Positions 1-34,819 of a stretch of DNA of 34,819 nucleotides are shown here, piece by piece. A program made the translations under genes and the position numbers. The number at the start of each line of letters is the position of its first letter. Within the stretch, counting starts at the first letter, position 1. A model generated the notes under the pieces. The model searched no databases. It was not told the DNA's origin and saw nothing but the letters and a program-made list of their open reading frames with translations. The DNA comes from Candidatus Omnitrophota bacterium. GTDB taxonomy: Bacteria > Omnitrophota > Gorgyraeia > Gygaellales > Profunditerraquicolaceae. The stretch spans positions 1 through 34,819 of the forward strand of contig JAQTPA010000015.1 in assembly GCA_028713155.1 (NCBI GenBank). The letters are read 5' to 3'.

Positions 1-13
1 GCAGGAATTTTTC

Positions 14-41
14 TGTATTTTCTGTTGGATTCTGCTATAAT
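14..41 (+). promoter_or_regulatory. Putative extended -10 promoter
   Basis: TATAAT lies at 36-41 and is preceded by TG one base upstream (TGCTATAAT), which is an extended -10 element. The -35 region is poor. Transcription would start near 48, about 45 bases before the Shine-Dalgarno-supported ATG of the first lipoprotein gene. Confidence 0.5.
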
Positions 42-92
42 AAAAAATTGATAGCTCGGCCAGAAGGCTTTTTAAAAAAGGAGGATGGAGTT

Positions 93-488
93 ATGAAAAA
101 GCTGGTTTTGTTTTTTTGTGCGGTAGTTTTTTTATCCGGATGCGCTTCCCTGACAATCTCGCAGGTAACTTCCAGGAATAGAGAAAGCCTGGCGAAATTA
201 TATGTCGGCCTGCCTCGCTCTAATGCGCTGGAGATTATGGGGAAAAATCCGATAACGCTTAATTGTCCGGATGTTTCCAGTAAACACGCAAAACAGGTTA
301 CTATAGCCAATCCTTATCGTACGGAAACCCTGCAGAATGCCGACAGGAAATTCGAAGTAGCCTATTATGCGATTGATATCAGCAATGATTGCCTGGTCAG
401 CGAAGACGGCCTTATAGCGCTGGTGTTTGAAAACGATAAGCTTATCGGATGGGGAAAGGAATTTTTGCAGGGTATTAATAAAAAATAA
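93..488 (+). CDS. Small lipoprotein, SmpA/DUF3192-like repeat motif
   Basis: A 131-residue predicted lipoprotein. The ORF track opens at 48, but the ATG at 93 is preceded by a strong AAGGAGG eight bases upstream and begins a textbook signal: MKK, a hydrophobic core, and the lipobox LSGC with the acylated Cys at residue 17. After it comes a segment reading GLPRSNALEIMGKNP, which resembles the turn-helix motif (GMSKxEVxxxMG) of SmpA/BamE-like and DUF3192 outer-membrane lipoproteins. The rest is mixed and unrecognised, with two cysteines that could form a disulfide. It should be anchored in the inner or outer membrane facing the periplasm. The function is unknown and the family resemblance rests on one short motif. 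It is followed by a terminator, so it is probably a single-gene transcript. Confidence 0.75.
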   Translation: MKKLVLFFCAVVFLSGCASLTISQVTSRNRESLAKLYVGLPRSNALEIMGKNPITLNCPDVSSKHAKQVTIANPYRTETLQNADRKFEVAYYAIDISNDCLVSEDGLIALVFENDKLIGWGKEFLQGINKK

Positions 489-523
489 TGCCGGATACCT
501 GTTCGCGTATTGAATCAGCATAG

Positions 524-566
524 AAGGGATAGTGCCTGTTAGGTTCAGGGGCTGTCCCTTTTTATT
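524..566 (+). terminator. Intrinsic terminator after the first lipoprotein
   Basis: AAGGGATAGT pairs with GCTGTCCCTT (ten pairs, including G-T) around a loop of about 17 bases, followed by TTTTTATTT. The AAGGGA/TCCCTT outer stem is shared with the hairpin at 21867-21910. Confidence 0.65.
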
Positions 567-580
567 TAGGGAGATATAAC

Positions 581-907
581 ATGCTAAAATGGTTAGCAGT
601 GGTTTTTATTCTGGTTTGTGCTGCGGGATGCCGGCCTTATACTCCGCCTATCTCCGTTCAAACTAAAGATGACCTGGCCAGGCCTATTGATTGCAGTAGG
701 GCCAGAGAGGATATCCAGGCCCTGGAGCAGGAAAAGGCAGAGGTTGTAGAGCAGGCTAAGGCAGGAGTAAAGATGTTTGTGCCTGCTGCCGCAGCCCGGG
801 CAATATTACACGGAGATTACCTGGACCGTGAGAAAGTAGCCAGCGGAGAATATAACCAGGATATAGATAATAAAATCCAGCAGATAAAAGAAAAGTGTAG
901 TATATAA
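581..907 (+). CDS. Small lipoprotein with coiled-coil tendency, unknown function
   Basis: A 108-residue predicted lipoprotein. The N-terminus is a short hydrophobic signal ending in the lipobox CAAGC (acylated Cys17), followed by a proline-rich linker (RPYTPP). The body is mostly charged helix (EDIQALEQEKAEVVEQAK and a C-terminal DIDNKIQQIKEKC), with an alanine-rich stretch between the helices. A second Cys near the C-terminus could form a disulfide with Cys39. AGGGAG lies about ten bases before the ATG. It precedes the AsmA-like gene by only 11 bases, so the two are probably co-transcribed. I do not recognise a family; the helix content suggests a structural or scaffold role in the periplasm, which is inference only. 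Confidence 0.7.
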   Translation: MLKWLAVVFILVCAAGCRPYTPPISVQTKDDLARPIDCSRAREDIQALEQEKAEVVEQAKAGVKMFVPAAAARAILHGDYLDREKVASGEYNQDIDNKIQQIKEKCSI

Positions 908-918
908 GCAAGGATAAA

Positions 919-1866
919 ATGCAGAGGAAAATGAAAGTTGTTACTCTGGTAGTTATTCTCCTGTTGGGATTCTGCCTGGTAAGGGATTTTGCCCTTAAAT
1001 CGTTAATCGGCACCGTAGCCACCAGCATTACCGGCGCGCCTATTCATATAGGCAGTCTTTCATTGAGCTTAATAGGGCAATCCGTTAGAATATCTGACTT
1101 TAAGATATATAATCCCAAGGGTTTTGCGAAGGGGGTTCTTGCCGATATACCCAAGATAGAGCTTAACTGTGATTTAAAAGCCTTTATGGCCAGCAGGATT
1201 CATCTGCGCTGGTTAGAGTTAGAAGTTAAAGAGATCAGTATAGTTAAGAATAAGGAGGGTAAATTAAACGTTGATTCCCTGAAAATAGCCGCGGCCAAAC
1301 CCAGAGGGAAAAAGAATGCTGCTAAAGAACTGGCTATGCAGATAGACGTTATGAGCTTGGGGATGGGGAGGGTAGTAAATAAGGATTGCAGCGTCGAGGG
1401 CCGGACTCTGGTTAAGGTGTATGATATTAATTTGAAAAAAACCTATAAGAATATCACTAGCGCCCAGCAGCTGGCCGCTTTGATTATAGCCGAACCCTTG
1501 AAAGCAGCGGGTATCCAGGGGCTTAAGGTCTACGGGGTTTCTATGCTTAGCGGCGTAGCGGCTTTACCGGTTATGGCTGCATTTACCTTTGCTGCCAGGG
1601 ATTACGCCCAGGAGACTTTCAAGATGGAGATAGAGAGGGTCTATAACGCGGCCTTGCGGGCCGTAAAGATAGCCGGCAGAGTTAAAGAGGAGAATAGGGA
1701 GAGCGGTGTTATAAGCGGAGAGGTTGATGGAGCGTGGGTAACTTTGAAATTAAAAAAGCTTGCGGAAAAGTCAACGCAGGTTACTATTTCCGCTCGTAAG
1801 TTCGGCCTGCCCCATGCTGAGATAGCTTCGGGGGTCATGTACCGCCTTAACGAACAGCTTAAATAA
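919..1866 (+). CDS. AsmA/DUF748-like membrane-anchored protein
   Basis: A 315-residue protein with one N-terminal membrane anchor (about residues 5-24) and a periplasmic body. Immediately after the anchor comes the AsmA/DUF748-type opening: a segment on a new membrane-proximal helix (TGAPIHIGSLSLSLIGQ), then beta-rich repeats such as VRISDFKIYNPKGF and IHLRWLELEVKEISIVKNKEGKLNVDSL, which is how proteins of the AsmA and bridge-like lipid transfer superfamily begin. Full AsmA proteins exceed 600 residues, so this is a short version carrying only the N-terminal repeat. Its second half is alanine-rich and helical, and its end resembles no family I know. A role at the envelope is likely; lipid transport is family knowledge and unproven here. 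It sits 11 bases after the second lipoprotein gene. Confidence 0.65.
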   Translation: MQRKMKVVTLVVILLLGFCLVRDFALKSLIGTVATSITGAPIHIGSLSLSLIGQSVRISDFKIYNPKGFAKGVLADIPKIELNCDLKAFMASRIHLRWLELEVKEISIVKNKEGKLNVDSLKIAAAKPRGKKNAAKELAMQIDVMSLGMGRVVNKDCSVEGRTLVKVYDINLKKTYKNITSAQQLAALIIAEPLKAAGIQGLKVYGVSMLSGVAALPVMAAFTFAARDYAQETFKMEIERVYNAALRAVKIAGRVKEENRESGVISGEVDGAWVTLKLKKLAEKSTQVTISARKFGLPHAEIASGVMYRLNEQLK

Positions 1867-1889
1867 GATTTTTTTAATGTAAGTTTGTT

Positions 1890-1917
1890 TTGACTATTTC
1901 TAATAAAGGAGTATAAT
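1890..1917 (+). promoter_or_regulatory. Sigma70-type promoter of the cold-shock unit
   Basis: TTGACT (1890-1895), a 16-base spacer and TATAAT (1912-1917). Transcription should start near 1924, giving a leader of about 100 bases before the cold-shock gene. Confidence 0.75.
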
Positions 1918-1923
1918 ACTCTT

Positions 1924-2025
1924 TAATACAGAACACCAAAGATTAGAAAATCTTAAGCCGTAAGGGAGGCTCTAACCTTTACGGTTTTTTATTCATAGAG
2001 AGTAGTAAAACTAAAGGAGGAAGTA
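1924..2025 (+). ncRNA. Structured 5' leader of the cold-shock gene (possible small RNA)
   Basis: The predicted transcript opens with a perfect six-pair hairpin (AAGATT-AGAA-AATCTT, 1939-1954), then an intrinsic terminator (1958-1990), then an AAAGGAGGAAG ribosome site in front of csp. TTAGA in and beside the first loop can pair with TCTAA in the terminator loop. Long structured leaders are typical of cold-shock mRNAs; termination would also release a short RNA of about 65 bases. Confidence 0.5.
1958..1990 (+). terminator. Intrinsic terminator or attenuator inside the csp leader
   Basis: CCGTAAGGG pairs with CCTTTACGG (nine pairs, one G-T) around a nine-base loop AGGCTCTAA, followed directly by six T residues. 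It lies between the promoter and csp with no gene in front of it, so it can only act as a leader attenuator or end a small RNA. Confidence 0.7.
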
Positions 2026-2232
2026 ATGCATACCGGAAAAATCAAGAAAGTCGTACGCGAAAGAGGATTCGGTTTTATCAGTGATAACGACGGAAGGGAA
2101 GTATTTTTTCATCAGAGCGGCCTGGTAAACGCGCAGTTTGATTCTTTGAAGGAAGAAGATAAAGTAGAATTTGAAATTGAAGATTCCCCCAAAGGACCCC
2201 GCGCGGTGAGTATCTCTATCGCGAAAGAGTAA
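2026..2232 (+). CDS. Cold-shock domain protein (CspA family)
   Basis: A 68-residue single cold-shock domain, the usual length for CspA proteins, which bind single-stranded RNA and DNA as RNA chaperones in the cytoplasm. The five-stranded OB fold is recognisable from MHTGKIKKVVRERGFGFI, where RGFGFI is the RNP1 motif, and from VFFHQS, the RNP2 motif. The end (KGPRAVSIS) matches the last strand of the family. AAAGGAGG lies eight bases before the ATG. It heads a unit with a 48-residue zinc-knuckle ORF and a DEAD-box RNA helicase, the pairing expected for cold adaptation of RNA structure. The long leader suggests post-transcriptional or attenuation control. Confidence 0.93.
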   Translation: MHTGKIKKVVRERGFGFISDNDGREVFFHQSGLVNAQFDSLKEEDKVEFEIEDSPKGPRAVSISIAKE

Positions 2233-2243
2233 ATAAGCGTATT

Positions 2244-2390
2244 ATGAAAAAAATCAGGACTTCGCTTAAGGGTAGAAAATGCAAATTCCCTCATTGCAAG
2301 CATATACTGAGTATCTATAACCATGAGGACTATTGCCATGTCCATCTTGGCCAGGTTGATGCTGAGCATAGGAAGGCAGTTCACAAATAA
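2244..2390 (+). CDS. 48-residue zinc-knuckle protein (absent from ORF track)
   Basis: A short ORF, below the track's size cut. It begins MKKIRTSLKGRKC and carries four likely zinc ligands in the pattern C-x4-C ... C-x2-H (KCKFPHCKH and YCHVHL), with extra histidines. Small proteins of this kind bind one zinc ion and often nucleic acid; the basic N-terminus (K2, K3, R5, K9, R11, K12) fits that. The start is 11 bases after csp. There is no clear Shine-Dalgarno, so it may be translated by coupling to csp. Its TAA stop overlaps the helicase ATG by one base (TAATG), a typical coupling arrangement. I do not recognise a named family. The conserved-looking Cys/His spacing and position between two RNA-handling genes argue that it is real. 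Confidence 0.65.
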   Translation: MKKIRTSLKGRKCKFPHCKHILSIYNHEDYCHVHLGQVDAEHRKAVHK

Positions 2391-3670
2391 TGATGAGTCA
2401 TAAAGCGTTTAATAAAATTGATCCGGGTGAGAATAAAAATGGCGCCAGCAGTTTTTACGGTTTAGGTATTGCCCCGAAGATATTGGATATCCTGGAGCGT
2501 ATAAAATTTAAGACGCCCACGCCGATACAAACAAAAGCTATTCCTCTGGCAATACAAGGAAAGGATATTATCGGAGTCGCGCAGACCGGGACCGGCAAGA
2601 CGCATTCATTCGCTATCCCCATGGTCCAGATTCTTGAGCAAAAAAAAGGCATCGGCCTGGTTCTTGCCCCTACCCGCGAGCTGGCTATTCAAATCGACGA
2701 GGCCTTTCAGGATATAGCCCGCTCTTTCGGGATGAAGACAGCTTGTCTTATCGGCGGGGCGCCGATGCCGCCGCAGGTTACGGCTTTACGCAGGAACCCC
2801 CGGATAGTGGTGGCTACTCCCGGCAGGCTTATTGACCATATGGGGCAATGGAATTTTCTTCCGGAGCAGGTTGTGATGCTTGTACTGGATGAGGCAGACC
2901 GTATGCTGGATATGGGATTTGCTCCGCAGATCAATAAGATTTTGCGTTTTTTACCCGCGGCGCGGCAAACCATGTTATTTTCGGCGACTATCCCCAAAGA
3001 AATTATGGAAATAGCCGCCAAGTATATGAAGCTTCCTGTCTCCGTAGAAATCGCTCCTTCCGGGACAACCGCAGAGCATGTTACCCAGGAATTATTTATC
3101 GTCAAGAAAGAAGCAAAGTCGCGCCTTTTGAGTAAGCTGCTTAACCAGTATAAAGGCGCGGTGCTTTTATTTTCGCGCACTAAATTTAATGCCAGAAAGA
3201 TTACGCGGGCAATTAAAGATATGGGCTATAGCGCAGCCGAAATTCACTCTAACCGGTCTTTGAGCCAGAGGAGAGAGGCCCTAGACGGTTTTAAATCCGG
3301 AAGGTATAAGGTGCTTGTCGCTACGGACATTGCCGCCAGAGGAATCGATGTGACCGGGATTGAATTGGTTATTAATTACGACCTTCCGGAAGACGCGGAG
3401 AACTACGTGCATCGTATCGGCCGCACAGCCCGGGCAGGAAAGCTGGGGCATGCGGTTTCTTTTGCCACACCCGATCAGAAAAGCGATGTCCGCGATATAG
3501 AAAAGATTATCCGGTCCACTCTCCCCGTATCCAAGCATCCCGAAATCCCGCATGAGCAATTTATTGAATCCCGGGGATCCTCTTTTCAGGCTAAGCCGCA
3601 GCAGCGCCACAATACGGACCGGCATAAATTCAACCGGCCAAGGAACGGGAATAAGAAATTCTACCGCTAA
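2390..3670 (+). CDS. DEAD-box RNA helicase (RhlE/DeaD group)
   Basis: A 426-residue ATP-dependent RNA helicase with both RecA-like domains complete. Visible motifs in order: Q motif (PTPIQ), motif I AQTGTGKT (64-71), Ia PTRELAIQ, GG, Ib TPGRLID, II DEAD within VLDEADRMLDMGF, III SAT, IV LLFSRT, V ARGID and VI HRIGRTAR. The C-terminal tail of about 50 residues is basic and low complexity (ending NRPRNGNKKFYR), as in RhlE-like proteins, and probably adds nonspecific RNA binding. The start is either of two adjacent ATG codons; the first overlaps the stop of the 48-residue zinc-knuckle ORF. With csp just upstream it likely unwinds structured mRNA or assists ribosome assembly in the cold. Confidence 0.93.
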   Translation: MMSHKAFNKIDPGENKNGASSFYGLGIAPKILDILERIKFKTPTPIQTKAIPLAIQGKDIIGVAQTGTGKTHSFAIPMVQILEQKKGIGLVLAPTRELAIQIDEAFQDIARSFGMKTACLIGGAPMPPQVTALRRNPRIVVATPGRLIDHMGQWNFLPEQVVMLVLDEADRMLDMGFAPQINKILRFLPAARQTMLFSATIPKEIMEIAAKYMKLPVSVEIAPSGTTAEHVTQELFIVKKEAKSRLLSKLLNQYKGAVLLFSRTKFNARKITRAIKDMGYSAAEIHSNRSLSQRREALDGFKSGRYKVLVATDIAARGIDVTGIELVINYDLPEDAENYVHRIGRTARAGKLGHAVSFATPDQKSDVRDIEKIIRSTLPVSKHPEIPHEQFIESRGSSFQAKPQQRHNTDRHKFNRPRNGNKKFYR

Positions 3671-3677
3671 ATTAATC

Positions 3678-3706
3678 TTGACTTGTGCGACTAATCCTAA
3701 TAAAAT
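3678..3706 (+). promoter_or_regulatory. Sigma70-type promoter for carB
   Basis: TTGACT (3678-3683), a 17-base spacer and TAAAAT (3701-3706), lying just after the helicase stop. It gives a leader of roughly 125 bases before carB. Confidence 0.7.
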
Positions 3707-3712
3707 ATTACG

Positions 3713-3837
3713 AATAATTTAAAACTGTTGCCAGGGTATAGTGTAATGGGTTCGGGAGTAAAACAAAGTCGTTTTTTCTCTTAAGCAACTCTCTAAAAAG
3801 AAGAGGGGTGCTTATTTTTTTTAAGAAAGGTTAAAAT
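3713..3837 (+). promoter_or_regulatory. carB leader with probable transcription attenuator
   Basis: Between promoter and carB lies about 125 bases without an ORF. It holds a 15-base stretch (GGTATAGTGTAATGG, 3735-3749) that matches the D-arm region of common bacterial glutamine tRNAs as I remember them, then an intrinsic terminator. GGGAGT (3754-3759) can pair with ACTCTC (3788-3793) in the terminator's left arm, so a competing antiterminator is possible. The effector is unknown; a PyrR-type site was not recognised. Confidence 0.45.
3783..3822 (+). terminator. Intrinsic terminator in the carB leader
   Basis: AAGCAACTCTCT pairs with AGAGGGGTGCTT with one internal mismatch, followed by ATTTTTTTT. 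It sits just before the carB ribosome site, the position of an attenuator. Confidence 0.7.
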
Positions 3838-6800
3838 ATGCCAAGACGGAAAGACATTAAAAAAATTCTGATCATCGGGAGCGGGCCCATAATCATCGGC
3901 CAGGCTTGCGAGTTTGATTATTCCGGGACACAGGCTTGTAAAGCGCTGCGCGAGGAAGGTTATGAAATCGTTTTAGTCAACTCAAATCCCGCGACCATTA
4001 TGACTGATCCAGGGACAGCTGAGCGCACCTATATCGAGCCGCTTACGGTTGAAAGCCTGGCCAGGGTTATTGCTCGGGAAAGGCCCGATGCGCTTTTACC
4101 GAATTTAGGCGGACAAACCGGTTTAAATCTGGCTTCCGCTTTGCATAAAGCAGGAGTGTTGGATCAGTATAAAGTAAAGATTATCGGCGTTAAGGCTGAG
4201 GCGATTGAGCGCGGAGAAGACCGCGAGGCATTTAAGGATACGATGAAGAAGCTGGGGATTCCTGTACCGCGTTCGGAAGTTTGCCTTTCGGTTGAAGAAG
4301 CTCAAAAAGTCGCGGAGAAATTAAATTTCCCCGTAGTCGTGCGGCCTGCCTATACGCTGGGAGGCACCGGCGGAGGAATCGCTTATAATAATGAAGACCT
4401 AAGGGTATTAACCAGCCGCGGGTTGAACGCCAGCCTGATTCATCAAGTGTTGATTGAAGAAGCGGTTATCGGATGGGAAGAGCTGGAATTGGAAGTAGTG
4501 CGCGATGAAAAGAACCAGAAGATTACCGTCTGTTTTATTGAAAATATTGATGCCATGGGCGTGCATACCGGAGATAGTTTCTGCGTTGCGCCGATGCTGA
4601 CCGTGCCTGAAAACCTGCAGAAGAAGATGCAGGAGCTCTCCTATAACATAGTAGATGCGATCGGAGTCGTAGGCGGGACCAATATCCAGTTCGCGCATAA
4701 TTTGAAAGACGACCGGTTGGTTGTCATTGAAATTAATCCCCGCACTTCGCGCTCTTCAGCCCTGGCTTCCAAGGCAACCGGTTTTCCTATCGCGCGTGTC
4801 TCTACTAAATTAGCGGCCGGGCTTAGCCTGGATGAGATCCCTTATTGGAGAAAAGGGACACTGGAAAAATATGAGCCGTGGGGTGAATATGTGGTGATTA
4901 AATTTGCCCGCTGGGCCTTTGAAAAATTCCGCCAGGCCAAAGACGCGCTGGGCACGCAGATGAAAGCAGTGGGTGAAGTAATGAGCATCGCTAAGACATT
5001 CAAAGAAGCTTTTCAGAAGTCTATCCGTTCGCTGGAAATCGGGAGGTATGGATTGGGGTTTGCCCGGGACTTTAACACCTTGCCCCTGGAAGAACTAAAA
5101 CTTAAGCTCGCTTATCCATCCAGCCAGCGTGTCTTTCTGATCTATGAGGCTTTGCGTAAAGGTATGGGCGTGGATGAGCTCTATGGCCTGACTTCCATAG
5201 GTAAGTGGTTTATTCAAGAGATGAAAGAATTGGTTGAATTTGAGGAGAAAATACTTAGAACCGGATGGCTGAAATTATCCGACGCTGATTTAAAAAAAGC
5301 CAAAGAATGGGGATTTAGCGATAAATACCTGGCCAAGATATTTAACCTGAAAGAAATCGAAGTGCGCACCCGCAGGAAAAAAGTTGTAGGGAATGCGCGT
5401 TTTGAGCCGGTGCCGGTAAGCGGAGTAAAAGATGCCGCTTATTATTATTCTACTTATATTCCGGGTAAAGACCTCGTTCCTGTTTCCGATAAAAAGAAAG
5501 TACTCATTCTGGGCGGCGGGCCTAACCGCATCGGCCAGGGTATCGAGTTTGATTATACCTGCGTGCACGCGGCCTTTGCCTTGCGCGACGAAGGTTTTGA
5601 ATCCATCATGATTAATTGTAATCCGGAAACAGTCTCTACGGATTACGATACTTCCAATAAACTTTATTTTGAGCCGTTGACCGTAGAAGATGTTTTAACC
5701 ATCTGGGAAAAGGAAAAACCGGTTGGCGCGATTGTGCAATTCGGGGGCCAGACTCCTTTAAATATCGCGGCTGAGCTTGAGCAGAACGGAGTCAAAATAC
5801 TGGGTACCAGCACTAAGAGTATCGCCTTTGCCGAAGACCGTGAGCTCTTCAGGCAGAAAATGATTGAGCTGGGTATCCGTCAGACTGAGGGCGCTACCGC
5901 GTTTTCTCTTGAAGAAGCAGTTAAGATCACTAAACGCATCGGCTATCCGGTGATGGTCAGGCCTTCTTTTGTTTTAGGCGGCCGGGGGATGGAAGTAATT
6001 TATGATGAAGCAATGTTAATTAAATATACTAAAGAAGCAATCCGGGTCAGCCCGGAATACCCCATGCTTATTGACCGGTTCCTGGAAAAAGCCACTGAAT
6101 GCGAAGTGGATGCGCTTTGTGACGGCCAAGAAACTTTTGTGGCTGCGGTAATGGAGCATATTGAACATGCCGGCATCCATTCCGGAGATTCTGCCTGTAC
6201 GATTCCCTCGCGTACCTTAAGTCCGGAACATTTAAAGATAATCGATGAGTGGACGAAAAAAATCGCCCGGGAGCTGAAAGTGACCGGGTTAATTAATATC
6301 CAGTTTGCCATTTGTGACGGAGAGATTTATATCCTGGAAGCAAATCCGCGCGCCTCCCGCACCGTGCCTTTAGTATCTAAGACAGTCGGGATACCGCTGG
6401 CGCGTATCGCTACTCTTTTAATGCTAGGCAAAAAAATAAGTGATTTTCCGGAGCTTATACACCGTAAGCTTCCTTATGTTTCGGTAAAAGAAGCGGTTTT
6501 TCCTTTTAATATGTTTCCTGAGGTTGATCCGGTATTGGGCCCGGAAATGCGCGCGACCGGAGAAGTAATGGGGATTGATGCGGATTTTGGCCTGGCTTTT
6601 TTCAAGGCCCAGGAATCCGCCGGGACAAAGCTGCCGACAGAAGGCAATGTGCTGGTAACGGTAACGGATAAAGATAAACCCGAACTATTGCCTATCGCGA
6701 AAAAATTAGCGCAATCGGGGTTCAAGCTTATGGCTACTGAAAACACGCAACGTTTTTTAAAAGAAAAAGGAGTTGAGGCAATCCTGGTTAAAAAACTGCA

Positions 6801-7071
6801 CGAGGGAAGGCCGAATATCGCTGATGCCATCAAGAACAGGGAGATCAATCTTATTATCAATACGCCTGTCGGCAGGATGAGCGTTTATGATGACAGCTAT
6901 ATACGCATGCTTGCTATTCAGTATAAAATTCCTTATGTGACGACGCTCTCGGCTGCCCGGGCAACTGTGGACGGGATTGATGCGGTAAAGGGAAAACAGA
7001 CTGAACCTAAGTCATTACAGGAATACCACGCGTTATTGCAAGAATGCGTGGTAGAAAAAGTTAGGGCCTGA
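3838..7071 (+). CDS. carB: Carbamoyl-phosphate synthase large subunit
   Basis: A 1077-residue, full-length CarB. It makes carbamoyl phosphate from ammonia, bicarbonate and two ATP for pyrimidine and arginine synthesis in the cytoplasm. The two duplicated synthetase halves are both visible: the first opens IGSGPIIIGQACEFDYSG and has the ATP-grasp loop RPAYTLGGTGGG; the second opens LGGGPNRIGQGIEFDYTC and has RPSFVLGGRGM. Between them lies the oligomerisation region, and the last 140 or so residues form the MGS-like allosteric domain (starting near GNVLVTVTDKDK), where UMP and ornithine act in E. coli. AAAGG precedes the ATG. The glutaminase subunit carA is not next to it here. A GuaA-type synthetase follows after 17 bases, so the two are likely one operon, preceded by a terminator-containing leader. 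Confidence 0.97.
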   Translation: MPRRKDIKKILIIGSGPIIIGQACEFDYSGTQACKALREEGYEIVLVNSNPATIMTDPGTAERTYIEPLTVESLARVIARERPDALLPNLGGQTGLNLASALHKAGVLDQYKVKIIGVKAEAIERGEDREAFKDTMKKLGIPVPRSEVCLSVEEAQKVAEKLNFPVVVRPAYTLGGTGGGIAYNNEDLRVLTSRGLNASLIHQVLIEEAVIGWEELELEVVRDEKNQKITVCFIENIDAMGVHTGDSFCVAPMLTVPENLQKKMQELSYNIVDAIGVVGGTNIQFAHNLKDDRLVVIEINPRTSRSSALASKATGFPIARVSTKLAAGLSLDEIPYWRKGTLEKYEPWGEYVVIKFARWAFEKFRQAKDALGTQMKAVGEVMSIAKTFKEAFQKSIRSLEIGRYGLGFARDFNTLPLEELKLKLAYPSSQRVFLIYEALRKGMGVDELYGLTSIGKWFIQEMKELVEFEEKILRTGWLKLSDADLKKAKEWGFSDKYLAKIFNLKEIEVRTRRKKVVGNARFEPVPVSGVKDAAYYYSTYIPGKDLVPVSDKKKVLILGGGPNRIGQGIEFDYTCVHAAFALRDEGFESIMINCNPETVSTDYDTSNKLYFEPLTVEDVLTIWEKEKPVGAIVQFGGQTPLNIAAELEQNGVKILGTSTKSIAFAEDRELFRQKMIELGIRQTEGATAFSLEEAVKITKRIGYPVMVRPSFVLGGRGMEVIYDEAMLIKYTKEAIRVSPEYPMLIDRFLEKATECEVDALCDGQETFVAAVMEHIEHAGIHSGDSACTIPSRTLSPEHLKIIDEWTKKIARELKVTGLINIQFAICDGEIYILEANPRASRTVPLVSKTVGIPLARIATLLMLGKKISDFPELIHRKLPYVSVKEAVFPFNMFPEVDPVLGPEMRATGEVMGIDADFGLAFFKAQESAGTKLPTEGNVLVTVTDKDKPELLPIAKKLAQSGFKLMATENTQRFLKEKGVEAILVKKLHEGRPNIADAIKNREINLIINTPVGRMSVYDDSYIRMLAIQYKIPYVTTLSAARATVDGIDAVKGKQTEPKSLQEYHALLQECVVEKVRA

Positions 7072-7088
7072 GAACCAGGGAGGTGTTT

Positions 7089-8057
7089 ATGCCGCAGGTA
7101 AAAGAAATAACCGCAGGTTCTTTAGATACGAAAGAATTCATCCGGGAAAAAACTTCAGAGATCTCCGCGATGGTCGGCCAGGGAGTGGCGATTAACGCCC
7201 TTTCCGGAGGCGTAGACTCTGCGCTAGTGACGATGCTCGGGTACAAGGCCTTGGGGGAGAGGCTGAAGACCTATTTTGTTGATAATGGGATTATGCGCGA
7301 AGGTGAGGCGCAGCAGATAGTTTCCGTCTTTAAAAAGCTGGGAGTCAATGTTGAGATAATTGACGCGCAGGATGAATTCTTCAACGCCCTTAAGGGCATT
7401 GAAGAGCCCGAGGCCAAGCGGGAGGCGATTACCCAGACTTTTTATAAGAAAGTCTTCGGTAATTTAGTAAAAAAGAGCGGGGCAAAATATCTTTTGCAGG
7501 GGACTATTCTTACGGATATTGACGAAACAGTTGCCGGGATTAAGCGTCAGCATAATGTCTTTGAACAGTTAGGTATTGACCCGCAAGAAGCCTTCGGATA
7601 TAAAATTCTTGAGCCGTTAGTGCAGTTAAGGAAAGACGGCGTACGTAAGGTCGCCGAAGATTTAGGGTTACCCGCCTTGATTTTTAAGCGTATGCCTTTT
7701 CCCGGTCCGGCGCTAGCAGCGCGCGTGATCGGAGAGGCAACCCGGGAGCGTATTTGTCTGGTGCGTAAGGCAACAGCAATTCTCGAGCAAGAATTGACGG
7801 CGGTCAAGGCATTTCAATATATGGCTATACTGCATAATGATCGGGTTACCGGAATGCGCGATAATAAGAGAGAGTTCGGCCAGCAGATTGAGGTCCGCTG
7901 CTGGGATAGCGTTGACGCGCGCAGGGCCAGTCCAACCCGCCTGGATTTTGCTATCCTGGAAAAGTTAGCGGACAGGATCCTGGCTGAAGTTGACGGCGTA
8001 GTCAGCGTTACCTATAATATCGCCAGTAAGCCGCCTTCAACCATGGAGGCAATATAG
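7089..8057 (+). CDS. guaA: Stand-alone GMP synthase-type ATP pyrophosphatase
   Basis: A 322-residue protein matching only the C-terminal part of bacterial GuaA: the ATP-PPase domain with PP-loop ALSGGVDSALV, the FVDNGIMREGEAQQ segment, the LLQGTI and FPGPALAARV motifs, and the dimerisation domain ending KPPSTMEAI. The N-terminal glutaminase (GATase) domain of ordinary two-domain GuaA is absent, as in archaea where GMP synthase is split. It would adenylate XMP and aminate it to GMP using ammonia from a partner or the medium. Family motifs are altered in places: the E. coli end KPPATIEWE is KPPSTMEAI, and the loop after RQHNV is different, so a related amidation cannot be excluded. The track's GTG start at 7083 is replaced by ATG 7089, which has GGGAGG at good spacing. 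Confidence 0.8.
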   Translation: MPQVKEITAGSLDTKEFIREKTSEISAMVGQGVAINALSGGVDSALVTMLGYKALGERLKTYFVDNGIMREGEAQQIVSVFKKLGVNVEIIDAQDEFFNALKGIEEPEAKREAITQTFYKKVFGNLVKKSGAKYLLQGTILTDIDETVAGIKRQHNVFEQLGIDPQEAFGYKILEPLVQLRKDGVRKVAEDLGLPALIFKRMPFPGPALAARVIGEATRERICLVRKATAILEQELTAVKAFQYMAILHNDRVTGMRDNKREFGQQIEVRCWDSVDARRASPTRLDFAILEKLADRILAEVDGVVSVTYNIASKPPSTMEAI

Positions 8058-8062
8058 TATAA

Positions 8063-8215
8063 ATGAAAATTCAACTTTATCAGATCGTAGCGGTATTAGG
8101 GTCATTAATGCTTATGGCAGCCGGGTTATTGAGGCTGGCGCATTCAGGCAGCCCGAAAGAATTAATTATTGCCATCCTGTATTTTTTTGCCAACATCTTT
8201 ATTTTTTGCTTCTGA
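8063..8215 (+). CDS. 50-residue membrane peptide, unknown
   Basis: A short ORF below the track cut-off, starting at an ATG six bases after the GMP synthase-like stop. It encodes two hydrophobic helices (roughly residues 7-24 and 34-50) joined by a short polar loop RLAHSGSPKE, ending FIFCF. There is no clear Shine-Dalgarno of its own, so translation may be coupled to the gene before it. The next gene, the CaCA exchanger, starts 27 bases later. It could be a small helper of the transporters downstream, but this is only position-based; no family is recognised. Confidence 0.5.
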   Translation: MKIQLYQIVAVLGSLMLMAAGLLRLAHSGSPKELIIAILYFFANIFIFCF

Positions 8216-8242
8216 ATGATAAGTTAACCAAACGAGGAAAAA

Positions 8243-9268
8243 ATGATTCTTATATGGTTGAAATTCATGGTTTGTGCCGGGATAATTGTTTACAGCGGCA
8301 AGCGGGTTGCCAGATACGGGGATGCTATCGCAGAGAAGACCGGCCTGGGAGGCTTATGGATCGGCGTAATACTGGTAGCCCTGGCCACCAGCCTTCCCGA
8401 ATTATTTACCGGCGTGGGAAGCACGGTCTTTATTAATGCCCCTGATCTTACCGTAGGCAATTTATTCGGAGCAAATTCCTATAATCTTTTGAATATCGCC
8501 GTATTAGATGGTGTAAGCCGGGGTACTCCTCTATTAAGCTCAATTTCCCTAGGACAGACTTTAACCGCCGGTTTGAGCCTTATTCCTCTGTCCATTGCCG
8601 CTGTCGGTTTATTCTTAAGTTCAAAATTACCGCAGGTTGCTTTCGTGAATATCAGCTTATACAGTTTTTTGATTATTACCGCCTACTTTATTTCGGTAAG
8701 GATAGTCTTCGGGTTCGAGAAAAAAGAGCAGCAGATATTAAAGGAGATACATAAAGAAGAAAAGGCCCTGTTTAAATATGACGGTATAACATTAAAAACA
8801 GCCTGTATCCGTTACGGGCTAGCGGCGTTAATTATTGCGGCTGCCGGGATTTGGCTTGCCTATATCGGCGATGAATTAGCCGGGGGTTTAAATCTGGGGC
8901 GGAGCTTTGTCGGCAGCCTCCTGCTTGGCCTTGCTACCACCCTGCCGGAGATAACGGTTTCGCTTGCCGCTATCCGCCTAGGCGCAAAAGAACTGGCAGT
9001 AGCCAATATGCTCGGCTCAAACCTGTTTAATATGGTAATTATTTTTATTAACGACCTTCTTTACAGGAAAGCCCCGATCTTTAGCGCAATATCCGGCCAG
9101 CACGTCTTTACTGCTTTTATCGTGATTATTATGACCGCGATAGTTATTGCCGGTTTAATTTTAAAACCAAAAAAGAAAACCCGGATAGGTTTAAGCGTTT
9201 ATGCTCTAGCTTTAATCATAGTTTTTATCTTAGGTGCCTATATTAACTTCGCATTGGGTGGAAAATGA
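8243..9268 (+). CDS. CaCA-family Na+/Ca2+ (cation/H+) exchanger, YrbG-like
   Basis: A 341-residue inner-membrane antiporter with about ten helices and the internal duplication of the CaCA family. The first alpha repeat is ALATSLPELFTG followed by VGNLFGANSYNLL; the second is GLATTLPEITVS followed by VANMLGSNLFNM. The glutamates in the SLPEL and TLPEI motifs are the cation ligands of the family. Between the halves lies a short charged cytoplasmic loop (FEKKEQQILKEIHKEEK). Such exchangers expel Ca2+ using Na+ or H+. GAGG precedes the ATG. The stop overlaps the start of a Ca2+ P-type ATPase by four bases (ATGA), so secondary and primary calcium exporters are made together. Confidence 0.9.
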   Translation: MILIWLKFMVCAGIIVYSGKRVARYGDAIAEKTGLGGLWIGVILVALATSLPELFTGVGSTVFINAPDLTVGNLFGANSYNLLNIAVLDGVSRGTPLLSSISLGQTLTAGLSLIPLSIAAVGLFLSSKLPQVAFVNISLYSFLIITAYFISVRIVFGFEKKEQQILKEIHKEEKALFKYDGITLKTACIRYGLAALIIAAAGIWLAYIGDELAGGLNLGRSFVGSLLLGLATTLPEITVSLAAIRLGAKELAVANMLGSNLFNMVIIFINDLLYRKAPIFSAISGQHVFTAFIVIIMTAIVIAGLILKPKKKTRIGLSVYALALIIVFILGAYINFALGGK

Positions 9269-11961
9269 GTGAAAATAAATTTTATAATTTAACCGCAGAG
9301 CAAGCCGGGTTATCCTTGAATACGAGCCTGGAAGCCGGGCTGAGCGCAGCAGAGGCTAAGCAGCGCCTGGAGCAATCCGGTTTAAACCAGCTTTTGGCCA
9401 AGAAAGGCATTACGCCTTTAGATATTCTTCTGGGTCAGTTTAAGGATTTTATAATCTGGATCCTAATCGCTGCGGCGTTAGTCTCCGGATTCCTGCAGGA
9501 GTGGGTGGATGCGCTGGCGATTATCGCGATTGTTATATTGAATGCGCTGATGGGATTTATCCAGGAATACCGGGCGGAAAAATCTCTGGCCGCTTTGAAG
9601 AAATTATCCAACCCGGCCTCAAAAGTTATCCGTGAAGGCAGGCGTAGTATTATTTCTTCTTTAGAGCTGGTTTACGGCGATTTGCTAGAGCTGGAGGCCG
9701 GGGACAGTATTCCTGCCGATAGCCGGCTTGTCTGGGCTACTTCCAATTTAACCGTTCAGGAGGCCAGCCTTACCGGAGAATCTACCCCGGTTGCTAAAAC
9801 TATCCGGGCTTTAGACGAAAAGGAAGTAGCGTTGGCTGACCGGGCGAATATGGTTTATCTGGGTACTTCCGTGGCTTCCGGAAAAGCCAGGGCATTAGTT
9901 GTGGATACCGGTATGCAGACAGAGCTGGGCAAGATCGCCGGGATGGTGCAGGATATCCGGCACGAGCCTACTCCTTTACAGAAGAAGCTAGAAGAATTCG
10001 GCAAATGGATTGTAGTCTTATGTTTTATACTGGTGGGATTGGTCTTTTTGCTGGAGTGGTTGCGCGGAGGGGAAATCGTAGAAATATTTTTGACTGCGGT
10101 AAGTTTGGCGGTTGCCGCTATTCCCGAAGGGCTGCCGGCGGTAGTCACTATAGCTTTAGCCTTAGGGGTACATCGCATGGTCAAGCGCCATGCGCTTATC
10201 CGCAAGCTTCCCTCGGTAGAAACCCTGGGCTGCGCGACGGTTATCTGCTCGGATAAAACCGGGACCCTGACTAAAAACGAGATGACTGTGCAAAAAGTTT
10301 TTACAGGGGCAGGGCTCTTTACGGTCAGCGGTATCGGCTATGCCCCCCAAGGAGAATTTACCCTGGATAAAAACCGGATTGACCCTTACGCTTATCCGGA
10401 TTTAGATAAGGTATTGCGTTGTTCCGTCTTATGTAACGCTGCGCAGCTGGTTGAAGAGAACGCCGTTTATAAGATAATCGGCGACCCTACGGAAGGGGCT
10501 CTTTTGACTGCTGCCGCCAAAGCGGATATCTGGAAAGAACGCCTGGAGCAGGAATTTTCTTTTATTGACGAGATACCCTTTGATTCGGAACGTAAGATAA
10601 TGACGATAATCCGTAAGTCTAGTAGCGGCCCTATTGCTTTCGTTAAGGGCGCTCCCGATATACTGATAGACCGCTGCGTAAGTATCGAAGAGAAGAGCGC
10701 CGTCAGGGGATTGACTAGTGAAGATAAGGAAACTATCCAAAAGGCGAATGATAGCTTAGCTGCTCAAGCGATGCGTGTTTTAGCGGTCGCCTACAGGGTT
10801 TTAGATAATGCGCAGGATAAATATGCACCCGAGGCAATCGAAAAAGGCCTTACCTTTGCCGGCCTGGTGGCGATGATCGACCCCCCCAGGGAGGAAGTCA
10901 AGCAGGCTATTCAGGAATGTAAGGCTTCCGGGATAAAAACAGTAATGATTACCGGTGACCATAAAAATACGGCAGTCGCCATTGCCCGGAAACTCGGGTT
11001 TTTTGACGAAAATTCCCTGGCCCTTAGCGGCGAGGAACTGGATACGCTCAGCGACGACGAGTTATACAGCAGAGTAGAAAAGATTTCCGTTTACGCCCGT
11101 GTTTCTCCGGAGCATAAATTACGGGTGGTGCGGGCCTGGCGCAGGCGCGGCGATGTCGTGGCGATGACCGGCGACGGGGTGAATGATGCCCCGGCAGTAA
11201 AAGAGGCCGATATTGGCGTAGCCATGGGCATCACCGGGACAGATGTCACCAAGGAAGTATCCGACATGGTAGTGACGGATGATAATTTTGCTTCAATTGT
11301 TTCGGCCGTGGAAGAGGGCAGGGGGATCTACGATAATATAAGGAAATTTATTCATTACCTTCTTTCCTGTAATGTCGGGGAAATATTAGTCATGTTTGTT
11401 TCTTCGTTAGTCGGCCTGCCCATTCCCTTATTGCCGATCCATATTCTCTGGGTTAATTTGGTGACCGACGGCTTGCCGGCGCTGGCCTTAGGAATTGACC
11501 CGGTTGACCCGCATATTATGCAGCGGCCTCCGCGTAAACCAAACGAAGCAGTGGTAACCAAGCAGAGGGCGTTATTGATGCTGGCCCAGGGAGCGTTTAT
11601 CGCTTTCTGCAGTTTATTTGCTTTTATCTTCGTTTTGTTTATAGAAAAGGAAGGAATAGGCCGCGCCAGGACAGCGGCGTTTGTGGTGCTTGCCTGCAGC
11701 CAGTTATTCCACGCTTTTAACTGCAGGAATATGTCCGTATCTTTATTCAAGATAGGTATCTTTACTAACAAGAAGCTGCTTTATGCTACCGGTATTTCTT
11801 TTATCCTGCAGATGGGGGTAGTCTATTTGCCCTTCCTGCAGAAGGTGTTCAAGACCGAAGCCTTGGGTTTGTTTGATTGGATCCTGGTTGTGGGGATCTC
11901 TTCGCTTCCGCTATGGGCGATGGAGGCGTGGAAAGCAGTTAAAAGCGCAAAAGAGAGGTGA
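9265..11961 (+). CDS. P-type Ca2+-transporting ATPase (P2 type, SERCA-like)
   Basis: A 898-residue cation pump of the inner membrane. Motifs in order: the N-terminal cation-ATPase domain, actuator loop LTGEST, M4 AIPEGLPAVV, phosphorylation site DKTGTLTKNE, nucleotide-binding KGAPD, hinge MITGDH and MTGDGVNDAPA, then M5-M10. Calcium ligands known from SERCA are all recognisable: Glu in PEGLP (M4), Asn and Glu in CNVGEIL (M5), and Asn, Thr, Asp in NLVTDG (M6). This favours Ca2+, perhaps Mn2+, over Na+/K+ or Mg2+. The length is that of bacterial family members. The ATG overlaps the exchanger stop, and the stop is five bases before the DUF502 ATG, so the three genes form an operon for calcium homeostasis. 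Confidence 0.93.
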   Translation: MSENKFYNLTAEQAGLSLNTSLEAGLSAAEAKQRLEQSGLNQLLAKKGITPLDILLGQFKDFIIWILIAAALVSGFLQEWVDALAIIAIVILNALMGFIQEYRAEKSLAALKKLSNPASKVIREGRRSIISSLELVYGDLLELEAGDSIPADSRLVWATSNLTVQEASLTGESTPVAKTIRALDEKEVALADRANMVYLGTSVASGKARALVVDTGMQTELGKIAGMVQDIRHEPTPLQKKLEEFGKWIVVLCFILVGLVFLLEWLRGGEIVEIFLTAVSLAVAAIPEGLPAVVTIALALGVHRMVKRHALIRKLPSVETLGCATVICSDKTGTLTKNEMTVQKVFTGAGLFTVSGIGYAPQGEFTLDKNRIDPYAYPDLDKVLRCSVLCNAAQLVEENAVYKIIGDPTEGALLTAAAKADIWKERLEQEFSFIDEIPFDSERKIMTIIRKSSSGPIAFVKGAPDILIDRCVSIEEKSAVRGLTSEDKETIQKANDSLAAQAMRVLAVAYRVLDNAQDKYAPEAIEKGLTFAGLVAMIDPPREEVKQAIQECKASGIKTVMITGDHKNTAVAIARKLGFFDENSLALSGEELDTLSDDELYSRVEKISVYARVSPEHKLRVVRAWRRRGDVVAMTGDGVNDAPAVKEADIGVAMGITGTDVTKEVSDMVVTDDNFASIVSAVEEGRGIYDNIRKFIHYLLSCNVGEILVMFVSSLVGLPIPLLPIHILWVNLVTDGLPALALGIDPVDPHIMQRPPRKPNEAVVTKQRALLMLAQGAFIAFCSLFAFIFVLFIEKEGIGRARTAAFVVLACSQLFHAFNCRNMSVSLFKIGIFTNKKLLYATGISFILQMGVVYLPFLQKVFKTEALGLFDWILVVGISSLPLWAMEAWKAVKSAKER

Positions 11962-11966
11962 TCGTT

Positions 11967-12560
11967 ATGAAAAGATTAAAGCGCTATTTTGCCGCCGGAA
12001 TACTCGTGGGCCTGCCGGTATTTCTCACTTTTTACCTGCTTTTTATTATTTTTAAATTTCTGGATAGCCTCTTTGGGGTAATTATCAATAAATATTTAGA
12101 GGAGGTATTAGGTTTTACTCTTCCCGGCATAGGCCTTATCTTAGGAATATTGCTTATTCTGATAATCGGGTTTGTCGTTTCGCATTTATTGAGTAAAAAG
12201 GCATTGCCTGTAATCGAAGGGTGGTTTTTAAAATTACCCGCTATCCGCCAGGTCTATCCCCCCATAAAAGAAATAGTAGGTTTTATTTTTTCCAGGGACA
12301 AGCCCGCATTCAAGAAGGTAGTTTTAGTGGAATACCCTTGCGCCGGGATCTGGTCAGTGGGTTTTATGACTAATGATGGCTTCCGGGAGGCCCAGGAGAA
12401 GCTCGGCCAGGAGCTGGTGCATATTTTAATCGGCTCAACCCCCAGCCCGTGGAGCGGTTTTTTTATCTTAGTTCCCAAGGTTAAGGTGAAATTCCTGGAG
12501 ATGTCGGTTGAGGAAGGGATGAAACTGATAATCTCAGGAGGGATACTTAAGCCAGCCTAG
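11967..12560 (+). CDS. DUF502 family membrane protein
   Basis: A 197-residue protein of the DUF502 family, known in many bacteria and in plants (LCV/COV1-like) but without a settled biochemical role. The pattern fits: short basic N-terminus MKRLKRYFAAG, two transmembrane helices (about 8-30 and 50-72), then a soluble beta-rich domain with the family's PAIRQVYPPIKEI, VLVEYP and PSPWSGFFILVP motifs. The track uses a GTG at 11958, which would overlap the ATPase gene; the ATG at 11967 has GAGAGG upstream and gives the usual MKR start. It is the last gene of the calcium unit and converges on the minus-strand gene. Confidence 0.88.
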   Translation: MKRLKRYFAAGILVGLPVFLTFYLLFIIFKFLDSLFGVIINKYLEEVLGFTLPGIGLILGILLILIIGFVVSHLLSKKALPVIEGWFLKLPAIRQVYPPIKEIVGFIFSRDKPAFKKVVLVEYPCAGIWSVGFMTNDGFREAQEKLGQELVHILIGSTPSPWSGFFILVPKVKVKFLEMSVEEGMKLIISGGILKPA

Positions 12561-12587
12561 AGGGAAGTTTTTTAAAAGAGGCCAAGG

Positions 12588-13052
12588 CTAGTCTTGTTTA
12601 AAGAGGGTTTTATCCTCTTGGGTTAATTCCCCGCAAAAAATCCACACCGAAATCTGCAGGCGTTCATCGAGTATTCTGATAATTTTTCCGCTTTGCTGGA
12701 TATGCTGGCCCTTATCAATATCTTTTACCTTATCTTTGTCTTTAAAAAGGAAGGCCAACTGGTAGGTAACATTATTTTTTGTTTTTTGCGGAATGGTGCT
12801 GACCTGGTAGTAAGTACTGCCCAGGTCGTTCGTCGTATCAAAGAAATCATATTCTCCCGCATTGCTGACTGTCCCGGCGCAAGAGATCTCCTTGCCCAGG
12901 CTGTCTTTTAAGACCTGCGTCTTTTGCAAATCCGTCGCCTTATAGAAATTATCAACCAACCCTTCAATATCCATTGCCGCAGCATAGGAAAGTCTGTTTA
13001 ATCCTAAAAGAACGGCTAAAGAAAACGCACTGACCAGCAATATTTTTTTCAT
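12588..13052 (-). CDS. Secreted OB-fold-like protein (tRNA_anti-like)
   Basis: A 154-residue exported protein, the only convincing minus-strand gene. It starts MKKILLVSAFSLAVLLG and has a signal peptide that probably ends at SYA or AAA (residues 23-26). The mature part suggests an OB fold of the tRNA_anti-like type: GKEISCAGTVSNAGEYD, a strand pair around YYQVST and VTYQLAFLFKD, and GQHIQQSGKIIRILDE. A pair of cysteines could make a disulfide. GGGGAGG precedes the ATG. It is transcribed divergently from the winged-helix/TolC operon, with promoters about 33 bases apart, so the two may respond to the same signal. The family call is tentative and the function unknown. Confidence 0.7.
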   Translation of the reverse strand: MKKILLVSAFSLAVLLGLNRLSYAAAMDIEGLVDNFYKATDLQKTQVLKDSLGKEISCAGTVSNAGEYDFFDTTNDLGSTYYQVSTIPQKTKNNVTYQLAFLFKDKDKVKDIDKGQHIQQSGKIIRILDERLQISVWIFCGELTQEDKTLFKQD

Positions 13053-13072
13053 CTATTCCTCCCCTTGGCTAT

Positions 13073-13100
13073 ATTATACTTTTTTAAAAAAGTATTGCAA
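13073..13100 (-). promoter_or_regulatory. Minus-strand promoter for the secreted OB-fold gene
   Basis: On the minus strand, TTGCAA, a 16-base spacer holding CTTTTTTAAAAAAG, and TATAAT. It gives a short leader before the GGGGAGG site of the gene ending at 12588. Confidence 0.6.
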
Positions 13101-13132
13101 GTATTTTTGGGAGACTGATCCCAAGAAATAAC

Positions 13133-13161
13133 TTGACAAATATATGTAAAATACATATAAT
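13133..13161 (+). promoter_or_regulatory. Consensus promoter of the winged-helix/TolC operon
   Basis: A perfect consensus: TTGACA (13133-13138), a 17-base spacer and TATAAT (13156-13161). Transcription should start near 13168. Such a strong promoter, overlaid by palindromes, implies repression. Confidence 0.85.
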
Positions 13162-13200
13162 TATATTCAAATGAATATCTTTATATGCAAAATACATATT
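13141..13200 (+). promoter_or_regulatory. Triple palindromic operator array
   Basis: Three inverted repeats lie in a row. Site 1 is TATATGTA-AAA-TACATATA (13141-13159, perfect), filling the space between -35 and -10. Site 2 is ATATTCA-AA-TGAATAT (13163-13178, perfect) over the start site. Site 3 is TATATGCA-AAA-TACATATT (13182-13200, near-perfect copy of site 1) in the leader. Centres are at 13150, 13170.5 and 13191, that is two helical turns apart. The winged-helix domain encoded just downstream is the obvious candidate binder. Confidence 0.75.
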
Positions 13201-13211
13201 AGGAGCCGGGG

Positions 13212-14801
13212 ATGAAGAGTTTTTCGAAAAACACCCTTAGGCTCCTTAAAGTTTTTTACAGCCATCCGGAGCAGCAGTATTATATCCAGGAATTGGGGCG
13301 CCTCTTGAAAACCAAGCCCGGGGTTTTTCAGAGGACTCTTTATAACCTGCAGAAAGAAGGGGTTTTACAGAGCTATTACCGGGCGAATGCCAGGTTCTTC
13401 AGCCTCAATAAAAATTATCCTTTTTATAAAGAATTTAAAAGCATTGTCCAGAAGACAGCCAGGCTTGCGCTCAGCGCAGTTATTGCCGGCTTGTTCTTAC
13501 TGAACAGCTCGAGCGGATTTTGTGCGGAGAATAATCCAGAGACCCTGGTGCTTACTTCGCTGGAAGATGCGATTAAAATAGCGTTTAAAAATAATAAGGA
13601 TATCCGGATACAGGAATACGCGCTGAAAGTCGCTGACGCGGGGATACTGGATGCTAGAAGCGCGTTTTTGCCTAAGGTTGATTTCAATGCCGGTTATACG
13701 CGTAATGCCGCGGTGCTCAGCAGTGCCAGCAGCGGCGGTAAGAAAGACACCGGGGTATTTACCGGGTATAAAAATAATAATCTGATGGGCGTAAGCCTGA
13801 GCGATACTATTTACAACGGCGGAGCCAACATCGCCAGCCTAAGACAGGCTGAGCTGGCCCTAAGCGAACAAAGCCAGACCCTGCGGGCAATCAAGCTTAA
13901 TGTGGAGCTGGAAGCTAAGAGGCTTTATCACGGGCTCCTGCTGGCTTATGAGACAAAACGTATTGCCGAGGACCTCGTAGGGCAGGCAGAAAGCCATTAT
14001 GCAGAAGTAAAAAACAAATTTCAACAAGGGACTGCTTCCAGGTTTGATGTTTTACAGTCTAAGGTGCAGGTTTCACTCCTGGAGCCGCAGCTGATCAATG
14101 CGCAGAATGCCATAGACTTGATCATCGCGGAGATGAATAAACTCCTTGGTTTAAAGATAAGCGACAGGATAATCATCGAGGATAAATTGCTCTATGAACC
14201 CTTTGAGATAAAAGAAGGGGATTTCCTGAAAACCGCCTATCTGAATGAACCGGAGATGATCTTAAGGTCCCTGGGGATAGATATAAGCAAGTGGCAGATC
14301 AAATACGCCCGGGCAGGGTGGCTTCCGCAGCTGGAAACCAACGCCCAGTATTATTATCAGTCCAATAACCCGGGGAACATGTTTAACAGCAGGCATAATA
14401 ATTGGAATATAGGTTTTACCGTGCGCCTGGCGATATTTGACGGATTTTCAACCAAGGCGAAAGTGGACAGCGCCCGGGCCAAGCATATGCAGGCGGTTAT
14501 CAGTAAAGAGAATACGGCTGACCAGGTGGCTGTTGATGTAAGGCAGGCCTGCCTGGATTTGCAGCAGGCAGCCGCCGTAATAAAATCGCAGGAAGATAAT
14601 TTGGAGGATGCCAGGGAAGCTTTGCAGATATCTTATGTCCGTTATAATAACGGCGTAGGCATAAACCTGGATGTGTTGGATGCGCAGGTTTCTTTGGCTA
14701 ACGTAGAAAAGAACCTGGCTGAAAGTACCTACGATTATATTATGGCTAAGGCAAGATTGGACAGGATTATGGGTAATGGTTTTATAGAGGAGGAAAAATG
14801 A
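13212..14801 (+). CDS. Winged-helix regulator fused to TolC-like outer-membrane channel
   Basis: A 529-residue fusion. Residues 7-78 are a winged-helix domain of the ArsR/MarR-like type often seen before nucleotidyltransferase domains: LLKVFYSHPEQQYYIQELGRLL, KTKPGVFQRTLYNLQKEGVL (recognition helix) and wing ARFFSLNK. Residues 83-105 (ARLALSAVIAGLFLLNSS to FCA) look like a signal or anchor with a positive flank. Residues 112-529 are a complete TolC/OEP channel with two repeats (SLEDAIKIAFKNNKDI; FRVRLAIFDGFS-like second repeat). The reading frame is open throughout, no ATG or GTG lies between the domains, and AGGAG precedes the first ATG. Ordinary TolC relatives are about 430-490 residues, so the extension is additional. 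It overlaps the next gene by four bases. The regulator likely binds the palindromes in its own promoter. Confidence 0.85.
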   Translation: MKSFSKNTLRLLKVFYSHPEQQYYIQELGRLLKTKPGVFQRTLYNLQKEGVLQSYYRANARFFSLNKNYPFYKEFKSIVQKTARLALSAVIAGLFLLNSSSGFCAENNPETLVLTSLEDAIKIAFKNNKDIRIQEYALKVADAGILDARSAFLPKVDFNAGYTRNAAVLSSASSGGKKDTGVFTGYKNNNLMGVSLSDTIYNGGANIASLRQAELALSEQSQTLRAIKLNVELEAKRLYHGLLLAYETKRIAEDLVGQAESHYAEVKNKFQQGTASRFDVLQSKVQVSLLEPQLINAQNAIDLIIAEMNKLLGLKISDRIIIEDKLLYEPFEIKEGDFLKTAYLNEPEMILRSLGIDISKWQIKYARAGWLPQLETNAQYYYQSNNPGNMFNSRHNNWNIGFTVRLAIFDGFSTKAKVDSARAKHMQAVISKENTADQVAVDVRQACLDLQQAAAVIKSQEDNLEDAREALQISYVRYNNGVGINLDVLDAQVSLANVEKNLAESTYDYIMAKARLDRIMGNGFIEEEK

Positions 14802-15634
14802 AAAAGAAGAAAAAGTTTATAATCATAGCGTTGATTTTAGCCATTGCCGCCTACACGGCGGTTGTTTTTCTCTTAAAAGAGAAGCAGGCCAATAGTAAGA
14901 TTATCAAGGTTTCCGGGAACATTGAGGGGGATGACGTGCGCATATCTTTCAGGATAACCGGACAGATTATTGAGCTTTTGACGGATGAAGGCAAGGTCAT
15001 CAGAAAGGGGGATATTGTCGCCCGGCTCAATAAAGATGAACTGAGTAAAGTTCAGGCTGAGGCAGAAGCAGCGCTAAAATTGGCAGAATATCAGTATAAG
15101 CTGGATTATGATGATTACGTGAGGGCTGAAAACCTGCTTAAGGCAGGCGCGATTTCCGCTCAACAGCGCGATACGGCGAAAACCAGAATGAACACTGATT
15201 CGGCAAACATAAAACAATTACGCGCTTCCCTGGAGCTGGCTAATACAAAACTAGGCTGGGCAGATTTAGCCAGTCCGCTTGATGGTTACGTACTGGTAAA
15301 AAGCGCCCTTCCCGGTGAAGTCGTACAGCCGGGTTCCCCGGTTTTTACTGCCGTCAACCTGGATGACCTCTGGGTTACTGCTTATATAAATGAGACGGAT
15401 TTGGGCAAAGTGAAATTAGGGCAAAAGGCGTACGCGGAGACAGATACCTACCGCGGAAAGAAGTATAGCGGCCGGGTTTCCTTTATATCCAGCCAGACCG
15501 AGTTCACTCCTAAATACATCCAAACCAATGAAGAGAGAGTAAAGTACGTTTACCGGATCAAGGTGAGAGTTGACAATTCCAGTCTGGATTTAAAACCCGG
15601 GATGCCCGCGGACGCGTATATAATGATTGAATAA
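14798..15634 (+). CDS. HlyD-type membrane fusion protein (YbhG-like)
   Basis: A 278-residue periplasmic adaptor linking an inner-membrane ABC exporter to the outer-membrane channel. A basic start and one transmembrane anchor (residues 6-26) are followed by the first lipoyl half (RISFRITGQIIELLTDEGKVIRKGD), a helical hairpin of about 78 residues (80-157), the second lipoyl half (LASPLDGYVLVKSALPGE) and the beta-barrel region. The segment TPKYIQTNEERVKYVYRIKVRV is typical of YbhG and related adaptors. It is somewhat shorter than E. coli YbhG (about 330). The ATG overlaps the TolC-fusion stop (ATGA) and the first ATPase follows after nine bases. Confidence 0.9.
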   Translation: MKKKKKFIIIALILAIAAYTAVVFLLKEKQANSKIIKVSGNIEGDDVRISFRITGQIIELLTDEGKVIRKGDIVARLNKDELSKVQAEAEAALKLAEYQYKLDYDDYVRAENLLKAGAISAQQRDTAKTRMNTDSANIKQLRASLELANTKLGWADLASPLDGYVLVKSALPGEVVQPGSPVFTAVNLDDLWVTAYINETDLGKVKLGQKAYAETDTYRGKKYSGRVSFISSQTEFTPKYIQTNEERVKYVYRIKVRVDNSSLDLKPGMPADAYIMIE

Positions 15635-15643
15635 ATTCAGGCC

Positions 15644-16384
15644 ATGGTTACGATAAAAACGGAGAACCTGACCCGTAAATTCGGGGTGCTCACAGCCTTA
15701 GACCAGCTCAACCTTGAGGTCCAGGAGGGTGAGATCTTTGGCTTGGTCGGGCCGGATGGAGCAGGTAAAACTACAACTATGCGCCTTTTGACCGGGATCC
15801 TGGATCCTACGGAAGGCCAGGCTTGGACTTATAATAAACATACCGTAAAAGAAGCGGAAAGCCTCAAAGAGCATATTGCTTATATGTCTCAGCGTTTCGG
15901 GCTTTATGAAGAATTAAGCGTCCTGGAAAATATTAACTTTTACGCTGATGTTTACGGAGTGGCCAGAGATAAGCGCATAGAGGCTATTGAGCGCCTGCTG
16001 GGTTTTTCCGGACTTTTGCCCTTTAAGCAGCGTTTTGCCGGTAAGCTCTCCGGAGGGATGAAACAAAAACTAGGCTTAGCCTGCGCACTCATCCATACCC
16101 CGAAAGTCTTATTCCTGGATGAACCTACTAACGGCGTTGACCCGGTCTCCCGCAGGGACTTCTGGAATATACTCTATGATTTGCTCAAGGAAAAAGTCAC
16201 CATATTTTGTTCTACCTGCTATCTGGATGAGGCTGAACGTTGCCACCGCGTCGGCCTGATGCACAAGGGGAAGCTCCTGCGTTGCGATTCTCCCGGCAGG
16301 ATTAAGAAAGAATATAATACTAAAACTCTAGAGGAGGCATTTATCACGATAATCGGAGAATATGAAAGAAGCCAGCCCAAATAA
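15644..16384 (+). CDS. ABC ATPase matching the N-terminal half of YbhF
   Basis: A 246-residue nucleotide-binding subunit. Walker A is GPDGAGKT (36-43), the signature is LSGGMKQ, Walker B is VLFLDEP with catalytic Glu160. The H-loop His, which normally reads STHYMDEAE, is replaced: here it reads STCYLDEAE with Cys192. E. coli YbhF, as I recall it, also has GPDGAGKTT and a non-His residue (STSYLDEAE) in its first half, so this gene corresponds to that half as a separate protein. It would pair with the next gene's product to form an asymmetric ATPase dimer with one impaired site. The following ORF starts inside its end, with a 23-base overlap. Confidence 0.9.
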   Translation: MVTIKTENLTRKFGVLTALDQLNLEVQEGEIFGLVGPDGAGKTTTMRLLTGILDPTEGQAWTYNKHTVKEAESLKEHIAYMSQRFGLYEELSVLENINFYADVYGVARDKRIEAIERLLGFSGLLPFKQRFAGKLSGGMKQKLGLACALIHTPKVLFLDEPTNGVDPVSRRDFWNILYDLLKEKVTIFCSTCYLDEAERCHRVGLMHKGKLLRCDSPGRIKKEYNTKTLEEAFITIIGEYERSQPK

Positions 16385-17327
16385 CATTGCCGTAAGTGTC
16401 CAAGGCCTAGAAAAGAAATTCGGGAATTTCACCGCGGTCAACCGGATCAATTTTGAAGTGAAGGCGGGTGAGATCTTTGGATTCTTAGGGCCGAATGGCG
16501 CGGGTAAATCCACGACCATCAGGATGCTCTGCGGGATTATCAGCCCTACCTCAGGCTCGGGAAAGGTGGGCGGTTTTGATATTATTAAAGAGCAGCATAA
16601 AATCAAGGAGCATATCGGTTATATGTCCCAGAAGTTTTCTCTTTATAATGACCTGACCGTAAAGGAGAATATTGATTTTTACAGCGGCATATATAAGATC
16701 CCGCAAAAGGATAAAAAAGAACGGCTGGAAACAACTGTGCGGACCGCGGGGTTAGAAGGGATGGAAGGGAATCTTACTGCGACGCTTGCCGGAGGCTGGA
16801 AGCAGCGCCTGGCCCTGGGGTGCGCGCTGATCCATAAGCCCAGGATTATCTTTCTTGATGAGCCGACCTCGGGCGTTGATCCGATAACCCGCGCCAATTT
16901 CTGGGGTATTATCAAAGAGTTAGCCGGCCAAGGTGTAACCGTTTTTGTTACTACGCATTATATGGATGAGGCGGAGAATTGCAACCGTATGGTTTTAATT
17001 TATCACGGCACGATCATCGCTGCGGGTACCCCGCAAGAGATGAAAACTGAAGTCATGAAGAATGAGGTCCTCGAGATTGCAATAGCTGATGCTCAGGGCT
17101 GGCTGGAGAGGGTCGTTAAAATAGAAGGCGTCAAGGAAGCCGCGCTTTTCGGAGCGGATATTCACGCTGTTGTTTATGACAACTCTAAGGCAATTCCGGC
17201 GATAAAGGAATTCCTGCAAAGCGCAGGCGCGGGGGAATTCAGCGTGAATAAAATTCTTCCCTCTCTGGAAGATGTATTCGTTTCCTCAATAGAAGAATAT
17301 GACCGCACAGAGTCTAAGAAGAATTAA
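16362..17327 (+). CDS. ABC ATPase matching the C-terminal half of YbhF
   Basis: A 321-residue nucleotide-binding subunit. Walker A is GPNGAGKS (43-50), the Q-loop is MSQKFSLYNDLT, Walker B is IIFLDEP with Glu167, and the switch His199 is present (TTHYMDEAE). The ABC signature is degenerate: LAGGWKQ in place of LSGGQ. The residues after about 235 form the C-terminal extension found in DrrA/CcmA-type ATPases. Compared with the preceding ATPase, this one keeps the H-loop but has the altered signature. It overlaps its neighbours at both ends (23 and 29 bases), so the subunits are made in fixed ratio. Confidence 0.9.
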   Translation: MKEASPNNIAVSVQGLEKKFGNFTAVNRINFEVKAGEIFGFLGPNGAGKSTTIRMLCGIISPTSGSGKVGGFDIIKEQHKIKEHIGYMSQKFSLYNDLTVKENIDFYSGIYKIPQKDKKERLETTVRTAGLEGMEGNLTATLAGGWKQRLALGCALIHKPRIIFLDEPTSGVDPITRANFWGIIKELAGQGVTVFVTTHYMDEAENCNRMVLIYHGTIIAAGTPQEMKTEVMKNEVLEIAIADAQGWLERVVKIEGVKEAALFGADIHAVVYDNSKAIPAIKEFLQSAGAGEFSVNKILPSLEDVFVSSIEEYDRTESKKN

Positions 17328-18441
17328 ATCTATAGCCTGGAAGGAATTTATCCAGATTAAACGCGACCCGCGTTCTCTAGGGTTAGCTTTGGCAATTCCC
17401 ATATTCCTTCTGTTGATTTTTGGTTACGGGCTTAGCCTGGATATTGATAAAGTTCCGACCATTGTTTGGAATCAGGATGCTTCCAGCGAACTAAGCCGGG
17501 ATTTTATGCTCAATTTCAAAAATTCCAAATACTTTAAAATAATCGGCTATACGGATAACTACCGTCAGATCGAGCAGATGATCAATGCGGGAGAGGTTAT
17601 GATGGCCTTGATCATCCCCAAGGATTTCTCCCATTATCTTGAATCCGGTAAGACTGCGCCTCTGCAGCTCATCGTGGATGGAAGCGATGCGAATACCGCT
17701 ACCATTGCCATGGGCTATGTGCGGACAGTAGTTTCCAATTATAATGTGAATTTGTTGAGCAGTACGTTTGCCTCCCGGGGACTGCCAAGGCCTCAGACAG
17801 TGGATGCCCGCTCAAGGATTTGGTTTAATATGGGCCTGACCAGCACCTGGTTTATTGTTCCCGGGGTTATCGCGATGATTATTATGATTATTGCCAGTTT
17901 GCTTACTTCCATTTGTATCGCCCGCGAATGGGAGAGGGGGACGATGGAACAGTTGATCTCTACACCCGTAAAAGCCCCGGAGCTGGTCATCGGTAAATTC
18001 ATCCCCTATTTTACCATTGGGTTTTTTGACCTTATAGTGGGCGTGATCATGGCCAAGTTTTTGTTTGGCGTGCCTTTCCGGGGTAGTTATCTGTTGCTTT
18101 TTTTTCTAAGCTCGTTGTTTCTAACCGGCGCTCTAGCGCAGGGGATATTGATCTCTGTAGTCGCCAGGACGCAATTAATGGCCAGCCAGCTGGCTACCCT
18201 TACCACCATGCTGCCGACGGTGCTGCTCTCCGGGTTTATCTATCCGATCTTTAATATGCCTCAATTTATCCAGGTAGTCACTTATCTTATCCCGGCGCGC
18301 TATTACATTGTTGTCTTGAGGGAAATATTCTTGAAGGGCGGCACAATAACTGTCTTGTGGGATGAGACGCTTTTTCTCTTTTTATTTGCCCTGATAATGT
18401 TTGGCATTGCGGTAAAGAGATTCAAAAAAAAGGTGGCTTAG
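17299..18441 (+). CDS. ABC-2 type permease (YbhS-like)
   Basis: A 380-residue inner-membrane permease. It starts SIAWKEFIQIKRDPRSL, the usual amphipathic lead of ABC-2 permeases, followed by helix 1 (about 25-46), a large periplasmic domain of about 130 residues with IVWNQDAS and LIVDGSDANTATIAMGY, and five more helices. The EREWERGTMEQL-like coupling segment is present as IAREWERGTMEQLISTPV. Together with the next gene's product it should form a heterodimeric channel for drugs or lipophilic molecules, as in YbhRS. Its ATG lies within the preceding ATPase gene; one base separates its stop from the next ATG. Confidence 0.9.
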   Translation: MTAQSLRRIKSIAWKEFIQIKRDPRSLGLALAIPIFLLLIFGYGLSLDIDKVPTIVWNQDASSELSRDFMLNFKNSKYFKIIGYTDNYRQIEQMINAGEVMMALIIPKDFSHYLESGKTAPLQLIVDGSDANTATIAMGYVRTVVSNYNVNLLSSTFASRGLPRPQTVDARSRIWFNMGLTSTWFIVPGVIAMIIMIIASLLTSICIAREWERGTMEQLISTPVKAPELVIGKFIPYFTIGFFDLIVGVIMAKFLFGVPFRGSYLLLFFLSSLFLTGALAQGILISVVARTQLMASQLATLTTMLPTVLLSGFIYPIFNMPQFIQVVTYLIPARYYIVVLREIFLKGGTITVLWDETLFLFLFALIMFGIAVKRFKKKVA

Positions 18442-18442
18442 G

Positions 18443-19570
18443 ATGTTTGAGCGCTCAAGGGCGATCCTGATAAAAGAATTTAAGCAAATCTTCCGCGACC
18501 CGCGGATGAGAACGGTTATCTTTATTACTCCGCTGATCCAGATACTTCTTTTTGGATACGCCGCGAATAAAGATATTAACTATGTTCCAACGGCTATTTT
18601 AGACCGGGATAATACCAAAGAGAGCCGTGAGCTTCTACGTAGGTTTACCTATTCCAAATATTTTATCCCTGAACATTATATCTTCAGCGAAAAGGAGCAA
18701 AATTTCATTCTGGATAAGGGTTTAGCCAGCGTGGTTATTCATATTGACCGCGGCTTTGGCCGTGACCTCAACGCCGGAAAGGACGCCTCCATCCAACTGG
18801 CCTTTGACGGCACAGATTCAAATACAGCGATGATCATTATGGGTTATGCTAATACCATTGTAAGTGACTACCAGTATGATTTATTAAAAGAGGCGCTGGA
18901 AGCAGGCGGTTTGACCGGCAGCGCTCCCAGGGTGGACCTAAGGGACCGCGCCTGGTTTAACGGCAATCTAATTTCCCGGAATTATTATCTTCCGGGTGTA
19001 GTTGCTATAATTGTGACGATGATGTCGCTTTTATTGACCTCCATGGCAATAGTAAAAGAAAAAGAGATCGGCACAATGGAGCAGTTAATTGTCAGCCCTT
19101 TGAAGCCGCTGGATCTTATTGTCGGCAAGCTCCTTCCGTTTGCGATAATCGCGCTGGTTCAGATTATCCTTATTACCATATTGGGCGTAGCCTGGTTTCA
19201 TATACCCTTAAGAGGGAATCTGTTTTTATTGCTCTTGTCTACCTGCGTATATTTATTTACCACTCTGGGAATAGGCTTGTTTATTTCTACGATATCCTCA
19301 ACCCAGCAGGAGGCGATGATGTCGGTTTTTCTTTTTTATATGCCGGCTATGCTTTTATCCGGGTTTGCTTATCCGATAGCCAATATGCCGCAATGGATCC
19401 AGTGGTTTACCCTGGTTAATCCTTTACGTTATTTTATGGTTATTGTGCGGAGTTTGTTTTTAAAAGGAGTTGGGGTAGAGGTTCTTTGGCCCCAGCTTAT
19501 ACCGCTGATGATCATGGGTATTTTAGTAATTACCTTTAGCGCTTTTCGTTTCCGCAAGAGCTTAGGGTGA
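18443..19570 (+). CDS. ABC-2 type permease (YbhR-like)
   Basis: A 375-residue partner of the preceding permease, with the same architecture: lead ILIKEFKQIFRDPRMRT, helix 1 (about 25-42), periplasmic domain containing AILDRDNT and LAFDGTDSNTAMIIMGY, then five helices. The coupling segment is IVKEKEIGTMEQLIVSPL and the conserved FYMPAMLLSGFAYPI region is intact. It completes the set of six genes: regulator-channel fusion, adaptor, two ATPases, two permeases. The substrate cannot be read from the sequence. No convincing terminator follows; a new promoter begins about 30 bases later. Confidence 0.9.
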   Translation: MFERSRAILIKEFKQIFRDPRMRTVIFITPLIQILLFGYAANKDINYVPTAILDRDNTKESRELLRRFTYSKYFIPEHYIFSEKEQNFILDKGLASVVIHIDRGFGRDLNAGKDASIQLAFDGTDSNTAMIIMGYANTIVSDYQYDLLKEALEAGGLTGSAPRVDLRDRAWFNGNLISRNYYLPGVVAIIVTMMSLLLTSMAIVKEKEIGTMEQLIVSPLKPLDLIVGKLLPFAIIALVQIILITILGVAWFHIPLRGNLFLLLLSTCVYLFTTLGIGLFISTISSTQQEAMMSVFLFYMPAMLLSGFAYPIANMPQWIQWFTLVNPLRYFMVIVRSLFLKGVGVEVLWPQLIPLMIMGILVITFSAFRFRKSLG

Positions 19571-19602
19571 GTTTTGAATCATTTATTTTAATTAAAATAT
19601 TC

Positions 19603-19631
19603 TTGCTAGATCAAAACATTATGTTTATAAT
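19603..19631 (+). promoter_or_regulatory. Promoter giving a probable leaderless mRNA
   Basis: TTGCTA (19603-19608), a 17-base spacer and TATAAT (19626-19631). The expected start is seven bases downstream, on the ATG at 19638. No Shine-Dalgarno precedes that ATG (AATGAACCAATG). Confidence 0.65.
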
Positions 19632-19637
19632 GAACCA

Positions 19638-20336
19638 ATGAAAACGAGAAATGCCGCATTCAAAATAATCATTTTTTCTGCAGGGTTACTTTCCTGCGTT
19701 TTATATTTTTCCGGCCGTTGCTTTGCGCTGGAAGCCTTGGAAACAATTTCTTACAATATCAAGCCCGTAGGGAGCTGTGAGTATCAGGATTTCGGCCCTC
19801 TGGAATTCCGCGGTAAAAAAGCAAAATTAATAATTTTTAAAACAGATGCGGCAGGGTTTAAGGATAAAGAAGTAATTTTTAGCGAAAGCACCCTGGGCCT
19901 GCCGTTGTTGGTTAAACGGGATATTTCTTTCTTGTTCCATAAGGAAAATATCACGGAAGAATATTTTCCCGCTGAAAATTCTTTCAAGCTGACTAAATTC
20001 AAGGGAGGCAAGAAGACCGAGGAATATACCGTAAAAGGGAAAAGGCCCATACAAAACGCGATCCTCGTACCTTTTTCCCTGCGCGGGGAGGCTGATTTGA
20101 AAATAGGAAGTTCTTTTGAAATAACTTTACCCGGAGAATACACGGTAAGGTTATCCTCTATTGAAGACGTTACTGTCCCCGCCGGTAAATTCAAGGCCTA
20201 TCATTTTACCAGCGAGCCTAAGAAATTTGAAATCTGGATAAGCGCCGATAAATTAAGGATTCCGGTTAAAATCAAGGGGTTGGGGGCTTTTTCTTATACT
20301 CTAGAAATGAAGAAACGCGTCGCCAGGCAAGAATAA
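19638..20336 (+). CDS. DUF3108-like secreted protein
   Basis: A 232-residue exported protein with an N-terminal signal (basic MKTRNAAFK, hydrophobic core, likely cleavage near CFA-LE, about residue 30). The mature chain is beta-rich and resembles DUF3108 proteins: it begins with an ETISYNIKPVGSC segment, and ends with the family-like ...PAGKFKAYHFTSEPKKFEIWISADKLRIPVKIKG. DUF3108 proteins are periplasmic and of unknown role. No Shine-Dalgarno is visible; the promoter places +1 on the start codon, so the message is likely leaderless. It stands alone between the efflux operon and the superoxide reductase gene. Confidence 0.65.
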   Translation: MKTRNAAFKIIIFSAGLLSCVLYFSGRCFALEALETISYNIKPVGSCEYQDFGPLEFRGKKAKLIIFKTDAAGFKDKEVIFSESTLGLPLLVKRDISFLFHKENITEEYFPAENSFKLTKFKGGKKTEEYTVKGKRPIQNAILVPFSLRGEADLKIGSSFEITLPGEYTVRLSSIEDVTVPAGKFKAYHFTSEPKKFEIWISADKLRIPVKIKGLGAFSYTLEMKKRVARQE

Positions 20337-20399
20337 CCCAGGAATCAAAGCCCGGGATTAAATCTTTATTATAACTTATTATAGTGGGAGGAGGGAGCT

Positions 20400-20795
20400 A
20401 TGGCGGATCTGAAAGAATTGCTGCAAAGCGCAGATTGGAAAACGGAAAAACATGCTCCGGTAATTGAGTTGCAGGATAACGTTAAAAAGGGGGAATTGTT
20501 TAAGGTGACGGTGAGCGTGGGTAAAGAGATAGCGCATCCCAACAAGACCGAGCACCACATTTGCTGGATTGAAATTTACTTCCAGCCGCAAACCGAGAAA
20601 TTTCCTTATGCAGTGGCCCGGGCGGAATTTTCTGCGCACGGGGCTTCGGTGAACGGAGCGGACACAAGTACTATCTATACGCACCCCGAGGTAACGGCGA
20701 GCTTTAAAACGGATAAATCCGGGATAATTTATGCCGCAAGTTACTGCAATATCCACGGTCTCTGGCAAAGCAGCAAGGAATTGAAGATAACTTGA
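20400..20795 (+). CDS. sor: Superoxide reductase, class II (neelaredoxin type)
   Basis: A 131-residue non-haem iron enzyme that reduces superoxide to peroxide without making oxygen, a defence typical of anaerobes and microaerophiles. All five ligands of the square-pyramidal iron centre are visible: His18 (in EKHAPVI), His46 (AHPN), His52 (EHH), Cys116 and His119 (CNIHGLW). Glu16 and Lys17 preceding His18 match the EKH motif of the family, where Lys helps catalysis. The N-terminal desulforedoxin iron domain of class I enzymes is absent. GGGAGGAGGG is a strong ribosome site. It has no obvious electron donor (rubredoxin) beside it in this window. Confidence 0.95.
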   Translation: MADLKELLQSADWKTEKHAPVIELQDNVKKGELFKVTVSVGKEIAHPNKTEHHICWIEIYFQPQTEKFPYAVARAEFSAHGASVNGADTSTIYTHPEVTASFKTDKSGIIYAASYCNIHGLWQSSKELKIT

Positions 20796-20813
20796 CTAGG
20801 AGCTTAACCCGGC

Positions 20814-20842
20814 TTGACAAAATTTAATTTTTATGTTTTAAT
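20814..20842 (+). promoter_or_regulatory. Promoter of the TPP riboswitch transcript
   Basis: TTGACA (20814-20819), a 17-base spacer and TTTAAT (20837-20842), starting the transcript about 12 bases before the aptamer. Confidence 0.7.
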
Positions 20843-20860
20843 CAAAAAGTAGTGAAAAAA

Positions 20861-20957
20861 GGGGGAGGTCGTTAAACGGCCTGAGAGTTCTGCTAGAAAG
20901 AGCAGATTACCCGAGAAACCTGATCTGGATAATGCCAGCGGAGGGAAAGGACGGAAC
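20861..20957 (+). promoter_or_regulatory. TPP riboswitch (THI element) aptamer
   Basis: The conserved core is present in order: GGCCTGAGAG after a small P2/P3 hairpin (GGTC/GGCC), a variable arm TCTGCT-AGCAGA, ACCCGAGA, then ACCTGATCTGGATAATGCCA and GCGGAGGGAA. The P1 closing stem is not obvious, which is the only weak point. It binds thiamine pyrophosphate; with the terminator downstream it should turn off Thi4 expression when TPP is plentiful. Confidence 0.95.
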
Positions 20958-20962
20958 ATTTT

Positions 20963-20994
20963 AGCCCTTATGCATCTGGCATAGGGGCTTTTTG
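20963..20994 (+). terminator. Riboswitch expression-platform terminator
   Basis: AGCCCTTATG pairs with CATAGGGGCT (ten pairs, one G-T) around a seven-base loop, followed by TTTTTGTT. It lies between the aptamer and the Thi4 gene, indicating control by transcription termination. Confidence 0.85.
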
Positions 20995-21055
20995 TTGCAG
21001 AGAGCAATATACCAACCTGTCGGATAGGGTTAGGTGTGTGAAAAAGGGAGGAGAT

Positions 21056-21829
21056 ATGCGGTTGGATGAAATCAAGATATCGCGGGCGATAATTGAATCT
21101 TACCAGCAAAAATTAATCAAAGCCCTGGATGTAGAGGTGGCGATTGTCGGCGCCGGGCCTAGCGGTATGGTCTGTGGGTATTACCTGGCTAAAGCTGGTA
21201 AAGAAGTGGTTTTGTTTGAGAGGAAATTATCGGTGGGAGGCGGCATGTGGGGAGGAGGCATTATGTTTAATGAAATAGTGGTTCAGGAAGGGGCTAAAAA
21301 GATTCTTGAGGAATTCGGGGTTAGAACAAGGAGGTACGCGGAGGGTTATTACCTGGCTGATTCCATAGATAGCGTTTCAACAATATGCTCTAAAGCCGTG
21401 CATGCGGGTTTGAGGATTTTTAACCTGATTAGCGCCGAAGATGTAATGGTCCGTTCCAAGCGTGTGTGCGGCTTGGTCTTAAATTGGACTGCCGTAGAGA
21501 TGGCTAACCTGCATGTTGACCCTCTAACTATGCGGGCCAAATTCGTAGTGGACGCGACTGGCCATCCGGCGGAAGTTGCCCGCATTGTTGAGCGTAAGTC
21601 CGGCATAAAACTTAATACCAAAACCGGCAGGACTATGGGGGAACAGTCTATGCATGCGCAGGAAGGGGAGAAAATTATCGTCAAGAACTCTAAGGAGATA
21701 TGCCCCGGGCTTTATGCCTGCGGCATGTGCGCTAACGCCGTATTCGGAGGTCCACGCATGGGGCCGATTTTCGGTGGAATGCTGCTGGCCGGAAGAAAGG
21801 TAGCCCAAGATTTGCTTAAAAAGCTGTAA
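21056..21829 (+). CDS. thi4: Thi4-family thiazole synthase, sulfide-dependent type
   Basis: A 257-residue enzyme making the thiazole moiety of thiamine from NAD and glycine. The dinucleotide fold is clear ([33 protein letters not shown]), as is the C-terminal [20 protein letters not shown]. In yeast and plant Thi4 a cysteine a few residues after the TGH motif donates sulfur and is destroyed. Here TGH (168-170) is followed by [13 protein letters not shown] with no cysteine, so this is the catalytic form that uses free sulfide and iron, known from methanogens and other anaerobes. The track's GTG start at 21038 is replaced by ATG 21056, which has GGGAGGAG before it. The TPP riboswitch upstream confirms the pathway. 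Confidence 0.93.
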
Positions 21830-21866
21830 GCTATTGGTTAATTAACTATCAGAATGAAAGTAAAAT

Positions 21867-21910
21867 AAAAGGGACCGTTTCCCTCTATCCAAGGGAAACG
21901 GTCCCTTTTT
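21867..21910. terminator. Long bidirectional terminator hairpin, REP-like
   Basis: AAAAGGGACCGTTTCCCT and AGGGAAACGGTCCCTTTT form an essentially perfect stem of about 18 pairs with a seven-base loop, ending in TTTTT on the + strand and, by symmetry, on the - strand. It closes the Thi4 transcript. The AAGGGA...TCCCTT core resembles the hairpin at 524-566, hinting at a dispersed palindrome family. Confidence 0.85.
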
Positions 21911-21937
21911 ACCTTTTTAAAAATGTTAAGATTTAGC

Positions 21938-21966
21938 TTGACAAAAAGTAAAAATGAATCTAATAT
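21938..21966 (+). promoter_or_regulatory. Promoter of the TetR-MacAB operon
   Basis: TTGACA (21938-21943), a 17-base spacer and TAATAT (21961-21966). The start falls at about 21973, beside the ATG at 21974. ATGAAT-ACAA-ATTCAT (21974-21989), a perfect six-pair inverted repeat, sits right at the start and is a candidate TetR operator. Confidence 0.7.
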
Positions 21967-21973
21967 ACATAAT

Positions 21974-22639
21974 ATGAATACAAATTCATTAATTGAGGAA
22001 ATAATCGGAAATAACCAAATTTCTGCCAGCTTAAGCCGGAAAGAAAGAGACAAGCAGCTGCGTAAGGCCGATATTATGGCTGCGGCAGAGCGCGTCTTTG
22101 CCTTAAAAGGGTATCATGGAGCGGCAATGCAGGATATTGCTCGCGAGGCCCAGTATGCCACCGGCACGGTCTATTTGTATTTCAGGGACAAAGAAATGCT
22201 TTATTTTTCCCTGTTGGAAGAGAAAATGAGGAATTTAACAACTGTATTGAGGCAGAAGGCAGCTCAGGTTAGCGACGCTGAAGATGGGTTGCGGATCTTT
22301 ATGCAAGAGAGTTTGAATTTTTTTGAAAGGAATCAGGATTTTTTCAGGATATTCTTTTCAGAGGTATCCAAAGGCCCGATATTGAAAAAAGGGAAGCCCC
22401 CTAAGCCTTCCGGGATGCTGCAGCACAAAGAATTTGTCGAAGAGCTTATCAGTACCGGACAAAAGCAGAAAATAATAAGAAATGATTTTAGCGCAAAACA
22501 GATAGCAGATATTCTTATATCGATTTTTATGGCTTTCATTTTTGATTGGTTAAAAGAAGGCCCAAAAGATAAGAAATTAAATACTGCGGCTGATTTTATC
22601 CTGGATATATTTTTAAGCGGAGCAGGCAGGAAAAGATGA
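21974..22639 (+). CDS. TetR-family repressor of the MacAB-type efflux operon
   Basis: A 221-residue regulator. The DNA-binding domain spans about residues 30-77: RKADIMAAAERVFALKGYHGAAMQDIAREA, then the recognition helix YATGTVYLYFRDKEML, the TetR signature. The C-terminal ligand domain is divergent, as usual. The track start at 21923 lies upstream of the promoter's -35 box, so it cannot be in that transcript; ATG 21974 fits, and no Shine-Dalgarno precedes it, which suggests a leaderless start. Its stop overlaps the TolC gene ATG (ATGA), so it heads the operon it most likely represses. Confidence 0.9.
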   Translation: MNTNSLIEEIIGNNQISASLSRKERDKQLRKADIMAAAERVFALKGYHGAAMQDIAREAQYATGTVYLYFRDKEMLYFSLLEEKMRNLTTVLRQKAAQVSDAEDGLRIFMQESLNFFERNQDFFRIFFSEVSKGPILKKGKPPKPSGMLQHKEFVEELISTGQKQKIIRNDFSAKQIADILISIFMAFIFDWLKEGPKDKKLNTAADFILDIFLSGAGRKR

Positions 22640-23922
22640 AGGCAAAGAATTCCTTAATATTAATAATATTAAGCTTATTCCCGTTGTTTTTTTTCAGTAA
22701 GGCGGCAGCCGAAGAAACGCTGACCTGGCAGAATTGTATTAAAGAGGCAGCGAAAAACCATCCGGATTTAATCGCGGCAGTAGAGGAAACAAAGCAATCC
22801 CAGGCCGCTAAGAGAATTACCGCCAGCGCCTTTTACCCCCAGGTAGACGCTAATCTGGATGCCTCAACCTCCAGGATTGCCTCCGATAATAATCCCGCTT
22901 CTGTTGGCGATAGTTATAGTTACGGAATAAGCGCGACCCAGTTGATCTTTGACGGCACCAAGACCATCCAGGATGTAAAAGCTGCTGCGGAGAATATAAA
23001 AGCCTCGCAGCAGAATTATAAATATACTTCTACGCAAGTCAGGTTAAATCTACGTACCGCATTCGTTAATTTATTAAGGGCCCAGGATTTAATCAAAGTA
23101 ACCGAGGATATTGTGAGGATAAGAAAAGAGAATTACGAGCTGATAACCTTGCGTTATGTATCCGGCTTAGAGCATAAAGGCGCGCTGCTTACCGCGGAAG
23201 CAAATTTAGCCCAGGCGCGATTCCAGGTTGCCCAGGCAAAAAGGGACGTTGTGCTGGCGCAAAGGCAGTTGACTAAGGAAATGGGACGCAAAGGATTTAT
23301 CCCGATGAGCGTAAAAGCAGATTTTAAAGTTACTGATTCAGCCAAAGATAAACCGGACCTTGAATCCCTGGTAAAAAATAATCCCTATTTGCAACAGCTT
23401 ATCTCCCAGAAAAATGCGGCAGAATTCAGTTTAAAATCTGCCTACGCCAATTTTTCTCCCACGCTAACCGGCGCGGCCGGCGCAAATAAAGCCGGTAAAC
23501 ATTGGCTGCCTAAAGGCGATAACTGGAGTCTGGGGCTTAGCTTATCCATGCCTATATTTGAAGGAGGACTAAGGACCGCGCAGGTATCCCAGGCCCAGGC
23601 TTATTTAAGCCAATTAAAGGAGAATGAAAGAAGCACGCGGGACAGCCTGGTTGTTGCTCTGGAGAACACCTGGGTAGCCTTACAGGATGCCATTGAAACA
23701 GTAGGAGTTCAATACAAAACCCTGATTGCTACTGAGGAGCGTTCTAAAATAGCCGAGGCAGAATACGCGACAGGTTTTATTAGTTATGATAACTGGACGA
23801 TTATTGAGGATAATCTGGTGCAGGCCAAGACCGCTTATTTAAATTCCCAAGCCAACGCTTTATTAGCTGAGGCAAATTGGATCCAGGCGAAAGGAGAGAC
23901 ACTAGAATATGCGAAAAATTAA
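22636..23922 (+). CDS. TolC-family outer-membrane efflux channel
   Basis: A 428-residue outer-membrane factor. A cleavable signal (MKAKNSLILIILSLFPLFFF, cleavage near KAAA-EE, residue 25) is followed by the two OEP repeats: LTWQNCIKEAAKNHPDLIAA opens the first and SLVKNNPYLQQLISQKNAAE the second, with LSLSMPIFEGGLRTAQVSQA as the second beta strand and equatorial helix. The length and ends are normal, in contrast to the fusion channel at 13212. A trimer of this protein would span the outer membrane and periplasm. It overlaps TetR by four bases and the adaptor gene by 14. Confidence 0.9.
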   Translation: MKAKNSLILIILSLFPLFFFSKAAAEETLTWQNCIKEAAKNHPDLIAAVEETKQSQAAKRITASAFYPQVDANLDASTSRIASDNNPASVGDSYSYGISATQLIFDGTKTIQDVKAAAENIKASQQNYKYTSTQVRLNLRTAFVNLLRAQDLIKVTEDIVRIRKENYELITLRYVSGLEHKGALLTAEANLAQARFQVAQAKRDVVLAQRQLTKEMGRKGFIPMSVKADFKVTDSAKDKPDLESLVKNNPYLQQLISQKNAAEFSLKSAYANFSPTLTGAAGANKAGKHWLPKGDNWSLGLSLSMPIFEGGLRTAQVSQAQAYLSQLKENERSTRDSLVVALENTWVALQDAIETVGVQYKTLIATEERSKIAEAEYATGFISYDNWTIIEDNLVQAKTAYLNSQANALLAEANWIQAKGETLEYAKN

Positions 23923-24886
23923 ATCAAAGATTATTGTTGTGATTTTAGTGCTATTAGCTGTTTCTGTGTTTATAGCGATCAAGATTAAAAGCAAAGAACA
24001 AAGCAGCGAGATCATTAGAGAAGTTAAACCTGTCCTAGGGATTATCCAGACGTATATTTCCACGACAGGGACAGTATACCCTAAAAACCGGTTGGAAGTA
24101 AAGCCTCCGGTTAACGGACGCATAGAGAGTATTGCTGTTAAGGAGGGTGAAAAGGTAAAAGATGGCCAGGTTTTGGCCTGGATGAGTTCTACGGAAAGGG
24201 CTGCCCTGCTGGACGCTGCCCAGGGGCAGGGAGAGGCAGTATTGAAATACTGGGAGCAGGTATATAAGCCTATATCGCTTTTATCTCCGATTGACGGAGA
24301 AGTTATTGTCGCTACGACCCAGCCGGGGCAGACCGTTACTACCAGCGATGCCGTAGTTGTCTTATCGGACCATCTGATTGTCCGCGCCCAGGTTGACGAG
24401 ACCGATATCGGAAAGATCAAGCTCGGCCAGGGAGCTTTGGTAACTCTGGATGCTTACCTGGATACCAAGATAAAGGCGACTGTCGAGCATATATATTATG
24501 AATCCGAGACAGTAAATAACGTGACTATCTATAAAGTTGACCTTATCCCTGAAAAGACCCCGGAATTTTTCCGTTCCGGGATGAATGCGACAATAGATTT
24601 TAAAGCTGAAGGCAGAGAGGATGTTTTGCTCTTGCCGGTAGAAGCAGTGCGCAAAGAAAAAAGTGAAGATTATGTCCTGCTGAAAAATAATGGTAGTGAT
24701 AATCCGGTTAAGCGCGTGGTGAAAACAGGCATTACCGATGATAAAAATTATGAAATTCTTTCCGGCGTAACTTCCTCAGATACGGTACTTGTTACGACAA
24801 AGAAATATGTATTCCCTAGCGCTGATAGCTCAGGCAGTAATCCATTTTTGCCTAATATGAAAAGAAGGGGATCAAACAAAAAATAA
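23909..24886 (+). CDS. MacA-like membrane fusion protein with very short hairpin
   Basis: A 325-residue adaptor with an N-terminal anchor (residues 7-25). The first lipoyl half (VKPPVNGRIESIAVKEGEKVKDGQVLAWM) and second half (SPIDGEVIVATTQPGQTV) are clear, followed by the beta-barrel (VRAQVDETDIGKIKLGQ) and membrane-proximal domains. Between the lipoyl halves there are only about 30 residues (94-124, STERAALLDAAQGQGEAVLKYWEQ...), where MacA has a long two-helix hairpin that reaches TolC. The reading frame is intact, so this is a natural short form. It precedes MacB by five bases and must serve it. Confidence 0.88.
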   Translation: MRKIKSKIIVVILVLLAVSVFIAIKIKSKEQSSEIIREVKPVLGIIQTYISTTGTVYPKNRLEVKPPVNGRIESIAVKEGEKVKDGQVLAWMSSTERAALLDAAQGQGEAVLKYWEQVYKPISLLSPIDGEVIVATTQPGQTVTTSDAVVVLSDHLIVRAQVDETDIGKIKLGQGALVTLDAYLDTKIKATVEHIYYESETVNNVTIYKVDLIPEKTPEFFRSGMNATIDFKAEGREDVLLLPVEAVRKEKSEDYVLLKNNGSDNPVKRVVKTGITDDKNYEILSGVTSSDTVLVTTKKYVFPSADSSGSNPFLPNMKRRGSNKK

Positions 24887-24891
24887 TATAA

Positions 24892-26865
24892 ATGATAGAA
24901 GTCAAAAATTTATCTAAAACTTACCAAATGGGCGATGTCAAGGTAGAGGCCTTGCGCGGAGTGTCCCTGAAAATATCTTCGGGAGAATTTGTCGCGATTA
25001 TGGGCGCTTCCGGGTCGGGTAAGTCTACCCTGATGCATGTCTTGGGTTTGCTGGATAGGCCGGATTCAGGCCAGTATTATCTGGGGGGGGAAGAAGTAAC
25101 CAAGCTTTCAGATAAAGAATTAGCTCTGGTAAGGAATCAACTGGTTGGTTTTGTCTTTCAACAATTTCATTTATTGCCTAGAATGACGGCTCTCGAGAAC
25201 GCTGAGCTTCCTTTGATTTATGCCGGTAAGAGGCATTTGAAAGAAAGGGCGGCTAAGGAAATCGAAGGCGTTGGTTTAAAAGACAGGATGTTGCATCGGC
25301 CCAATGAAATGTCCGGAGGCCAGCAGCAGAGAGTGGCGATCGCCAGGAGTTTGGTAAACGATCCTCCGCTAATCTTCGCGGATGAGCCGACAGGGAACCT
25401 GGATTCCAAGAGCAAAGAAGAGATCATGGCCATATTGAAGAAGCTTAACCAGGCAGGCAAGACCGTGATTGTTGTTACTCACGAAAGCGATATTGCCAGC
25501 CAGGCCAGGAGGATTATCCAGATGCGTGACGGAGAGGTTATTTCCGATAAGGTTGTTTGCGCAGAGGCTAAACCTTCGGCATCCGGTATCCCGGAGGATT
25601 TAATAAAAAATATCTTAACAGAGTCAAATAAGGGGATAAAGGGCGGCATTGAGTTTTTAGATTATCTGCGTCAGGCTATTTCGGCTATGTTAGCGCATAA
25701 GATGCGCGCGTTCTTATCAATATTGGGTATACTTATCGGCGTAGCCGCGGTCATCGCCATGTTAGCCATAGGCCAGGGCGCGAAAGAATCCATTGAAAAA
25801 CAGTTAGCCTCACTTGGCTCTAATCTTCTTATTGTCAGGCCCGGCGCCCACAGATCGGGCGGCGTAGCTTTACAGACCGGAGTAACCACGCGTTTTACTT
25901 TTCAAGATGTGGCGGCGATCAAGAAGCTGAGTGAATATGTAGACAGGGTGAGCCCTTCGGTATCGGACAGGGCCCAGATAGTCTATGGAAACAAGAACTG
26001 GAATACCCAGGTTGAGGGTGTTGGTGTGGATTATGCACAACTGCGTTCAGCTGTCCCGACAGTGGGAAGATTTTTTACCGAAGAAGAAGTAAGATTGAGG
26101 AATAAAGTGGTTTTGCTGGGTACGACTGTGGCCAGAGAAATCTTTGGAGAAGTTAACCCGATTGGCGAGACCATCAAGATAAATTTGATTAATTTTAAAG
26201 TAATCGGGATTTTGCCTGCTAAGGGCGCCGGCGGGTTCCGCGACCAGGATGATACCGTAGTCATTCCAGTAACCACCGCGATGTACAGGGTTTTAGGTAA
26301 AGAGTACATTGATTATATTTATGTGGAAGCAAAAAGCGCTGATTTAACCGAAGTGGCGCAGGAAGCAGTAAGCAAGCTTATTATTAAGCAGCATCGTTTG
26401 ATCAGCAACGACCAAAAAGATTCATTTCAAATCTTCAATATGGCCGACATAAAGAATACGCTTACATCTACCACTGAGACAATGTCTTTATTGCTGGGAG
26501 CGATTGCGGCTATCTCGCTTTTGGTCGGCGGTATAGGTATTATGAATATTATGCTGGTTTCGGTTACCGAGCGCACGCGCGAAATCGGCCTGCGTAAAGC
26601 TATCGGCGCCAACAATAAAGATATTATGGTACAGTTCCTGATTGAGGCAGTGTTGATGTCGCTTATCGGCGGTTTAGCCGGTGTTCTGCTGGGCAGCGGC
26701 GCAGCGACATTAATAACTGTTTTTGCAAAATGGTCGGTAAGAGTCTCTCTGTTTTCAATAATCCTGGCCACGGTTTTTTCTTTGATTGTGGGCATAGTCT
26801 TCGGGATCTGGCCTGCCCGGAAAGCCGCTAAGTTGGATCCAATCGAAGCCTTAAGATATGAATAA
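24892..26865 (+). CDS. macB: MacB-type ABC exporter (ATPase-permease fusion)
   Basis: A 657-residue protein close to the usual MacB length. Residues 1-225 are the ATPase: Walker A GASGSGKST, Q-loop FVFQQFHLLPRMT, signature MSGGQQQRVAIARSL, Walker B LIFADEPTGNLD, H-loop VTHESD. A linker leads to helix 1 (about 270-295), the periplasmic MacB core domain (about 296-520) and three C-terminal FtsX helices with GLRKAIGANNKDIMVQFLIE. MacB works as a dimer that pushes periplasmic substrates (macrolides, peptides, lipoproteins) into the TolC channel by mechanotransmission. Weak spacing of five bases to the adaptor gene and seven to the MFS gene indicates one operon. Confidence 0.92.
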   Translation: MIEVKNLSKTYQMGDVKVEALRGVSLKISSGEFVAIMGASGSGKSTLMHVLGLLDRPDSGQYYLGGEEVTKLSDKELALVRNQLVGFVFQQFHLLPRMTALENAELPLIYAGKRHLKERAAKEIEGVGLKDRMLHRPNEMSGGQQQRVAIARSLVNDPPLIFADEPTGNLDSKSKEEIMAILKKLNQAGKTVIVVTHESDIASQARRIIQMRDGEVISDKVVCAEAKPSASGIPEDLIKNILTESNKGIKGGIEFLDYLRQAISAMLAHKMRAFLSILGILIGVAAVIAMLAIGQGAKESIEKQLASLGSNLLIVRPGAHRSGGVALQTGVTTRFTFQDVAAIKKLSEYVDRVSPSVSDRAQIVYGNKNWNTQVEGVGVDYAQLRSAVPTVGRFFTEEEVRLRNKVVLLGTTVAREIFGEVNPIGETIKINLINFKVIGILPAKGAGGFRDQDDTVVIPVTTAMYRVLGKEYIDYIYVEAKSADLTEVAQEAVSKLIIKQHRLISNDQKDSFQIFNMADIKNTLTSTTETMSLLLGAIAAISLLVGGIGIMNIMLVSVTERTREIGLRKAIGANNKDIMVQFLIEAVLMSLIGGLAGVLLGSGAATLITVFAKWSVRVSLFSIILATVFSLIVGIVFGIWPARKAAKLDPIEALRYE

Positions 26866-26872
26866 ACTTTAA

Positions 26873-28210
26873 ATGAAATCCGCTAAAAATAATCCTAACG
26901 GTTTTACTAATCTTAAGCTTATATTGCGGGCGCTCCGGCACAGGAATTACCGTCTATTTTTTGCCGGCCAGAGCATATCCCTGATCGGCACCTGGATGCA
27001 GCAGGTGGCGCTGGCCTGGCTAGTCTATCGTTTGACAAATTCTCCTTTTTTATTGGGGATAGTGGGGTTCGCCGGGCAGATCCCTACTTTTTTATTTTCA
27101 CCGTTCGCCGGAGTTTTTGCGGACAGGCATAACCGCAGGAATATGTTAGTCATAACCCAGGTTCTTTCGCTGGTACAGGCGTTAATTTTATCCCTGCTTA
27201 TCTTAACCGGGAATATCCAGGTCTGGCAGATTATAGCTTTAAGCTGCCTGCTGGGAATCATCAATTCCTTTGATATTCCGATACGCCAGGCATTTACCGT
27301 GGAGATGATTGAAGACAGAGAGGATTTAGGTAATGCCATAGCCCTGAATTCTTCAATGGTTAATGCAGCCCGCTTAATCGGCCCTTCCCTGGCCGGCATA
27401 CTGATAGCTTCAGTCGGCGAAGGGGTGTGTTTTCTTTTGAACTCCGTCAGCTATATTCCGGTTATCGCGTCTTTGTTAGCGATGAAGGTCAATAAAAAGA
27501 AGGCGAGCCCGCAGCATAGGCATATTCTTTCGGAGTTAAAAGAGGGTTTTAACTATGCTTTTAATTTTCTTCCGATTAAGATAATCCTTTTGCTCCTGGC
27601 GTTGGTCAGCCTGATGGGCGTGCCTTATCAGTTATTGATGCCGGTTTTTGCCCGGGATATTTTTCACGGAGGCCCGCTTACCCTCGGTTTTCTCGTAGCA
27701 ATGAGCGGAATCGGCGCACTAGCCGGAGCGATTTATCTTGCTGCCAGGAGAAGCGTTCTGGGATTAAATAAAATTATTGCCTGGACGGCGGGGCTTTTTG
27801 GTTTGGGTATTATTGCCTTTTCTTTCTCCCGCGTCCTTTGGGTATCTATGTTGATATTATTAATCAGCGGTTTTGGGATGATGGTCCAGATGGCCTCAAG
27901 TAATACGGTTTTGCAGACAATTGTTGAAGAGGATAAGCGCGGAAGAGTAATGAGTTTTTATACAATGTCTTTTATGGGCATGGTCCCTTTCGGCAGTTTA
28001 TTAGCGGGGAGCCTGGCCAGTTCAATAGGCGCGCCCAATACCCTGTTATTGGGCGGCATTTGTTGTATTGCCGGAGCAGGCATATTTGCCGTGAAACTCC
28101 CCTCAATCAGGGAAAAAGTCCGTCCGATTTACGCCAAGAAAGGCATTATTCCGGAAGTCGCCCAAGGAATTCAATCCGCAGCAGGATTCGCAAACTTCGC
28201 CAAGGATTAA
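26873..28210 (+). CDS. MFS transporter (MFS_3/EntS-like)
   Basis: A 445-residue twelve-helix transporter of the major facilitator superfamily. The family's start is typical: ALRHRNYRLFFAGQSISLIGTWMQQVALAWLVYRL, and the loop 2-3 motif FAGVFADRHNRRNML is present. The segments IRQAFTVEMI and LIGPSLAGILIASVGEGVCFLLN match the MFS_3 group, which includes the enterobactin exporter EntS. It likely exports a small molecule, siderophore or drug, to the periplasm, where the MacAB-TolC pump could complete export. It follows MacB after seven bases with no terminator between them, so it belongs to the TetR-controlled operon. FeoAB follows after a promoter-like gap. Confidence 0.88.
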   Translation: MKSAKNNPNGFTNLKLILRALRHRNYRLFFAGQSISLIGTWMQQVALAWLVYRLTNSPFLLGIVGFAGQIPTFLFSPFAGVFADRHNRRNMLVITQVLSLVQALILSLLILTGNIQVWQIIALSCLLGIINSFDIPIRQAFTVEMIEDREDLGNAIALNSSMVNAARLIGPSLAGILIASVGEGVCFLLNSVSYIPVIASLLAMKVNKKKASPQHRHILSELKEGFNYAFNFLPIKIILLLLALVSLMGVPYQLLMPVFARDIFHGGPLTLGFLVAMSGIGALAGAIYLAARRSVLGLNKIIAWTAGLFGLGIIAFSFSRVLWVSMLILLISGFGMMVQMASSNTVLQTIVEEDKRGRVMSFYTMSFMGMVPFGSLLAGSLASSIGAPNTLLLGGICCIAGAGIFAVKLPSIREKVRPIYAKKGIIPEVAQGIQSAAGFANFAKD

Positions 28211-28221
28211 AAAATAATCCC

Positions 28222-28250
28222 TTGTAACTTTTAGCTATTGCGCATAGAAT
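28222..28250 (+). promoter_or_regulatory. Possible promoter for feoAB
   Basis: TTGTAA (28222-28227), a 17-base spacer and TAGAAT (28245-28250), in the 58-base gap between the MFS gene and feoA. An alternative TATAAA at 28253 exists. No recognisable Fur box was seen. Confidence 0.4.
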
Positions 28251-28268
28251 ATATAAAATAAGGAAGGC

Positions 28269-28502
28269 ATGAAAAAAATATCCCTGGCACAAATCAAAAT
28301 GAATCGTAAGGCCAAGGTCATCGAGATCCTGGGCGGCCATAATTTACAAAACAGGCTGATGAATATGGGAGTGCACAAGGGGAGGGAACTGCTTAAACTC
28401 AGCCATATCGGTTTAAGGGGCCCGGTAGTAATTAAGGTCGGCAGGAGTATCCTGGCTTTGGGGCACGGTGTAGCTACGAAAATCATCATTGAGGCGGAAT
28501 GA
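28269..28502 (+). CDS. feoA: FeoA, ferrous iron transport accessory protein
   Basis: A 77-residue SH3-like protein. The family pattern is visible in KAKVIEILGGHNLQNRLMNMGVHKGRELLKLSHIGLRGPVVIKVGRSILALGHGVATKI, including the GxxxRLxxMG core. FeoA is cytoplasmic and supports FeoB, probably by contacting its G domain. GGAAGG precedes the ATG. Its stop overlaps the FeoB start (ATGA), giving tight coupling. Confidence 0.9.
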   Translation: MKKISLAQIKMNRKAKVIEILGGHNLQNRLMNMGVHKGRELLKLSHIGLRGPVVIKVGRSILALGHGVATKIIIEAE

Positions 28503-30229
28503 TAAAAAAAATTTATCTTATCGGTAACCCGAACGTAGGCAAGAGCGTGGTATTTTCGCGGCTTACCGGGGTGCAGGTAATCTCCTCGAATTATCCCGGT
28601 ACGACTGTGGAGATAAGTAAGGGGTATTTGCAGTTAGGCGGGGAGAGGATTGAAGTTGTGGACTTGCCGGGGACTTATTCGTTAGAGTCGACTTCCTCCG
28701 CGGAAGAGGTAGCTGTCTCTTTGTTGAAAGAATATAATAAAGACGAGATCGCGGTAATCAATATACTGGATTCGACTAATCTGGAAAGGAATTTATTGCT
28801 TACCTTGCAATTGATTGAGGGAGGATTTCCGGTAATCGCCTGCTTAAATATGTGCGATGAGGCTGGGCATAGGGGGGTCCGTATAGACATTGGGAAGTTA
28901 GAAGATATTTTACATATTCCGGTCATTTCGACCTGCGCAATAACCGGAGCGGGCATAAAATTGCTGATTGAAAGAATAAAAGAAGCAGCAGCTGTTTTCA
29001 GGGATAGGCTTACCCATGAAGAGCGCTGGAAGGAGATCGGCCGGATTATTGAGCAGGCGCAGCATCTGGAACACCGGCATCACAGTTTAAGGGAAATATT
29101 AGAGGATGTGTCGGTGCGGCCGGTAAGCGGGTTGATTATGGCAGCAGGAGTTATCTATGCCGCATTTAAGTTTGTGCGCTTTATCGGAGAAGGGATAATT
29201 AATAAATTCACCGATCCGCTATTCATTAATTTTTTCCAGCCGCTATTGGAAAAATTAACCTTCCATTGGCAGGAGAAGGGGTTCTGGTTCCATCTGCTTA
29301 TCGGCGATTTAATCAACGGCAAGATTGATTTTAAGCAGTCCCTCGGGCTCTTAACCACGGCCCCTTACATCGAATTCGGGATGGTTTTGCCTTATGTCAT
29401 ATCCTTTTATTTTGTTTTAAGCCTCTTAGAAGATATAGGGTATTTGCCCCGTCTGGCGATATTATTGGATAATCTTTTACACCGGCTGGGCCTGCATGGC
29501 TATGCGATAATCCCGGTCCTCCTGGGCCTGGGCTGTAATGTCCCGGGAATTTTAGCTACGCGCGTGCTGGAATCAAAGCGCGAAAGGTTCATCGCTTCTA
29601 CATTGATCTCTATCGGCGTGCCCTGCGTGCCTTTGCAGGCCATGATTTTCGGCCTATTGGGTAAATTCGGAGGATTTTATGTGGTAGGAGTTTATTTGGT
29701 ACTGTTTTCCTTGATTTTAATATTAGGGACAATCCTGAACCGCATATTATCCGGGTATAGCCCGGAATTTTTATTAGAAATTCCTCCTTACAGGTTTCCG
29801 CCGTTAACCATACTGGCCAGAAAACTTTTTTTTCGCATCAAAGGATTCGTTATTGAGGCAGTTCCGGTTGTCCTGCTAGGCGTTCTGGCGATAAATGTTC
29901 TTTTATACTTCAGGTTATTTGATTTTGTAACCGGCATATTTGCGCCTTTAGTCAATGGCTTGTTTGGTCTGCCCAAACAAGCGGTAGCTGCCCTGGCCAT
30001 CGGGTTTTTAAGGAAGGATGTCGCCGTAGGGATGTTAGCGCCGCTGGGGCTTTCAGTTAAGCAGCTATTTATCGCGGTAACGTTATTAGCGGTTTCTTTT
30101 CCCTGTATCGCTACTTTTATTGTATTATGGAAAGAATTGGGCGTCGGGGACGTGATTAAAGCGACCCTGTTGATGATTACTGTCAGTATTATTCTGGGCG
30201 GGACGCTTAATTTATTAATATTAAGATAG
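28499..30229 (+). CDS. feoB: FeoB, ferrous iron transporter (short form)
   Basis: A 576-residue Fe2+ importer. The N-terminal G protein domain has G1 GNPNVGKS (9-16), G2 PGTT (33-36), G3 DLPG (55-58) and G4 NMCD, followed by the GDI-like helical region and about eight to nine transmembrane helices. The first gate motif is recognisable: LGLGCNVPGILATRVLESKRERFIAS, with a Cys in CNVPG, and a second Cys in GVPCVPLQAM where larger FeoB proteins have NPFMSCGARLP. E. coli FeoB is 773 residues, so this is a compact form that lacks some insertions and possibly the C-terminal region. Ferrous uptake agrees with a reduced habitat and with iron use by superoxide reductase and Thi4. Confidence 0.9.
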   Translation: MIKKIYLIGNPNVGKSVVFSRLTGVQVISSNYPGTTVEISKGYLQLGGERIEVVDLPGTYSLESTSSAEEVAVSLLKEYNKDEIAVINILDSTNLERNLLLTLQLIEGGFPVIACLNMCDEAGHRGVRIDIGKLEDILHIPVISTCAITGAGIKLLIERIKEAAAVFRDRLTHEERWKEIGRIIEQAQHLEHRHHSLREILEDVSVRPVSGLIMAAGVIYAAFKFVRFIGEGIINKFTDPLFINFFQPLLEKLTFHWQEKGFWFHLLIGDLINGKIDFKQSLGLLTTAPYIEFGMVLPYVISFYFVLSLLEDIGYLPRLAILLDNLLHRLGLHGYAIIPVLLGLGCNVPGILATRVLESKRERFIASTLISIGVPCVPLQAMIFGLLGKFGGFYVVGVYLVLFSLILILGTILNRILSGYSPEFLLEIPPYRFPPLTILARKLFFRIKGFVIEAVPVVLLGVLAINVLLYFRLFDFVTGIFAPLVNGLFGLPKQAVAALAIGFLRKDVAVGMLAPLGLSVKQLFIAVTLLAVSFPCIATFIVLWKELGVGDVIKATLLMITVSIILGGTLNLLILR

Positions 30230-30239
30230 GGTTTTTATT

Positions 30240-30971
30240 ATGAAAAATATTTTTAAGAAAATAGGTCTAATTTTTATATTTTTTATTATTTTAGCCGTTA
30301 TTTTCTTTGTAATCTCATTATTTTTTGATGAAGCGGTCCTGGTGCGCAAGGGGACATTTTACCGCGCTCAGCGAGCGGATAAAGTGGTGGCCCTGACTTT
30401 CGATGACGGGCCTAGCCCTATCTGGACTCCGCAGGTATTAGATGAGCTCAAAAAAGCAGAGGTAAAGGCTACCTTTTTTATGCTCGGGAGCCATGTAGAA
30501 AGATACCCGGCAATTGCCAGGCGCGTTTTAGCGGAAGGCCATGAAATTGGCAACCATACCTATGACCACCATGTCTTGATCTATTATAAGATGGAGGAAT
30601 TGGAAAAAGAAATCCAGGAAGCGGAAGATGCGATTAAGGCCGTGACTGGCCAATCTCCCAGATATTTCAGACCTCCCAAGGCCTGGCTTTCCTCCAGGGA
30701 AAAGAAAAAGATAGAAGAAATGGGGTATAAAATTGTATTATGGTCATTGAATTCCAAGGACTGGGTGACTTTCCACGATAAACAGATTACCTCCTACATT
30801 TTAAAACGTATTCAGCCCGGGGACATTATTCTCTTTCATGACAGCGGAGGGGTTTTCACCGCCGAAGGAGGAAATCGCGCTCAGACAGTTAAAACTATCC
30901 CCCGGTTAGTCAGGAAATTAAAGGAAAGGGGCTATAGGTTCGTGACAATTAGCGAGCTTATGGATAAATAG
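30240..30971 (+). CDS. Membrane-anchored polysaccharide deacetylase (NodB domain)
   Basis: A 243-residue hydrolase with one N-terminal anchor (about residues 8-29), so the catalytic domain faces the periplasm. NodB motifs: TFDDGPS (D55 and D56, base and metal ligand), HTYDH (H106 and H110, metal ligands), RPPK (usually RPPYG), a DW motif in LNSKDW and FHDSGG near the end. The active site looks complete. It removes acetyl groups from an N-acetylated glycan such as peptidoglycan or an exopolysaccharide. The gene follows FeoB after ten bases and is followed after 34 bases by a beta-lactamase-like gene, so a cell-wall role is likely. Confidence 0.9.
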   Translation: MKNIFKKIGLIFIFFIILAVIFFVISLFFDEAVLVRKGTFYRAQRADKVVALTFDDGPSPIWTPQVLDELKKAEVKATFFMLGSHVERYPAIARRVLAEGHEIGNHTYDHHVLIYYKMEELEKEIQEAEDAIKAVTGQSPRYFRPPKAWLSSREKKKIEEMGYKIVLWSLNSKDWVTFHDKQITSYILKRIQPGDIILFHDSGGVFTAEGGNRAQTVKTIPRLVRKLKERGYRFVTISELMDK

Positions 30972-31005
30972 CGCTGCTCAGCCATGGGTAATCTTTATAA
31001 AAGCT

Positions 31006-31935
31006 ATGCAAAGAAAAATAATACTGTTAATAATTGCTTTTTCTTTTTTTGGTAGTGGCCTATTTTTTTCATATAAGGCATATAAGAATTATCAGGCGCT
31101 TAAAATATTAGAGAAAAGAAAAGAAGCCTGGTTGGCCTTAGAGAAAAAGCTGCAGGCTAAAACCCTGCGTTTTCCAGGCACGGTCAGCGTAGTAATTAAA
31201 GACCTGGATACCGGCTGGGAGATAATGCAAAATGACGAAATTGCGATCCCCTCGGCAAGTTTAGTCAAAATTCCTATTATGTTTTCTTACTTTTATGCCA
31301 ACCAGGAAGGCCGGGTAAGTTTCAAAGATACCTTAATCCTTAAGGGTAGCGATAAGGTAGCCGGATCAAAAGTATTGGGAGATTTTCCTGCTGGGAGCCG
31401 CTTTACGGTGGGAGAGTTGCTGGTCCCCATGATTACCCAAAGCGATAATTCTGCTACTAACCTCCTCATAGGCTTCTTAGGTTTGGATAGTTTAAACGCG
31501 TATTTTAAGAAGATGGGGCTCAAAAACACGAACTTGGCGCGCAAGATGCTGGACTTTAAAGAAAGAAGAAGAGGCAGGGAGAATTATACTACTGCCCAGG
31601 ATATGGCTTTTTTACTGGAAAAGCTTTATCATAAAGAATTCTTAAATAAAGAAGTTTCCGAACAATGCCTGATGCTGCTTGGCGAACAGAAGATTAACGA
31701 TCGTATCCCCAAAAAACTCCCCAAAGACGGGACATTTATCTGCCATAAGACCGGCTTAGAGAGGCATATCTGCCATGACGTGGGGATAGTTTATACCCGT
31801 AAAGGCAATTTTTTGATCTGTGTTTTAGTCCATCATAAAGACAAGACGGCTGTACGCGCAAAAAAACTTATTTCGGATATTGCCTTGTTTACCTATAATT
31901 ATTATCAGAATCAGTCAGCTCGCGCCTATAATTGA
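31006..31935 (+). CDS. Class A beta-lactamase-like serine hydrolase
   Basis: A 309-residue protein with an N-terminal anchor (about 5-22) and a penicillin-recognising fold. Active-site motifs: S85-L-V-K88 (S-x-x-K), S146-D147-N148 and K248-T249-G250. In class A enzymes a glutamate (Glu166) in the omega loop activates water; here the loop FKERRRGRENYTTAQDMA is shorter and its glutamates (185, 192) do not sit at the expected distance, so true beta-lactamase activity is uncertain. A D,D-peptidase or other cell-wall hydrolase fits as well. No clear Shine-Dalgarno precedes the ATG. It follows the polysaccharide deacetylase and precedes the PhoB-like regulator by 16 bases. Confidence 0.8.
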   Translation: MQRKIILLIIAFSFFGSGLFFSYKAYKNYQALKILEKRKEAWLALEKKLQAKTLRFPGTVSVVIKDLDTGWEIMQNDEIAIPSASLVKIPIMFSYFYANQEGRVSFKDTLILKGSDKVAGSKVLGDFPAGSRFTVGELLVPMITQSDNSATNLLIGFLGLDSLNAYFKKMGLKNTNLARKMLDFKERRRGRENYTTAQDMAFLLEKLYHKEFLNKEVSEQCLMLLGEQKINDRIPKKLPKDGTFICHKTGLERHICHDVGIVYTRKGNFLICVLVHHKDKTAVRAKKLISDIALFTYNYYQNQSARAYN

Positions 31936-31951
31936 ACGGCAGGGGGAATAG

Positions 31952-32647
31952 ATGATGGAGAAAATTTTAATCGTAGAAGACGAAAAAGACATAGTGAAAA
32001 TGCTGGAGTATAATTTCAAAAAAGAGGGATTTACCCCTCTTTCTGTTACTAACGGTGATGATGCTTTGGATGCGGCGGTCAGGCATCAACCGGGACTTAT
32101 TATCCTTGACCTTATGCTTCCCGGGATGAACGGTTTAGAAGTTTGTAAAGCCCTAAAAAATGAAAGAAAGACCTCAGGTATCCCGGTAATTATGCTCACT
32201 GCGAAGGCTCAGGAATCAGATAAGATTGTTGGCCTGGAATTGGGAGCTGATGATTATGTGACCAAGCCTTTCAGCCCCCGTGAACTTATTGCCAGGACCA
32301 AAGCGGTCTTACGCCGCGTAAAAGAAAAGGATAAACTCCCGGAAGTATTTAAGGCGGGCGATTTAACCCTGGATTTTTCCAGGATAAGCGTAATGGTTAA
32401 AGATAAACTCGTTGAGCTAACCGCAAAAGAATTTGAATTACTGAAAACTTTGATTGGTGTAAAAGGCAGGGTTCTTTCCAGGGATTACCTTTTGGATAAT
32501 ATCTGGGGTTTTGACCATGCCATTGAAATACAGACCCGAACTGTTGATGTGCATATACGGACTTTGCGCAAGAAATTAAAAAGCGAGGCAAAGCGTATTA
32601 TTACCGTTAAAAATTACGGGTACCGTTTTGATAGGGAGGAGGATTAG
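31952..32647 (+). CDS. phoB: OmpR/PhoB-family response regulator
   Basis: A 231-residue two-component regulator. The receiver has the acidic pocket E9-D10-E11, phosphoacceptor D53 (LDLMLPG), T83 and K105 (TKPFSP). The C-terminal winged helix (about 135-228) ends with VDVHIRTLRKKL and ITVKNYGYRF, the OmpR/PhoB signature. AGGGGGAA precedes a double ATG. The stop overlaps the kinase GTG by one base (TAGTG), so the pair is translationally coupled. PhoB-like identity is inferred from overall similarity and the PhoR-like kinase; the phosphate link is supported only by Pho-box-like repeats at 34446. Confidence 0.88.
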   Translation: MMEKILIVEDEKDIVKMLEYNFKKEGFTPLSVTNGDDALDAAVRHQPGLIILDLMLPGMNGLEVCKALKNERKTSGIPVIMLTAKAQESDKIVGLELGADDYVTKPFSPRELIARTKAVLRRVKEKDKLPEVFKAGDLTLDFSRISVMVKDKLVELTAKEFELLKTLIGVKGRVLSRDYLLDNIWGFDHAIEIQTRTVDVHIRTLRKKLKSEAKRIITVKNYGYRFDREED

Positions 32648-34422
32648 TGCGGTTTCGCAAGAGCTTCAAATACAGGCTGTTTTTTTCTTATATAGCGGTA
32701 ATCCTTATTTCATTCGGGCTTACCGCATTTTTTCTGGATAAGCAATTAGAAAACCATTCGCTTCAAGGCCTTAAGAGTTCCATTGTTACCCAAGCCCGGC
32801 TTATTGAAAGCCAGATCCCGCCTGAAAGCCTAAAGAAAGAAAATACCGCCAATCTAGGAGTCTTGGTTAAAAACCTCAGCCTAAAGAATAAATCCCGCAT
32901 CACCATTATTGATGATCAGGGGAAGGTTTTGACTGATTCAGAACTGTCTCCAGGCGAAGTTTTAGATATAGATAACCACGCTACTCGTCCGGAAGTAAGA
33001 GCAGCCTTAAAGGGATTAACCGGTGATAGTATACGATATTCAGCAACCCTTAAAACCGATATGTTATATGTGGCTTTGCCGATTATGGGTAAAGACGGCG
33101 TAGTTGGGATAATCAGGATAGCTTTACCGGTAGCCAATGTTCAGAAGATCATGTTCGCTATCCGCAAAACGATTATACTCAATATCTTTTTTGCGTTGGG
33201 ATTAGCGTTTATTTTAGCCTATGTTTTAATGACGAGTATCTCCCGGCCCCTGAATAAGATTATCAATGTTTCGCGCAGGTTTGCGGGGGGCGATTTTAGC
33301 CAAAGGATATACTATGATTCACATGATGAAATCGGCGAGCTTTCTTCCACATTAAACAAAATGGCTCAGGATATAGAAGGCAAGGTCAAGGAGATAGAAA
33401 TACAAAACCAGCAGCTTAAAACCATTTTTCAGAACATGGTTGAAGGTATAATTGTTGCGGATAAATCCGGATGCATAGTTTCGGTTAATCAGGCTATCGA
33501 AGGGATATTCAATATTGAAAGCCGTAAAACTAAGGGTAGGCCATTTTTAGAGGTTATCCGTAATACTGATATGGCTGAGATTATCAGGATAGTTCTGGAC
33601 GAAAGAAAATTTGTCTCAAGCGAGCTTTCGCTTGCTTATCCGGTACAGAGGGTATTCCAGGTTAATGCTTCACCCGTATTCGAAAAAGATCAGATAAGTG
33701 GATGCCTCCTAGTCATCCATGACGTAAGCGAGATTAGAAGGTTAGAGAATATCCGCCGCGATTTTGTAGCTAATGTATCGCATGAGCTAAAAACCCCTCT
33801 TACTTCCATAAGGGGTTTTGTGGAGACGCTTCTCGGTGGCGCGCTTGACGATAAAGAAAACAATCTTAATTTCTTAAAGATAATCCAAAATCACGCTGAG
33901 CGCCTGGATACTTTAGTTGATGACCTGCTTTCTTTATCCCACCTTGAGTCAAAGGAGATAGCGTTGGCTCTTGAGGATTTTAACTTGCACCATGAGCTTG
34001 ATGAGATCATTTCGGGATTTAGGTCTCAGTTAAAAAAGAAAGGCGTCACGATAAAGAATGAGTTCCCGCCGGATATCTCGCTGAGAGCGGATAAAGGCAG
34101 GATAAAACAGGTATTTACCAATCTTATTGATAACGCCGTAAAATTTAATAAAGAAAAAGGTTTGATTAGGATTTATGCCCAGGAATTTAACGGAAGAATA
34201 AAAATTATCGTGGAAGATTCCGGTAGCGGTATCCCCACAAAAGATATTCCGCGTATTTTTGAGCGTTTCTACCGGGTGGATAAAGCGCGCTCGCGCGAAC
34301 TCGGCGGGACAGGCCTGGGTTTGTCTATTGTTAAACACATCGTGGAATTGCACGCGGGCTCCGTCGGAGTGGAAAGCACCGAAGGCCTGGGCTCAAAATT
34401 TTTCTTCATTCTCCCCAAGTAA
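32647..34422 (+). CDS. phoR: PhoR-like sensor histidine kinase
   Basis: A 591-residue kinase using a GTG start that overlaps the regulator's stop. Domains in order: TM1 (about 10-29), periplasmic sensor of about 145 residues, TM2 (about 174-198), HAMP (ISRPLNKIINVSRRF...), a PAS domain (about 255-360, IFQNMVEGIIVADKSG), HisKA with H-box VSHELKTPLTSIRGF, and HATPase with N-box LIDNAVKFN, G1 DSGSGIP, F-box FERFYRVDKARS and G2 GGTGLGLSI. This is the architecture of PhoR and WalK-like kinases. The signal is unknown. It should phosphorylate the preceding regulator. Confidence 0.92.
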   Translation: MRFRKSFKYRLFFSYIAVILISFGLTAFFLDKQLENHSLQGLKSSIVTQARLIESQIPPESLKKENTANLGVLVKNLSLKNKSRITIIDDQGKVLTDSELSPGEVLDIDNHATRPEVRAALKGLTGDSIRYSATLKTDMLYVALPIMGKDGVVGIIRIALPVANVQKIMFAIRKTIILNIFFALGLAFILAYVLMTSISRPLNKIINVSRRFAGGDFSQRIYYDSHDEIGELSSTLNKMAQDIEGKVKEIEIQNQQLKTIFQNMVEGIIVADKSGCIVSVNQAIEGIFNIESRKTKGRPFLEVIRNTDMAEIIRIVLDERKFVSSELSLAYPVQRVFQVNASPVFEKDQISGCLLVIHDVSEIRRLENIRRDFVANVSHELKTPLTSIRGFVETLLGGALDDKENNLNFLKIIQNHAERLDTLVDDLLSLSHLESKEIALALEDFNLHHELDEIISGFRSQLKKKGVTIKNEFPPDISLRADKGRIKQVFTNLIDNAVKFNKEKGLIRIYAQEFNGRIKIIVEDSGSGIPTKDIPRIFERFYRVDKARSRELGGTGLGLSIVKHIVELHAGSVGVESTEGLGSKFFFILPK

Positions 34423-34445
34423 GTCTTTTTGACCCTCTAAAAAAC

Positions 34446-34499
34446 TTTACCTATATTTTACCTGTCCTTGAAGCGCATTTAACGCCCTTCCTTTATACT
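34446..34499 (+). promoter_or_regulatory. Pho-box-like direct repeats with -10 box
   Basis: Four units in 11-base register: TTTACC (34446), TTTACC (34457), TTGAAG (34468) and TTAACG (34479), ending about ten bases before TATACT (34494-34499). No -35 box exists. TTNA repeats at 11-base spacing immediately upstream of a -10 element are how PhoB/PhoP-class regulators activate transcription. Confidence 0.55.
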
Positions 34500-34505
34500 T
34501 TAGCC

Positions 34506-34613
34506 ATGAAAAGAAAAATCAGGAAATTATGGCTAAGGTTAATCCGCAGTATAAAAAAGCTTATCGACGATGAAATGCTAGAGATGGATTATTTTTACCG
34601 GCAATACGCTTAA
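34506..34613 (+). CDS. 35-residue basic amphipathic peptide ORF
   Basis: A short ORF (MKRKIRKLWLRLIRSIKKL... ending YFYRQYA) absent from the track. The first 20 residues form a strongly basic amphipathic helix with hydrophobic residues at I5, L8, W9, L10, L12, I13, I16, L19 and I20, which could bind membrane or nucleic acid. The ATG sits seven bases after the -10 box, so the mRNA would be leaderless. The next response-regulator ATG comes three bases after its stop and has no Shine-Dalgarno, which suggests reinitiation after this ORF. The function is unknown. Confidence 0.45.
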   Translation: MKRKIRKLWLRLIRSIKKLIDDEMLEMDYFYRQYA

Positions 34614-34616
34614 CAC

Positions 34617-34819
34617 ATGAAAGACACCGCTAAGATTATTATTGTAGAAGACGATAAAGATATCAGCGGGCTTATCGCGTACAATTTGCGTAAGGAAGAG
34701 TTTTTAGTAGAGCAGGTTTTTGACGGTTACGCTGCGGCCGATAAAATAAGGAGCACGCATTTTGATATAGCGATAGTTGATATTATGCTCCCGGGCATTG
34801 ATGGATTCGATATCTGTAG
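34617..34819 (+). CDS. Second response regulator, truncated by window end
   Basis: The start of a receiver domain (67 residues visible): IIIVEDDKDISGLIAYNLRKEEF, with acidic pocket E-D-D and phosphoacceptor Asp in IVDIMLPGIDG. It resembles the PhoB-like regulator at 31952 but is a different gene. Translation continues past the end of the window, so the output domain is unknown. It lacks its own ribosome site and appears coupled to the 35-residue ORF. Confidence 0.85.
   Translation, partial: MKDTAKIIIVEDDKDISGLIAYNLRKEEFLVEQVFDGYAAADKIRSTHFDIAIVDIMLPGIDGFDIC

Follow-up and report, generated by a model that had tools for sequence, protein, structure and literature searches.

A Pho-box promoter in Candidatus Omnitrophota followed by a conserved 35-residue protein and a receiver gene, the arrangement that heads pst operons in its relatives

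A PhoB/PhoP-type Pho box repeats every 11 bp, each repeat made up of a conserved 7-base unit, such as CTGTCAT in E. coli or GTTCACC in S. coelicolor (the Streptomyces motif), and 4 variable bases (PMC4415409). PhoR is a binding target of small DUF1127 proteins, which dampen the expression of pst genes (PMC12501420). Kinases are sequestered, and thresholds set, by non-cognate receivers (PMC10368727), and single-domain response regulators, MrrA among them, serve as sinks, hubs, or sequestering partners (PMC5964349; PMC10368727).

We describe a site in a Candidatus Omnitrophota genome that has likenesses to and differences from each of these systems. Its promoter, like those with PhoB/PhoP-type Pho boxes, consists of direct repeats of 7 plus 4 bases that adjoin phoBR and, in relatives, lie upstream of pst genes; in some of the relatives the units read GTTCACA, which comes close to the Streptomyces motif. 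Unlike the described boxes, the four units here are of mixed sequence with a usually divergent third unit (CTTGAAG or CTTAAGG), and the transcript would begin, here as well as in many other genera, at the first gene's own ATG. That gene, like DUF1127/YjiS, encodes a small protein (35 versus about 47 to 54 amino acids) linked by position to PhoR/pst control; unlike DUF1127/YjiS, it belongs to a family in which none of 28 members matches a DUF1127 model at an E value of ≤1, and it sits inside the pst operon. The second gene appears, like the known single-domain response regulators, to encode a receiver only, with an intact active site. Unlike MrrA-type regulators, it stands behind a Pho array, is the second gene of a pst operon, and adjoins phoBR. 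The known part of the site is an ordinary Pho promoter; what is new is the small protein, conserved class-wide, and the receiver-only gene with it at the start of the pst operon.

The window, meaning the whole stretch of 34,819 nucleotides analyzed here, is all of one contig (C23) of a 1.23-Mb genome in 48 contigs, from an assembly of 90% completeness. Genome searches returned no bases past position 34819, from which we place the contig end there; the last gene of the window is cut by it after 67 codons. All features described below are on the forward strand. A PhoB-type response regulator with a receiver (PF00072) and a winged helix (PF00486) occupies 31952 to 32647 and is the presumed activator of the Pho array. 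It is followed at 32647 to 34422 by a PhoR-type sensor kinase with Cache-like, HAMP, PAS, HisKA, and HATPase_c domains (Pfam), an order kept in relatives. The sequence-only reading had placed the array directly after a PhoB/PhoR-type pair, and these domain assignments bear it out. Just 5' of phoB, at 28499 to 31935, the translations read as a FeoB-like GTPase transporter, a polysaccharide deacetylase-like protein, and a class A beta-lactamase-like protein. Elsewhere in the same genome (contig C17, near 3224 to 3415), a receiver-like match lies inside a giant open frame of 10,499 codons.

The array spans 34445 to 34484 and holds four 7-bp units in an 11-bp register: CTTTACC (34445 to 34451), TTTTACC (34456 to 34462), CTTGAAG (34467 to 34473), and TTTAACG (34478 to 34484), separated by the spacers TATA, TGTC, and CGCA. 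A -10 box, TATACT, follows at 34494 to 34499, and no -35 hexamer is needed because the fourth unit occupies its place. Four TTNA units in 11-bp register occur once in the window against 0.02 expected by chance, and the same array with a TANNNT at the right distance occurs once against 0.00 expected; nowhere else in the genome does the pattern recur, even with three mismatches allowed. A Pho position weight matrix (PWM) trained on other genomes, with the window's own genome left out, gave 63.0 bits at 34445; the next-best site in the window scored -1.5, and the best score among ten simulated windows was 4.9. The sequence-only reading of four TTNA units in 11-base register, followed at the proper distance by a -10 box and lacking a -35, therefore describes a real array.

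This layout, four units in 11-bp steps and a -10 box at an unchanged offset, recurs in 28 of the 29 loci that encode the small protein, across many genera, which sustains the claim of a Pho-box promoter. Two flavors of array are found: one with TTTTACC-type units, in which the third unit is usually CTTGAAG, and one with GTTCACA-type units, in which the third is CTTAAGG or TTTAAGG. As in described Pho boxes, there are at least two direct repeats of the 7 plus 4 type, they are placed in the -35 region, and phosphate-acquisition genes lie downstream in the relatives. Array anatomy and conservation together point to binding by PhoB. Unit by unit, TTNA is a weak pattern, and an AT-rich spacer could in principle have produced an accidental TTNA spacing and a spurious open reading frame (ORF); yet only 0.02 arrays are expected per window, the PWM score is 63 bits, and array and ORF are conserved class-wide. 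This conservation refutes the chance reading, to which we give next to no probability. We take the site to be a real and conserved one that looks functional. A PWM search for a Pho array upstream of phoB, as autoregulation would call for, found none here or in the relatives.

The first gene behind the promoter is an ORF for a 35-amino-acid protein, MKRKIRKLWLRLIRSIKKLIDDEMLEMDYFYRQYA, at 34506 to 34613, whose first codon lies 6 nt past TATACT. Thirteen loci have a gap of exactly 6 nt between the -10 box and the ATG, three have one of 7 to 10 nt, and twelve have one of 21 to 30 nt. A Shine-Dalgarno (SD) sequence of at least 4 bases is present in 0 of the 13 loci with the 6-nt gap versus 10 of the 12 with the 21- to 30-nt gap. 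With 13 loci at 6 nt and no SD and 12 at 21 to 30 nt mostly with one, the distribution speaks well for leaderless translation, in agreement with the earlier description of the short ORF as apparently leaderless. Judged by this geometry, a single gene behind a single promoter would be leaderless in some loci and SD led in others, and in this genus the protein would be made from a leaderless mRNA.

Homologues of the ORF were found in 29 genomes, all of one class; a sample of the wider phylum added none from outside it. Identity to the same-genus homologues is 77% (G003) and 74% (G004), and the 28 aligned members run nearly all without internal gaps over 35 residues. The consensus is MxKxI...LKxxIxEExxxMDxFYxQYx, with its best-conserved part at the C terminus (EE...MDxFYxQ), past which the stop position differs by 1 to 3 residues among members. 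A dN/dS ratio of about 0.28 (nonsynonymous 0.17 versus synonymous 0.60), with only 35 codons behind it, indicates purifying selection. Conservation of the short ORF, a check proposed with the sequence-only reading, is thus met with throughout one class. AlphaFold2 predicts a single helix over residues 2 to 34 (pLDDT 91.6), and 25 of the 28 members are amphipathic. The product had been called a 35-residue amphipathic basic peptide, of which length and amphipathicity stand; because net charge varies among members between -4 and +6, the basic character is a trait of this genus and not of the family, whose common traits are a positive N-terminal half, a negative C-terminal half, and amphipathicity. 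Pfam and NCBIfam profiles gave no family match for any of the 28 members, and membership in DUF1127 was rejected with the models of both libraries. We found no description of the peptide in the open-access literature. The ORF encodes a conserved, previously undescribed protein. Two tandem copies are present in one genome (G069), locus L073 holds two tandem ORFs, and locus L061 (634 to 822, reverse strand) carries a 62-amino-acid ORF, MKAFFNKIIYTVRNFLDRMASQEAERIIKYYSQIF..., that resembles a longer form of the peptide.

The second gene begins at 34617 and encodes a response regulator receiver (PF00072 only), of which the first 67 codons, to 34819, are visible. Its phospho-acceptor, Asp55, is the codon at 34779 to 34781, and the visible part is 73% identical to 135-amino-acid orthologues in the same-genus genomes G003 and G004. 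The contig ends at codon 67, so the presence or absence of an output domain cannot be read from the window itself. In the relatives, a CheY/Spo0F-like, single-domain architecture was found in 23 of 23 receivers by Pfam, one of which (L051) has a further stretch without a recognized domain. By orthology, the window receiver would likewise lack a winged-helix output domain. The active site (acidic pair, phospho-Asp, Thr/Ser, and Lys) is intact in all 23, and the receiver can presumably be phosphorylated. GADD-D and AR-R are lost in all 23, and REL-E and the final R are replaced in most or all; the same four elements, which we take to be the charged residues of the PhoB-type receiver dimer face, are kept in 19 to 20 of 20 full-length neighbors. 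With neither a winged helix in the orthologues nor an intact dimer face, the gene departs from the OmpR/PhoB family. The receivers form one clade separate from the receivers of the neighboring full-length regulators, with support of 100/100. We considered the gene as a recent truncated copy of the adjacent phoB and rejected this, as the receivers make up their own clade across the whole class. No receiver-only genes in pst operons were found in the open-access literature.

These results bear on the proposal that PhoB turns on two products, a further DNA-binding regulator and a peptide modulating that regulator. Three loci (L049 at about 3705, L051 at about 3931, and L053 at about 3380, in forward-oriented coordinates) do hold, near the site, a second Pho array before a full-length regulator with receiver and Trans_reg_C domains, and there a true relay is possible. 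The regulator in the window instead has stand-alone receivers as its orthologues, none of the 23 with an output domain, and a receiver of this kind cannot itself bind promoters, which makes a transcriptional relay unlikely. Peptide and receiver are, moreover, each found without the other: the peptide alone in seven genomes (G042, G194, G291, G069, G079, G153, and G278) and the receiver alone in two. They therefore need not act only on each other. We consider the relay very improbable for this site, and the sequence-only proposal of a second response regulator serving as one gives way to a unit that is the head of a pst operon. In several relatives an extra full-length regulator sits between phoR and the peptide gene; it is absent from the window.

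The spacing between the first two genes suggests how the second may be translated. In this genus, the receiver starts 3 nt past the peptide stop and has no SD, in agreement with the earlier remark that the following regulator lacks its own ribosome site, and both features fit the reinitiation suggested with it. The same spacing could also mean that the peptide is a cis-acting leader, whose translation, or ribosome arrest at its C terminus, sets translation downstream. The peptide is the first ORF and putatively leaderless in many genera, and its C terminus is its most conserved part, as is the case in arrest peptides. However, the stop varies by 1 to 3 residues past the motif, the distance to the next gene ranges from 3 nt to more than 50 nt across loci, many relatives' receivers carry strong SDs, the gap in the window is too short for an attenuator, and amino acid conservation reaches through the amphipathic half. 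We regard a cis-acting leader as decidedly unlikely.

Relatives continue into pst genes past the point where the window ends, and the site is therefore the head of a pst operon. In G003 and G004, which have the same peptide-receiver spacing as the window, the order is phoB, phoR, the array, the 35-amino-acid peptide, the receiver, a porin, pstS(CAB), and phoU, and this order recurs in other genera. The Porin_5 porin and PstS were assigned by Pfam, and the permease genes, PstB, and PhoU by reading translations. The pst genes that the sequence-only reading named as support if met beyond 34819 are thus present in relatives, together with the porin and phoU. Searches of the window's own assembly with porin, PhoU, and PstS proteins gave no match, and its pst operon is therefore known to us through the relatives. 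Used as a query in the search that missed the window's genome, PstS did match G003, G012, and G002, so the operon was probably lost in an assembly gap at the contig end.

Peptide and receiver are not universal companions of pst. Neither the peptide nor PstS found a match in the same-genus genomes G001, G005, and G006, and the pst operon of G002 comes without peptide and receiver, which shows the pair to be dispensable. Several variations were observed around these operons. G012 (L048) has two tandem pst operons, each with its own array, with the peptide and receiver only in the first. A conserved Cys-rich ORF of 66 amino acids, MCPCLSSKSKYATC..., without a Pfam match, lies just after the receiver or peptide in L061 (819 to 1025, reverse), L062 (1256 to 1456, reverse), and L064 (2076 to 2276, forward). 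A conserved ORF of 60 to 79 amino acids lies upstream of the porin in L059 (2111 to 2308, forward), L060 (807 to 995, reverse), L066 (2068 to 2307, forward), and L072 (748 to 933, reverse); its motif is IRKDFLASNLRSQLxRLSSILDNIEEE, and the copy searched had no Pfam match.

Residence in such an operon could also mean that the peptide is an accessory subunit or stabilizer of the Pst permease or porin, with a structural and not a signaling role. Its apparent cotranscription with porin and pst genes, its retention without the receiver, and an amphipathic helix suited to a membrane surface agree with this. On the other hand, no member has a transmembrane segment, mean hydrophobicity being near or below zero, and the peptide was lost in G018 and G026 despite their pst operons. 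A structural role seems unlikely to us, if somewhat less so than a cis-acting leader.

We rather favor a reading in which the site comprises a pst operon promoter under PhoB control and the first two genes behind it, both encoding modulators of PhoR/Pst signaling. Under phosphate limitation, PhoR would phosphorylate PhoB, and two PhoB dimers, as the anatomy and conservation of the array suggest, would occupy the four 11-bp units and bring RNA polymerase to the -10 box without a -35. In this genus, the fixed geometry suggests that the transcript would begin on, or directly beside, the start codon of the 35-amino-acid ORF and be translated without a leader, with the receiver probably following by termination-reinitiation and then, in relatives, the porin, pstSCAB, and phoU. 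The small protein would form an amphipathic helix with a conserved acidic and aromatic C terminus and most likely works in trans as a modulator, binding to the PhoR-PhoU-Pst complex or the adjacent inner membrane; for a small protein that acts on PhoR, DUF1127 is a precedent (PMC12501420). The receiver most likely takes phosphoryl groups from PhoR, acting as a PhoB-induced sink or sequestering partner in negative feedback, or else signals to a protein target. With PhoR as the candidate partner feeding the receiver, PhoR~P would be drained or sequestered and the response damped, an effect demonstrated for non-cognate regulators on other kinases (PMC10368727), although nothing favors PhoR over another kinase. 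As no array was found upstream of phoB, the levels of receiver and peptide would rise over that of PhoB when phosphate is limiting.

As the first genes of pst operons in relatives, peptide and receiver probably tune the phosphate starvation response, with functions that would amount to feedback on PhoR/Pst signaling. More tentatively, and with appreciably less confidence than in the reading above, we propose that this undescribed family of about 35 residues, the leaderless first product of PhoB-driven pst operons, is a PhoR/Pst modulator that evolved independently of DUF1127 and forms with its PhoB-induced, receiver-only partner a two-part feedback brake. Annotation mostly overlooks the small proteins by which sensor kinases are steered, and here a small protein conserved class-wide, in neither of the profile libraries searched, is tied by position to the phosphate response. 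The receiver that accompanies it retains the phosphorylation site and has lost any output. The family offers a second candidate, unrelated to DUF1127, for the recent idea that small proteins gate PhoR, and its leaderless and SD-led forms, one gene behind one promoter, would provide a clean natural comparison.
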